Virus record (IMG/VR): IMGVR_UViG_3300042007_000120
Span: 1-43,601 of that record
Length of the DNA: 43,601 bases
Source: a virus
Strand: one strand, 5' to 3'
A program made the translations under genes and the position numbers. Shown one piece after another: positions 1 to 43,601 of the stretch. Every line of letters starts with the position of its first letter. The first letter of the stretch is position 1. Under the pieces are notes generated by a model. That model was given only the letters and a program-made list of their open reading frames with translations. It was not told where the DNA came from and searched no databases.

Positions 1-127
1 CGCGGCCGCCCACCGCCAGCCACACCGCCGCCCCGCGGGGGAGGTGCATGGCGAGGACGCTGATTTTGCGGACGGACACCGCCCCCCGGTACATGTCGAC
101 CAAATCCACCTGATAGAACCGCTGCAG
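1..127. repeat. Terminal direct repeat, left copy (contig closure)
   Basis: The first 127 bases are identical to bases 43475-43601. An exact 127-base overlap equals a common maximum assembler word size, so I read it as the closure overlap of a circular assembly rather than a biological terminal repeat. The unique genome is then 43,474 bp. The repeat lies inside the coding sequence of the tail chaperone extension, which makes a natural packaging end here unlikely. Confidence 0.9.
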
Positions 128-174
128 GTCGGCTTCGAGCTGCGCCGGGTATTTGGTCAGCAGGTACGCGAGGC

Positions 175-576
175 TCAGGAATTTCCCCGCTTCACCTGCT
201 CCATGACGTAGTTCAGGAACTCGGCGCAGCCGCTGGCCGTCACCTTCCCCTTCTCGTTCCGGTGGTTGTCCTTGTACGCAGCCCACTGCTCGTCGCCGAG
301 CATGGAGCGCAGCGCGCCGATGAAGTTCTGGTCCGTCAGGTACTCAATAAGTTCCGCGTCGTCGAGGGATTCGCCGGCGATCAGGTACTCCCGGCTGACC
401 TGCCCGTCCTCCGCGGCCTCCAGCGGCGGCCACACGATCACGGTGTCGCGAGGCCCCGTCACATCCTCCTTCGCGGGCTGGTGGTCCATGGGGGCCTTCG
501 CCCGGGCGGGGACGACCTTCCCGGTGCCGTTCTGGGCCCGCTGCTTATCCACTACTTTGTTCGGTGCTGGTGTCAT
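175..576 (-). CDS. Tail assembly chaperone, short form (gpG-like)
   Basis: 133 aa, ATG at 576 with AAGGAA nine bases upstream. It lies between the major tail protein and (around the circle) the tape measure gene, the standard place of the tail assembly chaperone, which coats the tape measure during tail polymerisation. The sequence is acidic and contains a segment resembling chaperone N-terminal domains (LIEYLTDQNFIGALRSMLGD). Near the 3' end the minus strand reads GGGAAAT (187-181), with codons GGA AAT in frame. A -1 slip there opens a 124-codon extension, so this gene should give both a 133-aa and a 256-aa product. The call rests on synteny and the frameshift signal more than on similarity. 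Confidence 0.85.
   Translation of the reverse strand: MTPAPNKVVDKQRAQNGTGKVVPARAKAPMDHQPAKEDVTGPRDTVIVWPPLEAAEDGQVSREYLIAGESLDDAELIEYLTDQNFIGALRSMLGDEQWAAYKDNHRNEKGKVTASGCAEFLNYVMEQVKRGNS
181..187 (-). promoter_or_regulatory. -1 ribosomal frameshift slippery site GGGAAAT
   Basis: The heptamer G GGA AAT fits the X XXY YYZ rule and sits three codons before the stop of the short chaperone form. After slipping, GGG and AAA are paired and the next codon is TTC. The -1 frame is then open to the TAG whose complement is at 43281-43283. Programmed -1 frameshifting in tail chaperones is well established for lambda-like siphoviruses; its use here is inferred. Confidence 0.85.
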
Positions 577-675
577 GGCGAGGGTTCCTTATCTTGGCTT
601 GGGCGGGGGTTCAGGGAGGGGGAGGGGACGGCTGCCGGGTGAACCCTCGCCAGAAGACCCGGCAGCCGTGCTCAG

Positions 676-1221
676 TTAGGCGACGTACGCCTCGGCGTTG
701 GTGAGGATGTAGGCGGGCCCGACGATTTCCAGCGTCAGCTCGTACGCCGTCATCGCCGCGTTCTGGTGCGCCAGCTCGCCGCGGTCGGTGACTTGCACGT
801 TCTCGCAGCACAGGAACTTCGTCACATCCCCGTCGACGAACTTCACGACCGCGGTGCGCTCCACCGTGCCGATGCCTTCGGGCAGGTCGATCTTCGCGAC
901 CCCGGCGGCGACGGTCGCAGCCCCGTGGTCGAAGTACAGTTCGGTGACCCCGGGGGTCTCCTGCAGGCACTGGATTTTGAACGATTTCTCGGTGCTGGTG
1001 ACCTTCGTGCGCAGGGTCGCGCCGCCCTGCCAGCCCTTGAACTTCGTCACATCCGTCGTCACCGACAGGCTCACCCCATCCTCCGACAGCCACCCAACGG
1101 CGTCGAACGGTGCCGCCGGGTCGGTGGCGATGGTGGTGGGAAGGGCGGTGCCCTTCGGGGCGAAGAACACCTCGCTTTCGAGGTCGCCGTAGACCCTGAT
1201 GTCTTCATAGTTTTTGCTCAC
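676..1221 (-). CDS. Major tail protein
   Basis: 181 aa, GTG start (GTGAGCAAAAAC) with AAAGGA eight bases upstream. It should form the stacked hexameric rings of the flexible tail tube. The length, its position after the tail terminator and before the chaperone, and a beta-rich composition ending in an AYELTLEIVGPAY-like strand fit siphovirus tail-tube proteins. A separate 74-base gap upstream and 99 bases downstream suggest it may be expressed at its own high level. No extra Ig-like domain is visible. Confidence 0.85.
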   Translation of the reverse strand: MSKNYEDIRVYGDLESEVFFAPKGTALPTTIATDPAAPFDAVGWLSEDGVSLSVTTDVTKFKGWQGGATLRTKVTSTEKSFKIQCLQETPGVTELYFDHGAATVAAGVAKIDLPEGIGTVERTAVVKFVDGDVTKFLCCENVQVTDRGELAHQNAAMTAYELTLEIVGPAYILTNAEAYVA

Positions 1222-1295
1222 GGCTGTTTCCTTTCGTGGTTTCCCCTACGGTTTGTTCTCAGCCGCGGCTGAGGGGGTGTGGTGGGTGTTGCGGG

Positions 1296-1676
1296 TTATG
1301 GTGTGCCGCGCACATGCACGGTGACGGTGAAGCTGTAGCGCACCAGTGCCGGGAACGTCGGGTCCGGGTCGTTCGCCGGGCCCTGCTCCTCGGTCACATC
1401 CTTGATGTTCACGCTCAGCCCCGCCGGGGTGGTGCCCGCGAGGGCGTGGACCGCGACCCGGGCTTCCTCGGCCAGCGCCCACGCGAGGGAGCCGCGGATG
1501 TGGTAGCAGTCGAAGGTCATGCGGGCCCCGTCACTGACCGGGGTGACTTTCACCCCGCCGCTGCGGGTGACGCGGACGAACGGGGCGGCCTCCGCCGCCT
1601 CCACCCCCACCGGCACCCCCAGCACGGGCTCCAGATAGTCGATGAACAGCTGCTCAGCATCAGGCATCGTCCACAT
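1296..1676 (-). CDS. Tail terminator protein
   Basis: 126 aa. The start ATG overlaps the stop of the upstream gene (TGATG). A second Met at residue 4 is possible. Position just before the major tail gene, small size and mixed alpha/beta composition (FIDYLEPVLGVPV at the N-terminus, RYSFTVTVHV strand at the C-terminus) match tail terminators such as lambda gpU, which cap the tail tube and join it to the head. Identification is mainly by synteny. Confidence 0.7.
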   Translation of the reverse strand: MWTMPDAEQLFIDYLEPVLGVPVGVEAAEAAPFVRVTRSGGVKVTPVSDGARMTFDCYHIRGSLAWALAEEARVAVHALAGTTPAGLSVNIKDVTEEQGPANDPDPTFPALVRYSFTVTVHVRGTP

Positions 1677-1927
1677 CAGCCGCGCCCCGCATCCAGCGCC
1701 CTAATGAGCGCCCGCCGGGTGGCCTGCGCCCTGCGGGCCTGCAGGGTGGCGGTGATAACGGAGCCGTGGGCCCGGTTCTTCCCGATGATGACGCTGGCGA
1801 GCATCCCGGGCCCCGCGGCGGCCGCGATCCTGTCCGCCCGCCGTTTCACCTCCGCCGCCACGTCCGCCGATTTCAGCAGCGCCCCCACTTCCCGCTCGTT
1901 CAGGTTGATCACCAGCCGGTCAGCCAT
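1676..1927 (-). CDS. HK97 gp10-like minor head/tail completion protein
   Basis: 83 aa. I chose ATG at 1927, which overlaps the upstream stop (TGATG) and has GGAAGG about seven bases upstream. A longer form from 1942 is possible but would overlap more. The helix-rich N-terminus (EREVGALLKSADVAAEVKRRADRI) followed by a basic segment is typical of the short gp10-type proteins found between head closure and tail terminator genes. Function is inferred from position. Confidence 0.65.
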   Translation of the reverse strand: MADRLVINLNEREVGALLKSADVAAEVKRRADRIAAAAGPGMLASVIIGKNRAHGSVITATLQARRAQATRRALIRALDAGRG

Positions 1928-2277
1928 CACAGCACCTTCCATTCCCGCAGCTCGATCTGCACATGGGCCAGCGCCCCGGACGGGGAGGGGATCGGGCGCG
2001 GCCTGCCATGCACCGCCAAATCCATGTCCGGTTCGAGGTCGACCCGCACCTTGTCCGTGCCCCGCACGTCCGTCCCCTCGGGGGCGAGGACGGTGTACGC
2101 GACCTCCTGCGCGTCCACCCGCCCCGACTGCTCATCGGACACCCCGGGGAACACCACGCAGCCGCCAATCTCGGCCACCGTCGCGTTATCCCAGTCGTCC
2201 ACCCACGCCCCGTGATCCCGGACCCGGGCGGGGCGGGTGACCGTCATGGTGTGGATGGCGAACCCTACGAGGCTCAT
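1927..2277 (-). CDS. Head closure (stopper) protein
   Basis: 116 aa, ATG at 2277 in an ATGA overlap with the preceding adaptor gene. The motif TVTRPARVRDHGAWVDDWDNA near the N-terminus and the following beta-rich sequence resemble phage head-tail joining proteins of the SPP1 gp16 type, which plug the connector after packaging. Small overlaps on both sides place it in a tightly coupled connector operon. Confidence 0.75.
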   Translation of the reverse strand: MSLVGFAIHTMTVTRPARVRDHGAWVDDWDNATVAEIGGCVVFPGVSDEQSGRVDAQEVAYTVLAPEGTDVRGTDKVRVDLEPDMDLAVHGRPRPIPSPSGALAHVQIELREWKVL

Positions 2278-2810
2278 GAGCGGTCCCCGCCGCTGATGCG
2301 GTACAGCGCCACCGCGGACGCCCACTTGTCCGTGACGCCCGTGGTGGCCTGATGCCCCCATGTGATGGACTGGGTGCCCGCCGATTCGGACTGGACACCG
2401 ATGGGCACCATGGCGAGGATCGCGGCCTGCTCCAGCACCGCGTCCTGCACGTCCCCCGGCACCGGGTCCCAGCCGTGCGAGTAGGTGACCTCGATGTTCG
2501 CCAGCCCGTCAGGCCAGCACCCCGCCCGGCGCAGCACCCCGGCCTCATACGAGCAGGCGTAGTCGGTGACCGTCTCACCGTCGACCTTCACGCTGATCTC
2601 GGTCACATGCAGGGCAGGCAGCAGCAGGGTCACCCCGCCGTCACCGTTCAGGAGGATGGTGTCGTCCTCCACAAAGTGGACGGGGTGCCCCACCGCACCG
2701 CGGAACCTGTTACTTGCCCTTTCGAGTGCTAGGAGCAGCGCCGGGCTTGTCACCGGCCACTTCGTCAGCGTCGCTAGGTCCGCTGCTGCTGCCAGATACG
2801 GTTCCGGCAT
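2274..2810 (-). CDS. Head-tail adaptor (connector, gp6/gp15-like)
   Basis: 178 aa from ATG 2810, preceded by AGGAGG with a nine-base spacer, a strong site that fixes this start although it lies inside the previous gene. The opening helix segment (AAADLATLTKW) and later helix (DVQDAVLEQAAILAMVPIG) fit the helical adaptor proteins that bind the portal. It overlaps the preceding 78-aa gene by 101 bases in another frame and the next gene by four bases. The function call combines sequence pattern and synteny. Confidence 0.75.
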   Translation of the reverse strand: MPEPYLAAAADLATLTKWPVTSPALLLALERASNRFRGAVGHPVHFVEDDTILLNGDGGVTLLLPALHVTEISVKVDGETVTDYACSYEAGVLRRAGCWPDGLANIEVTYSHGWDPVPGDVQDAVLEQAAILAMVPIGVQSESAGTQSITWGHQATTGVTDKWASAVALYRISGGDRS

Positions 2811-2946
2811 CTCCCGCTCCCTCCTGTTCGGCCTCCTTGTCCGCCGCCTTCTTCGATGCCGGTTTCGGCGGGGCAATGCCCAGCCGCTTCGCATCCTCTG
2901 CCCGGTAGCGGATGCCACCGATGACGTAGATCCCGTCGTCAGCCAT
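2710..2946 (-). CDS. Small acidic protein between capsid and adaptor
   Basis: 78 aa, ATG at 2946, six bases after the capsid stop. The N-terminus (IYVIGGIRYRAEDAKRLGI) looks ordered; the rest is a Lys/Glu/Ser/Gly-rich tail likely to be disordered. The 3' 101 bases are shared with the adaptor gene in another frame, which may explain the low-complexity tail. Such short proteins are common after capsid genes in actinophages; the role is unknown, possibly virion-associated. Confidence 0.65.
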   Translation of the reverse strand: MADDGIYVIGGIRYRAEDAKRLGIAPPKPASKKAADKEAEQEGAGDAGTVSGSSSGPSDADEVAGDKPGAAPSTRKGK

Positions 2947-2952
2947 GGCACA

Positions 2953-4200
2953 CTACGCCGTCAGGTCCACGACGCACAGGCGCGCCGGGTTACGGATCAG
3001 CTGCACCGCACGCTTCTCAGCCCGGATGTACGTCAAGTTCCTCTGCGCGTAATCCTTGTGCTGGTTGAACGCCTCGATGCTCAGCGGCTCCAGATCGAGC
3101 AGCTGCACGGTGCGGAAATCACCGACGATGGCCTGCCCGACGGCGATGGACTGGGACACGATCCGCTCGTACCCCCACACCGTCCCGGGCCCGGTGCCGA
3201 AGGGCCCGAAGCCGAGGTAGCGGCCGTCGAGGTCCTTCAACAGATCGAACGCCTCGTCGTCCGCCGGGTTCAGCAGCACGCCCCGGATGGTCGCGCCGCT
3301 GGTGGTCACCAGCTTCGTGATCGCCTTCCGCAGCGTCGTCGGCACGTCCGTCACGAACGACTGCGACAGGACGCCCGTGGTGGCGAGGATACCGGCGGGC
3401 TCGTCCGCCGTGCCCGCACCGTTCAGCAGGATGTCCTCGGTGACGATATCCAGGTTCTCCGTCAGGGTCGCGTTGATCAGGGTCTGGATGATCCCGTCGT
3501 CGCTCAATTCCTGATTGGTGATTTCGACACCATCCGCGTAGGTGTACGCCTTCGCCTCAGCCGTCGTTGTCTCCAGCGTGGACAGCGGCTTCAGACCATC
3601 GGCCGCCGTGGTGCCGGTCGTGGTCAGCGCCTCACCGACGATGCTGGCGTTGTTCGTCTTGCTGATGATCTGCCGGTACTGGAACCACGGCAGGTTCGTC
3701 GTCCCCCGCGTCACGACCTCCAGCAGCCGCCGCTCGGGGCGGAACACCAGATCATCGACGTCCCCGATGCGCACCGCCCGGGCGTTCCCCGCATCCGGGG
3801 TGTTCAGCGGTGCCGGGTCCACCTTCCGCACCTGCAGCCCGGAGGCTTTGATGCTGATGGGGGTGCCCTTGCCGACCCCGGACGGGTGGGCCTTGCGGAA
3901 CGCCCGCATGCCCTCGGACTTGACGAACTGCTCGCCGATGGAGCGGGTGGACCAGCCGCCCTCATCATCGCCCGGCGGTTCCTCACTGGACTGCAGGGGG
4001 GCACCGGCACCGGCGAAGGCCAGCTGCTGCGACACCGCCTTCGTGCGGGCGACCAGCTTGGACACCTCGGCGTGCTCGCCCGCTACCACCGCGGCACGCT
4101 CAGCATCTTCCTCGCTGAAATCGTCAGGCTGCTCCAGCGCCTTCTTCCTCAGCTCCGCAGCTTCGGCGTTCAGCGCTGCGAGTTTCTCCATGGGGCTCAT
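2953..4200 (-). CDS. Major capsid protein, HK97 fold
   Basis: 415 aa, ATG at 4200 in an ATGA overlap with the protease gene. Residues about 1-65 are a charged helix-rich segment (MEKLAALNAEAAELRKKAL) like the delta domain that acts as built-in scaffold and is cut off by the prohead protease. The rest carries typical HK97 capsid features: an ILLNGAGTADEPAGIL loop region, a LLNPADDEAFDLLKD segment, and a C-terminal strand with AVQLIRNPARLCVVDL. Length and position after portal and protease agree. Confidence 0.93.
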   Translation of the reverse strand: MSPMEKLAALNAEAAELRKKALEQPDDFSEEDAERAAVVAGEHAEVSKLVARTKAVSQQLAFAGAGAPLQSSEEPPGDDEGGWSTRSIGEQFVKSEGMRAFRKAHPSGVGKGTPISIKASGLQVRKVDPAPLNTPDAGNARAVRIGDVDDLVFRPERRLLEVVTRGTTNLPWFQYRQIISKTNNASIVGEALTTTGTTAADGLKPLSTLETTTAEAKAYTYADGVEITNQELSDDGIIQTLINATLTENLDIVTEDILLNGAGTADEPAGILATTGVLSQSFVTDVPTTLRKAITKLVTTSGATIRGVLLNPADDEAFDLLKDLDGRYLGFGPFGTGPGTVWGYERIVSQSIAVGQAIVGDFRTVQLLDLEPLSIEAFNQHKDYAQRNLTYIRAEKRAVQLIRNPARLCVVDLTA

Positions 4201-4949
4201 GGTGTGTTCTCCGTTTCTACTTGGGACAGCTCGAGCAGCGCTCGAACACTCGGGGTCAGCGCACCCCGCGGCGGGGGCGGCGCTGCTGCCTGCTGCACCT
4301 GCTCCGGTTCCTGCACCGGCTCGGCAGCGGCGATAATTTCGCCGATCTTCGCGTGCGCCTCTTTCAGCGCGTCGACGTGCTTTTGGGCGAGGACCCGCCC
4401 TTCTTTCCGCAGCGGCACCCCCGCCGCGGTCTTCACCGACAGCAGCTCGGTATCGGCGTTCGCGCCCTTGAAGCACGGGCCTGCTTCCCACAGGTCCAAG
4501 TCCTTGATCCGCATGGGGGGCAGCAGCCACCAGCTGTCCTCGCCGTCGTCGTCCTTCTCGATCAGCTCGTACTCGCGCACCAACCCGCTGATCGAGAACT
4601 CGACGATCACGCCCTGCCGCATCAGCTTGTGCACCCGGGCGGCCTTCGGGTGGTCGAGGTCCAGCTGCCCGGTCAGCTGCAGCCCCGCTTCCGTTTCCTC
4701 CGCCGCCGTGTATTCGCCGAGGAACGCGTCGGGGTCGTGGAACTGGTGGGACCAGACGATGGGGATGGGCCTGCCCTTCGCTTCCCACTCGCTCAGGGTT
4801 TTGGTGAACGCCCCGCGCTCCACGATGTCGCCCTGCGAGTCCTCGTTGCCGAACGCGCTGACGAGGGCGGTGAACTGCCCGGCGGGCGCGTCCCCGCTAC
4901 TGGGCTCAGCCTTGGCCGCGAACGTTTTGGTCAGCATGATCGGGTCCAT
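4197..4949 (-). CDS. Prohead protease, HK97/S78 family
   Basis: 250 aa, ATG at 4949. It should cleave the capsid delta domain during head maturation. The N-terminal pattern (SAFGNEDSQGDIVERGAF) is typical of the family; the likely catalytic His is in WSHQ (about residue 67) and Ser in EFSISG (about residue 116). After the protease domain come about 80 residues ending in a Pro/Ala-rich tail, perhaps a self-cleaved linker. It lies between portal and capsid, with a four-base overlap into the capsid gene. Confidence 0.9.
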   Translation of the reverse strand: MDPIMLTKTFAAKAEPSSGDAPAGQFTALVSAFGNEDSQGDIVERGAFTKTLSEWEAKGRPIPIVWSHQFHDPDAFLGEYTAAEETEAGLQLTGQLDLDHPKAARVHKLMRQGVIVEFSISGLVREYELIEKDDDGEDSWWLLPPMRIKDLDLWEAGPCFKGANADTELLSVKTAAGVPLRKEGRVLAQKHVDALKEAHAKIGEIIAAAEPVQEPEQVQQAAAPPPPRGALTPSVRALLELSQVETENTP

Positions 4950-4965
4950 GGCGTGCCCGCCCTTC

Positions 4966-6240
4966 CTATGGTGTCTCGGGGTTTTCGGTGATGTTCTGCG
5001 CGCCCGTGTCCCGCGGGCTGGCCTGCCCGCCGATGAGGACGTTCAGGGGGACGATGAGTTCGTCGGTGCCGTCGAGGAACGGGAGGTTGAGTTTCGCCCT
5101 GCCCTCCGCCCGGGTCATGTACGGGGCCCCGGTGGCGGTGCTGAGCAGCTGCGCTTGTTCGAGGAAGGAGCCGTTGATGGCCGCTTCCCTGTCCTGCTCC
5201 ACATACAGGTCCGGGGTTTGGTCGAGGCTGCGGACGAGCCCGGAGTTGACCGCCTGCTTCAGCTCGGTGAACAGGGGCCCCAGCACCGGGCCGAAGAGCA
5301 TCTGCCTCCATGCGGCGATGTTGGAGAAGTTCCCTTCCCGGGCCCCCACCAGCTCGGGCGGGATGTGGAAGGCGGAGGCGACCTCGGCGTCGGTGAGCTG
5401 CCTGCCCTCGATGTCCTTGGCGTCCTTGGGGTTCACCCCGTCGAGGGTCTGATAGTCCATCCCGTCCTCCAGCAGCGGGGTGCCGCCAGCGCCCGGGCTG
5501 TCCCTCCACTTCCGCCATGTGTTCAGGAACCGGTCCCGCTGCGGCTCCCCCCAGCGGGGGGCGTCGGCGGGGCGTTTGAGGATGCCGTTGATTTTGGGGC
5601 TGTTGTCCCACTGCGCGTTCCGCCACTCGACGCTCCTGCGGTTCTCTTCGAGGATTTGCGCGAGGGTGAGCATGGGGGAGATGCCTGAGCCGCCGTTGGG
5701 GTGCCAGCCGTAGCTGAGCGCCATGGGCGCGTCGGTCAGGTCAATGTCGTCCTGCCCGCCGGGGGTGTGCAGCAGCACCTGCTTGACTTGCCCGAGGAAG
5801 TCGCTGCGCAGCTCCAGCAGCCGGGGCGGGATGCGGACGAGGTTCCCGTCCAGATTGAGGACGCAGAACATGTCGAAGATCAGTTTGTCGACCGCCACAT
5901 CCGACCACAGCTTGTACCCGGTGACGAGGGGGGAGGGGGCCTGCAGCCGCAGCTCCGCCTCGCTGAGCCGCTGCCGCTGCCTGTCCGTGTCGCTGACGCG
6001 GGTGTAGGCGTGCCATGGGATGGAGCCGATTTGGCGGGCGGCGAAGGAGACGACCTTCCTGAGCGCGGGCTGCGTCTTCCACAGCGTCAGCGGGTCCGCC
6101 CCGCCCGGCGTGTATAGGCTCAGCGGCACCCCCTGATCGCGGGAGGTGATGGGGGTGCCCCATGTGCTGGTGGTGGGGTAGCCGCCTGTGAAGTCGCCGA
6201 TGGTTACGGTGTCGCCTGCGGCTTTGATGATGACCGGCAT
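4966..6240 (-). CDS. Portal protein, HK97 family
   Basis: 424 aa, ATG at 6240 overlapping the previous stop by one base. It forms the dodecameric DNA-entry channel at one head vertex. Family-typical segments include IGSIPWHAYTR, WRNAQWDNSPKINGIL, and the late signature LTDAEVASAFHIPPELVG followed by NFSNIAAWRQMLFGPVLGPLF. Position between terminase and protease is canonical. A longer open frame exists upstream but overlaps the 67-aa gene; the ATG here is better placed. Confidence 0.93.
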   Translation of the reverse strand: MPVIIKAAGDTVTIGDFTGGYPTTSTWGTPITSRDQGVPLSLYTPGGADPLTLWKTQPALRKVVSFAARQIGSIPWHAYTRVSDTDRQRQRLSEAELRLQAPSPLVTGYKLWSDVAVDKLIFDMFCVLNLDGNLVRIPPRLLELRSDFLGQVKQVLLHTPGGQDDIDLTDAPMALSYGWHPNGGSGISPMLTLAQILEENRRSVEWRNAQWDNSPKINGILKRPADAPRWGEPQRDRFLNTWRKWRDSPGAGGTPLLEDGMDYQTLDGVNPKDAKDIEGRQLTDAEVASAFHIPPELVGAREGNFSNIAAWRQMLFGPVLGPLFTELKQAVNSGLVRSLDQTPDLYVEQDREAAINGSFLEQAQLLSTATGAPYMTRAEGRAKLNLPFLDGTDELIVPLNVLIGGQASPRDTGAQNITENPETP

Positions 6241-6443
6241 CACGCGCCCCCTACCTGTGCGAAGAGGATGGAGCGGTGGGGTATCAGCAGGTACCCGTCG
6301 GCCCGGATTTCCCCGTCCCGTGTCTGCGTGATCGCGTCCGTCAGCTTCAGCACCCGCCAGCGCCACGAGTGGGCGACGGTGCCGACGAAGGTGGTGCCTT
6401 CTGCGAGGACGATGCGGACACTGGTGCCGTGTTTGAGGCGCAT
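6240..6443 (-). CDS. Small protein between terminase and portal
   Basis: 67 aa, ATG at 6443 with AAGGAG upstream. The sequence suggests a short beta-barrel (RIVLAEGTTFVGTVAHSWRWRVLKL), reminiscent of small Sm- or SH3-like folds. Comparable short genes sit between terminase and portal in many actinophages. No function is known to me. It is 20 bases after terminase and shares one base with the portal start, so it is surely in the same transcript. Confidence 0.7.
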   Translation of the reverse strand: MRLKHGTSVRIVLAEGTTFVGTVAHSWRWRVLKLTDAITQTRDGEIRADGYLLIPHRSILFAQVGGA

Positions 6444-6463
6444 GCCCGTCTCCTTCGGTTTTT

Positions 6464-8218
6464 TTAGGCGATGATCAGGTCGGTGTCCTCGTACGCGCTG
6501 CGGGCGTACTCGGTGCCCAGCGCCTCACTCACCGCGTTCGCCAGCGCGCTCACGCCGTCGATCTTGTCGCCGCTGTTGGCCTTGTCCGGTTTGACGTTCC
6601 CTGCCGGGTCGGTCGCGATGGCTAGGTTGTCGACCATCCACCGCATGCACGGGTTCCCGCCGTGCGCGAGCATCGGGGCCCCGCGCTTGCCCAGCAGCAC
6701 CAGCCGCTGGATTTCCTTCATCGCCGGGGACATGCTGAAGACGCCCTGCCCGACCTTGACCATGGGCACGTCCTCCGCCACGAGGTCATTGACCAGCTGG
6801 GACGCGTTCCAGCGGTCGTACCCGATGGATTCGACGGTGAACGTGTCGGCGTCCTGCAGCACCCGGGCCTTGATGAAGTCGTAGTCGGTGACGTTCCCCG
6901 GGGTGGTCTGCAGCCACCCCTCCCGCACCCATTGCGTGCCCGCCCCGGCCGTCCGCTTATCCAGTGCGTCCAGATTGTCCTCCGGGGTCCAGAACCTCCA
7001 GATCGCCTCGTACCCGGGGGCGTCCTCGCGGGGGAACAGCCAGCACAGGGCGGTGAGGTCGCTGACGCTGCCGAGGTCGAGGCCGCCGTAGCAGCGCCGC
7101 CCCGCCAGTGCCGCCTCGTCCACCTGCCCGGCGTTCCGGTCCCACGCCTGCAGGTCTAGGAACCTGGTGGTCTGCTTCGTCCGTATCCCGAGCCGCAGGC
7201 GCAGGAACGCGGAGAGTTCAGCGGGCGAGTTCTTCGCCTTCGTCGCCGCGTCCTCCAGCGATTCCTTCGTCGGGCTTATGGGGTATCCCGGGTTCGCCTT
7301 CTTCCACGTCGCCTCCGCGAACGGGTTGTCCGTCTCCTTGGCCGCGAAGACGACGCCGTAGCTGGCCGGGTCGGTGAACAGCCCGCGCTCCAGCTGCTCG
7401 ATGTACCGGCGCTTCCGGGAGTAGATGCTCAGCGGCTTCCCGTCGTCGGCCGTGGTGATCATGATGATGAGCGGCTGGGTGCGGGAACCCGTGCCCGTCT
7501 CAATCGCTTCCACAAGGTCGGGCTTCGCGTGCAGGTGCAGCTCGTCGATGACCGCCCCGTGCACGTTCGCCCCGTGCAGGGCCTCCGCCACGCTGGAGAC
7601 GACGGCGAAGTAGCTGTTGGTCCGCGGGTGGATGATGCGGTACTGCAGTGCCCGCACATGACCGAGCAGGGCGGGCGCGGTGGTGGCCAGCTGCTTCGCC
7701 GGGGCGAAGGTGTAGGAGGCCTGCGCGGCGGTGGTGGCCGCGGCGAGGACCTGCGCCCCCGCCTCCCCGTCCGCCGCCGTCAGGTACAGGGCGAACCCCC
7801 CGCACATCGTGGTTTTTCCGTTTTTCCTCGGAACGTCGACGTACAGGGAGCGGATGATGCGGACGAACCGGCCTGCCTCATTTTTTTTTACCCACCCGAA
7901 CACCGGGGCGATGATGTAGGCGATCTGCCACGGGTCAGGGGTCAGCGGCTGCCGGGCGAGGACGCCCTGCGTGTGGCGGAGCATGGAGAAGGCGGCCAGC
8001 ACCCTATCCACCCGCTCGGCGTCGAACACCGCACCGTTGACCGTCCGCGGCTCCGGGGTCTTCACCAGCGGCGGGAACTCCGGCAACGCGATTCCCCGGG
8101 ACGCCATGTACCACGCGACCTCGGGGCTGATGCGCAGGCGGCGCAGCGTCGCCGCCGGGGGCACACCCGCCGGCGCCTTAGGCGAAGGGGTTGCTGCTGA
8201 TGGCTTCTTGCCCGACAT
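6464..8218 (-). CDS. terL: Terminase large subunit
   Basis: 584 aa, ATG at 8218. This is the ATP-driven DNA packaging motor and nuclease. The ATPase domain has a Walker A variant VPRKNGKTT near residue 130 and Walker B with catalytic Glu in AVIDELHLH near residue 220. The nuclease domain has acidic motifs in YGGLDLGSVSDLTAL, IGYDRWNAS and GDKIDGVSALANAV. Length and motifs fit the HK97-like Terminase_1 group. It overlaps the small subunit gene by 41 bases, so translation is probably coupled. Confidence 0.96.
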   Translation of the reverse strand: MSGKKPSAATPSPKAPAGVPPAATLRRLRISPEVAWYMASRGIALPEFPPLVKTPEPRTVNGAVFDAERVDRVLAAFSMLRHTQGVLARQPLTPDPWQIAYIIAPVFGWVKKNEAGRFVRIIRSLYVDVPRKNGKTTMCGGFALYLTAADGEAGAQVLAAATTAAQASYTFAPAKQLATTAPALLGHVRALQYRIIHPRTNSYFAVVSSVAEALHGANVHGAVIDELHLHAKPDLVEAIETGTGSRTQPLIIMITTADDGKPLSIYSRKRRYIEQLERGLFTDPASYGVVFAAKETDNPFAEATWKKANPGYPISPTKESLEDAATKAKNSPAELSAFLRLRLGIRTKQTTRFLDLQAWDRNAGQVDEAALAGRRCYGGLDLGSVSDLTALCWLFPREDAPGYEAIWRFWTPEDNLDALDKRTAGAGTQWVREGWLQTTPGNVTDYDFIKARVLQDADTFTVESIGYDRWNASQLVNDLVAEDVPMVKVGQGVFSMSPAMKEIQRLVLLGKRGAPMLAHGGNPCMRWMVDNLAIATDPAGNVKPDKANSGDKIDGVSALANAVSEALGTEYARSAYEDTDLIIA

Positions 8219-8666
8219 TGGAGGCGTTCCGTTCCATGCTCAGTTTGTTCTCCGCCGCCGGGGTCAGCCCGTACTCGGCGCACCAGCTGCGGAACTCCTG
8301 CCCGTACTCCCTCTCAATCCGCACCCACGAGGCGGTGACCACGCCTTGGCTGTTCTTCGTCAGCAGCCCGTACTGGCGGCGCTGCCGCACCGCCTGCCGC
8401 CACACCGCGAAGACCTCGCAGGCGATTTCGAGGCTGGCCTGATCCAGCGGCTTCAAAATCCCCACCGTGCTCATCTGCTCCACGATGTGGTCCCAGAGGG
8501 CACTGGCGTCGGGGGACATGTCGCGGGGCTTCTGCAGCGCCCCGCGGTTGAACGGGATGTCGGGGGGCACCAGACGGCCGCCCGAATCGCGGCCGGGCCC
8601 GGTGCCCGCCAACAGCTTCAGATTCCGTGGTGCCGCCTTCCTGCCCTTACTCGCCGTCGCCGCCAT
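8178..8666 (-). CDS. terS: Terminase small subunit, P27-like
   Basis: 162 aa from ATG 8666, which lies nine bases after GGAGG; an ATG six bases earlier (8672) is also possible. It recognises the packaging site and loads the large subunit. The N-terminus (GRKAAPRNLKLLAGTGPGRD) is basic and matches the start of P27-family small terminases, followed by helices (LDQASLEIACEVFAVWRQAV). It overlaps both neighbours and precedes the large subunit. Confidence 0.88.
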   Translation of the reverse strand: MAATASKGRKAAPRNLKLLAGTGPGRDSGGRLVPPDIPFNRGALQKPRDMSPDASALWDHIVEQMSTVGILKPLDQASLEIACEVFAVWRQAVRQRRQYGLLTKNSQGVVTASWVRIEREYGQEFRSWCAEYGLTPAAENKLSMERNASNVGQEAISSNPFA

Positions 8667-10119
8667 CGCCATTCACCTCCACCGCATCCAGCGCTTCGAG
8701 GCTGGCCTGCGTCTCCACACCGCTCATCCGCGCCGCCGCCGCCCGCCTATCGCCCTTCAGGAAAACCAGCACGTCCTGATGGGTGCGGCAGAGGGCGCGG
8801 GTGGCGGTGAACGCCCGGGCGGCACGCAGCCGGGCGGTGCCGATGGCGGTGATGAGCATGGCGTCGTTCTCCAGCCACAGCCCCGCCTCGTGCGCGGCGC
8901 GGACCATGAGGGAACGCATGTCCATCAGGTGCCCCGCCTTGTTGCGGACAGCGCCGACGATGAACACCGCGTAGCTGTTCGGCCGCAGCCGCCCGGCCGC
9001 GTGGCGGATGTTCTCGACCATCGCGGCCTCGAAGTCGCCATGGGAGAGGTTGGACAGGTCCCGGGGGTCGTCGCTGTACACCTCTAGGTCGTAGTACGGC
9101 GGGCAGCCCAAAATCATGTCGAACGCCTCGGCGGGCAGCTGTTGCAGCTGCTCGGACGATTCGCCGACGATCCACTCAGGGGCAGGCTCCCCGGCGATGG
9201 CGAGCTGCAGCCGGTTCGCCGCCACCTGTTCCTCCCGCAACTCGACCCCGGTGTAGGGGCGGCCGAGGCGGGAGGCGACGATGCCGCGGACGCTGCCGCC
9301 CGCCCACGGGTCGAGGACGTGGCCGCCGGGCGGGCAGTACCACCTGTACATCAGCTCAGTCAGCACAGGGTCGAAGATGCTGGTGCCGGTGCTGCCGTAC
9401 GGCAGCAGCCGGTCCCCGTGCTGCTCCACGATCTCCTTGTCGGTCAGCGCACGCCCCGCCGCGGCCTCCGCCTCGTTCTTCACCGGGTACCAGTTCGCGA
9501 ACTGGCTGGTCGGGGCGTCGTAGACGAGGTTCCCGTCCCGGCCGAGTTCTGATTGGATGCCGAGGTCCTTCCACGCCTGCTTCCGTGCCCGCCAAGGTCC
9601 CTGCCGGGCGTCGAGGACGGTGAAGGGCGGGGCACCGAAGCGCTCGGCCAGCGCCCCGTTCGACTGCGTGCCGCCCGGGGCGGTGCCTAGGGCATCCTGC
9701 GTCTCCCGTGCCATGCGTTCGAGGAACGATTCGTCGTACCCGGTGCCCGTCAGCTGCGGCAGGCTCTGCAACAGCTCCTGCAGCGCATCCTCGTCATAGA
9801 TCGCCAGATCGTTCGTCCGGTTATCGACGAGCACTATACGGGCCGCCTCATCATCGTCGACGTCGACGAAGGTGACGGCGATGGACTTCCAGCCCAGCAC
9901 GTCCCGCGCCGCCTTCAGCGTGTGGTTCCCGGCAAGGACCTCGTTGGTGCCTGCGCGGACGGTGATGGGCTTGTACTGGCCGTTAACCCGGAGGGATTCG
10001 GCGATGGCGTCCACGTCGCCGAGGCGCGGGTTCCGCCCGTAGTGCTGCAGCCCGTCGACGGGGACGATCAGCTTCTCCAGCGTGGAGTGAATGTTGTGTG
10101 TTTCGTGTGCAGTGTCCAT
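8647..10119 (-). CDS. ParB-domain DNA methyltransferase (N6/N4 type)
   Basis: 490 aa, ATG at 10119 with AAGGAA upstream. Residues about 1-110 are a ParB/Srx-like domain (PVDGLQHYGRNPRLGDVDAIAESL, then TNEVLAGNHTLKAA). The second half is an amino-methyltransferase with a SAM-binding loop DPWAGGSVRGIVA, the GVELREEQVAANR segment, and the catalytic CPPYYDLE motif (a DPPY-class variant with Cys first). Such ParB-MTase fusions are common next to phage terminase genes and probably modify phage DNA against host restriction. It is not the partition ParB. The upstream 133 bases are repeat-rich. Confidence 0.9.
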   Translation of the reverse strand: MDTAHETHNIHSTLEKLIVPVDGLQHYGRNPRLGDVDAIAESLRVNGQYKPITVRAGTNEVLAGNHTLKAARDVLGWKSIAVTFVDVDDDEAARIVLVDNRTNDLAIYDEDALQELLQSLPQLTGTGYDESFLERMARETQDALGTAPGGTQSNGALAERFGAPPFTVLDARQGPWRARKQAWKDLGIQSELGRDGNLVYDAPTSQFANWYPVKNEAEAAAGRALTDKEIVEQHGDRLLPYGSTGTSIFDPVLTELMYRWYCPPGGHVLDPWAGGSVRGIVASRLGRPYTGVELREEQVAANRLQLAIAGEPAPEWIVGESSEQLQQLPAEAFDMILGCPPYYDLEVYSDDPRDLSNLSHGDFEAAMVENIRHAAGRLRPNSYAVFIVGAVRNKAGHLMDMRSLMVRAAHEAGLWLENDAMLITAIGTARLRAARAFTATRALCRTHQDVLVFLKGDRRAAAARMSGVETQASLEALDAVEVNGDGGDGE

Positions 10120-10258
10120 GGCGGGGTTCCTTCGGTTGAGCTGCGCAGGTGCGCAGGTACGGAGCTCCGCATCTACGGAGCTCCGTAGGTGCGCATGTAG
10201 GCGGTTACGGAGGTCCGGAGATGCGGAGGTGCGGAGGTGCGGAGGTGCGGTGTTACGC
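10120..10258. repeat. Cluster of short GGTGCG/TACGGAG repeats before the methyltransferase
   Basis: This gap between two minus-strand genes is almost wholly made of short repeats. On the plus strand it shows TGCGCAGGTGCGCAGGT (10142-10158), two copies of TACGGAGCTCCG separated by a CATC spacer region, and four consecutive ATGCGGAGG/GTGCGGAGG-like units near 10220-10250. The TGCGCAGG words match those flanking parA and its partner at 31041-31074 and 32011-32108. It could be a partition-type site, a terminase-binding site (it is upstream of terS) or an operator. Confidence 0.6.
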
Positions 10259-10894
10259 AGGCGGGTCGGTCTCGATCCAGTACACGTTCACCGTCGTCGT
10301 CTGCGGGCCCGTGCTGCCCGTATCCAGCGTCAGCGCATTGCCCGGGCCGAGGATCAGGCCGCGGGGGAACTCCAGCTGCAGCGGTGCCGCCGGGTCGACC
10401 CGCGATTCGGAATCCCAGAACGTGCCGCCGCTGGCCGCGACATTCGACCACTGCACGGTCCCCTTCGCGGGCACGTTGGGGACCGCCAGGTTAAGGCTCC
10501 GCGGCGTCAGCGCATTCGCCGGGGACACGGTGCCGCCTGAGCGGTAGCGGACCTGCTGGCCGATGCTGGAGTAGACGGTGAAGGCAAGGACCGTCAACAG
10601 CACACCGGAGGTGCCGGGGTTCTCCACCCGCAGCGCGCACCGGTCGCTCGGCTGCCCGGTGCCGGGGATGCTGATGGCCTTCCCGGCGATGTACATGCGC
10701 CCCGCCTTCAGCGCGGACAGCAGCGGGTCGTCAACCGGGATGGCAGGGGTGAGGCTCGTGGTGGACGCGTCGGCCGGGACCGCCCCGGGGAACAGCGCGA
10801 CCTCGGGGGCGTACTCGCCCGGCCGCACCTCCACGAAGCGGCGCTTGACCCCGCCGCCCTCCCACACAATGTCGCCGCCGCTTTGTGGAGCCAT
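10253..10894 (-). CDS. Putative virion-associated protein
   Basis: 213 aa, ATG at 10894 with AAAGGA eight bases upstream. Beta-rich and free of Cys-rich motifs, with Gly/Thr/Ser-rich stretches (SPANALTPRSLNLAVPN, GNALTLDTGSTGPQTTTVNVYW) of the kind seen in phage structural proteins, for instance decoration or head-fibre subunits. It is the first sizeable gene of the structural operon, after the HNH gene and before the methyltransferase. I do not recognise the family; the role is inferred from context and composition. Confidence 0.6.
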   Translation of the reverse strand: MAPQSGGDIVWEGGGVKRRFVEVRPGEYAPEVALFPGAVPADASTTSLTPAIPVDDPLLSALKAGRMYIAGKAISIPGTGQPSDRCALRVENPGTSGVLLTVLAFTVYSSIGQQVRYRSGGTVSPANALTPRSLNLAVPNVPAKGTVQWSNVAASGGTFWDSESRVDPAAPLQLEFPRGLILGPGNALTLDTGSTGPQTTTVNVYWIETDPPA

Positions 10895-11235
10895 GTTGCG
10901 GAATCCTTTCTCGCGTTTTCACCAGTGCTGGCACGGGTAGCGTGCTACATAGGGTGCTACATAACCGCTGGGGCTTTGTACCACCCTTTGTAGCGCTGAG
11001 GTCCTGAGATTCCGCCTGATAACGGGAGATCGGCCTCTGCAGAATCGAGGGGGTGTTCGATTTTTGCCGCGGTGTGCGGCGGGGCACCTTGGCGCGCCCC
11101 CCGAACCCCCCTGCCGCGATCCGGACCCCCTTTGTACCCCCCGTTGTAGTACGGCACCCCCGCCGGCGCTGGGATGCGCCCCCCTTCGGGCTCTGCGTTT
11201 TTTGTATGGGTGGTTGTACTGCTGCCGGCGCGTGG
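10895..11235. repeat. Non-coding region with 12-bp-phased repeat pairs
   Basis: This 341-base gap between the HNH gene and the virion-like gene shows no convincing coding. It contains three copies of TTTGTA-N6-(T/G)TTGTA, each with a 12-bp period: 10975-10992, 11131-11148 and 11201-11218. A fourth 12-bp-period pair, GTGCTACATA twice, lies at 10942-10963. The spacing would place paired sites on nearly the same face of the helix. Candidate roles are protein-binding sites for terminase (cosB-like) or a regulator. Confidence 0.6.
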
Positions 11236-11592
11236 TTAGTGGGGTGTTGGGGGCTTGTGGCTCTGCAGCCTTGTGCGGCGTTCTAAGGCGCTCTTTTCTC
11301 GGTGGTGGGTTCCACATAGGGTTTGCAGGTTTTCGTCGCTCAGAGCGGCTCCTGCGGACGCTACGGGGATGATGTGGTCGACCTCTAGGTCCTCGGTGCT
11401 GCCGCATACCCTGCAGGCTGGTTCCCTGCGTAGCTGCCGGGCGCGGATGGTGGTGCGTTGCCTGCCTGTGAGGGTGCGGGTGTTGGCGCTGGGGTTTTGC
11501 CAGGCTTTTCGTTGGTGCCGGTCGCACCTGCCGGTTGTGGTGATGGTCCCGCACCCGGGTTCTGTGCAGCGGGAGCCGGGTGCGGTGGGCAC
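11236..11592 (-). CDS. HNH endonuclease of the packaging region
   Basis: 118 aa, GTG at 11592 just after the 25-aa membrane peptide. A zinc-binding Cys set (CTEPGCG, then CRVCGSTEDL) precedes the nuclease core LEVDHIIPVASAGAALSDENLQTLCGTHHREKS, with the DH pair, Asn and HH of the HNH/beta-beta-alpha-metal fold. HNH genes right upstream of terminase genes are established in HK97-type cos phages, where they act with terminase in cos cleavage. That role is inferred here from location; free homing activity is the alternative. Confidence 0.88.
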   Translation of the reverse strand: MPTAPGSRCTEPGCGTITTTGRCDRHQRKAWQNPSANTRTLTGRQRTTIRARQLRREPACRVCGSTEDLEVDHIIPVASAGAALSDENLQTLCGTHHREKSALERRTRLQSHKPPTPH

Positions 11593-11594
11593 GG

Positions 11595-11672
11595 CTACCT
11601 GCGTACTGCGCCGATGAGGAGGGTGACGGCGATGATGAGTAGGAGGACGTTGGTGAGCAGCAGGGTGTCCAT
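11595..11672 (-). CDS. 25-aa hydrophobic membrane peptide
   Basis: ATG at 11672 preceded by GGAAGGG; stop TAG two bases before the HNH start. The peptide is nearly one transmembrane helix (LLLTNVLLLIIAVTLLIGAV) ending in RR. The good ribosome-binding site and tight spacing to the HNH gene argue that it is translated. Function is unknown; short membrane peptides in phage late operons may tune lysis or exclude other phages. Too short for family assignment. Confidence 0.55.
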   Translation of the reverse strand: MDTLLLTNVLLLIIAVTLLIGAVRR

Positions 11673-11704
11673 GGTGCGGCCCTTCCGGGTGTGGGGTGGG
11701 AATG

Positions 11705-11745
11705 GGGAAGGCCACCAGCGGTCTCAGGCTGGTGGCCTTCCCTTT
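11705..11745. terminator. Perfect hairpin upstream of the late operon
   Basis: GGGAAGGCCACCAGC (11705-11719) pairs perfectly with 11728-11742, with an eight-base loop and a short TTT on the plus side. The 15-bp stem lies directly upstream of the first late gene. It could stop transcription coming from the replication block or act as an antitermination target. The T-run is weak in both directions. Confidence 0.6.
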
Positions 11746-12080
11746 GGCGGGGCCTCCCCCGGGCTGGGGCGGGGTCCCTAGATGACGGTCAGGTCCGTCG
11801 TTATGTGCAGCACTTGCCATCCGAGAGGGGCTGCAGGGCGGGTCTGGGGCACGCCCATTGTGCCCCCAGCGTATCGCCGGTTGGTGGGGTTTGTGAAGGG
11901 GGGTTTAGTGTGGGGGTGTTCGACCCGCAGCTGGTGGAGCACGACACACAGGGGCCCCGGTCAGTGTTTGCTGCCGGGGCCCTGCCTATACTGGGGTGCG
12001 GCAGTGGCCGGGTTCGTTTTTCGGGAGTAGGGCGGACCCTTGACCCGCCGTCTAGCCGCCGGTCCCAAAGCGGCGGCTCC

Positions 12081-12110
12081 GCCCCCGCAGGGCTCGAGCC
12101 CTGCGGGGGC
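12081..12110. terminator. 30-bp perfect palindrome after the C5 methyltransferase
   Basis: The sequence reads the same on both strands over 30 bases (arms CCCCCGCAGGGC around a central TCGA). It starts three bases past the methyltransferase stop, so on the minus strand it would form a 12- to 13-bp GC stem with a four-base loop. No T-run follows. A second stem at 12054-12078 lies just downstream. The pair probably ends the replication transcript. Confidence 0.65.
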
Positions 12111-12113
12111 ACC

Positions 12114-13184
12114 TTACGTTTGGTGGGCGTGGAGCATGGCGGTGAGGGCGGCCTGCGCCTGCAGGGGCACCACCCCGTCGCCGCAGACTTTGAGCTGCTG
12201 GTTGCGGGTGAGCCCTATGGCGGGGTCGGTGACCCACCCGTCGGGCAGCCCCATCATCCACTCGGTGAAGCGGGGGCTTAGGCGCTCTGCCCGTACCCGT
12301 CCAGTAGGCTCGGTTGGTCGTGGCGCGGGGCGGCCGGTGACGTGTTCCCATCTGCGGATGGCTTGGGTGTAGGGGCCCCAGTCTGTAGGAGGTGTTCCAC
12401 CTCGTCCGCCAGTGTCGGCCCGTGCCCGCCCGCTTTCCGTTTGTCGGGGTGCTGGGAGCCGCCGTTGCTGGCCAGTTGTGTCGTCGGGGTGCGCAGCAGC
12501 AGCCGTTCGCTGGGGTCCAGCCCCATCAGGGTCACTATCTGGTTGGTGAGGAAGACCTGCCCGGTGGTGAGCCTGCGGGCGACGCCCATGGTGTTCGACG
12601 GTTTCCGGCCTTCGGCCGCTACTGGTGTTTTGAGCAAGGAGGAAGACCCGGTATCGGGGGTGGCACGCCCCCACGTCGGCAGCGCGTAGGCCGCGCCATT
12701 GCGCGTCATACCCGAGGTCGGCCAGATCGCCGAGTACGCGACCGAGTGCTCGCAGAGCAGGCTGGCCTGCGTCCCGGGTATTTCCCATGCATCGCGGGCA
12801 CTGTTCCAGATTGCTATCGGCTCGGGCACTGTACGCTCCTCTGACGTTTTCCCAGACCACCCATTGGGGGCGGTGGGTTGCTATGGCTTCGCGCATCTGC
12901 ACCCACAGGTTTGAGCGGGTGCCTTCCGTCATGCCTGCCCGCTGCCCGGCGTGGGAGAGGTCTTGGCAGGGGGTGCCGCCGCTGATGATGTCGGGGCTGG
13001 GGATGGCCGCCCAGTCGATGGCGGTGATGTCCCCGTAGTTGGGGACGTGCGGGTAGTGGTGGGCGAGGATGCGGGCGGGTGCGGGGTCGTTTTCGCAGAA
13101 CCCGATGGTGGTGGCTCCGAGGGCGGCTTCGACGGCGAGGCCGAGGCCGTTGTACCCGGCGCAGAGTTCGAGGGTGGTCAGCAT
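12114..13184 (-). CDS. C5-cytosine DNA methyltransferase
   Basis: 356 aa, ATG at 13184. Conserved motifs are in order: SAM loop ELCAGYNGLGLAVEAALG (I), GFCENDPAPARIL (II), SGGTPCQDLSHAGQ with catalytic Cys (IV), WVVWENVRGAYS (VI), GACHPRYRVFLLAQ (VIII). The C-terminal part has RLSPRFTEWMMGLPDGWV and KVCGDGVVPLQA (motif X). Motif X normally reads GNGV; Asp replaces Asn here. The region between motifs VIII and X is Arg/Pro/His-rich and shares its DNA with a nested gene. It probably modifies phage DNA or blocks restriction. Confidence 0.92.
   Translation of the reverse strand: MLTTLELCAGYNGLGLAVEAALGATTIGFCENDPAPARILAHHYPHVPNYGDITAIDWAAIPSPDIISGGTPCQDLSHAGQRAGMTEGTRSNLWVQMREAIATHRPQWVVWENVRGAYSARADSNLEQCPRCMGNTRDAGQPALRALGRVLGDLADLGYDAQWRGLRAADVGACHPRYRVFLLAQNTSSGRRPETVEHHGRRPQAHHRAGLPHQPDSDPDGAGPQRTAAAAHPDDTTGQQRRLPAPRQTESGRARADTGGRGGTPPTDWGPYTQAIRRWEHVTGRPAPRPTEPTGRVRAERLSPRFTEWMMGLPDGWVTDPAIGLTRNQQLKVCGDGVVPLQAQAALTAMLHAHQT
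12278..12829 (-). CDS. Nested gene in a second frame of the methyltransferase (TP-repeat protein)
   Basis: 183 aa, GTG at 12829 preceded by GAGGAG with a six-base spacer, a strong site inside the methyltransferase coding region. The whole gene lies within that gene in another frame. The product looks like a real protein: IWPTSGMTRNGAAYALPTWG, LLKTPVAAEG and LLLRTPTTQLASNGG repeats, then QHPDKRKAGGHGPTLADEV. I recall similar LL(P/K)TP repeat proteins near phage cytosine methyltransferases, function unknown. The alternative is that such database entries are out-of-frame readings of methyltransferases. The strong ribosome-binding site favours true translation. Confidence 0.55.
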   Translation of the reverse strand: MPEPIAIWNSARDAWEIPGTQASLLCEHSVAYSAIWPTSGMTRNGAAYALPTWGRATPDTGSSSLLKTPVAAEGRKPSNTMGVARRLTTGQVFLTNQIVTLMGLDPSERLLLRTPTTQLASNGGSQHPDKRKAGGHGPTLADEVEHLLQTGAPTPKPSADGNTSPAAPRHDQPSLLDGYGQSA

Positions 13185-13186
13185 GG

Positions 13187-13786
13187 CTAGGCCCGCATGT
13201 TGGTGTTGAGCCATTCCCATTCGTGCAGCGGCCACGCCGGGCGGCCGCGCCACCAGAGGCCGCATTGGGCGGGGCTGGGGTTGCACCCGTCGTGTTCGCA
13301 GACGACGGCGGGCTGCTGGTGGTGTTCGGGCCCTATGAGGCGGATGCGGAGGCCGGGGCGGTGGCACCACGGGCAGTCGGTGCGGAGCAGCTGCCCGTCG
13401 GGGTTTTCGGCGAACTGTTCGGTCATGCGGGCGCGGATGCGGTGGATGGTGTGTTCGGCGCGGGCCTGCAGCAGTTCGGGGGTGTGGGGGTGGCGGGCGG
13501 TGATGTAGCGCAGCTGCGGCCCGGGGTGCTGCGTGGGTTTGGGGGGGTGTTCATCGAGGGTGTGGGCGATGGTGTTGGCGAGGTTGCGGGTGGTGGTGGT
13601 GATGCGGTGGATGAGGTCGAGGGTGTCGAGGTCGAGGGGGGCTGGTGTGGTGTCTTCTGCCGTGCTGGGCTGCCCGGGCCCGGTTTGTTGCCGCCATGGG
13701 CGGGGTGTGCCGGGTTCGCGGTAGTCGAGGAGGTCTGCCCAGCGGCGGATGATCCATTGGGCGTCGGCTGCGATGTCGTACCTCAT
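13187..13786 (-). CDS. Hypothetical protein with a C-terminal zinc-finger-like segment
   Basis: 199 aa, ATG at 13786 in an ATGA overlap with the 24-aa gene upstream. The N-terminus is helix-rich (ADAQWIIRRWADLLDY). The C-terminal third has CPWCHRPG and CEHDGCNPSPAQCG, two Cys pairs that could bind zinc, followed by WWRGRPAWPLHEWEWL. The DNA-binding or regulatory role often suggested for such proteins is only inference. It sits in the replication/modification operon before the C5 methyltransferase. Confidence 0.75.
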   Translation of the reverse strand: MRYDIAADAQWIIRRWADLLDYREPGTPRPWRQQTGPGQPSTAEDTTPAPLDLDTLDLIHRITTTTRNLANTIAHTLDEHPPKPTQHPGPQLRYITARHPHTPELLQARAEHTIHRIRARMTEQFAENPDGQLLRTDCPWCHRPGLRIRLIGPEHHQQPAVVCEHDGCNPSPAQCGLWWRGRPAWPLHEWEWLNTNMRA

Positions 13787-13857
13787 GGTGTGCCCCCGGT
13801 GGTGGTGACTTGGTGCGCCCACCGCTCGTCTTCGTACAGGTCAAGGTCCTCGTTCAC
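13783..13857 (-). CDS. 24-aa acidic peptide, translationally coupled
   Basis: GTG at 13857 overlaps the stop of the RusA-like gene (GTGA) and its own stop overlaps the next ATG (ATGA). It encodes a short acidic peptide starting VNEDLDLYEDERW. The double overlap keeps ribosomes engaged between two larger genes, so it may be only a coupling leader. No family is recognisable. Confidence 0.4.
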   Translation of the reverse strand: MNEDLDLYEDERWAHQVTTTGGTP

Positions 13858-14288
13858 AGCTGCCCCCGGGGGTGGATGGTGATGGTGCAGCCGGGCTCGC
13901 ACCCGACCGCCCAGTTCTTGGTCGCGTGCCATGCGACGATGCGGGCGTCGTCGGTGTACACGCCAGCGGTTTTGAGGGGGTCGCCGAGGGCGCGTTCGAG
14001 TTTGTCGAGGTCTGGGGTGCCTGCCGGGTAGTCCGGGTATCGGGTGGTTTTGGGGCGGGGCAGGTAGAAGTCGGCGTGGACGGCGAGGGGCCCGTCGTAG
14101 GGTTCCCAGCCGGGCCCGGCGGCGGCCCGGGCTGCGGTGATGATCGCGGCTTCCCATGCGGCGAGGTGTTTGGACATGGGGATGAGGCGGCCTTTGCCGA
14201 CGTGCCGCATGCTGCCTTTGGCTGCGGGGCGGCCGGGGATGTGGAAGGTGAGGGGCCCCTGCGGCTGCTCAGAAGGGTGGTTGGGCAT
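13854..14288 (-). CDS. rusA: RusA-like Holliday junction resolvase
   Basis: 144 aa, ATG at 14288. It should resolve branched replication and recombination DNA before packaging. The pattern FHIPGRPAAKGSMR at the N-terminus and the acidic cluster TPDLDKLERALGDPLKTAGVYTDDARIV match RusA: D-x-D-K then D, and a DD pair near the C-terminus. The length is close to the usual 120-145 aa. It lies with other replication genes on the minus strand. Confidence 0.87.
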   Translation of the reverse strand: MPNHPSEQPQGPLTFHIPGRPAAKGSMRHVGKGRLIPMSKHLAAWEAAIITAARAAAGPGWEPYDGPLAVHADFYLPRPKTTRYPDYPAGTPDLDKLERALGDPLKTAGVYTDDARIVAWHATKNWAVGCEPGCTITIHPRGQL

Positions 14289-14796
14289 GGTGCTGCCTTT
14301 CCGGTTCGGCGGGGATGGTGAGGCCGGGGTAGCGGTGCCCGCAGCGGTGGGCGGGGACCACTGGGGGGGCGTTGGGGGTGCCTGCGGGTTTTTGCCAGCG
14401 GTCGCGGTGTTGGATGTGGGCGGTGCTGCCGGTGTGGTGGAGCCGGTAGGTGGGGCGGTGTTCGAGGGCGCAGATGAGTTCCTGTACCGGGTTCAGCGGT
14501 GTGGGGTCGACGGTGGCGGGGGAGCCGATGACGGGGTCGTCTAATCCGGTGAGGATGATGGCCTGGCATTTGGGGCAGCGGGTCCAGACCGCGGTGGCGC
14601 GGAATGCTATGGGGTGCTGCAGCTGGAGTTCTTCGCACAGCCATGCGGGGAGCAGCCCGCCGTCTGGGTGGGGGTGGCGGGGGGCGGGGAGTGTGAAGAG
14701 GGTGGGGGACGGCAGTGACCGTTTTTTTGGGGGTTTTTCTCTTAATGTGTGTGCGCGTGATCTTTGATTAGTACCGGTTTCCCGAAAATCGGTCAC
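14269..14796 (-). CDS. Hypothetical Cys-rich (zinc-ribbon-like) protein
   Basis: Up to 175 aa; the GTG at 14796 follows a GGGGGGAG stretch but lies inside a repeat cluster, and the first 25 residues may be untranslated. The ordered core has CPKCQAIILTGLDDPVIG and a later HRCGHRYPGL, a split zinc-ribbon pattern familiar from small actinophage proteins near RusA. It overlaps the RusA gene by 20 bases. Function is unknown. Confidence 0.65.
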   Translation of the reverse strand: MTDFRETGTNQRSRAHTLREKPPKKRSLPSPTLFTLPAPRHPHPDGGLLPAWLCEELQLQHPIAFRATAVWTRCPKCQAIILTGLDDPVIGSPATVDPTPLNPVQELICALEHRPTYRLHHTGSTAHIQHRDRWQKPAGTPNAPPVVPAHRCGHRYPGLTIPAEPERQHHAQPPF

Positions 14797-14919
14797 TATC
14801 GGTCACTCCCCCCTGTTTTGCCCAGTGTTGGCGGGGTTTTTGGGAGTGACAGTGACCGTTTTTTTCGGTCACTGAACGGTCACTAACGGTCACTGGCAGT
14901 GACAGTTCCAAAGTGACCG
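14714..14919. repeat. Cluster of CGGTCACT/AGTGACCG octamers
   Basis: Eight exact copies of CGGTCACT occur in either orientation: 14714-14721, 14790-14797, 14800-14807, 14851-14858, 14866-14873, 14877-14884, 14887-14894 and 14912-14919. Partial AGTGAC copies lie at 14845 and 14898. Copies at 14851 and 14866 form a perfect inverted repeat around T7. Most lie in the 138-base gap between the endolysin stop and the next gene. Candidates are a replication origin, an operator array or a terminator. Confidence 0.7.
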
Positions 14920-14934
14920 TTTTTGGGGGCGTTT

Positions 14935-16575
14935 TCACGGCTTTTTCCGGTTCACGAACAGCTCGACCAGCCAGTGGAAGAAGCGCAGCAGCACCCCCGC
15001 CTCGGTGTCCGCGCCGGGGGGTTCCGGGCCCGGTTCGGGGCCCGGTTGGGGTGCCGGTGCGGCGGGCCCCGGGTAGAGCCAGCCGAGGTCGATGGGGGAG
15101 CAGGCGGTGTTGTTGCCGGGGACGTTTTTGTGCAGGATGGGGGTGAGTTCCCGGCCGTAGTGCTTCTCCAGCAGCGCGTCGAGGGCGAGGACGTTGGCGG
15201 CGATTTTGGCGGCGGTTTCGGTGGGTGTGCCGTCCGGTTTGCGGTCGCAGATGCGCGGGTCGATTTCGGTGCCGATGCTGTCGTTCCCGCCGGGCCCGGC
15301 GTGGTAGGCGCGGTCGGTGAGCCCTACGGTTTGCGCGACCCGGTTCTCGCCGATTTGGAAGTGCGGGGATTTGTAACTGCCCTCCCGCGCCCATTCGCCT
15401 AACGGGCTGGTGAAGGGGATGGGGGGGGTGCCCCACCAGTGATGAACGTGGAGGGGGGGCTGGGCGGGGAAGTTCCCGGTGTCGACGTTGCTGCTGTGGG
15501 CGGGGTGTTTTTCGACGGGGATGCCGTTGATGAACTGGAAGGCGAGGGTGAAGTCGTAGGCGGGCACCGGGGGCGGGGGCGGGGCTGGCGCGGTGGTGAG
15601 GTCGGGTAGTTCCCCGGGCCCGGGCTGGGTGAGGGCCCCTGCCCAGACGTACCCTGCGGTGTATTTGCCGACGAACCAGATGTCTGTTTCGCCCGGGTAG
15701 GGGGCGGTGGCGTGGATGTAGCCTTTGAAGTCCAGTACCCGGTCGGGGACGTAGGTGTTGACGACCGCCCCGTTTTTGTCGGGGGCGGCGCGTAGGATCG
15801 CCCCGTGGGGGCCTGTGAGGCGCTGGTGGGGCTGCAGCGGCGTCTCGGCCGGGTTGAGGTCGGGCAGGCCCGCGGTGCTGGGGTCGGTGAACAGCTGGGA
15901 CCATGCGTAGCCTTGTTCGTCTTTGAACCACACGTCTGAGCGGGTGGTGCCGCTGGTGACGGGTTCGCCGTGGACCCAGCCGGTGAACGCCCATGTTTGG
16001 TCGATGGTGGCGAGGACGGGGGCTGTGGTGCTGGGCTGGGCGCGGAGGTTGATGTTCACCCCGTCGGGGTCCCGCCAGTTGGCTTGGCGGGGCGCTGCCG
16101 GGGTCACGTCCTGCGGGGGTGCGGTGTCGAAGTTGGGGCGGCACCAGCCGATCACGGGGCCCGTGGTTGGGGAGTCGTAGGGCAGCCAGCCTTCGAACAC
16201 GGGGCATTGGAGGAACCCGTCCTGCTGCAGCACCCGCATCCCGGTGGTGTCGGCGGCGAGGACGACGGCGACGTGCCCCCACGGGTTGACCCCCCATTCG
16301 GGCGTGCCGGCGAACACCACGAAGTCGCCGCGGGCGGGGACCTGCCCGGGGTCGGCGGGGTTGTTTTGGATTTTGTGCCAGTAGTAGGGGTCGGGCCCCC
16401 ACAGCAGGTCTTCGGCGTTCCCCCAGCCGACGCACTGCTGCCATGGGACTCCGAAGATCGCCTCCCCGTACGCCTGTATGGTGTCGACGCATTGGAAGCC
16501 GTGCACGTTGTCGGGGTTGACGTAGGTGCCGGGGATGCGCCGGAACCAGTCTTCTTGAAGCTGCAGGGTGCTCAT
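14935..16575 (-). CDS. Endolysin: CHAP, SH3-like repeats and amidase_2
   Basis: 546 aa, ATG at 16575 overlapping the primase-helicase stop (ATGA). It should degrade host peptidoglycan at lysis. Residues about 15-155 form a CHAP domain with Cys29 (HGFQCVDT) and His in NPWGHVAVVL. The middle has two SH3-like segments (VNINLRAQPSTTAPVLATI and LTGPHGAILRAAPDKNGAVV). The C-terminal part is an N-acetylmuramoyl-L-alanine amidase_2 domain: VHHWWG, YHAGPGGNDSIGTEID, and HKNVPGNNTACSPIDLGW. It ends with a hydrophobic segment LLRFFHWLVELFV. Two catalytic domains are typical of some actinophage lysins. It lies in the replication operon, far from the holin candidates. Confidence 0.92.
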   Translation of the reverse strand: MSTLQLQEDWFRRIPGTYVNPDNVHGFQCVDTIQAYGEAIFGVPWQQCVGWGNAEDLLWGPDPYYWHKIQNNPADPGQVPARGDFVVFAGTPEWGVNPWGHVAVVLAADTTGMRVLQQDGFLQCPVFEGWLPYDSPTTGPVIGWCRPNFDTAPPQDVTPAAPRQANWRDPDGVNINLRAQPSTTAPVLATIDQTWAFTGWVHGEPVTSGTTRSDVWFKDEQGYAWSQLFTDPSTAGLPDLNPAETPLQPHQRLTGPHGAILRAAPDKNGAVVNTYVPDRVLDFKGYIHATAPYPGETDIWFVGKYTAGYVWAGALTQPGPGELPDLTTAPAPPPPPVPAYDFTLAFQFINGIPVEKHPAHSSNVDTGNFPAQPPLHVHHWWGTPPIPFTSPLGEWAREGSYKSPHFQIGENRVAQTVGLTDRAYHAGPGGNDSIGTEIDPRICDRKPDGTPTETAAKIAANVLALDALLEKHYGRELTPILHKNVPGNNTACSPIDLGWLYPGPAAPAPQPGPEPGPEPPGADTEAGVLLRFFHWLVELFVNRKKP

Positions 16576-19013
16576 TGGTTGCTCCAGTGCTCGGGCGGTT
16601 CGGGGTCGTTGGCGAAGACGGTGATGCCGGTGTAGTAGCGGTGCCCGTTGGAGCGGGTTTGGGCGACGCCGTGGCGGAGGCGGAGGTCGCGGCCGAACTG
16701 CTGGGGGGTGAGTTCCTGCTCGCCCTGCTCCCTGCACCACTGCGCGTATTCGCGGCGCATGTGGGCGGTGTTGATGCGGAAGGCGGTGGCGGGGCCCAGC
16801 TGGCAGCGGTCGGTGATGAAGCGGGCGAGGGCGTCTTCTTCTTCGGCGTAGGCGCTGGTGGCGGCGAGGACGCTGGCGGGTTCTTTGAGGCCGTGCCGGT
16901 GGAGGGCGACCGCGCCCTGCACCACCCAGTTGAGGATGCCGGGGCCTTCGGCGGCGATGAGGGTTTGGGCGAGGTTTTCGATCCGCTCGTCCTCGCTGAT
17001 GGTGTGGGTGAAGGGGATGAGGCGCAGCCTGCGCCAGAACGATTCGCCGCCTGCGCCGACGGCGGGCTGGTGGTTGCCCATGAGGATGAGGGTGTGGGTG
17101 GGGGTGAAGGTGAAGTGGTTTTGGTGCATGTAGCGGGCGGTGAGCCTGTCGCCGCCGGTGAGGAGCTTGGTTTTGGCTTCGTCGAAGCGGGCCCCTTGGT
17201 TGACTTCTGAGCAGGCGACGAGGCGCATGCCTGTGAGGCGGGCGATTTCGGTTTCGTGGTGTTCGCGGCCTGCCATGAGGAACCCGGCGGGGGCGGTGGT
17301 GGCGTAGTCGCCGAGGATGGCGATGAGGACGTCGAGGGCGACTGATTTGCCGTTCCCGCCGGGCCCGAAGAGGAAGGGGAGGATGTGGTGGGTGACCTGC
17401 CCGGTGGCTGCGTACCCGGCGAGGCGTTGGAAGTAGCCGGTGAGTTCGGGGTCGCCGTTGAAGGTGGTGTGGAGGAATTTTTCCCAGCCGGGGCAGCCCG
17501 CGTCCGGCTCGTACGGGGCGGCTGTGCGTTTGGTGTGCAGCTTCGCCGGGTCCGCCGGGCTGCGTTCCCCGGTGGTGAGGTTGATGATCCCGGCGGGGGT
17601 GTTGAGTTCGTAGGGGCGGGCGTCGAGCTGGTCCATGCTGACCCGGATGCGGGGGTCGCGGCGGGTGAGGGCGACGGCGGCTTCGATGCCGCGGCGGGAG
17701 AGGCTGCGGCGGATGTGGTTGTACACGGCCTCCTTCCCCTCGTCGTCGATTGCTTCGATGGTTTCCCAGCAGTGTTGTGTGACGGGCCCGTCGTCCTCCT
17801 GCCACGCCCACCGTGTCCCGTCCCACTGCAGCCACGCGCCGCGGGCGGGGGAGTACCTGGTGGTTTGCCCGTGCCGGTTGATGAGCAGTTCGGCGTTGCC
17901 GTGGTCGGTGAGGGTGACGTTGGTGGTGGTGGCGGGGAGGGGGTGCACGGTGGCGAGGGCCGCGGTGCCCACGGCTGCGGGCTCCGCGGGGGTGAAGGGT
18001 TTGAGGCGGATGACGTTGGCGGGCGCGGTGCCGGGGTCCCCGTACCCCTCGGCGCGGAGGGCGGCGGCGGCGGCCCGGTGGTCCCCGCCGTGGTGCAGTA
18101 CCGCGTAGGCACCGAATTTTGTGTACGCCCGCTCCGGGTCGAACTCGGTGCTGGAGGTGAAGACGTAGAGCCGGTCCCGGTCCTCGGCGTACCCGGTGGT
18201 CGCCGACTGCCCGGTGCTTTTGCCGGGCCTTCTCCAGTAGGTGGTGCGCCCTGCGGTGTACAGCCGCACCCACCCGGCGGGTTCGAGGATTTCTTCCCAT
18301 GTGACGGCGGCCTCGTACGCGTCGCCGGGGGACATGCCGCCGTCACGGCGGGGCTGCGCCCGGTCCCACTGCTGCGCCGGTTCGGGTGTTTGTTCGGTGA
18401 GGGTGGCGAGGATGGCGTGGAAGTCCTCCCGGTCGCCGGGGGTGAGGGTGGGGATGGTGGCGGGGCCCCCGGCGAGCCGGGCCCAGCGGCCGCCTGCGGG
18501 GTGCACGGTGCCGTTGGAGGGGGCGACGACGCTGTAGCCGCCTTCGCCCCGGGTCTCGGCAAGGACCTGCAGCCGGGCCTTCGGGCTGTGCAGCAGCTCG
18601 TCCGGGGTGCTGGGGCGGGTCGCGAGTTTCGTGTTCCCGGGCACGGGCCCGGCGAGGCGGTAGAACCAGTGGATGCCGCCGGAGGGGGTGTGTTCGATCC
18701 AGCCGGTGTTCAGCGCGTCCCACAGGTCGAGGTTCCCGGCGGCTTTGGCGACGTCGCGGAGGTGGGGGACGCGCCCGGCGGCCCGGCCTTCGATTTCGGC
18801 CATTTCGAGGCCGCCGCTGATGTGCCCGGTGACGATGCCGAGGCCGGGCCCGGGCTGGGTGAACCATGCGCGGGCCTGTTCGGGGTCGGCCCGGCGGTTC
18901 TGGTATTGCTTCCACGCCCCCATGGGCTGTTTGGTCCCGTCGGGGCGGACGGGGAGGATGCTGATGCCGTGCTGCAGCAGTTCCAGCGCTGTGTCGAGCA
19001 GCAGGTTGCTCAT
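16572..19013 (-). CDS. Primase-polymerase/helicase (D5/P4-like)
   Basis: 813 aa, ATG at 19013 in an ATGA overlap with the preceding gene. It probably primes and unwinds phage DNA. Residues about 1-210 form an AEP-type prim-pol domain (GISILPVRPDGTKQP, GLGIVTGHISGG, TPSGGIHWFY). The usual D-x-D pair appears as EMAEIEG. A D5 N-like region is followed by a superfamily 3 helicase core: Walker A GPGGNGKS near residue 550, ACSEVNQGARFDEAKTKLLTGGDRLTARYMHQ, then HTLILMGNHQPAV. The C-terminus has a winged-helix-like segment (LTPQQFGRDLRLRHG). Length is normal for the family. Confidence 0.93.
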   Translation of the reverse strand: MSNLLLDTALELLQHGISILPVRPDGTKQPMGAWKQYQNRRADPEQARAWFTQPGPGLGIVTGHISGGLEMAEIEGRAAGRVPHLRDVAKAAGNLDLWDALNTGWIEHTPSGGIHWFYRLAGPVPGNTKLATRPSTPDELLHSPKARLQVLAETRGEGGYSVVAPSNGTVHPAGGRWARLAGGPATIPTLTPGDREDFHAILATLTEQTPEPAQQWDRAQPRRDGGMSPGDAYEAAVTWEEILEPAGWVRLYTAGRTTYWRRPGKSTGQSATTGYAEDRDRLYVFTSSTEFDPERAYTKFGAYAVLHHGGDHRAAAAALRAEGYGDPGTAPANVIRLKPFTPAEPAAVGTAALATVHPLPATTTNVTLTDHGNAELLINRHGQTTRYSPARGAWLQWDGTRWAWQEDDGPVTQHCWETIEAIDDEGKEAVYNHIRRSLSRRGIEAAVALTRRDPRIRVSMDQLDARPYELNTPAGIINLTTGERSPADPAKLHTKRTAAPYEPDAGCPGWEKFLHTTFNGDPELTGYFQRLAGYAATGQVTHHILPFLFGPGGNGKSVALDVLIAILGDYATTAPAGFLMAGREHHETEIARLTGMRLVACSEVNQGARFDEAKTKLLTGGDRLTARYMHQNHFTFTPTHTLILMGNHQPAVGAGGESFWRRLRLIPFTHTISEDERIENLAQTLIAAEGPGILNWVVQGAVALHRHGLKEPASVLAATSAYAEEEDALARFITDRCQLGPATAFRINTAHMRREYAQWCREQGEQELTPQQFGRDLRLRHGVAQTRSNGHRYYTGITVFANDPEPPEHWSNQ

Positions 19014-19450
19014 AGTGCCGCCCCCCAGAGGGTGCGCTGCTGGTACGCGGTGCCGTGCTCCACCCTTGGCCGGGCAGGGGTTGTCCAGCCATCACGGGGC
19101 GGGCGTTCGGCAAGGACCTGCCAACCGGCGGCGCGGAGCGACGACCCCGGTTCGCCCTTCTGCGTGTAGGTGATGAGCCTGCGGTAGCCGAGGGCTTTGG
19201 CTGCCCGCCATGCTGCCCCGTACAGCATGGAGTTCGCGTGCCGGGTCCCGTCCGTCGCCGTCCGGTTCACCTCCAGCGTCAGCCCGTCGTCGTAGTGCCG
19301 GGCGATGGGGCGGCCGACCATGGCGACACCGACGAGCCTGCCGTCAGCTGCCACGCCGACCGAGTGCCCCCGGGGGGCCCGGTTGTGCCGGTGGTGGGTG
19401 GTGATGAAATCGCACGCCTCGCGGAACGATACGGGGCAGAGGGTGAGCAT
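19010..19450 (-). CDS. XF1762-like acetyltransferase-fold protein
   Basis: 146 aa, ATG at 19450. The pattern FREACDFITTHHRHNRAPRGH near the start, then VGVAMVGRPIARHYDDGLTLEVNRTATDGTRHANSMLYGAAWRAAKALGY and a late TYTQKGEPGSSLRAAGW, is that of the XF1762 family, GNAT-like proteins found in many phages and mobile elements. The substrate is unknown to me. It overlaps the primase-helicase gene by four bases. Confidence 0.85.
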   Translation of the reverse strand: MLTLCPVSFREACDFITTHHRHNRAPRGHSVGVAADGRLVGVAMVGRPIARHYDDGLTLEVNRTATDGTRHANSMLYGAAWRAAKALGYRRLITYTQKGEPGSSLRAAGWQVLAERPPRDGWTTPARPRVEHGTAYQQRTLWGAAL

Positions 19451-19481
19451 GGCGGCCGCCTTCCTGATGGGCGTGTGGGGG

Positions 19482-19519
19482 CCCCGCGGCCGGGCTGGGG
19501 GGCAGACCCGGCCGCGGGG
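19482..19519. terminator. 13-bp hairpin between the OB-fold-like and XF1762 genes
   Basis: CCCCGCGGCCGGG (19482-19494) pairs exactly with 19507-19519, leaving a 12-base loop. TTTTA follows on the plus side only. On the minus strand, the direction of the flanking genes, no T-run follows, so it may reduce rather than end downstream expression, or protect the mRNA end. Confidence 0.6.
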
Positions 19520-19523
19520 GGTT

Positions 19524-20135
19524 TTATGAGACGGGCAGGTTGCGGATGGCCTGTACCTGCGCGAGTGTCGCCCCGGTGTTGTCAGCGATGGTCTGGTCGG
19601 GCAGGTTGAGGCCGAGCAGGGCGCGGATCGTGTCGATGTTCACGCCTGCCGGGGCTGCGGCGGGTTCGGTGATTTCCCCGGTGCTAATGTCGACGTGCCC
19701 GCCGTTCTGCTGCGCAGCCGGTGGCTGTTGCGCGGGGGCGGGCTGGGTGAAGCCGCGGGGGTGGGCGTTGACCCATGCGGAGGCGATGGCGGCGTCCTGC
19801 GCACTGTACTCACTCAGCTGGTAGGGGGCGTTCTTCCCCGGCTTCGCCTCCCCGTAGGTGAGGCGGCCGAGGGCGGGGTTCGCGTGCCCGATGTACTGCT
19901 TCAGCTGGCCGATGAGGACGCCGGGGAAGATGAACGTGTCGTGGTACTCCTGCCCCGGGCTGGGCCCGTCGAGGACCACCACGTCGGCCACGAGGGGGTC
20001 TTTCAGGCCGAGGCCCTCGGTGGGGACGCCGACCTCAATTTTTTTGGGGTAGATGAGCAGGAGGCGGCCGAGGTTGTCCTTCAGGTCGATCCTGTCGCCG
20101 CTGCTGGTGCCGGGCTGGTTGAATTGGGGGTCCAT
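19524..20135 (-). CDS. Replication-module protein, possibly ssDNA-binding
   Basis: 203 aa, ATG at 20135 with AAGGAA upstream. The N-terminal 110 residues are beta-rich (IDLKDNLGRLLLIYPKKIEVG, DVVVLDGPSPGQEYHDTFIFPGVLIGQLKQYIG), which could be an OB-like fold. A Gln/Ala/Pro-rich linker and a short C-terminal helical segment follow (TIRALLGLNLPDQTIADNTGATLAQVQAI). Position beside the nuclease and primase genes suggests a single-strand DNA-binding role, but no diagnostic motif is visible. Confidence 0.6.
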   Translation of the reverse strand: MDPQFNQPGTSSGDRIDLKDNLGRLLLIYPKKIEVGVPTEGLGLKDPLVADVVVLDGPSPGQEYHDTFIFPGVLIGQLKQYIGHANPALGRLTYGEAKPGKNAPYQLSEYSAQDAAIASAWVNAHPRGFTQPAPAQQPPAAQQNGGHVDISTGEITEPAAAPAGVNIDTIRALLGLNLPDQTIADNTGATLAQVQAIRNLPVS

Positions 20136-20147
20136 GGCGGGTTCCTT

Positions 20148-20330
20148 CTACTTGGTGGGGATGGGTAGGGCGGGTTGCTGCTCGGGTCCGGGGTCGGTTT
20201 CGCCGTTGACGATGTAGCGTTCGAAGCGGCGCGCCAGCGCGAGGATGTCCGCCCAGCTGGTGCCGTCCGCTACGTTGTCGATGGCGAGGCGCAGGCAGCT
20301 GTCGCGCACCTCGGGATAGTTCAGGGACAC
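20148..20330 (-). CDS. Small hypothetical protein in the replication operon
   Basis: 60 aa from GTG 20330, two bases after the nuclease stop, with AGGAG eight bases upstream. It is mainly helical (DSCLRLAIDNVADGTSWADILALARRFERYI), ending in a Pro/Gln-rich tail. No family recognised. Its position between the nuclease and the putative ssDNA-binding gene suggests a helper role in replication or recombination. Confidence 0.7.
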   Translation of the reverse strand: MSLNYPEVRDSCLRLAIDNVADGTSWADILALARRFERYIVNGETDPGPEQQPALPIPTK

Positions 20331-20332
20331 GT

Positions 20333-21103
20333 TCAGGCTCCTGTCGGGGTGAAGGGTTTGAGGGTGGGGGCGGGCCCCCCGCACCAGTCGCAGAACCGGG
20401 AGGTGCAGGGGCTAAAGCCGTTCACCGCGTCGGTGATGCCGAACACGGTCAGCAGGTTGTGCATGGCGTTCGCCCTGTCCAGTGCGGCCTGCGCGATGCC
20501 CGGGTTGTACCGCTCCCACCACAGATAGGCGCTGCCAAGGTCCCCGCCGTCGCGGGGCACGAACGCGATCATGACGAGCCGGGGGGTTTTGCCGGCGTTC
20601 TCCCAGCCGCGCCCGTACAGGTGCGCCTGCGCCCGGTACTGCGCCCATGTGGGGGAGGCGTAGGGGCTGTCGGGCCCGTTCGCCCTGTAGTCGTTCAGCG
20701 AGGATTTGCCGACGAACTTGTGGTCGATGACGGCCTGCGTCCACTCGTCCCACAGGTCGCATGAGCCGCTGATGGGCTGCCCGGCGATGGTCCCGACGGT
20801 CACCCGCTGCTCAGTCAACCAGCGCCCGAAGAACAGGTCCGTCGCCGCCTCCGCGTCGAACCACTGCTGGACCTGCGCGTGGACGGCGGTGCCGATGGCG
20901 GGGGCCCATGCGGGCTCCCCGGCCGGTGGCCGGTCCCCGTTGAGGCGGTGCAGCAGTGCCCGGGCGCACGGGTTCCCGACCTCGGACGGGCCGATGAGCT
21001 GCTGCTGGGAGCGGGGGTGGGCGGCGACGCCGCGGCGGAGAGTTGCCAGGTACTCGTCCTGCAGTGCCGCCGCCTCGGCTTCCAGCCCGGCGGTCGCCGT
21101 CAT
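20333..21103 (-). CDS. Cas4/RecB-like PD-(D/E)XK exonuclease
   Basis: 256 aa, ATG at 21103 in an ATGA overlap. The nuclease core is visible as SGSCDLWDEWTQAVIDHKFVG, the D...D-x-K signature. One Cys in GNPCARALLHRL near the N-terminus and three in SPCTSRFCDWCGG near the C-terminus match the four-Cys iron-sulphur arrangement of Cas4 and AddB-type nucleases. It probably processes DNA ends for recombination or replication together with the neighbouring genes. Confidence 0.85.
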   Translation of the reverse strand: MTATAGLEAEAAALQDEYLATLRRGVAAHPRSQQQLIGPSEVGNPCARALLHRLNGDRPPAGEPAWAPAIGTAVHAQVQQWFDAEAATDLFFGRWLTEQRVTVGTIAGQPISGSCDLWDEWTQAVIDHKFVGKSSLNDYRANGPDSPYASPTWAQYRAQAHLYGRGWENAGKTPRLVMIAFVPRDGGDLGSAYLWWERYNPGIAQAALDRANAMHNLLTVFGITDAVNGFSPCTSRFCDWCGGPAPTLKPFTPTGA

Positions 21104-21468
21104 TGCCCGACGACGACCTTCGGGGTGCCCTCGGCTTGGAAGGCGCGGACTTCTACGGGCAGCAGGTGCTCGCCTATCGCCTTCATGTCCGGTTCGTGCC
21201 GGTACAGGTGCCCGTACCGGGCGGGCGGGTAGGTGGCGATGAACCGGGCTTTGTCGAAGCGGGGGTTGTGCTGGATTGAGATGGTTTGGCCTGCGTGCCG
21301 GTGCGGCCCGTAGTCGAGCAGCCGCCGGAACTCGGCCTTGATTTCGTCCATGCGCTGCTGGATGGGGTACAGGGCAGCGTTCAGGGACGCGTACTCCCGC
21401 GATAGCGCTTCTAGCCGCGCTATATCGCTATGGGGGGTTAATTGTGTACTGTCACTGCTGGTGGACAT
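21100..21468 (-). CDS. Hypothetical coiled-coil protein, Gp157-like position
   Basis: 122 aa, ATG at 21468. Residues about 15-50 form a coiled coil (ARLEALSREYASLNAALYPIQQRMDEIKAEFRRLL), followed by a basic beta-like segment (HRHAGQTISIQHNPRFD). Its place just before a Cas4-like nuclease recalls small proteins such as Gp157/YqaJ partners, but direct similarity cannot be claimed. It is the first gene of the replication operon. Confidence 0.7.
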   Translation of the reverse strand: MSTSSDSTQLTPHSDIARLEALSREYASLNAALYPIQQRMDEIKAEFRRLLDYGPHRHAGQTISIQHNPRFDKARFIATYPPARYGHLYRHEPDMKAIGEHLLPVEVRAFQAEGTPKVVVGQ

Positions 21469-21512
21469 GTGAGAGTGCCTGCCTTCGTGTAATTGCGAGT
21501 TACATGGAATGG

Positions 21513-21552
21513 AAGGGGCCCGTCACCGCTGCGAACGGTGGCGGGCCCCTCT
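21513..21552 (-). terminator. Hairpin terminator after the leftward HTH gene
   Basis: GGGGCCCGTCACCG (21515-21528) pairs with 21536-21549 with one G-T pair and a seven-base loop. It follows the stop of the minus-strand HTH gene within ten bases. Only a weak pyrimidine tract follows on the minus strand. It separates the regulator gene from the replication operon, so the latter needs read-through, antitermination or its own promoter. Confidence 0.7.
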
Positions 21553-21556
21553 TGTG

Positions 21557-21814
21557 TCATGGCGTGTAGCGGTGCCCCGGGCCCGGGTCGACGAGGTGGG
21601 CGACGGGCACTTGCAGCCATGCGGCTATCAGCTCAATATCGTTCAGATCAAAGGCCCCCTCGCCCTGTACTTTCCGGTTGGCCGTGTATGGGGTGATGCG
21701 CAGCAGCTCGGCGAGTTCGCTGTTGCGCTTTTTCCGGGCAGCCATGAATGCGCGGATTTGCGCGGCGACGCGCTGGTTCGCGGTCGTGACAGCATTTGTG
21801 ACTCCCCTAGTCAT
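21557..21814 (-). CDS. HTH regulator of the genetic switch, leftward
   Basis: 85 aa, ATG at 21814 with no ribosome-binding site in the short leader; a TACGTT hexamer about seven bases upstream could be the -10 box of a leaderless transcript. An XRE-type helix-turn-helix spans about residues 30-60 (NSELAELLRITPYTANRKVQG), followed by AFDLNDIELIAAWLQVPV. The last part closely resembles the divergent gene at 21994. As first gene before the replication block it may be the Cro-like or the repressor protein; sequence alone does not tell which. Confidence 0.8.
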   Translation of the reverse strand: MTRGVTNAVTTANQRVAAQIRAFMAARKKRNSELAELLRITPYTANRKVQGEGAFDLNDIELIAAWLQVPVAHLVDPGPGHRYTP

Positions 21815-21993
21815 GGGTAAAACGTAGTCGGTTATCCGGCAATTGAACAGGCCCCTTATTTCCCGTGCCCGGGGGGTAAATGCCGCCGCCGGGTGCCCCG
21901 GGGGCGGGGCCCGCTGCCGCCCCGGTTCACCCCGGCGCGCTAATTAACCCGTGGATGGGGTAAAAACAGCGTCTGGGGGTAGTATGCGGGGGT
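21815..21993. promoter_or_regulatory. Divergent switch region
   Basis: This 179-base region separates two related HTH genes. GGGTAAA occurs three times on the plus strand (21815, 21874, 21958), twice right next to a start codon. On the plus side TAGTAT (21980-21985) lies nine bases before ATG 21994 and is a good -10 box for a leaderless message. A TAATTA palindrome lies at 21941-21946. I infer operators for one or both HTH proteins here; no clear -35 box is visible. Confidence 0.65.
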
Positions 21994-22284
21994 ATGAGCA
22001 GACGACGGGATGAGCCCGGGAAATATGCACGAATGGTATCGGCGGAAGTGCGCTCGGTGATGGGGAACCTGCGCATTTCCGGTCTGCGGCTATCGCAGGG
22101 GGTGGGGGTCTCGCAAAACTATCTATCGAAAAGATTGCGTGACGAACTGCCGTTCACAATTGACGACATCGAGCTAATTGCGGGGGTGCTGGGGGTGGAT
22201 TATGAAACGCTGGTGCTGCCCGCGGCGCACAGCTACGACGGGTCAGGACCTAAAAATCACGAGGTGAGGGGCAGCAGGGCATGA
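21994..22284 (+). CDS. HTH regulator of the genetic switch, rightward
   Basis: 96 aa, ATG at 21994, probably leaderless (see the switch region). The helix-turn-helix covers about residues 30-55 (SGLRLSQGVGVSQNYLSKRLRDE), followed by PFTIDDIELIAGVLGVDYETLVLP, which parallels FDLNDIELIAAWLQVPVAHLVDP in the leftward gene. The two are likely paralogues facing each other, as in cI/cro-type switches. The C-terminal 20 residues look disordered. It starts the rightward operon and overlaps the next gene by four bases. Confidence 0.8.
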   Translation: MSRRRDEPGKYARMVSAEVRSVMGNLRISGLRLSQGVGVSQNYLSKRLRDELPFTIDDIELIAGVLGVDYETLVLPAAHSYDGSGPKNHEVRGSRA

Positions 22285-22604
22285 GTGCAGCAGCGAAGCA
22301 CGAGAGGGCGGGCGCAGGGATCGAATCGGAGCAGGGGCAGCACGAGGCGGAAGAGTATTTCTTCGACGCGGTGGGCAGGCGGCGGAAGCTGGCGGCCGGT
22401 GCCATGAAGGCGATCATGCGGGAGTTTGAGCATGGGGTGCCGACGCGTGAGCTGGCCGAGCGGTACGGGGTGTCGACGCACCTGATCCTGACGATCTGCT
22501 ACCACACGCCGAAGGGCGCGCCGCTGCGCAGGCCCGAGCCGCCGGAAAAGCGGCAGGTCACCTACCTGCAGCCCGTGGACGGCGATGGGGGTGATGGCGC
22601 GTGA
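22281..22604 (+). CDS. HTH-domain protein, second gene of the rightward operon
   Basis: 107 aa, ATG at 22281 in an ATGA overlap. The middle carries an HTH of the Hin/RNA polymerase sigma type (AIMREFEHGVPTRELAERYGVSTHLILTICYHTP). Flanks are charged and probably flexible. It may bind DNA as a regulator. The coupling with the switch gene suggests a role in early or lysogenic control. Confidence 0.75.
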   Translation: MSAAAKHERAGAGIESEQGQHEAEEYFFDAVGRRRKLAAGAMKAIMREFEHGVPTRELAERYGVSTHLILTICYHTPKGAPLRRPEPPEKRQVTYLQPVDGDGGDGA

Positions 22605-23098
22605 TCCCGACGCTGAACGAGATTATTGAGGCGAACAAGTTGCTCATATCGGTGGGCGGAGAGGACCAGATGCCGCGGCTCGCTGCGGTCGCTATTGAGC
22701 GGTCCCTGCAGCAGCAGCACAGGATCGAGCGGGCGCTTAAATATGCGGCCGAGGCACCGCCGAACAGCATGCACGCGAAGAACATGGCGCGCATCCTCGA
22801 CGGGTCGATCACGCTGGATGATGAGCTGCAGGAGGTGCGGGACGCGGAGGCGCGGCTGAACGGGCTGCAGGAGCAGGCGGGTGCTGCTGCGCTGCCCGCG
22901 CCGCGCCGCACCCGGGGCCCGGGGAAGAAGCAGCGGGGGCCCGGGCTCGCCGGGCGGTCGACGAAGGAGCGGAAGGAGTTCCGGGCGTGGATGGCGAGGC
23001 AGCAGGATGCGCCTGTGCTGCCGATGAACGGGCCTGTGCCGCAGCAGTGGGTTGATGCGTTTGATGAGGCGCGGGCCCGCGGCGCGCTGTTCGACTAA
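22601..23098 (+). CDS. Hypothetical protein of the switch operon
   Basis: 165 aa, GTG at 22601 in a GTGA overlap. The N-terminal half is helical (LNEIIEANKLLISVGG, LAAVAIERSLQQQHRIERALKYAAE); the centre is basic (RRTRGPGKKQRGPGLAGRSTKE), suitable for nucleic acid contact; the C-terminus is mixed. No known family. It is the last gene before a strong terminator. Confidence 0.75.
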   Translation: MIPTLNEIIEANKLLISVGGEDQMPRLAAVAIERSLQQQHRIERALKYAAEAPPNSMHAKNMARILDGSITLDDELQEVRDAEARLNGLQEQAGAAALPAPRRTRGPGKKQRGPGLAGRSTKERKEFRAWMARQQDAPVLPMNGPVPQQWVDAFDEARARGALFD

Positions 23099-23108
23099 AC
23101 GCTCCGCA

Positions 23109-23145
23109 GGGGGTGCCCCAAATATTGAGGGGCACCCCCTTTTTT
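23109..23145 (+). terminator. Strong intrinsic terminator
   Basis: GGGGGTGCCCC (23109-23119) pairs perfectly with 23129-23139 around a nine-base AT-rich loop and is followed by six Ts. It ends the three-gene transcript that begins at 21994. Confidence 0.92.
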
Positions 23146-23154
23146 GTGCCATGC

Positions 23155-23238
23155 GGCATTGCATAAAAGTGCTATACGGTATTGCATTTAGGTGCTATAG
23201 GGCATAGCATTGTGCCATAGCCGAAGGAGGCACCCAAA
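23155..23238 (+). promoter_or_regulatory. Promoter/operator/leader, copy I
   Basis: TTGCAT (23182-23187), a 17-base spacer and TAGCAT (23205-23210) form a plausible promoter. A near 23-bp unit, GG(C/T)ATTGCAT...GTGCTATA, repeats at 23155, 23178 and, degenerate, at 23201, so the promoter is built out of the repeats. The leader ends with GAAGGAGGCACCCAAA before ATG 23239, a strong ribosome-binding site. Almost the same sequence recurs 700 bp downstream. It should be a binding array for a phage regulator. Confidence 0.8.
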
Positions 23239-23466
23239 ATGATCCGGATAACAGAAACCATCCACCACGGAGAGTTCCGCCGCGTCCAGTTCATCGACGT
23301 GGACGGGGAGCCCATGCGCCACCACATCGCGCAGCTGCTGGCGAACAGCCCGTACAACAAATTTGCTGCCGACGACACCTCGAAGATCGACCGGCTCCTC
23401 ACCAGCCTGCTGAACGGGCAGCGGACGGAGCTGGGCTGGGCACGCTACACCCTCGAAGAGCGGTGA
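23239..23466 (+). CDS. Small hypothetical protein under promoter copy I
   Basis: 75 aa, ATG at 23239 with a strong GAAGGAGG site. Begins with a short beta-hairpin-like stretch (MIRITETIHHGEFRRVQFIDVDG) followed by helical sequence. No recognisable family. The dedicated promoter and strong ribosome-binding site suggest high early expression, as for host-takeover or anti-defence proteins, but that is inference. Confidence 0.75.
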   Translation: MIRITETIHHGEFRRVQFIDVDGEPMRHHIAQLLANSPYNKFAADDTSKIDRLLTSLLNGQRTELGWARYTLEER

Positions 23467-23472
23467 GCGGCG

Positions 23473-23610
23473 ATGCTCACGCTGGCAGAAACCGTCACCG
23501 AGTCCCTGCTGTTCGCCTACCGGCAGCAGCTCACCGCGGGCCTGCTGGACGACGCGGCACGGACCCGCCGCCTGATCCTTACCCTGAACGACGAACCAGA
23601 AGAGGACTGA
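23473..23610 (+). CDS. 45-aa hypothetical protein
   Basis: ATG at 23473, six bases after the previous stop and with GTGAGCGGCG as weak leader. The peptide is one amphipathic helical region (LAETVTESLLFAYRQQLTAGLL) and an acidic end. It fills the gap between two better supported genes in the same direction. No function known. Confidence 0.55.
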   Translation: MLTLAETVTESLLFAYRQQLTAGLLDDAARTRRLILTLNDEPEED

Positions 23611-23616
23611 TCCCCA

Positions 23617-23853
23617 ATGGCAACCACCTACCTCGTCACCCGGGGCACCCGCCACGTCAGCGATGACACCTACTTCGCGGTCACCACCTACAGGTTCAAC
23701 GACGGCGACGAGTTCGAGATCACGGTCGAGTGGCACCGGAACGCCCGGGGCGCATGGCGCGCCGGACACACCCGGTACTACCGGGCGGGGCGGCCGGTGA
23801 TCCCCCGGGCGCTGTACAGCAAGCTCGACCGGGCGGTAAACGCGAGCGAATAA
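23617..23853 (+). CDS. Small hypothetical protein
   Basis: 78 aa, ATG at 23617. The sequence is beta-rich and basic/aromatic (YFAVTTYRFNDGDEFEITVEWHRN, then GHTRYYRAGRPVI). No known family. It is the last gene of the first promoter unit; the second promoter copy starts right after its stop. Confidence 0.7.
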   Translation: MATTYLVTRGTRHVSDDTYFAVTTYRFNDGDEFEITVEWHRNARGAWRAGHTRYYRAGRPVIPRALYSKLDRAVNASE

Positions 23854-23867
23854 AAAGCCTGGCAAAA

Positions 23868-23938
23868 AGTGCTATACGGTATTGCATCTAGGTGCTATGC
23901 CGTGTAGCATTGTGCCATAGCCGAAGGAGGCACCCAAA
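23868..23938 (+). promoter_or_regulatory. Promoter/operator/leader, copy II
   Basis: Near-identical to copy I at an offset of exactly 700 bases: TTGCAT (23882-23887), 17-base spacer, TAGCAT (23905-23910), then the identical leader with GAAGGAGGCACCCAAA before ATG 23939. About six differences occur, mostly in the spacer. The first repeat unit is truncated here. Keeping -35, -10 and ribosome-binding site while the spacer varies argues for selection on promoter function. Confidence 0.8.
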
Positions 23939-24076
23939 ATGACCAACCACACAGCCAGCATCGAATGGGCAGAACTCACGCTTACCGAGCGGGTTTGGCA
24001 TGTGGCCACGCTGGCGACCCTGTGGGCACTGCCCGCAGCCGCCATCGCCCTCAGCTTCCTCGGCATCATCCACTAG
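23939..24076 (+). CDS. 45-aa single-span membrane peptide
   Basis: ATG at 23939 directly behind promoter copy II and its strong ribosome-binding site. An acidic/polar N-terminus (SIEWAELTLTERVW) is followed by one transmembrane helix (LATLWALPAAAIALSFLGII). The strong, dedicated expression signals make it a likely real gene. A membrane-active early peptide, for example in superinfection exclusion, is possible but unproven. Confidence 0.7.
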   Translation: MTNHTASIEWAELTLTERVWHVATLATLWALPAAAIALSFLGIIH

Positions 24077-24105
24077 CACCACCCAGCAGCAAGGACCGAC
24101 CTGAA

Positions 24106-24291
24106 ATGACCACCACCCCAGCAACAGCCCTCGAAACCCTCGTAGACCGCTACGCGGCCGCACGGACCATCTTCGAATCCGCGCCCCTCGGGCCCCGCAC
24201 CGACCGGGCGGAAGCCCGCATGGAAGCCATCATGGCACAGGCTGAAAAGCTCGGCCTCGCCGACCAGCTGACCAAGGCGCTCGGATACTAA
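24106..24291 (+). CDS. Small helical hypothetical protein
   Basis: 61 aa, ATG at 24106, preceded by GACCTGAA. Predicted to be almost wholly helical (ALETLVDRYAAARTIFES, then RAEARMEAIMAQAEKLGLADQLTKAL). No known family. It is followed by a GC hairpin. Confidence 0.65.
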   Translation: MTTTPATALETLVDRYAAARTIFESAPLGPRTDRAEARMEAIMAQAEKLGLADQLTKALGY

Positions 24292-24298
24292 CAAAAAA

Positions 24299-24325
24299 CC
24301 GGGGCCCCCACCCCGGGGGCCCCGG
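24299..24325 (+). terminator. GC hairpin in the operon, first of three
   Basis: CCGGGGCCCCC (24299-24309) pairs perfectly with 24315-24325 over a five-base loop. No T-run follows. It begins a recurring module of hairpin, ribosome-binding site and two close in-frame ATGs. It may protect mRNA ends or attenuate rather than stop transcription. Confidence 0.6.
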
Positions 24326-24352
24326 CACTAAACCGGGAAGGGAATGAGTGCA

Positions 24353-24724
24353 ATGAACACCACCACAACAACGGTCGTGATCGACAGGGCGGACCTGCCC
24401 GATGCCTATCAGGGGTGGTACTACACCATCATCGGCTGCGGCGGCGACCTACAGGAATGGGTGAAGGGGTACAACGGCCTCCTGCAAGATGCGGGCATCG
24501 GCACCCCCAGCCGCTGGCTGCAGACCACGGGAGCCGAGGTGAACGCCTTCGCCGGGACCATCGGAGCGGTCAACGACCCGTTCAAGAACAACCTCACGCT
24601 GCTGATGTTCCCGCTGGAAGGGCTCCACGGCGGGCGGCTGGCGATGTTTAAGCTGCAGCACATGGACCGCTGGTTTAACGATGTCGTGGACAACATGACC
24701 GAGCGGGAAGAAGACGGCGAGTAG
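24353..24724 (+). CDS. Hypothetical protein
   Basis: 123 aa from ATG 24353; an in-frame ATG at 24344 lies too close to AAGGGA. Sequence features are a Tyr/Trp-rich start (LPDAYQGWYYTIIGCGGDLQEW) and a hydrophobic stretch (NNLTLLMFPLEGLHGGRLAMF). No membrane helix is convincing. Family not recognised. Confidence 0.7.
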   Translation: MNTTTTTVVIDRADLPDAYQGWYYTIIGCGGDLQEWVKGYNGLLQDAGIGTPSRWLQTTGAEVNAFAGTIGAVNDPFKNNLTLLMFPLEGLHGGRLAMFKLQHMDRWFNDVVDNMTEREEDGE

Positions 24725-24728
24725 TTTT

Positions 24729-24760
24729 TACCGGGGGCCCCCAATCCCGGGGCCCCCCGC
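24729..24760 (+). terminator. GC hairpin in the operon, second of three
   Basis: CCGGGGGCCCC and GGGGCCCCCCG (24731-24759) form an imperfect stem with a short AAT-containing loop. A TTTTTA tract precedes rather than follows it, so it is unlikely to be a classical rightward terminator. CGCAACCGAAAGGAAATG follows, as at 27140-27160. Confidence 0.5.
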
Positions 24761-24781
24761 AACCGAAAGGAAATGAGAACC

Positions 24782-24988
24782 ATGATCGAACTCCTAGACC
24801 TGTACCCGCAGCGCGAGGGCGAGGACGGCTTCGCCTACGCGCAGCGGCTGGCCGAGGAAGGGCGGGCGCGGGGCATCCTGCGCCAGTGCTCCATCGGCTG
24901 GCACAACGAGTGTTCATGCGCCCGGTACGGGTACACGGACTGCAAGTGCGAATGCCACCCCTTTAACCACACAAACCCGGCCGCCTAG
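24782..24988 (+). CDS. Small Cys-rich protein, probably metal-binding
   Basis: 68 aa from ATG 24782, nine bases after AAAGGAA; an in-frame ATG at 24773 is less well spaced. The C-terminal half has six Cys and several His: QCSIGWHNECSCARYGY then DCKCECHPF, a probable zinc site. The N-terminus is acidic and helical. Function unknown. Confidence 0.7.
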   Translation: MIELLDLYPQREGEDGFAYAQRLAEEGRARGILRQCSIGWHNECSCARYGYTDCKCECHPFNHTNPAA

Positions 24989-25034
24989 CCAAGCCGCAGG
25001 CGGCCACCAACAAAACACCGGGAGGGTGAGAAAA

Positions 25035-25403
25035 ATGAAAGTAGCAGTGATCCCCGCAGACCCCGCGCAGCCGGTGCGGGTGCAGGAGACCAAGAGGATT
25101 GACCTCGATTTTTTGAAGAACCTGGTAGATGGCTGGATCGAAGCCGTGGGCCTGCGGATCGCCGGCAATGACGAACCGGACCTGACCATGTTCCTGAATG
25201 AAGAGGGGAAGCTGCAGGGCCTGCCCGTGAACCCGCGGGCGACCGTGCTGGCGTGGCGGGTCGACGCCATCTACCCCAACGACCACATCGCAGGCACCGC
25301 CGTCATAGCGGGCCCCACCGACGCCCGGGGGTACGAGACGGGGCTGGACGATACGGAAGCCGCCCTGATCCTCGCCCTGTTCGACAGGGGTGGGCAGCCA
25401 TGA
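25035..25403 (+). CDS. DUF3846-like protein
   Basis: 122 aa, ATG at 25035, preceded by GGGAGGGTGAGAAAA. The pattern LDFLKNLVDGWIEAVGL followed by LTMFLNEEGKLQGLPVNPRAT and HIAGTAVIAGP is that of the DUF3846 family, common in actinophages and plasmids and without a known function. It overlaps the next gene by four bases. Confidence 0.8.
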   Translation: MKVAVIPADPAQPVRVQETKRIDLDFLKNLVDGWIEAVGLRIAGNDEPDLTMFLNEEGKLQGLPVNPRATVLAWRVDAIYPNDHIAGTAVIAGPTDARGYETGLDDTEAALILALFDRGGQP

Positions 25404-25771
25404 GCTTCACGATGAGCGTTGCGCTGGTGCAGGTCACCGACACGCATGCGACCTTCGGCGTCACCCGCAGCCCCGACCTAGGCACGAACAAGATGGTCCT
25501 CGCCGGGATGATGGCGACGGTACTGGCGGCCGAACAGGGCGGCGAGTACCGGGAGTGGATGAGGCGGCTGGCACCCACAGCCACCACCGAGGGCTCGGAG
25601 TGGAAGGACCGGGTGGTGGTGCATGAGAAGCACCGGGGGGACGCCGCCCGGGTCACTGAGGTCACCGTGCGGTTCTGGACCGACGAGGACAGCATCTTCA
25701 AGCTGCAGCCCGACGGCAGCTACGCGGCCAGCATGTACGACCTGACACGCCCCCGGAAGGGAGGGAAGTGA
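25400..25771 (+). CDS. Hypothetical protein
   Basis: 123 aa, ATG at 25400 in an ATGA overlap with the DUF3846-like gene. A beta-strand start (MSFTMSVALVQVTDTHATFGVT) is followed by a helical segment and charged beta-like sequence (DRVVVHEKH, VTEVTVRFWTDED). No known family. Confidence 0.7.
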   Translation: MSFTMSVALVQVTDTHATFGVTRSPDLGTNKMVLAGMMATVLAAEQGGEYREWMRRLAPTATTEGSEWKDRVVVHEKHRGDAARVTEVTVRFWTDEDSIFKLQPDGSYAASMYDLTRPRKGGK

Positions 25772-26058
25772 TGTGGCGGGTAACAGCCTCCGTTGAGTGG
25801 ATCGACGCGGACACCTGCGTAACGCACCTCGCGGCCCGGGACCTGCCGCAGCAGACCGTGCCGTACCTGATGGAGTGGGCGCTGGCGCTGGAGCTGCGCT
25901 GCACGATTGAGGACCTAGCAGCCCGCGGCTGGGAGGCGCACCCGGAGGGGCCCGAGTATGTGGAGCCCGATGGGGTGTGGGCGCTGGACTGGGTGCGGGA
26001 AACCCCCGCCGGGTCGGTCGACGCTGACTGGGACGAGCATTTCAGGAAGGACGGATGA
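25771..26058 (+). CDS. Small acidic hypothetical protein
   Basis: 95 aa, ATG at 25771 overlapping the previous stop by one base. Rich in Trp and acidic residues (VEWIDADTCVTHLAARD, YLMEWALALELRCTIEDLAARGWEA in separate segments). Acidic, Trp-rich small proteins may act as DNA mimics or inhibitors, but there is no specific evidence here. Confidence 0.65.
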   Translation: MWRVTASVEWIDADTCVTHLAARDLPQQTVPYLMEWALALELRCTIEDLAARGWEAHPEGPEYVEPDGVWALDWVRETPAGSVDADWDEHFRKDG

Positions 26059-26059
26059 G

Positions 26060-26251
26060 ATGGCACGGATAACAGGCCGGATTGAGCTGGGCGGCACCGT
26101 AACCGAGTTCTCCATCGAGGAAGGCTTGGGCTGGCAGCAGTGGGGCAGCGGCACCACCGAGCAGCTGAGCGAACGGGTGGAGATCATCGAGGCGCTGGTC
26201 GCCGGGCTCGCCGGGGAAGGAATAATGCTGGACGAGGACGAGGAGGGCTGA
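26060..26251 (+). CDS. Small acidic hypothetical protein
   Basis: 63 aa, ATG at 26060 right after the previous stop. A short beta start (ARITGRIELGGTVTEFSIEEG) precedes a helix (TEQLSERVEIIEALVAGLAGEG) and a DEDEEG end. No family recognised. Confidence 0.6.
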   Translation: MARITGRIELGGTVTEFSIEEGLGWQQWGSGTTEQLSERVEIIEALVAGLAGEGIMLDEDEEG

Positions 26252-26254
26252 GCG

Positions 26255-26713
26255 GTGCTGGAGGAAATCAGGACCATCACCACCGCGGACACGGGCGAGG
26301 TAATCGTCGCCCCCGTGCTGCTGGACTACCACCTGAACACCGGCTGGGACTGGATGGATGAGGTGGACGACGCGGGCTGGGGCGCGCTGGGCACATGGGG
26401 CGTCGACGGCTACGACCTCGGCGACTGGCCGTATGTGATCGTCGCCGCCCGCTACACCCGGCACCGGGGGCGCGCCTTCTGGGGGTACGCCCTCTACTGC
26501 GAGGGTGATGTGCGGACCCACTGGTACGCCGCAAAGGTGCAGCTGTGGGAGGCCATCACCCGGGAAGCGTTCTTTTACTGGAAGCTCAACGGGCACGGGC
26601 CGAAAGTCGGCTGGGCTGAGCGGGCTGAGCAGCTGCCGATTGAACTGCGCCGCCCCCCGGGGTGGGTGCCGACACCGCCGCCGGAGGGGCAGCGGGAAGA
26701 AATGGGAGGGTGA
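26255..26713 (+). CDS. Trp/Tyr-rich hypothetical protein
   Basis: 152 aa, GTG at 26255, three bases after the previous stop. Unusually rich in Trp and Tyr (LNTGWDWMDEVDDAGWGALG, WGYALYC, WEAITREAFFYWKL), with a Pro-rich tail. The composition suggests a compact acidic fold. No family recognised. Confidence 0.7.
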   Translation: MLEEIRTITTADTGEVIVAPVLLDYHLNTGWDWMDEVDDAGWGALGTWGVDGYDLGDWPYVIVAARYTRHRGRAFWGYALYCEGDVRTHWYAAKVQLWEAITREAFFYWKLNGHGPKVGWAERAEQLPIELRRPPGWVPTPPPEGQREEMGG

Positions 26714-26719
26714 GTACCA

Positions 26720-26920
26720 ATGCAGGAACCAAAGTACCCGGACGTGTCCGTGCAGCTCACGGGCGAGGACGGCAACGCGTTCGCGATCATCGGCGCGGTA
26801 GCTAAGGCGCTGCGCAGGGCAGGGCACGCGGACGCGGTGCCCGAGTTTCAGGCCGAGGCGATGAGCGGGGATTACGACCACCTGCTGCAGACCGCCATGG
26901 CATATGTGGATGTGAAGTGA
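26720..26920 (+). CDS. Small hypothetical protein
   Basis: 66 aa, ATG at 26720 with GGGAGG upstream. The core (VSVQLTGEDGNAFAIIGAVAKAL, then DYDHLLQTAMAYV) resembles a small protein common in actinophage accessory regions, in which a beta-strand with GEDGNA is followed by two helices. Function is unknown to me. Confidence 0.7.
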   Translation: MQEPKYPDVSVQLTGEDGNAFAIIGAVAKALRRAGHADAVPEFQAEAMSGDYDHLLQTAMAYVDVK

Positions 26921-27105
26921 TGGGCGAGTACCCGCGGGCCGCGCTGCAGGTGGAGCGCCTGTACCACGAGGCACCGACAGGAATGTACTTCTACACCCCG
27001 GACGGGATCGGCTGCATCTGGTACGACACCCGGGAGGGGGCGCTGGCCGACACGGATGCGTTCGGCGAGCCCATCATCACCATCATCCAAAAACTAGAAG
27101 ACTAA
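26920..27105 (+). CDS. Small hypothetical protein
   Basis: 61 aa, ATG at 26920 in a TGATG overlap. Tyr-rich and beta-like (VERLYHEAPTGMYFYTPDGIGCIWY), ending with IITIIQKLED. No family recognised. It precedes the third hairpin module. Confidence 0.65.
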   Translation: MGEYPRAALQVERLYHEAPTGMYFYTPDGIGCIWYDTREGALADTDAFGEPIITIIQKLED

Positions 27106-27117
27106 GCAACACAGGTT

Positions 27118-27138
27118 GGCCGGGCCCCGTGCCCGGCC
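27118..27138 (+). terminator. GC hairpin in the operon, third of three
   Basis: GGCCGGGC (27118-27125) pairs perfectly with 27131-27138 over a five-base loop. CGCAACCGAAAAGGAAAATG follows, nearly the same leader as at 24759-24775. No T-run. Confidence 0.5.
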
Positions 27139-27163
27139 GCCGCAACCGAAAAGGAAAATGGAA

Positions 27164-27478
27164 ATGGCACTCAGTCACAGCATCGAAGAGATGGTGGAGG
27201 CACTGCGCAAAGCCTCCGAACCACGCGACGCGTTCGACGACCAGAACAGGGTCAGCGCCGGGCGCTTGGAGGCAGTGGTGGACATCATCGCACTGGCGGC
27301 GGGCGCGATAGACCTCGGCCGCGGCGCTACGGCGAAGGAACTGGCCGAAGTCCACGCCAGCACGCTACTAACCCGCCCTGAGCAGGCCCGGGATTATGTG
27401 TCCGGGTATGAGGAGGCATGGGATGCGGTATTCAACATGCTCGACGGTGAGAACCGTAATGTACGGGGAGGGATCTAG
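27164..27478 (+). CDS. Helical hypothetical protein
   Basis: 104 aa from ATG 27164, suitably spaced from AAAAGGAAA; an in-frame ATG at 27158 is too close. Mostly helical (SIEEMVEALRKASEPRDAF, LEAVVDIIALAAGAIDLGRG, YVSGYEEAWDAVFNML). No known family. Confidence 0.7.
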   Translation: MALSHSIEEMVEALRKASEPRDAFDDQNRVSAGRLEAVVDIIALAAGAIDLGRGATAKELAEVHASTLLTRPEQARDYVSGYEEAWDAVFNMLDGENRNVRGGI

Positions 27479-27480
27479 CC

Positions 27481-28077
27481 GTGTCGCACTTTCCGCTACT
27501 GGTCATAGGGCCCGACCATGAGGGGCTGCTGCACCCCTTCGACGAAAACAGGGCCGTCACCCCCTACCTGGAATCCGCCGAATGGGAGGCGGCGCTGCAG
27601 GAGGCCCGGGCGCACTACAACGACCCGAAGGCGCAGAAGGAAATAATGCCCGACCATGAGCCGCTGGACCCGGCAGGGTGGGACGACCAGCAGTACCTCG
27701 ACGCCTACTACGGGCCCGGGTACTGGACCGCCACCATGGGCGCAGCCAAAGGGTTCGAGCACTGGTCGACGTACAACCCGGACAGCAAATGGGACTGGTA
27801 CGAGGTGGGCGGCCGCTGGGCGGGCCTGCTGCGCACCCGCGACGGGCGGGACGTCAATCAGTGCACCGCCGGGGAACTGGACCTCGACATGCTCGCTGAG
27901 CGCCCCCTGCCGCACGCCTACCTGCTGGATGGCAAGTGGCATGAGCAGGGGCGCATGGGATGGTTCGGTGTCGTACTGGACCAGAAGGATGAGCAGTGGT
28001 GGGCTGGGGAGGTCCGTGCCGCCCTCATGGGGCTGGACCCCGCTACCGAGCTCACGCTAATCGACTGCCACATTTAG
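27481..28077 (+). CDS. Conserved-looking phage protein with KWDWY-GGRW motif
   Basis: 198 aa, GTG at 27481, two bases after the previous stop. The central motif YNPDSKWDWYEVGGRWAGL is one I know from many phage and plasmid proteins of unknown function. The N-terminus is beta-like (SHFPLLVIGPDHEGLLHPF) and the C-terminal half also aromatic. No catalytic motif can be named. Confidence 0.75.
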   Translation: MSHFPLLVIGPDHEGLLHPFDENRAVTPYLESAEWEAALQEARAHYNDPKAQKEIMPDHEPLDPAGWDDQQYLDAYYGPGYWTATMGAAKGFEHWSTYNPDSKWDWYEVGGRWAGLLRTRDGRDVNQCTAGELDLDMLAERPLPHAYLLDGKWHEQGRMGWFGVVLDQKDEQWWAGEVRAALMGLDPATELTLIDCHI

Positions 28078-28091
28078 GAAGGGTGATCACC

Positions 28092-28310
28092 ATGGCAATC
28101 AGCAAGGACGACGTACGCACCGCGGTCGTTCACTACGAGGACGAACCGGACATCGGGATCGTGTCCTACGGGGACGCGGTGGCGGTGTCCATCAGCAGCA
28201 CAGGCCCGGGCCGGTTCATCGTGAACATTGAGCGCACCGGGGACAACCGGGCCGACGTGGAGGTCACCATCGGCGGGGACGAGCCTGTGTGGGAAGGGGT
28301 GCTGCCATGA
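28092..28310 (+). CDS. Small beta-rich hypothetical protein
   Basis: 72 aa, ATG at 28092. Alternating strand pattern (DIGIVSYGDAVAVSISS, GRFIVNIERTG, DVEVTIGGDE) with an acidic character. No known family. Four-base overlap with the next gene. Confidence 0.65.
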   Translation: MAISKDDVRTAVVHYEDEPDIGIVSYGDAVAVSISSTGPGRFIVNIERTGDNRADVEVTIGGDEPVWEGVLP

Positions 28311-28534
28311 GCAGGCGCAGGCGGGAAACCGTGGTCCTGATGGACTACGCGGCCATCGCTGAGCGCACCGGGCTGGAGGTGCAGATGCTGCGGCTGTACA
28401 AGGCGCGGGGGAAGATGCCCGCCCCGGACTACATGGTGTCGCAGTCCCCGGGGTGGCTGCCCGAGACCATCGAGGAATGGGTGAAATCGTTCACCCCGGA
28501 GGGGCTGCCCCCGGCGCGGAAGCGGGTGGGGTAA
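28307..28534 (+). CDS. Excisionase/AlpA-like HTH protein
   Basis: 75 aa, ATG at 28307 in an ATGA overlap. VLMDYAAIAERTGLEVQMLRLYKARGKMPAPDYM is a winged-helix HTH_17-type pattern of small MerR/excisionase-like DNA binders, followed by SPGWLPETIEEWVKS. No integrase was found, so a regulatory role is more likely than excision. It is the last gene of the rightward operon. Confidence 0.75.
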   Translation: MSRRRRETVVLMDYAAIAERTGLEVQMLRLYKARGKMPAPDYMVSQSPGWLPETIEEWVKSFTPEGLPPARKRVG

Positions 28535-28541
28535 AAGGAAG

Positions 28542-28577
28542 GCGGCGGCGGGGCTGGTGGGGTGCCCCCGCCGCCGC
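28542..28577. terminator. GC hairpin ending the rightward operon
   Basis: GCGGCGGCGGGG (28542-28553) pairs perfectly with 28566-28577 over a 12-base loop, eight bases after the last plus-strand stop. No T-run follows, as is usual for hairpins of GC-rich actinobacterial phages. Confidence 0.7.
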
Positions 28578-28610
28578 TGCTCTCCGTCCCACGCTTTCAG
28601 GGTGGTGGTG

Positions 28611-28681
28611 GCCGGGGGCCCGGGCTCGTGCAGCTAGGTCAACTTGGGGGGAGAGGTTCACTGCCTGCCCGGGCCCCCGGC
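28611..28681. other. 15-bp perfect inverted repeat with 41-base loop
   Basis: GCCGGGGGCCCGGGC at 28611-28625 is exactly matched by its complement at 28667-28681. It lies between two convergent operons. It may be the terminator for the minus-strand genes, but the large loop (28626-28666, including AACTTGGGGGGAGAGG) is unusual. A small structured RNA or a recombination site is an alternative. Confidence 0.6.
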
Positions 28682-28697
28682 ACCGCCGTCCACGCTA

Positions 28698-28910
28698 TCA
28701 CCCTTTTTGCCGGGCCCGCGCCGCCGCATGGACCTCGGCGGTGATGGCGTGCATTTCCTCGTTCGCCTCATGCCAGCGCCGGGCGTAGGCGCGGGCATGA
28801 TCCCAGTCCCCGGCCAGCACCGCCTCGGCGCACAGCCCGGCGAACTTGTCCGCCCGCGTCAGCGCGGCGCGGAAACGGTCTAGGCGCTCCCGCCCCTCAG
28901 CCGAAGACAC
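28698..28910 (-). CDS. Small helical hypothetical protein
   Basis: 70 aa, GTG at 28910, overlapping the end of the gene upstream by 14 bases. Predicted to be all-helical (ERLDRFRAALTRADKFAGL, DWDHARAYARRWHEANEEMHAITAEVHAAA). No known family. Last gene of the short minus-strand operon next to the plasmid module. Confidence 0.65.
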   Translation of the reverse strand: MSSAEGRERLDRFRAALTRADKFAGLCAEAVLAGDWDHARAYARRWHEANEEMHAITAEVHAAARARQKG

Positions 28911-29308
28911 GCCCTGCCCAGTAGATCAGCAGCGCGCCCTGTAGGACGGCGCAGCCCAGCGTTACCCGCCAGTTCCAGCGGGCGCGGCGGTACAAGCGGC
29001 GCACGTCCTCCAGTGTGGGCTGCGGCCCGTGGGTGACCTCGATTGATACGCGGCCATCCCCACCGCTGCCCGGGATGGCGTACTCGCAGGGGCCCGGGTG
29101 GTTGCGGGGGGCGAGGCAGGTGCCCTCGGCCAGTTGGCGGGGGAAGCCCGCGGGCGGTGCCTTCGTGCACGCCTTCGATGACCACCAGCTCGTCCCCTTC
29201 CAGCACCAGCGCCATGTCCTTCACGGTGTCCGTGCCGACCTCTTCGCCGGGCCCGGCCGTGGAAACCGCTGTCTCATGCGCTGCCAGCCACTCCACATGC
29301 TGCACCAA
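28897..29308 (-). pseudogene. Membrane-anchored protein gene with an apparent frameshift
   Basis: Coding begins at TTG 29308 or GTG 29305 (VQHVEWLAAHETAVS, then MALVLEGDELVVIEGVHEG). Around a run of five Cs on this strand (plus-strand GGGGG at 29139-29143) the plausible sequence moves to the +1 frame: LAEGTCLAPRNHPGPCEYAIPG, VSIEVTHGPQPTLEDVRRLYRR and a transmembrane end (VTLGCAVLQGALLIYWAG) to the TGA at 28897-28899. The first frame continues to 28880 only as Arg/Pro-rich sequence. The second frame has no ATG, GTG or TTG of its own. It may be an assembly indel, a dead gene, or a programmed +1 shift at CCC-C. Confidence 0.5.
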
Positions 29309-29548
29309 TCAGTCCACCGCCCCGCCGTCGATGGGCCCGTTGGCTTCGAGGTGGTCGGCTAGGCCCCGCAGGACATGCACCATGTCGTCAGGGTTGATGA
29401 ACCCCTGCACGATGGCGTTGAGCCCCCCGTCCTCGCGGCGGGTGATAATCACGACGGCCGGGACATCGGGGGTGCCGACCTCGACGGTGATTTCCTCGGA
29501 CACCGGGCGCAGCTTCTCCCCGGGCTCGAGGTCCTGCCACGGCCTCAC
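29309..29548 (-). CDS. Small hypothetical protein
   Basis: 79 aa from GTG 29548 (GTGA overlap); in-frame TTG/GTG codons slightly upstream are possible. Alternating strand/helix pattern (ITVEVGTPDVPAVVIITRREDGG, INPDDMVHVLRGLADHLEAN). No known family. It sits in the minus-strand operon next to the iteron region. Confidence 0.65.
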   Translation of the reverse strand: MRPWQDLEPGEKLRPVSEEITVEVGTPDVPAVVIITRREDGGLNAIVQGFINPDDMVHVLRGLADHLEANGPIDGGAVD

Positions 29549-29802
29549 AGCCACAGCCAATCGAGCCGGACCCAGTTCACCCGGTCAGGCTGCAGCATCA
29601 GCAGGTTGGCATATGCCAACGCCTGCCCGTTGCGCTCCGCCAGCAGCTCGCTCTGCCGCCCCGGCTCGAGGTCGCCGCGCTCCGCCTTCCCGGCCTCATG
29701 CCAGTCATCGCTGCTGACCCCCCACCGCCGGGACAGCTCCGGCTCCGGCCGCCCCGGGATCAGCCCGGCCGTGACTTCCAAGACCAAACGCGCTTCCTCC
29801 AT
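29545..29802 (-). CDS. Small hypothetical protein, first gene after the iterons
   Basis: 85 aa from ATG 29802, preceded by AGGG. Begins MEEARLVLEVTAGLIPGRPEPELSRR in separate charged and hydrophobic parts and ends with LLMLQPDRVNWVRLDWLWL. A longer frame to 29892 is Arg-rich and unlikely to be translated. No family recognised. It is divergent from the helix-turn-helix gene at 30255 across the iteron region. Confidence 0.65.
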   Translation of the reverse strand: MEEARLVLEVTAGLIPGRPEPELSRRWGVSSDDWHEAGKAERGDLEPGRQSELLAERNGQALAYANLLMLQPDRVNWVRLDWLWL

Positions 29803-29954
29803 GGCACAGAACCCTACCGGAGCCCGGCGGGCGTCCCGGGCAGCGCCGCGCCCGGCGTGCCGGCAAAGTGGGGGCGCTTCGCGCGCGCGCACGCGAGGTG
29901 GGTTGCGGCTCTTAAGGCGGCAGGTCCCAATGGTTGGTTAATGACTGGTCTTTT
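29803..29954. promoter_or_regulatory. Leader between the minus-strand operon and the iterons
   Basis: No convincing gene; the minus-strand frame that spans it is Arg-rich and lacks a ribosome-binding site. It includes a run of alternating CGCGCGCG (29879-29890) and should hold the promoter for the minus-strand genes starting at 29802. I see no clear -10/-35 pair. Confidence 0.4.
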
Positions 29955-30029
29955 GTGCCCACATCCCTAGCATGTGGGCAGTGCCCACATCCCTAGCATG
30001 TGGGCAGCATGGTCCGTCCAGTCACACGG

Positions 30030-30038
30030 TTTTCCACA
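30030..30038 (+). other. DnaA-box-like site TTTTCCACA
   Basis: Differs from the consensus TTATCCACA at one position. It lies between the direct and the inverted iterons. Confidence 0.5.
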
Positions 30039-30069
30039 GGCTGGGCACATGCTAAGGGTTGTGCCCAGC

Positions 30070-30078
30070 TGGGGATAA
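30070..30078 (-). other. DnaA-box-like site TTATCCCCA
   Basis: Reads TGGGGATAA on the plus strand; one difference from TTATCCACA. It is followed by the AT-rich patch CTTTTTAG between the third and fourth iteron. Confidence 0.5.
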
Positions 30079-30114
30079 CTTTTTAGGGCTGGGCACATGC
30101 TAGGGATGTGGGCA

Positions 30115-30254
30115 GAACGGGCGCGTACGGTGTGGCCTGCGCTGATAGCCGCGGGGGCGCGCTAGGGTGATTTGTACAACGACGTTAAAAACCAAGGGCC
30201 CCGGTCATAGGTGCTACCAACACCTCGCGGGGCCCGTACCGGAAGGATTCTGCT
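30115..30254 (+). promoter_or_regulatory. Leader of the winged-helix gene with a hairpin
   Basis: After the iterons, TTTGTACAAC (30171-30180) is a palindromic AT-containing patch near TTAAAAACC that may include the promoter. Downstream GGGCCCC (about 30194) can pair with GGGGCCC (about 30230), with AGGTG/CACCT as an inner stem, right before the GGAAGGA ribosome-binding site. The fold could control translation of the candidate initiator, as copy-control leaders do in plasmids; this is inference. Confidence 0.45.
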
Positions 30255-30659
30255 TTGCGAACGGAAGTTCCGGGGGTTACCCCCAGCATACCCGCAGCCC
30301 CACCCGGGGACGAACTAGCGACACGCCGGGCAGCCCGGCAGCTGCGCCCGGTGCCCCCCGAGAAGCGCGGCGATTTCAAATTCGACTGGCAGCACCGGTT
30401 CATCTGCGATCCCACCCTCACCCACACGATGCACCGCATAGGGATGTTCCTGCACTACTTCGCGGACGCGGACGGCGGCCGCATACTGCCCGGGGCTGAA
30501 CGCGTCGCGGTGGACCTGAAAATGCACATCAACACCGTCAGGAACAACCTGAAAAAGCTGGAGCAACTGGGCTGGATTGCCGTAGTGGACCGGGGCGGCA
30601 AGGGCGGCAAACGCACCACCTACCAGCTCACCATCCCAGCCCGGCACCTGCTGCCCTAG
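30255..30659 (+). CDS. Winged-helix protein, candidate plasmid replication initiator
   Basis: 134 aa, TTG at 30255 with GAAGGA eight bases upstream. Residues about 60-130 form a winged helix-turn-helix (HRIGMFLHYFADADGG, LPGAERVAVDLKMHINTVRNNLKKLEQLGWIAVVDRGG, TYQLTIP), like helix-turn-helix_36/GntR-type domains in replication proteins. It is next to the iteron cluster and close to parA. It is shorter than classical Rep proteins, so it could instead be a regulator of the maintenance module. A hairpin-capable leader (GGGCCCC at 30194, GGGGCCC at 30230) precedes it. Confidence 0.65.
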   Translation: MRTEVPGVTPSIPAAPPGDELATRRAARQLRPVPPEKRGDFKFDWQHRFICDPTLTHTMHRIGMFLHYFADADGGRILPGAERVAVDLKMHINTVRNNLKKLEQLGWIAVVDRGGKGGKRTTYQLTIPARHLLP

Positions 30660-30672
30660 GGGCGCACGAAAA

Positions 30673-30726
30673 GGCCCCGCCGCCTTGGCAACCGGGAGGG
30701 GTCCAAAAATCCAAGGGGGCGGGGCG
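30673..30726. terminator. Bidirectional hairpin between convergent genes
   Basis: CCCCGCCGCCTTGG (30675-30688) pairs with 30711-30724 with one mismatch. It lies between the stop of the winged-helix gene (plus) and that of the opposite 81-aa gene (minus), so it may end both transcripts. Confidence 0.65.
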
Positions 30727-30738
30727 GTACCGAGGCTA

Positions 30739-30984
30739 TCACGGGTGCGCGCACAGGCACCGGACAACGGTCGCCGTGAACAGCTGCAGCGCGTACCCCA
30801 CACAATTCCCGTGCTCCCCGCCCCGGCACTCAGGGCACACGGCAGAATCCATGAACCGTTCCCCGAGCAGTATCCACGGGGTCACCCCCGCCTCGTCCAC
30901 CGTGTACAGCCGCCCCCCTGCCTTGCAGTTGGGCGGCGCGGTGCCGGGGGGCGCGACCCACAGCTTGTCAGCGTCCACCCGCAC
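30739..30984 (-). CDS. Cys-rich hypothetical protein facing the winged-helix gene
   Basis: About 81 aa from GTG 30984; GTG 30978 is also possible, and longer readings run into the parA gene. The C-terminal part has CPECRGGEHGNCVGYALQLF and VVRCLCAHP, with Cys spacing that may bind zinc; NCKAGGRLYTV lies upstream. No family recognised. It is divergent from parA across a 108-base gap. Confidence 0.6.
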   Translation of the reverse strand: MRVDADKLWVAPPGTAPPNCKAGGRLYTVDEAGVTPWILLGERFMDSAVCPECRGGEHGNCVGYALQLFTATVVRCLCAHP

Positions 30985-31040
30985 AGCGTACGCCCGGGCG
31001 GCTCCAGAAATGTCGCACCCCGCCGCTAGACTCTGTAGCA

Positions 31041-31074
31041 GCTGCGCAGGCACGCATCTAGGCCGCTGCGCAGG
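31041..31074. repeat. Direct repeats upstream of parA, candidate partition site
   Basis: GCTGCGCAGG occurs at 31041-31050 and 31065-31074, 24 bases apart, within 60 bases of the parA start. The same words recur behind parA and its partner. In partition systems with small ParA, the partner protein binds such repeats for both segregation and autoregulation. Assignment is by position and repetition. Confidence 0.6.
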
Positions 31075-31092
31075 ACCACGGGAGGGGTCAAA

Positions 31093-31692
31093 ATGAAAAC
31101 GATAGTCGTCGCCCACTTGAAGGGCGGCACCGCGAAAACCACCACCGCCGGGTTCCTCGCCCACGCCTACGCCAACATGGGCTGCCAGGTACTCGTCATA
31201 GACGCCGACCCGCAGGGCAGCCTGCTCCGCTGGTCCCGGCGCGCCAAATGGACGATCCCCGTCCGTCACCTGCCCTCCCGGCACATGGACCGGGACCTCG
31301 CCGGGATCGTGCCGCACGGGTACGACACCGTGATCGTGGACACCGCACCCTACGACGACATGGCAATAGTCACCTCAGCCATGCGCGCCGCCGACGTGGT
31401 GCTGGTCCCCACGGCTGCGACCCCCGCCGACGTGGAGCGGGTGAAATTCACCTACGCTGCGGCCGCCGCCGAGGGGCTGGAGGGCCGCCTGCGCATCCTG
31501 CTCACACGGGTTGAGGCTAACTCCCCGGACGGCAAGGACACGAGGGAGGCCATGGCAGCGGCCGGGCGGCTGGTGCTGAACGCGGAGATACGCCCGCGGA
31601 AGGCCGTCGCCCGCACCACCGCCGCGCTGCCCGTCCCCTCAGCCCGGGGCTTCGCAGGGTACACCGGGGTCGCGCTGGAGCTGGGAGCATGA
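31093..31692 (+). CDS. parA: ParA-family partition ATPase
   Basis: 199 aa, ATG at 31093, preceded by GGGAGGGG. It has the deviant Walker A KGGTAKTTTAGFLA near residue 10, VLVIDADPQGSLLRW (A') near residue 33, and VIVDTAPYDDMAIV (Walker B) near residue 80. The length without an N-terminal HTH fits the small, type Ib-like plasmid ParA proteins. It should move plasmid or prophage copies to daughter cells. Its gene overlaps that of a small partner protein by four bases. Confidence 0.9.
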   Translation: MKTIVVAHLKGGTAKTTTAGFLAHAYANMGCQVLVIDADPQGSLLRWSRRAKWTIPVRHLPSRHMDRDLAGIVPHGYDTVIVDTAPYDDMAIVTSAMRAADVVLVPTAATPADVERVKFTYAAAAAEGLEGRLRILLTRVEANSPDGKDTREAMAAAGRLVLNAEIRPRKAVARTTAALPVPSARGFAGYTGVALELGA

Positions 31693-31955
31693 GCGCCCGG
31701 GTGAACCCGATGGCGGGACTGGAAGAGGACACGGACGAGCTGCAGCCCGACGCCCCGGTGGTGCGGGTAGCGAACGCGAAGGTGTCCGTGTCCCTGCCCC
31801 CGGTGGCGTACCACGGGCTCGTCGACTACTGCGCCGAAGCCACCAAGGGGCGGGGGGCGCGGGTGAACCATGTGGACGTGTTCCGGGCCCTGCTGGCGGA
31901 GCTGCTGGAGGACGAGGCGCTCCGCGCCCGTGTGGGCAAGCGGCTCCGCAGCTAG
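31689..31955 (+). CDS. ParA partner, ribbon-helix-helix-like (ParB/ParG analogue)
   Basis: 88 aa, ATG at 31689 in an ATGA overlap with parA. A disordered acidic N-terminus precedes NAKVSVSLPPVAYHGLVDYCAEATKGRG, strand then helices as in ribbon-helix-helix proteins, and HVDVFRALLAELLEDEALRARV. Small RHH proteins commonly serve as the centromere-binding partner of type Ib ParA. Direct sequence proof is lacking; gene order supports it well. Confidence 0.75.
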   Translation: MSARVNPMAGLEEDTDELQPDAPVVRVANAKVSVSLPPVAYHGLVDYCAEATKGRGARVNHVDVFRALLAELLEDEALRARVGKRLRS

Positions 31956-32010
31956 GGCACAAAAAAGGGCGAGGCGGCGGGCCCCCCAATCGGACCCGCC
32001 GCCCCTGCTT

Positions 32011-32118
32011 GCCTGCGCACCTGCGCAGGTGCGCGGCTAGGCAGCTGCGCAACCCGGCACCTACGCAGGAACGTGGTTGCGCAGGTGCGCGGCTGGGGTG
32101 GTTGCGCAGCTGCGCCTA
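32011..32118. repeat. TGCGCA repeat array downstream of parA operon
   Basis: TGCGCA occurs five times (32014, 32022, 32046, 32078, 32103) with further TGCGCG/TGCGCC variants. A 17-bp exact repeat, TGCGCAGGTGCGCGGCT, is at 32022-32038 and 32078-32094. The array fills the gap between the ParA partner gene and the convergent small Cys gene. It is a strong candidate for the centromere-like (parS) site. Confidence 0.65.
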
Positions 32119-32253
32119 TTCGCGGCGGCCCTTCGCCGCCGCCTCGGCCGCGTCCGCCTGTTCCCAGTACAGGTCGCACGCCCGGCACTGCCCGCGGGGT
32201 TTAATGTCCCGGGTGATGTGCCAGTGCCGGGGCACAGGCGGCCGCTCATACAC
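32116..32253 (-). CDS. 45-aa Cys-pair protein at the end of the late operon
   Basis: GTG at 32253 overlaps the end of the 49-aa gene (GTGTATGA). Contains PRGQCRACDLYWEQ, a single C-x-x-C knuckle, and HWHITRD before it; the C-terminus is Ala/Glu-rich helix. Stop TAG at 32116-32118 runs into the TGCGCA array. Such small zinc-knuckle proteins end late operons of several actinophages. Function unknown. Confidence 0.6.
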   Translation of the reverse strand: MYERPPVPRHWHITRDIKPRGQCRACDLYWEQADAAEAAAKGRRE

Positions 32254-32395
32254 GCCAATCACCGCCCCGGCGTGCGTCGACAATGTGGTGCAGCACCTCG
32301 CCCTTCTGCGCCCAGACGTGCAGCCCCGGGGTGGGTTGCATGCCGCAGATGCAGAACGGGGTCCCGTTCTCGTCCTTCACCATGGCGTGCTCCAT
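32246..32395 (-). CDS. 49-aa Cys-motif protein
   Basis: ATG at 32395, three bases after the holin-candidate stop. It contains TPFCICGMQPTPGLHVW, then EVLHHIVDARRGG, with a C-x-C and His residues that may bind metal. A second Met at residue 5 is possible. Translationally linked to the 45-aa gene. Function unknown. Confidence 0.6.
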   Translation of the reverse strand: MEHAMVKDENGTPFCICGMQPTPGLHVWAQKGEVLHHIVDARRGGDWRV

Positions 32396-32398
32396 GCT

Positions 32399-32716
32399 TC
32401 ACCCCGCAGCCCGACGCCCTGCCGGTGGCGGGGGCGGGGTGACCGCCTCAATGGCGGGGCTGATGCCTGTGGGTTTCCAGAACGCCTTGTAGCTTGTGGA
32501 CCCGGCGATGAAGATCAGCAGCGCCGTCCGCACATAGTCGCCCCCGTTCAGGTCCCCGCTCAGCCACACGGTCACGGCCGCAGTTACCAGGTAGAAGCCG
32601 AAGGCGACGAGCGATTGGGTGCGCTCGGACCACCGGGTTTGCTGGATGATGCTGATGACCGGGGGGGAGAGGAAGCCGAGGGCGAGGGACCACAGGGCGG
32701 GGCTGTCGAGGTCCAT
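32399..32716 (-). CDS. Holin-like membrane protein
   Basis: 105 aa, ATG at 32716. Three hydrophobic stretches at about residues 8-24 (LWSLALGFLSPPVISII), 36-52 (LVAFGFYLVTAAVTVWL) and 64-76 (TALLIFIAGSTSY), then a polar Pro-rich tail. Size, three spans and position at the end of the late operon fit holins, which open the membrane for the endolysin. The endolysin itself is 16 kb away in the replication block. Confidence 0.65.
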   Translation of the reverse strand: MDLDSPALWSLALGFLSPPVISIIQQTRWSERTQSLVAFGFYLVTAAVTVWLSGDLNGGDYVRTALLIFIAGSTSYKAFWKPTGISPAIEAVTPPPPPAGRRAAG

Positions 32717-32729
32717 GGGGGGCCCCTTT

Positions 32730-33023
32730 CTAGTTTCGTGGGATGTTGCGTACCGGCCACGGGGGCAGCCGGTGCATGGCGTAGCCTGCGCCGATGAGCA
32801 GGATGCGCAGCTGCCCGGCGTACTCTTCGAGCATCCTGCGGAAGTCGGCCTCGGCTTCGGCGCGTTTCTCGGCGTCGGCTATGCGTTCGAGCAGGGACCG
32901 GTTGCGGGCCTTCTCACTGGTGGCTTTGCCGCTGCGCCACGCCACCCACCCGTCGATGACTTTGGGCAGAAGCGCGGCGAGCCCGCCGACGCCGAGGATG
33001 GCGGTGATGATTTCCGGGGTCAC
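32730..33023 (-). CDS. Membrane protein with coiled coil, lysis-region
   Basis: 97 aa, GTG at 33023. The N-terminal segment (IITAILGVGGLAALLPKVIDGW) is hydrophobic; the middle is a charged coiled coil (KARNRSLLERIADAEKRAEAEADFRRML); a second hydrophobic stretch is LRILLIGAGYAM. Similar proteins precede holins in actinophages and may be holin partners or spanin-like. The weak ribosome-binding site leaves the start somewhat unsure. Confidence 0.65.
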   Translation of the reverse strand: MTPEIITAILGVGGLAALLPKVIDGWVAWRSGKATSEKARNRSLLERIADAEKRAEAEADFRRMLEEYAGQLRILLIGAGYAMHRLPPWPVRNIPRN

Positions 33024-33037
33024 ACGATATCACCGCC

Positions 33038-33481
33038 CTATTTCGTGGGGTCCAGATAGGCCCAGTCGATCCTTTTGTACCGTTTAAAACAGTCGGATAG
33101 CGCTACGATCACCAGCGCCACCACCAGCCAAATGCCGGAGGTGGATCGTCCGGAGAAGGCGAAGAACAGGGCGGCGGGCAGCAGCAGCACCCAGCCGAGG
33201 CCGGTGATGAGCAACGCTATCCGCTCGAGCCACCAGTGCCCGAAGATGATGGCGACCGCGCCGATGATCCCGCCTAGGGCGAGCACGGACCCGACGGCGA
33301 CGGACAGTACGGGCCCGATGGTGCCTTGGACGAAGGTGGGGGCCCCGCCTACGGCGGCGAGCAGCCCGGCGGCCCCGGCCATGATGTACGCGAGGAGTTG
33401 TGCCATGTTGATCCCTGTGGGTTCCCGCAGCAGCCGCAGCAGTTGCGTTTGCGTCCGGTGGTTGCCGCGTGCGCGTGCCAT
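33038..33481 (-). CDS. Four-span membrane protein, lysis-region
   Basis: 147 aa from ATG 33481 with AAAGGCGG upstream; an internal Met at residue 26 would give a shorter form without the basic N-terminus. Four hydrophobic segments are visible (LLAYIMAGAAGLLAAVGG, VLSVAVGSVLALGGIIGA, IALLITGLGWVLLLPAAL, GIWLVVALVIVALSD). It lies directly after the tail fibre gene. It may be a second holin or an exclusion protein; the true role is unknown. Confidence 0.65.
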   Translation of the reverse strand: MARARGNHRTQTQLLRLLREPTGINMAQLLAYIMAGAAGLLAAVGGAPTFVQGTIGPVLSVAVGSVLALGGIIGAVAIIFGHWWLERIALLITGLGWVLLLPAALFFAFSGRSTSGIWLVVALVIVALSDCFKRYKRIDWAYLDPTK

Positions 33482-33492
33482 GGTTCCGCCTT

Positions 33493-35412
33493 TCACGGGA
33501 GGTCGACCCATGCGGTGCCGTTCCAGTACTGGGGTTGCCGCTCCACCCACGCCCCGCCTGCCCGTACTTTGGGGACGGCCGTGTGGGGCACCCACACCCC
33601 GGATTCGCGGCGCTTGAAATCCACGCTCAGCTCAGCAGGCGCGCCCGAGGTTTGCGTGGAAGTGGAGGCGTGCGCGGTGCCGGTCCATGCGTTCGTGTAC
33701 CCGGGCAGGATCGTGGAGCCGTCGAAGTACTCTTCCAGCGCGTATGACTGCTCCAGCATCACGCCATCGACATAGATCAGGTCACCGCTGACGGCCCCCG
33801 AGATTTCCACCCGCATCGCCTGAACGCCAGTGTTGCCGTGCTGGTAACCGACGCTGTACACCCGGGTCCAAGTGTTGGCAGGAATGGTCCTCAAGGCATC
33901 GCCGGTCACTGCGCCAGCAGCGTAGAGGACCGCCCTAGCCTGCAGGGCGCGGGGAGGATAAACCCATGCGGATGCGGTGAACGCAGCGAAGCGCTCCAAG
34001 TTAGGGGCGACGGACGGGTTGGCTGTCAGGGTCAGCGTGGACCCGGTGGCTGTCAGTTTCAGTGACTGGGTGCCGAACTTTGCCTGTGTCGACGAGGTGG
34101 CGACTCCCGGAAAGGTCCACTCGCTGGCGTTGGTTTCGGCGCTGGGATTAGTGACCCAGTTCCTGCGCCGAAGTTTCGTCTCCGTGGAAGCGGAGTCGTC
34201 AGCCGTGCCCGTCCAAGCGTAGGCGTAGTCAGCCGTTGTGGCCTTTGCGCCGTCAAGGTAACCGCCGCCACTGTCGTCGATGCCAGCGAAAACAGCGCCG
34301 ATATGATAGCCCCTGCCTGTGGCTTGTGCCGTATTGGAATATAGGCCCACCGAGGCGCTTGCGGCATTGGTCGGTGCCGTTGCAGTTAGCGTCCGGCCCT
34401 CCCATGACGTAGAGAAAAAGTTGCTGTCACCCACGGACGAGGACAGCAGGGTCCCAGAAGAGTTGAACCAATAAATAAACGGGTAGCCGAGAATGGAAGT
34501 TCCCCCGTGCTGCTTGGCCCAGATCGTGATGGTGAGTTTCTGCCCTGCCGTGATGGGGATGCTGTCCGCGTTGGCTGTCGTGGACGCCCCAAGGTCAGCC
34601 CCATAAACGGCGTAGAGGATTTGGTTGGTGCCGGTCTCGTTAGCAAACAGCCCGGTATAGGTGCCTGAGTAGGGAGTGACCGCCGTGGACGCCGACAGGG
34701 TGACGCCGTTCTTGGTGGCCCAGTGCGTAGTGGTGCCCAGCCCGAACCGCGGATTCTTGACCAGATTAGTCCGCACCTGCGCCGGGGCAGGTATCTCGTT
34801 GGTCCCCACAACAATCCGAACAATGGGGTGCACGGTGCTGCCAGTGCGGAACGTTGTGAACTTGTGGGACTCGTTGCCTGTCGGGATACGGTGGGCACCT
34901 GTGGCCCAGCGGGTCGCGCCGGGAAACTCCACCGTAGAGGTTGTCCAGCCTGTGGCCGGGGACGGGCTGGTGAACGAGTTCGCAGCGAGATTCGAGAAGC
35001 CCGCACCGATGAAGATTTGGCCGGGACCGGCGTTCATGGCAGTACTTATCAGGGTGTCGCCGGTGGCGATATCGGCAGCACCGTAATAGGAGGTTGTGGT
35101 TCCTCGCAGGTGCCAGAGGGCAAGGTACTTTGTTTGGCCTCCTACTGCACTGGTTTGTGTGGCCGTGACGGTCCCGGTCGCTGTCGCCCCGGTGCCGATC
35201 CAAAGATCGAGGACGTTGCTGGAATCCCTCGCCACACGCCTCCACGTCGCACCTAGCCCGGACACGTTGTGGTCGGTGGTCGCTGCGCTGCAGCCGATGA
35301 GCGCCACCACCACATCGCCCGCCACGATGGCGTTGCTGAGGGTGGCGGTGACGGTCGGTGCATCGGATGCCACCACAGCACCGTTCACCGCCTGTACTAC
35401 GGATGCAGCCAC
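33493..35412 (-). CDS. Receptor-binding-type minor tail protein with repeated lectin-like modules
   Basis: 639 aa, GTG at 35412. A beta-rich N-terminal part is followed by two modules that start NLVKNPRFGLGTTTHW and NWVTNPSAETNASEW and end with YAWTGTADDSASTETK and NAWTGTAHASTSTQTS. These resemble CBM4/9-like carbohydrate-binding jelly-rolls in tail fibres. The C-terminus (AWVERQPQYWNGTAWVDLP) is a common ending of actinophage minor tail proteins. Its DNA looks clearly less GC-rich than its neighbours, a sign of exchange. It probably sets host range. Confidence 0.8.
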   Translation of the reverse strand: MAASVVQAVNGAVVASDAPTVTATLSNAIVAGDVVVALIGCSAATTDHNVSGLGATWRRVARDSSNVLDLWIGTGATATGTVTATQTSAVGGQTKYLALWHLRGTTTSYYGAADIATGDTLISTAMNAGPGQIFIGAGFSNLAANSFTSPSPATGWTTSTVEFPGATRWATGAHRIPTGNESHKFTTFRTGSTVHPIVRIVVGTNEIPAPAQVRTNLVKNPRFGLGTTTHWATKNGVTLSASTAVTPYSGTYTGLFANETGTNQILYAVYGADLGASTTANADSIPITAGQKLTITIWAKQHGGTSILGYPFIYWFNSSGTLLSSSVGDSNFFSTSWEGRTLTATAPTNAASASVGLYSNTAQATGRGYHIGAVFAGIDDSGGGYLDGAKATTADYAYAWTGTADDSASTETKLRRRNWVTNPSAETNASEWTFPGVATSSTQAKFGTQSLKLTATGSTLTLTANPSVAPNLERFAAFTASAWVYPPRALQARAVLYAAGAVTGDALRTIPANTWTRVYSVGYQHGNTGVQAMRVEISGAVSGDLIYVDGVMLEQSYALEEYFDGSTILPGYTNAWTGTAHASTSTQTSGAPAELSVDFKRRESGVWVPHTAVPKVRAGGAWVERQPQYWNGTAWVDLP

Positions 35413-35427
35413 GGTCCACGCCCCTTC

Positions 35428-35973
35428 CTAGGAAATGTCGAACCAGATGTCGCCCTCGGCCGGGGAGGGGGGTTCGGTGGCGGATACCGTGATGGGGTTG
35501 TGCCCGTCCGCCCCGTCCTCGCCTGCAGGCCCGGTAGCGCCGGGCGGGATGGTGAGGTGCAGGACCCGGTTCGGGGCGGTGCCCGTGAACGAGGCGGCTG
35601 CGGGGATGCCCGTGGTGACGGTGCCGACGGTGAACCCGTTGGCGGTGGCCTCGGCCATGTCCGCGGATTCCTCGGCGGCGTCGGCCGCGGCCACCGCCTC
35701 ATCCCGCAGCCCCTTATAGGAGTTCAAGTAGCCGCTGTACGCGCCCGCCCGCCACATCACCTGTGGCAGCTGCGCCACGAACGGGACGACGAAGCCGAGG
35801 GCGTTGCTGATCAGCGGCTGCGCGATGCCGAACCCGTACGGGTCCGTCAGGTCGAGCGGGGTGGTGCCCCCCTCGTCCTCCGGGTCGTAGATATACACGC
35901 TGGCGTTGCTGACAACGTTCGCGGGGTTGTTCGGGTCGACGACGAGCTGGTGCTCGAAGGGGTAATCAGGCAT
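35428..35973 (-). CDS. Minor tail protein with short collagen-like segment
   Basis: 181 aa, ATG at 35973 with AGGAGAG upstream. The N-terminal 90 residues resemble a tail adapter (QLVVDPNNPANVVSNASVYIYD), followed by a helical spacer (EAVAAADAAEESADMAEATANG) and a Gly-rich GATGPAGEDGADGHNP piece before the end EGDIWFDIS. It is placed between two other tail proteins and probably links the baseplate to the fibre. Confidence 0.75.
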   Translation of the reverse strand: MPDYPFEHQLVVDPNNPANVVSNASVYIYDPEDEGGTTPLDLTDPYGFGIAQPLISNALGFVVPFVAQLPQVMWRAGAYSGYLNSYKGLRDEAVAAADAAEESADMAEATANGFTVGTVTTGIPAAASFTGTAPNRVLHLTIPPGATGPAGEDGADGHNPITVSATEPPSPAEGDIWFDIS

Positions 35974-35985
35974 GGGGGGCTCTCC

Positions 35986-36963
35986 TTACCATCCGAGGGC
36001 GATGTAGTTGACCCGGTGCAGCTGGTTCGCCGCCGCCACATAGTTCCCGTCAGCGTTCGGGTACGCCAGCGAGAACACGACGGAATCCTTCCGGCCGGTG
36101 TTCCACGGCAGCCCGGCCACCCCGTAGGTGATGACCCGGTTGATGGACCGGTCGATGCTGGTGTCCCCGTTGATGAGCAGGCACGTCAGCAGCCCGTTCG
36201 GGAACGGGCGCGGGAACACGACCCTGCCGAACCCGGAGTTATCGGAGTACCCCACCGCCGTCCCGGCTTGGACGAGGAACCCGGACTGCCCGGCCGCGGG
36301 CGTGGAGTCGAGGCTGTTGGTGGTGCCGTACAGGCTGATCTTGTCCAGCTCACCCACCCGCTGCCATGTGGCCGCGTCCTCGGCGTCTACGGTGTACTGC
36401 CAGATGGTCCCGGCGATGTTAATGACGGTGCCCAGCCGGGTCATGTAGGCGCGGACAAGGTCGTCGGCCGCGTACAGGCCCCCATCACCGCCCCACACCC
36501 GCAGGTCCACGATGGTTGTGGGCTGCGTGGACCCGTATGTCCACAGCACCAGCGCCACCGGCTGGTCATCCAGCGTGCCCGGGTCGTTTTCGCGCCCGGC
36601 CGGCAGGAGGCGGCTGGTGCCGCCCTCGACTTTCGTGACCGTGGTGGGCCCGCCCACCGGGGGTGTCCAGTCGCGGCGGACGCAGATCATGTCCCAGCGG
36701 GTGCCGCCCGGTGCCGGGGCGGTGCACGTCACCGCTATCACGCTGTCGGATTCGTCGACGACCCCGTGCCCCCACGCCAGCCCCTCCGCCACGTTCACGG
36801 TCAGGGGCGTGGTGGGGTGGGCGGTGACTTTGAAGTCGGTTGCGCCGCCGACGCCGTACTGGGATGAGCCGATGGCGGGGTGCGCGGCCGCCCACTTCAC
36901 CTCGTCGACGAGGGAGGCGGGGGTGCCCGCGCTGGTGTCATAGAAGGTGCTGGTGATGGCCAC
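35986..36963 (-). CDS. Minor tail protein
   Basis: 325 aa, GTG at 36963 overlapping the previous stop by one base. The N-terminus (AITSTFYDTSAGTPASLVDEVKWAAAHPAIG) and the phrases TPLTVNVAEGLAWGHGVVDESDSVI and TRWDMICVRRDWTPP are of a kind common in actinophage tail-tip proteins. The remaining part is beta-rich. No enzymatic motif visible. It lies between the Gp37-like protein and the collagen-like protein. Confidence 0.78.
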   Translation of the reverse strand: MAITSTFYDTSAGTPASLVDEVKWAAAHPAIGSSQYGVGGATDFKVTAHPTTPLTVNVAEGLAWGHGVVDESDSVIAVTCTAPAPGGTRWDMICVRRDWTPPVGGPTTVTKVEGGTSRLLPAGRENDPGTLDDQPVALVLWTYGSTQPTTIVDLRVWGGDGGLYAADDLVRAYMTRLGTVINIAGTIWQYTVDAEDAATWQRVGELDKISLYGTTNSLDSTPAAGQSGFLVQAGTAVGYSDNSGFGRVVFPRPFPNGLLTCLLINGDTSIDRSINRVITYGVAGLPWNTGRKDSVVFSLAYPNADGNYVAAANQLHRVNYIALGW

Positions 36964-38087
36964 TATTTCCTCCGTAGGTCCCTGACGCCTGCAGCGATTT
37001 TCGCCAGCGCCTGCGCGAACGCCGTCTCTGTGTTGTCGGTGATGTCCCCGATGGCGGGGGTGACCAGCACGCCCGCGTCCCGGGTCCAGCCGAGGGTCAC
37101 GGTGCGCAGCGTGTCCTCTATCAGCACCCCGTCCCCGACCTCGATCCGCACCCGGTCGCCTACCCGGATGCCCCCGGTGCCGCCGTACCGGAACACGCTG
37201 GTCTCGGCGAGCTTGACCGACAGCCCGGACTTCGCCGCGGTCTCCGCGAACGTCTCGGCTGCCCGCTGCCCCAGCACATCCCCGTCCGCGGTGTCCCGGG
37301 CGTCACGGAAAACCTCTATGCGTTCCCCGATGGCGGTGGACAGTGCCGCGTCGGTGTAAAGGGCGAACTGCCTGGCGGTACCTTCGCCCTGCCCGCCCAC
37401 GATCACGTTCGTCGCCTCGGCCTCCGCAGTGCTCCACGCCCACTCCGTCACCACCCCGCCCGCTTCCGTCAGGGTGCGGGGGTGCAGCTGCGGCTCGTAG
37501 CACTCCACCAGCAGGCCCGCCCCAGATTGGCGGACGGTGACGCCGATGCCTGCGGCGTCGATGGCGGGGATCAGCAGGTCGGCCAGCGGGTGGAAGCGCA
37601 GGGACACGTTGATGTCAGCGCCGCGGCCAAGGTCGGGCCCCACCGTCACGGGTTCCCCGAGCCGGGTGACGGCGTTGGATTGCACCGCTTCCTTCAGCAC
37701 CGTCTCCGCCGGGCCCGCGATCACGTCATACTCGCTCGATTGGGCGGTGACCGCGGCGGTGGGCACCGGCCAGCCGAGGACCCGGTGCAGCAGCCGGAAG
37801 TCGTCCGGCACGGTGAAAGTGATGGACCCGTTCAGGGCGGGGCCCTTCCCCGCCTTCGCCCTGACGGGCCCGGACAGCAGGTGCTCCCCCTCGTACTCGA
37901 TGACCGCCCGCGCCCCCCGCTCCATCAGCAGCGGCAGCTTCGCGTTCCGCGACCCGACGACGATCTCGGCCGCGCCGGGGGCGTTGTGCGACACCACCAC
38001 GTTCAGGCTCTCCGGGTCACCCAACCAGCCCTGCCGGGCGTACCCCTTGTCGTACAGGGTGACCCGGAACGGTTCGGCGGCGCTCAC
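36963..38087 (-). CDS. Minor tail protein, ReqiPepy6 Gp37-like
   Basis: 374 aa from GTG 38087 (GTGA overlap with the previous stop; GTG 38090 is possible). The sequence FRVTLYDKGYARQGWLGDPESLNVVVSHNAPGA, split by its own turns, with ARAVIEYEGEHLLSGPV and DDFRLLHRVLGWPVP, matches the siphovirus ReqiPepy6 Gp37-like family, a tail-tip hub-like protein. Position after the distal tail protein supports it. Confidence 0.85.
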   Translation of the reverse strand: MSAAEPFRVTLYDKGYARQGWLGDPESLNVVVSHNAPGAAEIVVGSRNAKLPLLMERGARAVIEYEGEHLLSGPVRAKAGKGPALNGSITFTVPDDFRLLHRVLGWPVPTAAVTAQSSEYDVIAGPAETVLKEAVQSNAVTRLGEPVTVGPDLGRGADINVSLRFHPLADLLIPAIDAAGIGVTVRQSGAGLLVECYEPQLHPRTLTEAGGVVTEWAWSTAEAEATNVIVGGQGEGTARQFALYTDAALSTAIGERIEVFRDARDTADGDVLGQRAAETFAETAAKSGLSVKLAETSVFRYGGTGGIRVGDRVRIEVGDGVLIEDTLRTVTLGWTRDAGVLVTPAIGDITDNTETAFAQALAKIAAGVRDLRRK

Positions 38088-39046
38088 CACGCCCTCCAGT
38101 ACAGCGGCGTCAGCTCGACCCTGATTGCCCCGGTGCCGGTCATGAAAATGTTGATGGGCTGCGCCTCCCCGGGCTCGACGGACGCGAAGCCCACCTCCCC
38201 GGTCAGGTCCGCGGTCCTGTCCACCGGGTTACTCAGCACCCCGGCCGCGTAGTCGTACTCGATGGCGGTGCGGACCCGCGGGTCCGTGTCGATCACCACA
38301 GCCTTCCCGTCCTCCACCTCCCACGTCACCTCGACCACCGTGTCGCCGACGCCGACGTGCGCGGCGGTGCACGGCCCGATAATCGTCCACACCGGCCACC
38401 CCGGCTCGTCCCCGTCGTTCCGTGCCGTCGCCCCGTCCATGGTGTGCCCGCTGTTGATGTTGATCAGGTGCGGGCCCGTTTCCTCGTAGAACTCGGTCGC
38501 GGCGGAGGACTGCCCGGACCAGCCTGCCCGGCGTGCCGGGCCCCGCCAGAACGGGTCGTCGGCGATCAGCGAGACGGGGTAGACAGCCCAACCGGCATGA
38601 GCGGGGTCGACCGGGTACTGGTAGCCGTCGTCGGGGACGAGGCGCAAACCGATGGTGCGGCGGGAGCCGGTACCGGCGGGGCTGATCGTCAGGGTGCCCT
38701 CCCGTCCCGGGTGCATGGACTTCCAGAACGCCCGGTCCTGCGCGACCCACTCCGCCGTTGTCCCGTCATGCCACATCAGCAGCGGCAGCATCACGTTCCG
38801 CGGCTCTGCCACCGCCCCGGTGAACCGCTGCCCGGGGACGGCGGGGCTGGTCCGCACCCATTGGGTGAAGCTGGGGTGGTGCAGCCCCTCCACCCCGTCG
38901 CGGAGCAGGAGGACGCCGCTGGCCGGGTTCGTCAGGTCCCACACGGACCCGTCCACCCCCGTCCATGTCACCTCAGTCCGCACCCATACCGGGGCGGGGG
39001 GCGGCAGGGTGGGGGCTGGGGTGGCGTAGATGATCCCGGCAGCCAT
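38084..39046 (-). CDS. Distal tail protein-like (Dit/tail family)
   Basis: 320 aa, ATG at 39046 with TAGGAGG seven bases upstream. TEVTWTGVDGSVWDLTNPASGVLLLRDG near the N-terminus, PLLMWHDGTTAEWVAQDRAFWKSMHPGREG in the middle and YPVSLIADDPFWRGP later are typical for the actinophage minor tail protein that follows the tape measure and builds the tail tip. The C-terminal domain is beta-rich. Confidence 0.85.
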   Translation of the reverse strand: MAAGIIYATPAPTLPPPAPVWVRTEVTWTGVDGSVWDLTNPASGVLLLRDGVEGLHHPSFTQWVRTSPAVPGQRFTGAVAEPRNVMLPLLMWHDGTTAEWVAQDRAFWKSMHPGREGTLTISPAGTGSRRTIGLRLVPDDGYQYPVDPAHAGWAVYPVSLIADDPFWRGPARRAGWSGQSSAATEFYEETGPHLININSGHTMDGATARNDGDEPGWPVWTIIGPCTAAHVGVGDTVVEVTWEVEDGKAVVIDTDPRVRTAIEYDYAAGVLSNPVDRTADLTGEVGFASVEPGEAQPINIFMTGTGAIRVELTPLYWRAW

Positions 39047-39047
39047 A

Positions 39048-42000
39048 TCAGCCTCCTACCGTGATGGAGCCGAGGTTCGCGAGGACCGCGGCGCGGCGCT
39101 GCCTCGCCTCAATCTCGTCAAGGATGTCCTGCGGGTCCCCGTACACGTTCCCGTTGATCTGCACTGTCGGGGCGGCCGCGCCCTCGGCGATGCGGAGCAT
39201 GGTGTCCCACTGCGGGGCGGTCAGCACCGCATCAGGCCGGGCCCCATGGTGGCGGACGAGCATGGCGCGGCCGGTGTCCTCCAGCCACCCCCCGCCGTCG
39301 TACACCATGGGCACCTGCCGGTCGCTGCTCGTGCGCCCGTCGCCGCCGATGATCCCGCCGATGAAATCGGCCACACCCTGCAGTACCGCCTTCGCGACCC
39401 CGCCCACGATGTCGATGATGAAACCGCCGGCGGGGAACGCCTTCTTGAACTCGTCCAACAGCCCGTTGATGATGTCGCTGATGGGGTTCCAGCCACCGCC
39501 GCCGCCGCTGGGGCGGGCACCGGGCCCGGGGGGCCCGTAGAGGACTTGCAGGTTCGCGGAGTCGTAATCCGTCGGCCAGTTCGCCCCGGACAGGAAGGGG
39601 TGCATGATGGAGCGCTGCCCGGTGGCGTGGTGCAGGCCGAGGGCGTGCCCGACCTCGTGGATCAGGGCCTCCATTTCCTGCGCGATGCCCTGCTCGATTT
39701 GGATGCTCTGCCCGCTGTAGAACGCTATCGGGTAGCCGGGGATGTCGGGGACGTAGCTGACCCCTACGGCGTTGGAGCCGAGGCGGCCGGTGAACGGTTC
39801 AGCGCCGAGGCTGACCCCGGCACGGCCGCTCCACGCGTCCGCAGCCCGCGCCGCCCGGCCGAACGGGTACCCGGCGAGGGGGACGACGGCGAGGTGCCGG
39901 TTGCGGGCGATGGCTGCCTGCAGCGGGCCTTGGATGAACGGCTGGGACCCGGGCAGGGGTGAGCCTGCGTAGGCGGTGCCGCGGACGGCTGCGTGTGCCA
40001 TGGCGGCCAGCCGCTCCTTGCCCAGTATCCGCGTCTGCTCCTTCGTGAACACGAACTCGCCGCGGTGCACCATACCGGCGAACTCGTCCCAGCGCCCGTC
40101 CCCCGTGTACCCGCCTTTCGCGAACCCTTCGGGCAGCTGGATTTCGGGCAGCCCGGGGATTTGCAGGAACCCGGCGACGGCGTTGAACGCCCCGATCAGG
40201 CCCTTGTTCAGAATCACCTCCACCACGAACTTGATGGGGGCCTTCACCACATCCTGAATGCCCTTCCAAACGTCCTCGATGATCTTGACGCCGACACCGA
40301 AGGCTTTGGGTATGTCGTCCCCGATCCAGCTTTTCAGGGTCTCGAACACCGGTTTGATCAGGTGCTCCCACACCCAGCCGATGGTCGCGCCGATCCCGTC
40401 GAACGCCGGTTTGATGATGTTCTCCCACAGCCATGTGAACACGGGCCCTAGGGTGTCCCGCAGGAAGTCCCATACGGCCGTGAACACGGGCAGCAGGATG
40501 CGGTTCCACCAGAAGTCGATGGCCTTGCCGATCAGGTCGAACACCGGCTGGAACACGTTCTCCCACAGCCACTTAATGACGGGGGCGACGACCTTTTCGA
40601 TGATCGCGACGACGGCGCGGAAGATGAACGACACGACCTCCCACCACGCGCCGATCAGCGCGGCGATGAACCCGAACACGGGCTGCACTACGCTCTCCCA
40701 CAGCCATGTGAAGACGGCACCCACTGCGCCGAACACGGCTTGGATCACGGGCAGCACGTTGGTTGAGAACCAGTCGATCACCCCGCCCACGACGGTCTGG
40801 ATGAACGACCACACGTTCGCGATGATGTCCCTGCCCAGCTCCGTCTGGGTGAAAAACCAGATCAGCCCGGCGACCAGTGCGCCGATGAGGGTGATGACGA
40901 TGCCGATGGGGTTGGCGCGCATCGCCACGTTCAGGGCCTGCACCGCCCCGACCGCGCCCATGATGAAGCCCTTCGCGGCGAAGAACAGGGAGAGGCCCTT
41001 GGCGGCGAGGACGTACCCGGCGACGGCTGCGGCGGCTACCAGCACAAGGTCGGTGTTTTCAGCGAGGAAGCCGGAGAAGCCGACGATGGCGGGCAGCAGC
41101 ACGTCGCGGAGGAACTCGCCCAGCTCCAAGATCACGGGCAGCACGGACTGGAACGCCTGACCGAAGGAGGCGGCCAGTTCCCCGACGATCCGCACAATGT
41201 TCGGCAGGATCGCCATGAGGGCGTCGAAGATCAGCTGGGTGGGGGAGAGGGCCTGCCATGCGGCCTGTAGCTGGGGGATGAGGGGCCCGAAGACCTTCCA
41301 CACCTCACCGAACACGATGCCCAGCTGTGCTCCCAGTGTGGCGATGAAGGAGAAGAAGGGGCTGCTGCTGGCCTCGGCCGATCTGCTTTGGAAGGCGGCG
41401 AAGAAGGTGCCGATGATTTCCCGGCCGGTATCAAATGCCTGGCGGATGAAGAACGCAACCCGCTCCATGAACCCGGGGAACCCGCTGCTCGTCACCTCCC
41501 CGTCGTTCGCCTTCCACGCGGCGGCGAACGCGGTGAACCCGCCGATGGTCTCCTGCAGCCCGGCCTTCGCGGCGGGCAGGATCGTGTTGGTGAGGAAGGA
41601 GGTGGCACCGCCCAGCCCGTCCTTAAGCAGCGGGATGACCGGCTGCACGGCCTCGGCCATGCCAATCGTGAACGCGTCCTTGGCGGTGGACCACAGCCCG
41701 GACAGGGACTGGGATTGCTTCTCCATCAGCCCGTTGAACCGCTCCAGCCCCTTGCCCGATTCGAGGGCGGCGAACAGCTGGTCGAGCTCCTTCTTCCCCA
41801 GCTTCCCCGCCTGCGCCAGCCCGGCGACCTCCTGAACGGTTTTCCCAGTGGCCGCGGCCAGCAGCTCGAACACCGGCACCCCGGCGTCCCGCAGCTGGTT
41901 CAGGTCCTCCCCGGTGATCCTGCCCGCGGCCTGCATCTGCTGCAGCGCCACCGTCGCCCGCTTCACACCCTCAGCCCCGGTGCCCATACCGGAGGTGGCG

Positions 42001-42458
42001 TTCCCAAGGCTGGTCATGATGGGGATGACCTTGTTAGCGTCGATGCCCACGGAGATGAGGGAGGACGCGGATTTCTGCAGCCCGGGCAGGTCAAACGGGG
42101 TTCGCGCGGCGAACTTGTTCAGGTCGCCGAGGAACGCCTTCGCCTTCTCCCCGCTGCCGAGCATGGTGGTGAACGCGATGTCGGCCTGCTCCAGCTCCGC
42201 GGCCGTTTTAACGCCGATGGCACCTGCTGCACCTACCGCGGCGGTCGCGGCGGCGATCCCGACCTTCAGGGCGTTGCCGAGCCGCCCGCCGAGCTGGGAG
42301 GTGTGCTTGTCGAACTCGCCGCTGAACTGCTCCCCGGCCTTCGCGCCCGTGGTGGAGGCGATGTGGTTGACCGGCGCGAACTGCTTCTCCAGCTGGGGGC
42401 GGATTCCCTTGACGGTAGGAATGATGGACACATATGCCGTCGCCAACTCAACAGCCAA
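39048..42458 (-). CDS. Tape measure protein with internal metzincin-type protease motif
   Basis: 1136 aa from TTG 42458, six bases after AAAGGAGG; the frame extends further up but lacks another good start. It sets tail length and helps DNA entry. The N-terminal region has the TP901-type segment (AELEQADIAFTTML, FAARTPFDLPGLQKSASSL, ITGEDLNQLRDAGVPVFELL). Hydrophobic and Trp-rich repeats follow (WLWENVFQPVFDLIGKAIDFWW, split over several units). At residues 934-944 is HEVGHALGLHH (HExxHxxGxxH), with a likely Met-turn RSIMHP at about 949-954, the zinc site of metzincin proteases. The last 140 residues contain Gly-rich and hydrophobic stretches. Confidence 0.93.
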   Translation of the reverse strand: MAVELATAYVSIIPTVKGIRPQLEKQFAPVNHIASTTGAKAGEQFSGEFDKHTSQLGGRLGNALKVGIAAATAAVGAAGAIGVKTAAELEQADIAFTTMLGSGEKAKAFLGDLNKFAARTPFDLPGLQKSASSLISVGIDANKVIPIMTSLGNATSGMGTGAEGVKRATVALQQMQAAGRITGEDLNQLRDAGVPVFELLAAATGKTVQEVAGLAQAGKLGKKELDQLFAALESGKGLERFNGLMEKQSQSLSGLWSTAKDAFTIGMAEAVQPVIPLLKDGLGGATSFLTNTILPAAKAGLQETIGGFTAFAAAWKANDGEVTSSGFPGFMERVAFFIRQAFDTGREIIGTFFAAFQSRSAEASSSPFFSFIATLGAQLGIVFGEVWKVFGPLIPQLQAAWQALSPTQLIFDALMAILPNIVRIVGELAASFGQAFQSVLPVILELGEFLRDVLLPAIVGFSGFLAENTDLVLVAAAAVAGYVLAAKGLSLFFAAKGFIMGAVGAVQALNVAMRANPIGIVITLIGALVAGLIWFFTQTELGRDIIANVWSFIQTVVGGVIDWFSTNVLPVIQAVFGAVGAVFTWLWESVVQPVFGFIAALIGAWWEVVSFIFRAVVAIIEKVVAPVIKWLWENVFQPVFDLIGKAIDFWWNRILLPVFTAVWDFLRDTLGPVFTWLWENIIKPAFDGIGATIGWVWEHLIKPVFETLKSWIGDDIPKAFGVGVKIIEDVWKGIQDVVKAPIKFVVEVILNKGLIGAFNAVAGFLQIPGLPEIQLPEGFAKGGYTGDGRWDEFAGMVHRGEFVFTKEQTRILGKERLAAMAHAAVRGTAYAGSPLPGSQPFIQGPLQAAIARNRHLAVVPLAGYPFGRAARAADAWSGRAGVSLGAEPFTGRLGSNAVGVSYVPDIPGYPIAFYSGQSIQIEQGIAQEMEALIHEVGHALGLHHATGQRSIMHPFLSGANWPTDYDSANLQVLYGPPGPGARPSGGGGGWNPISDIINGLLDEFKKAFPAGGFIIDIVGGVAKAVLQGVADFIGGIIGGDGRTSSDRQVPMVYDGGGWLEDTGRAMLVRHHGARPDAVLTAPQWDTMLRIAEGAAAPTVQINGNVYGDPQDILDEIEARQRRAAVLANLGSITVGG

Positions 42459-42522
42459 GACGGGCCTCCTTTCCCCTTTGGTGGGGACAAAACTGTCAGA
42501 CCGGCACGCTACGGTCGGGAGA

Positions 42523-43284
42523 ATGACTGATGATGAAAAGACCCCGGCACCCCGCCGCCGCCCTGCGCGGGAGCTGCCCTGCACGATCCCGGAATGCGGG
42601 AGATTCCAGTTGGCACGCGGCTGGTGCAGGGTGCATTACGAACGCATCAACCGCACCGGCAGCCCCGACCTTCGCCCAAAGGCTCCCGAGCGCGTGTGCA
42701 GCGTCGAAGGCTGCCCGCGGAAGACCCGGGGGCCCTTGTACTGCGATTCGCACAGACAGCAGGCGCGCAGGCTAGGCGGGGAAACGCGCCCCTTCCTTTA
42801 CGAATGGGCGGATCATGACGAGTGCCCCGTGTGCGGCTCCCGGAATTTCCAGTACGGTTACCGCCGCGCCTGCGGGCCCAATTGCCAAGGAATTATTCGG
42901 AACAACGGCGGTGTGGTTCCGCCCCGGCGGAAACCCTGCAGCCGCTGCGGGCTGCAGATCGACATGCTGGCCAAAGGCAAAGCGGGGCGGAAAAAGCGCA
43001 ATGACACCTACCTATGCCATTTCTGCCGCAAAGCCCGACACACCCGCCACGGCGTCTCCGCAGGTATGCTCGCAGTCCGGGACGGGACCGACTGCGGCAT
43101 CTGCAGCCAACCCGTGGACATGACCTTGCGGTACCCGGACCCGATGGCGGCACAGGTGGACCACATCGTCCCCTACGCACTCGGCGGATCACACGACGAG
43201 GAGAACCTGCAGCTGGCACACCACCGATGCAACAGCCTCAAACACGCACGGGTGAACTTCACCCTGCACGGGGCCCCTGCCTAG
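42523..43284 (+). CDS. HNH endonuclease inserted between chaperone and tape measure genes
   Basis: 253 aa, ATG at 42523, opposite in strand to all neighbouring tail genes. The N-terminal half has several Cys pairs (CTIPECGR, CSVEGCPRK, CPVCGSRNF, CSRCGLQID) that look like small zinc fingers. The C-terminal nuclease core is DCGICSQPVD then AQVDHIVPYALGGSHDEENLQLAHHRCN, a full HNH motif. Upstream is only a weak GGGAGA. Its stop overlaps that of the chaperone extension in CTAG. A free-standing homing endonuclease is the natural reading. Confidence 0.88.
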   Translation: MTDDEKTPAPRRRPARELPCTIPECGRFQLARGWCRVHYERINRTGSPDLRPKAPERVCSVEGCPRKTRGPLYCDSHRQQARRLGGETRPFLYEWADHDECPVCGSRNFQYGYRRACGPNCQGIIRNNGGVVPPRRKPCSRCGLQIDMLAKGKAGRKKRNDTYLCHFCRKARHTRHGVSAGMLAVRDGTDCGICSQPVDMTLRYPDPMAAQVDHIVPYALGGSHDEENLQLAHHRCNSLKHARVNFTLHGAPA

Positions 43285-43601
43285 TGGTGGTGTTTGCGGC
43301 GGAACGCCTCGGCCCGGGTCTCGGTAAACCGCACCTTCGCGGCCATGTCCTCAACCCCTGTGGGGTACTCCCGCGGCGTAGGTGCGGGCCCCTTGCTGCC
43401 CGCCTGTCCGTGGGCGATTTTGTACAGGGCGTGTTCGACCATCCATGCGGCCTCGACTTCGGAGGTGATTGCGGCGCGGCCGCCCACCGCCAGCCACACC
43501 GCCGCCCCGCGGGGGAGGTGCATGGCGAGGACGCTGATTTTGCGGACGGACACCGCCCCCCGGTACATGTCGACCAAATCCACCTGATAGAACCGCTGCA
43601 G
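43281..43601 (-). CDS. Tail assembly chaperone frameshift extension (gpT-like), continues at 128-181
   Basis: This is the -1 frame part of the chaperone fusion. It runs from the slippery site at about 181, across the contig junction, to the stop at 43281, adding 124 residues and giving a fusion of about 256 aa. A GTG at 43583 could start a free 100-aa protein, but there is no good ribosome-binding site and the frame is open back to the slip site, so the fusion is the better model. The product ends in FRRKHHH. Its TAG stop overlaps the TAG stop of the opposing HNH gene in a shared CTAG. The extension probably binds the tape measure protein. Confidence 0.8.
   Translation of the reverse strand: MQRFYQVDLVDMYRGAVSVRKISVLAMHLPRGAAVWLAVGGRAAITSEVEAAWMVEHALYKIAHGQAGSKGPAPTPREYPTGVEDMAAKVRFTETRAEAFRRKHHH
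43475..43601. repeat. Terminal direct repeat, right copy
   Basis: Exact second copy of bases 1-127. Position 43601 is followed on the circle by position 128. The reading frame of the tail chaperone extension continues unbroken across this junction, which supports a real circular or circularly permuted map. Confidence 0.9.

Follow-up and report, generated by a model that had tools for sequence, protein, structure and literature searches.

A conserved modular gene overprinted on a phage C5 cytosine methyltransferase gene and its probable role as a specificity chain

Introduction

Phage methyltransferases guard DNA from restriction, and their specificity decides which hosts a phage can enter. 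The C5 methyltransferases of the Bacillus phages SPbeta, phi3T and SPR reportedly carry tandem, exchangeable recognition modules of ~40 residues between motifs VIII and IX, as attributed to Trautner (1996) and Wilke (1988), titles listed among the references of PMC12707154 and PMC8936443. Lee et al., in 1995, are said to have found that the small gene of M.EcoHK31I is embedded in the large gene and read in a different frame. M.EcoHK31I consists of two polypeptides, a large chain with motifs I–VIII and X, which also contains the target-recognition domain (TRD), and a small chain with motif IX (PMC3404938). In M.AquI, the alpha chain carries motifs I–VIII, while the beta chain comprises the distal part of the variable region and motifs IX–X (PMC3404938). 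A different kind of overlap is known from phage ShiLan, where an out-of-frame HNH homing endonuclease ORF, patchy in its distribution, is inserted in an actinophage methylase gene (PMC11855218).

Here we analyze a C5 methyltransferase locus in a 43.6 kb virus record (IMGVR_UViG_3300042007_000120, 43,601 nucleotides; hereafter, the window), in which the methyltransferase chain is termed alpha and the product of an ORF nested within its gene is termed beta. Like M.EcoHK31I, the window combines an alpha with motifs I–VIII and X with a small nested gene that has its own start in another frame; in contrast to the published description of that enzyme, motifs IX and X both lie in alpha, beta has no catalytic motif, and the putative recognition modules belong to the nested chain, whereas the TRD of M.EcoHK31I is part of the large one. 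The window differs from M.AquI in keeping IX–X in alpha and in an overlap of ~550 bases that holds a conserved N-terminal domain of beta. With ShiLan it shares a hidden GTG-start ORF and a methylase frame that stays open, but the ShiLan ORF is a patchily distributed HNH insertion, and a Pfam search of beta matched no nuclease. M.EcoHK31I and M.AquI are thus the nearest precedents, and an arrangement with a nested chain devoid of catalytic motifs (type B below) fits neither. A literature search, with subscription journals outside its scope, found no description of this overprinting.

Results

Organization of the methyltransferase locus

The C5 cytosine methyltransferase ORF occupies positions 12114-13370 (−) in its longest form, which begins with a GTG at 13370. 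The true start is probably the ATG at 13184 (356 aa), located 2 bases past the stop codon of the preceding gene. Alpha matched the Pfam DNA_methylase profile (E = 1e-30) and PHROGs 363 and 116, and phmmer matched it to M.HhaI. The features of the locus are as follows:

12114..13184 (−): alpha, C5 cytosine methyltransferase, 356 aa from ATG 13184, with motifs I–VIII, a linker and motifs IX–X in a single frame
12837..13169 (−): alpha motifs I–VI (PCQ, ENV), profile match
12633..12836 (−): alpha motifs VI–VIII, both frames under selection; profile match and dual-frame test
12381..12632 (−): alpha linker, the out-of-frame reading of the beta modules; stop-free, with the protein unconserved in relatives
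12132..12380 (−): alpha motifs IX–X (RRWEHVTGRPAPRPTEP...LSPRFTEWMMGLPDGW...GDGVVP), profile match
12836..12842 (−): beta ribosome-binding site AGAGGAG, formed by AGA (Arg) and GGA (Gly), two codons of the ENVRG motif in alpha
12278..12829 (−): beta, nested ORF of 183 aa in the +1 frame with a GTG start at 12829, wholly within the methyltransferase ORF
12638..12829 (−): beta N-terminal domain, nestN (AIWNSARDAWE...YSAIWPTSGMTRNGAAYALPTW), by alignment; profile found in 89 of 91 loci
12500..12637 (−): beta module 1 (LLKTPVAAEGRKPSNTMGVARRLTTGQVFLTNQIVTLMGLDPSER), family C3, recurring in 13 loci
12386..12499 (−): beta module 2 (LLRTPTTQLASNGGSQHPDKRKAGGHGPTLADEVEHLL), family C1, recurring in 67 loci; nested frame selected
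12281..12385 (−): beta C-terminal tail, poorly conserved, with low pLDDT

The initial annotation had described a 183-codon ORF with a GTG start, a GAGGAG and a six-base spacer lying wholly inside the methyltransferase gene, and this ORF is present as claimed (start context CAGAGGAGCGTACA-GTG, with AGAGGAG followed by the 6-base spacer). The contrast in composition that it noted between the two frames reappears in the codon-position GC content: over 12650-12380, GC is 0.82–0.89 at methyltransferase position 1 and 0.47–0.51 at position 3, which makes the GC-rich position that of the nested frame, while outside this segment the GC-rich position is methyltransferase position 3 (0.96 upstream and 0.91 downstream). 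The overprinting reaches beyond the variable segment of the enzyme, where the initial annotation had placed it: the first ~64 codons of beta overlie the conserved motif VI–VIII part of alpha (12633-12836). For the sequence of the window taken alone, the open nested frame is not beyond chance, since all 183 nested codons stayed open in 16% of the trials in which the methyltransferase codons were shuffled synonymously (P = 0.16); it is the homologues that give it significance.

Genes for an HNH endonuclease and a RusA resolvase, at 11236-11820 (−) and 13854-14288 (−), flank the methyltransferase region. A 490-aa ORF at 8647-10119 (−) showed weak, below-cut-off matches to the ParB N-terminal domain and to N6/N4 DNA methylase, and is possibly a second methyltransferase of the same phage.

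Selection acts on both reading frames

Selection was assessed on 53 non-redundant loci (<85% nucleotide identity) against a null of synonymously shuffled alpha codons. Motifs I–VI and IX–X, which lie on the two sides of the tested segment in each gene, served as controls. Alpha relatives lacking nestN were unsuitable as a negative control, since they carry another conserved +1 ORF. Over motifs VI–VIII, the nested frame of the 53 loci contains no stop codons, where 40–42 were expected, whereas nested stops in the control regions occur at the expected number. BLOSUM similarity in the nested frame lies 35–48 z units above the null over VI–VIII and 3–4 units above it over I–VI and IX–X; the shuffled nulls ignore phylogeny, which the control regions share. 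Stop codons in the nested frame of homologues had been named in advance as an observation that would speak against an overlapping gene.

Individual codons reveal the same constraint. One alpha glycine is encoded by GGG in 53/53 loci, a choice forced by a single nested glycine. The arginine codon of the ENVR(G) motif is AGA in 12 of 31 loci, as compared to 18 of 861 arginine codons elsewhere (p = 2e-11), and the Ser-AGT that forms the GTG start accompanies AGA/AGG in 17/17 cases and other codons in 1/14 (p = 7e-8). Synonymous codon choice in alpha thus creates the internal ribosome site of beta.

The alpha frame is constrained as well. When nested codons were shuffled in 27 type B loci, 44 stops were expected in the variable region of alpha and none was found, while the third frame of the same loci contained 129 stops against 128 expected. 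Across the 42 copies of module C1, divergence is 0.14 at the first, 0.11 at the second and 0.49 at the third nested codon position, and this concentration at the third position indicates that the nested frame carries the protein; the mean identity of the module is 83% for the nested protein and 46% for the alpha reading. Read in the alpha frame, C1 contains stops in 5 of 12 type A copies and in none of 30 type B copies, suggesting that translation of alpha in type B loci proceeds across the modules and yields a linker without conservation. On this comparative evidence the nested ORF is a real gene under selection, as the initial annotation had proposed.

Distribution and arrangement of the nested gene

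A tblastn search with the nested protein returned 223 phage records, chiefly of actinophages, and among the matches listed nearly all named features were methylases or adjoining hypothetical proteins. Frames were mapped in 91 loci (10 phage loci, 80 IMG/VR loci and the window), most of them retrieved by likeness to the nested frame. The nestN profile (WPTSGMTRNG) was found in the +1 frame over alpha motifs VI–VIII in 89 of these loci, and the remaining two contain a diverged nestN copy.

Two arrangements predominate, with one mapped locus left unclassified. In type A (37 loci), beta comprises the N-terminal domain, the modules and motifs IX–X, all in the nested frame, and alpha stops shortly past VIII, which is the same split as in M.AquI. 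In type B, the commonest form (51 loci including the window), IX–X belong to alpha, whose frame has no interruption, and beta terminates upstream of IX–X or inside them. Cultured relatives include Arthrobacter phage Jinkies (type A) and Streptomyces phage Raleigh (type B), the latter with an alpha that contains no nestN peptide sequence. A scan of 84,980 prokaryote genomes with a profile built from four rows yielded 41 further loci from Actinomycetota, Pseudomonadota, Bacillota and Thermodesulfobacteriota, and the +1 overlap is present in every one of them. Twelve loci outside Actinomycetota, one of them on a plasmid, represent a third arrangement, type C, in which the nested frame encodes IX-like residues and motif X is part of alpha, so that the region before X looks conserved in both frames; the proteobacterial relatives of this type share the layout of M.EcoHK31I. 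The type C loci (L092, L095, L102, L103, L104, L113, L117, L118, L121, L128, L131 and L135) derive from Proteobacteria, a Bacillota MAG and a Mailhella MAG. On the alpha tree, type C forms one clade, and types A and B interchange ~9 times, with at least 4 of the changes forced.

The arrangement is widespread and largely unannotated. In public records of type B loci (L003, L004, L007, L010 and L093), beta is missing from the annotation, and in those of type A (L002, L005, L006, L008 and L009) the annotated start of the second methylase gene lies downstream of the nestN start, so the public N-termini are probably truncated. These late starts apparently serve to avoid an overlap with alpha.

Modular architecture of the nested protein

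The LxTP part of beta is an array of modules with a median length of 39 residues. A total of 277 modules fell into 79 families, 22 of which occur in at least three loci, and their order is mosaic; the array of the window reads C3 then C1. In none of 42 arrays was a module family present twice, where 12.0 such repeats were expected by shuffling, a result on which three tight clustering thresholds agreed (loose clustering chained families together and weakened the test). The absence of duplicates is expected if every module has its own target.

In the 37 type A loci, the nested frame follows the order nestN-modules-IX-X. In ~10 loci the nested ORF ends on a module boundary, and the remainder of the array follows in the alpha frame, directly before IX–X. 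Among these frame-switching arrays (L007, L016, L019, L028, L054, L073, L075, L078, L082, L086 and near-copies), the LxTP module that follows starts 9 bases past the last nested codon in nearly all cases. In L054, C1, the second module of the window, is encoded in the alpha frame between motifs VIII and IX. From their place in type A and L054, the modules sit at the position of a target-recognition domain. Some type B alphas carry in-frame modules; a search of the alpha linker of the window for an in-frame LxTP module found none. The mosaic arrays without repeats, which in type A and L054 lie between VIII and IX, may be counterparts of the recognition modules in the multispecific Bacillus phage enzymes, their role in DNA recognition being putative. 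Those enzymes consist of one chain in one frame, whereas here the modules lie in the nested frame or the array switches frame.

Both AlphaFold models, one for the beta of the window and one for a beta from a type A locus, were poor (mean pLDDT of 57 and 50). A PDB fold search with the type A model gave nothing below E = 0.001; its short, insignificant matches were chiefly C5 methyltransferases such as DNMT3/DRM. Searches of beta against Pfam and PDB produced no match. The PHROG 1008 (DNA methyltransferase) profile covers the nested protein with positions 71-208 and motifs IX–X with positions 199-320, two parts that in the window fall in separate frames and chains. The TP-repeat proteins that the initial annotation placed near phage methyltransferases do exist and belong to this same family.

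A +1 frame in Dcm-like methyltransferases

Because most loci had come through the nested frame, we checked for bias by searching with alpha motifs I–VI only. The four closest relatives found with this query outside the nested frame (59–77% identity) all have nestN and no nested stops. Another 70, more distant loci gave no nestN match, and those that were read belong to a Dcm-like family of phage C5 methyltransferases. This family has its own open +1 frame over VI–VIII, of ~150–165 aa and without TP modules, with a conserved product (SGKTSPVSC...DGILVPSSGRW.NSGMGSPTECWTLN...VPQRFFLS.KAC.GILRRAEKRGK). In 18 non-redundant loci (L140, L142, L144-L146, L149, L152, L153, L162, L172, L175, L184, L191, L193, L195, L199, L201 and L214) it contained no stops, as compared to 15.1 expected. 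A tblastn search with the Dcm-like +1 ORF returned 129 phage records, among them Vibrio, Escherichia, Streptococcus and Ruminococcus phages, and in the PHROG collection this ORF matched family 16143 (DNA methyltransferase). Profile comparison of its product with nestN did not find homology (probability 11%). The existence of this ORF makes it less certain that every overprinted partner is a specificity chain.

Discussion

Starting from our observations that both frames are coding, that the start site of beta is conserved, that beta is modular and that its modules have a defined position in relatives, we consider it probable that the locus encodes a two-chain C5 methyltransferase, in which a catalytic alpha is joined by an overprinted specificity chain beta whose two recognition modules act in trans. 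Alpha would provide the catalytic domain (I–VIII and IX–X), with a stop-free linker in the place where a monomeric enzyme has its TRD. Beta, predicted to consist of the N-terminal domain and two exchangeable recognition modules, would be translated in the +1 frame of the same mRNA from the internal start with its own ribosome-binding site. It may then bind alpha and supply target recognition in trans; with one site per module, the phage DNA would be modified at several sequences. A change of methyltransferase specificity, suggested in the initial annotation, is the mechanism best supported by the sequence comparisons, since relatives carry the TP modules at the target-recognition position. An action against host defence, the other possibility raised there, would here be no more than the general role that methyltransferases have in phages.

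Beta might instead be a real protein with another task, a regulator or a separate effector such as an inhibitor, a chaperone or an anti-restriction protein. Neither fold nor family searches on beta detected a TRD, the second C5 methyltransferase family, with its seemingly complete alpha, keeps a module-less +1 ORF at the same place, and in some type B loci alpha itself contains in-frame modules. This explanation is nevertheless unlikely, since the nested frame of type A holds the C-terminal half of the enzyme including IX–X, the same module families are found in alpha between VIII and IX, and the window alpha is devoid of an in-frame module. Programmed ribosomal frameshifting, joining both frames into one long enzyme, appears very unlikely: nestN is conserved from just past a start codon with its own ribosome-binding site and would be left untranslated by a late shift, the window would require two shifts, and the junctions inspected share no slippery sequence, even though the frames overlap by ~200 nt and a single +1 shift in type A would produce I-VIII-TRD-IX-X.

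The repeated switching between types A and B (~9 changes, at least 4 forced) could point to a decaying split gene, in which a frameshift moved IX–X to the other frame and left the nested ORF as a remnant; we find this highly improbable in view of type B being the commonest form, of selection keeping both frames open across divergent lineages (no alpha stops versus 44), and of the intact module 2 in the window. That a GC-rich gene leaves its other frame open by chance, with nested similarity echoing alpha conservation, agrees with the 16% of open shuffles but hardly with 0 stops against 40, with z of 35–48 against 3–4 in controls, or with a module C1 that is 83% identical in the nested protein and 46% in alpha, and is scarcely credible. 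Barring a strong phylogenetic artefact, the comparative tests refute it. A homing-type element with an out-of-frame endonuclease, like the ShiLan insertion (PMC11855218), carries practically no weight: both are out-of-frame GTG-start ORFs inside phage methylase genes whose host frame is open, but beta has no HNH or other nuclease match in Pfam, overlaps conserved motifs where an insertion would lie between conserved residues, and occurs in all sampled relatives without a patchy distribution.

Returning to the two-chain enzyme, we tentatively propose a broader picture, which we hold with less than even confidence: phage C5 methyltransferases may commonly overprint a +1 partner over VI–VIII. In the family described here, this partner would be a pure specificity chain of swappable cassettes, moved between frames by recombination at module boundaries, so that a multispecific enzyme could be rewired without touching its catalytic chain. 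The second, Dcm-like family, with its own partner, raises the possibility that such partners are general; its apparently complete chain and module-less +1 ORF also suggest that the function of overprinted partners may differ from providing a TRD.

Overall, the locus offers an example of a widespread natural situation, in which the same conserved DNA encodes one protein in each of two frames. Among the phage records that we read, beta was unannotated in all type B loci and started too late in most of type A. Should beta prove to be the specificity chain, the part responsible for choosing the target would be absent or truncated in many annotated phage “DNA methylases”, and the modular recognition code of these enzymes could be readable by methylome sequencing.

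Follow-up and report, generated by a model that had tools for sequence, protein, structure and literature searches.

Locus and overlapping reading frames

The window, meaning the whole stretch of 43,601 nucleotides that was analysed, is a 43.6-kb virus record carrying terminase, portal, head, RusA, HNH and tail genes. The locus described here is composed of two genes on the complementary strand: a C5 cytosine DNA methyltransferase ORF, referred to as alpha, and a shorter ORF, referred to as beta, which is nested within it in the +1 frame (Table 1). The geometry of the nested ORF is as given in the original prediction, that is 183 codons from a GTG start, preceded by GAGGAG and a six-base spacer, with the stop ending at 12278 and the whole ORF lying inside the methyltransferase ORF. 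The latter was listed as 12114-13370, but alignments of homologues begin at the ATG at 13184, which is likely to be the true alpha start rather than 13370. Alpha carries the PF00145 motifs, including PCQ (motif IV) and ENV (motif VI), which identify a C5 cytosine DNA methyltransferase.

Table 1. Position of the alpha and beta chains and of their sequence features in the window.
Feature	Position	Strand	Description	Evidence
Alpha chain, C5 cytosine methyltransferase ORF	12114..13184	-	Motifs I-VIII and IX-X	PF00145 E=1e-30, phrog_363 E=3e-71
Alpha motifs I-VIII, catalytic part	12630..13181	-	PCQ and ENV in translation	tblastn blocks in 140 loci
Alpha linker	12396..12629	-	Arg/Pro/His-rich shadow of the nested gene	Open, no amino-acid constraint visible
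Alpha motifs IX-X	12117..12395	-	RLSPRFTEWMMGLPDGW; QLKVCGDGVVP	Matches C-terminus of phrog_1008 and phrog_363
Beta chain, nested gene	12278..12829	-	183 codons, GTG start at 12829, +1 frame	phrog_1008 E=6e-15, selection tests
Shine-Dalgarno of nested gene	12836..12841	-	GAGGAG	Six-base spacer to GTG
Beta N-terminal domain	12659..12829	-	W..ARDAWE...WPTSGMTRNGAAYALPTW; co-encoded with alpha segment ending in motif VIII	Dual-frame constraint
Beta L-x-TP module 1	12497..12634	-	LKTPVAAEGRKPSNTMGV..., module family 9	Module clustering
Beta L-x-TP module 2	12386..12496	-	LRTPTTQLASNGGSQHPDKRKAGGHGPTLADEVEHL, module family 1	Module clustering; nested-frame selection
Beta C-terminal tail	12299..12316	-	QPSLLD, sliding-clamp-motif-like	Q-[LPMQ]-[NSTDM]-[LIFM] excess in type-A tails

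Motif X of alpha in the window (within 12117-12395) reads CGDGVVP, while most relatives have GNGVVP (Asn to Asp); one beta among the homologues (locus L031) likewise has GDGVVP in its motif X. Two other ORFs of the window were noted. In the ORF at 8647-10119, residues 14-148 form a ParB-like domain and a further part is a DNA methyltransferase-type domain of phrog_498, so that the phage carries a second methyltransferase-like gene. The ORF at 14935-18300 encodes 1121 amino acids, of which the second half matches the amidase/endolysin family phrog_7470 and the first approximately 575 residues are without match.

Homologues and distribution of the motifs

The nested protein matches profile positions 71-208 of phrog_1008 (E=6e-15) with its N-terminal and module region, and the C-terminal part of the same profile (199-320) matches the C-terminus of the methyltransferase of the same window locus. 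This split match indicates that in the phrog_1008 phages the nested-frame domain is fused in frame to motifs IX-X. The phrog_1008 family ("DNA methyltransferase", actinophage gene 2) is a direct homologue of beta; its proteins run on into IX-X, whereas the window beta ends before reading IX-X in frame.

The nested protein was found by tblastn in 180 phage records, and scans for it yielded 80 virus loci and 53 bacterial loci. A homologous protein is present in the +1 frame of 140 related loci, and its conservation extends over numerous phages and over bacteria of several phyla. With few exceptions the offset of the nested frame from motifs I-VIII is +1, and in nearly all loci the beta homologue occurs together with a C5 methyltransferase. 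The loci were gathered by searches with the nested protein and not by openness of the alpha frame.

Two layouts account for these loci, the counts including 12 phage records read after the scans. In type A, the layout of the window, motifs I-VIII and IX-X are in one ORF and beta is nested within it (90 loci); a few type-A loci also carry modules in the alpha frame. In type B, alpha stops soon after motif VIII and beta continues into motifs IX-X (50 loci). The tree of motifs I-VIII requires 7-9 switches between the two. Phage Jinkies, a close homologue with a nested identity of 62%, is type B, and the alpha IX-X block of the window corresponds in it to the nested-frame block; MidnightRain, the sister of Jinkies, belongs to type A.

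A third layout, type C, was reached via a weak match in a Microcystis phage. Here alpha carries motifs I-VIII and X; motif IX belongs to a nested +1 beta, which shares the N-terminal signature of the other betas and also has TP modules. Type C was also found in a Vibrio phage, in plasmids of Acinetobacter and Leptospira, in Methylorubrum and in an environmental podovirus. A Megaera plasmid found among these wider relatives has the type-A layout. Among the best 80 of at least 600 virus-contig relatives, 72 were of type C with beta at +1; the alpha frame ran open through beta in 59 of 76, where 1.3 would be expected. Judged from these matches and from its motif content, beta and the second chain of split C5 methyltransferases are homologues.

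Some loci show further arrangements. Two prophage-like loci (L095 and L128) contain tandem methyltransferase-like units, in which a module-bearing beta-like ORF stands beside a further alpha/beta pair. In one type-B locus (L035, 2417-3748) a tail of the type-A kind, QLSLDE, is encoded in a third frame, at +1 relative to the frame of IX-X; this may be the remnant of a frame change. As to the deposited annotation of phage loci (L135-L146 and L228), mostly one chain only is annotated, or beta is started after its conserved N-terminus; in Jinkies beta is the only chain annotated and motifs I-VIII are left without annotation.

Selection and start signals of the nested gene

Openness of the nested frame is not significant when taken alone (P 0.1-0.3). 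When codons were redrawn among synonyms so that the methyltransferase protein stayed unchanged, the +1 frame was open over the nested stretch in 11-30% of draws, as would suit a chance ORF arising as a by-product of GC-rich coding. The significance of the nested gene comes from its conservation across homologues and from its start signal.

In a module block of 34 codons, pairwise differences at nested codon positions 1, 2 and 3 were 0.111, 0.085 and 0.431 in 57 type-A sequences, and 0.114, 0.091 and 0.496 in 28 type-B sequences. As nested position 3 is position 1 of the main frame, the methyltransferase frame adds no visible amino-acid constraint in this block, and its codons are under purifying selection in the nested frame. 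A conserved recognition domain between motifs VIII and IX is absent from alpha, where the stretch follows the constraint of the nested frame only. The N-terminal block, which lies over the segment leading into motif VIII, is constrained in both frames (0.243, 0.362 and 0.247; 0.218, 0.190 and 0.503 for the motif-IV control). Constraint in both frames, the comparison suggested along with the original prediction, is thus found in the N-terminal block, and constraint in the nested frame only in the module block. Two points of that prediction need correction. The overlap extends beyond the variable region between motifs VIII and IX, since the first approximately 60 nested codons cover a conserved segment ending in motif VIII, and the picture of a recognition part that tolerated overprinting at a late stage looks wrong: it is the nested frame that seems to carry the recognition modules, with the methyltransferase frame as its passive shadow.

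Mean identity of the nested protein to that of the window was 0.53 over 104 loci, compared to 0.29 when the partners were recoded synonymously. Out of 55 type-A loci, 32 have an ATG or GTG with a strong Shine-Dalgarno sequence in the correct place (0.8 expected), and 47 have a nested start with any 4-mer core of the Shine-Dalgarno sequence (4.7 expected). The homologues were also inspected for nested-frame stop codons in loci keeping the methyltransferase, a pattern that would have spoken against a gene, and this pattern was not found.

The METHYLTRANSFERASE frame (alpha) is open across the nested region in 89 of 89 type-A loci, where 15.3 are expected if the nested protein is held fixed, and in none of the 90 loci whose alpha frame contains motifs IX-X is there a stop ahead of these motifs. 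In type B, where alpha need not reach IX-X, it is open across beta in only 3 of 50 loci. Both frames are therefore selected for read-through in type A, and the alpha linker is kept open while being otherwise a shadow of beta. The open alpha frame excludes decay, and it speaks against a double frameshift as the sole route.

The claim of a real overlapping gene is strongly supported by this combination of nested-frame selection, conserved start and Shine-Dalgarno signals and alpha openness, and the nested ORF is almost certainly a gene as judged from the sequence. A chance ORF, or the remnant of a split gene broken by frameshift decay, has a negligible probability; selection in the nested frame, the conserved start signal, the alpha frame open in 89 loci and the conserved tail motif described below refute it as far as sequence can.

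The same data bear on programmed frameshifting, in which a +1 shift after motif VIII would fuse I-VIII to the modules, and in type B also to IX-X, the internal start being minor or unused. In favour of this explanation, the offset between the two frames is +1 throughout, and the fusion product of type B would be a complete enzyme. We regard it as improbable, because start and strong Shine-Dalgarno sequence are conserved far beyond chance, the nested N-terminal domain is itself selected although it lies upstream of any useful shift point, and 41 of 65 type-A loci have a nested-frame stop soon upstream of the start. A shift in type A would moreover lose motifs IX-X, and inspection by eye of module junctions in a Streptomyces prophage clade did not reveal a canonical slippery site.

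L-x-TP modules

In single-chain C5 enzymes the target-recognition domain is located between motifs VIII and IX. Clustering showed that the L-x-TP repeats fall into module families which the loci have in common. Several of the largest families are present in the type-A nested frame, in the type-A main frame and in type B; one family counts 17, 17 and 11 copies, respectively. The third codon position of a module is variable in whichever frame encodes it. Two loci with 92% identity in motifs I-VIII, L129 of type A and L134 of type B, share the module order 1-4-3-2, but the nested frame holds only module 1 in L129 and all four in L134. In some loci (L044, L063, L101 and L144) modules lie inside alpha itself, in its own frame, between motifs VIII and IX.

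Exchangeable modules in the position between VIII and IX, common to loci and frames, make it probable on the strength of these arrangements that the L-x-TP modules are target-recognition cassettes, and target recognition is likely to be a function of beta. The original prediction, according to which the nested product perhaps changes methyltransferase specificity, pointed in the right direction and was too weak, since the product looks like an integral specificity subunit and not like a modifier. A role against host defence, also proposed there, would follow only if methylation protects the phage from restriction.

Searches with beta in Pfam, NCBIfam and PDB sequences gave nothing useful. In the structure prediction of beta the module region has low confidence, and Foldseek with the predicted model gave no significant structural match. 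The model of the fused homologue of L063 superposes on M.HhaI at Z 26, its linker/module stretch 193-253 having a pLDDT below 50. Modules are present in both chains at some loci, an arrangement that a simple division into a catalytic and a specificity chain leaves unexplained.

C-terminal tail of beta

In type A the beta tails at the motif IX region often read QPSLLD (window), QLNLLD, QLTIEA or QLTFGD. The pattern Q-[LPMQ]-[NSTDM]-[LIFM] occurs in 17 of 33 type-A tails reaching this region, where 0.65 are expected from synonymous recoding of alpha; the pattern is loose and was picked after viewing the tails, which somewhat flatters an excess whose size is far beyond such an effect. Among type-B controls, taken in the same relative frame where no such gene is present, it occurs in 1 of 22. 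We take tails of the QPSLLD type to resemble the sliding-clamp-binding peptides of bacteria (QLxLF-like), and binding of the clamp by the beta tail is a tentative suggestion from this resemblance. MidnightRain has a clamp gene two genes upstream.

A C-terminal tail motif of its own, together with the absence of motifs IX and X from type-A beta, would also suit a real protein that is independent of the methyltransferase and merely shares its DNA, such as an anti-restriction or accessory protein. This is unlikely, since beta homologues are joined in one chain with IX-X or with IX of the same methyltransferase, the same modules are found in frame inside alpha, and the protein is found only alongside a C5 methyltransferase in nearly all loci. 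The nested product is very probably a subunit of the same methyltransferase, as far as can be read from these fusions and modules.

Comparison with known systems

The small chain of the two-polypeptide C5 methyltransferase M.EcoHK31I is reportedly encoded in an alternative frame inside the gene of the large chain, and beta of the window is likewise a second chain overlapping in another frame under selection. In M.EcoHK31I (YGGCCR) the larger chain carries motifs I-VIII and X and the smaller chain motif IX (PMC3404938). The type-C relatives divide the motifs in the same manner; the window differs in having both IX and X in alpha, and its beta has only the N-terminal domain, the L-x-TP modules and the tail. 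The recognition domain of M.EcoHK31I is predicted in the larger chain (PMC3404938), which counts against a recognition role of beta.

In the two-subunit M.AquI (CYCGRG) alpha carries motifs I-VIII, and beta part of the variable region and IX-X (PMC3404938). Its split resembles that of type B, whereas the window keeps IX-X in alpha and has a nested beta, unlike the beta of M.AquI which is mostly downstream.

The multispecific C5 methyltransferases of Bacillus subtilis phages have arrays of exchangeable target-recognition modules between motifs VIII and IX; a 1987 paper on them is cited in PMC4081073. The likeness to the modules described here is drawn from the layout as module arrays, and the modules of the window family are mostly in the other frame and chain.

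Split or two-chain C5 methyltransferases are already known, as is a hidden out-of-frame HNH ORF in an actinophage methylase: the methylase gene of phage ShiLan contains an out-of-frame GTG ORF encoding an HNH endonuclease, with the host frame open (PMC11855218). A hidden homing endonuclease of this kind would give the window the same formal layout. It is hardly credible here, as no HNH or other nuclease match was found for beta in Pfam, PHROGs and NCBIfam, and beta is not a removable insertion because its N-terminus is co-encoded with conserved alpha sequence. The ORF of ShiLan is a mobile HNH insertion, while the window beta is similar to a core subunit. A literature search reaching few of the subscription journals found no published description of the nested family, its motif distribution, its frame-switching modules or its breadth.

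A proposed two-chain methyltransferase read in two frames

We propose, with a probability of roughly 0.78, that a single stretch of DNA at this locus encodes, through its two frames, both chains of a two-chain C5 cytosine DNA methyltransferase. Besides the selection on both frames and the conserved start, this reading is based on the continuity of beta with motifs IX-X, seen in 50 type-B loci and in phrog_1008, on the identity of the type-C motif split with that stated for the two-polypeptide M.EcoHK31I, and on the occurrence of the module families in both frames with 7-9 layout switches on the alpha tree. It is supported by the superposition of the fused L063 model on M.HhaI, and by fragment complementation of M.SssI, which works best with a C-terminal fragment starting between motif VIII and the recognition domain (PMC3404938).

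Alpha would supply the SAM-binding and catalytic motifs I-VIII, here also IX-X, with a linker of freely variable residues between the two parts. Beta would be initiated independently in the +1 frame at a GTG six bases after an internal GAGGAG ribosome-binding site, and would consist of the conserved N-terminal domain followed by the L-x-TP modules as likely target-recognition cassettes. It is predicted to bind alpha, completing the DNA-binding side of the enzyme, with the modules recognising DNA. One transcript would in this way give matched catalytic and specificity chains. The enzyme may protect phage DNA against host restriction, and the QPSLLD tail may bind the sliding clamp.

A wider proposal, which we consider rather doubtful, is a class of dual-frame methyltransferases spanning phyla, each gene of which would code for the catalytic chain and, at +1, for the specificity chain. 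In this class cassettes and motifs IX-X would move between frames by small indels or recombination, and the clamp-binding tail of the window type would tie methylation to replication.

The locus represents a long and widely conserved same-strand overlapping gene inside a commoner annotated phage gene, and database records largely miss the beta/alpha pair. If beta is the specificity chain, many annotations of "complete" C5 methyltransferases would concern alpha subunits only, and both the prediction of specificity and the expression of single genes would be misled. The repeated switching of motifs IX-X and modules documents, as few natural cases do, how parts of proteins pass from one overlapping frame to another.
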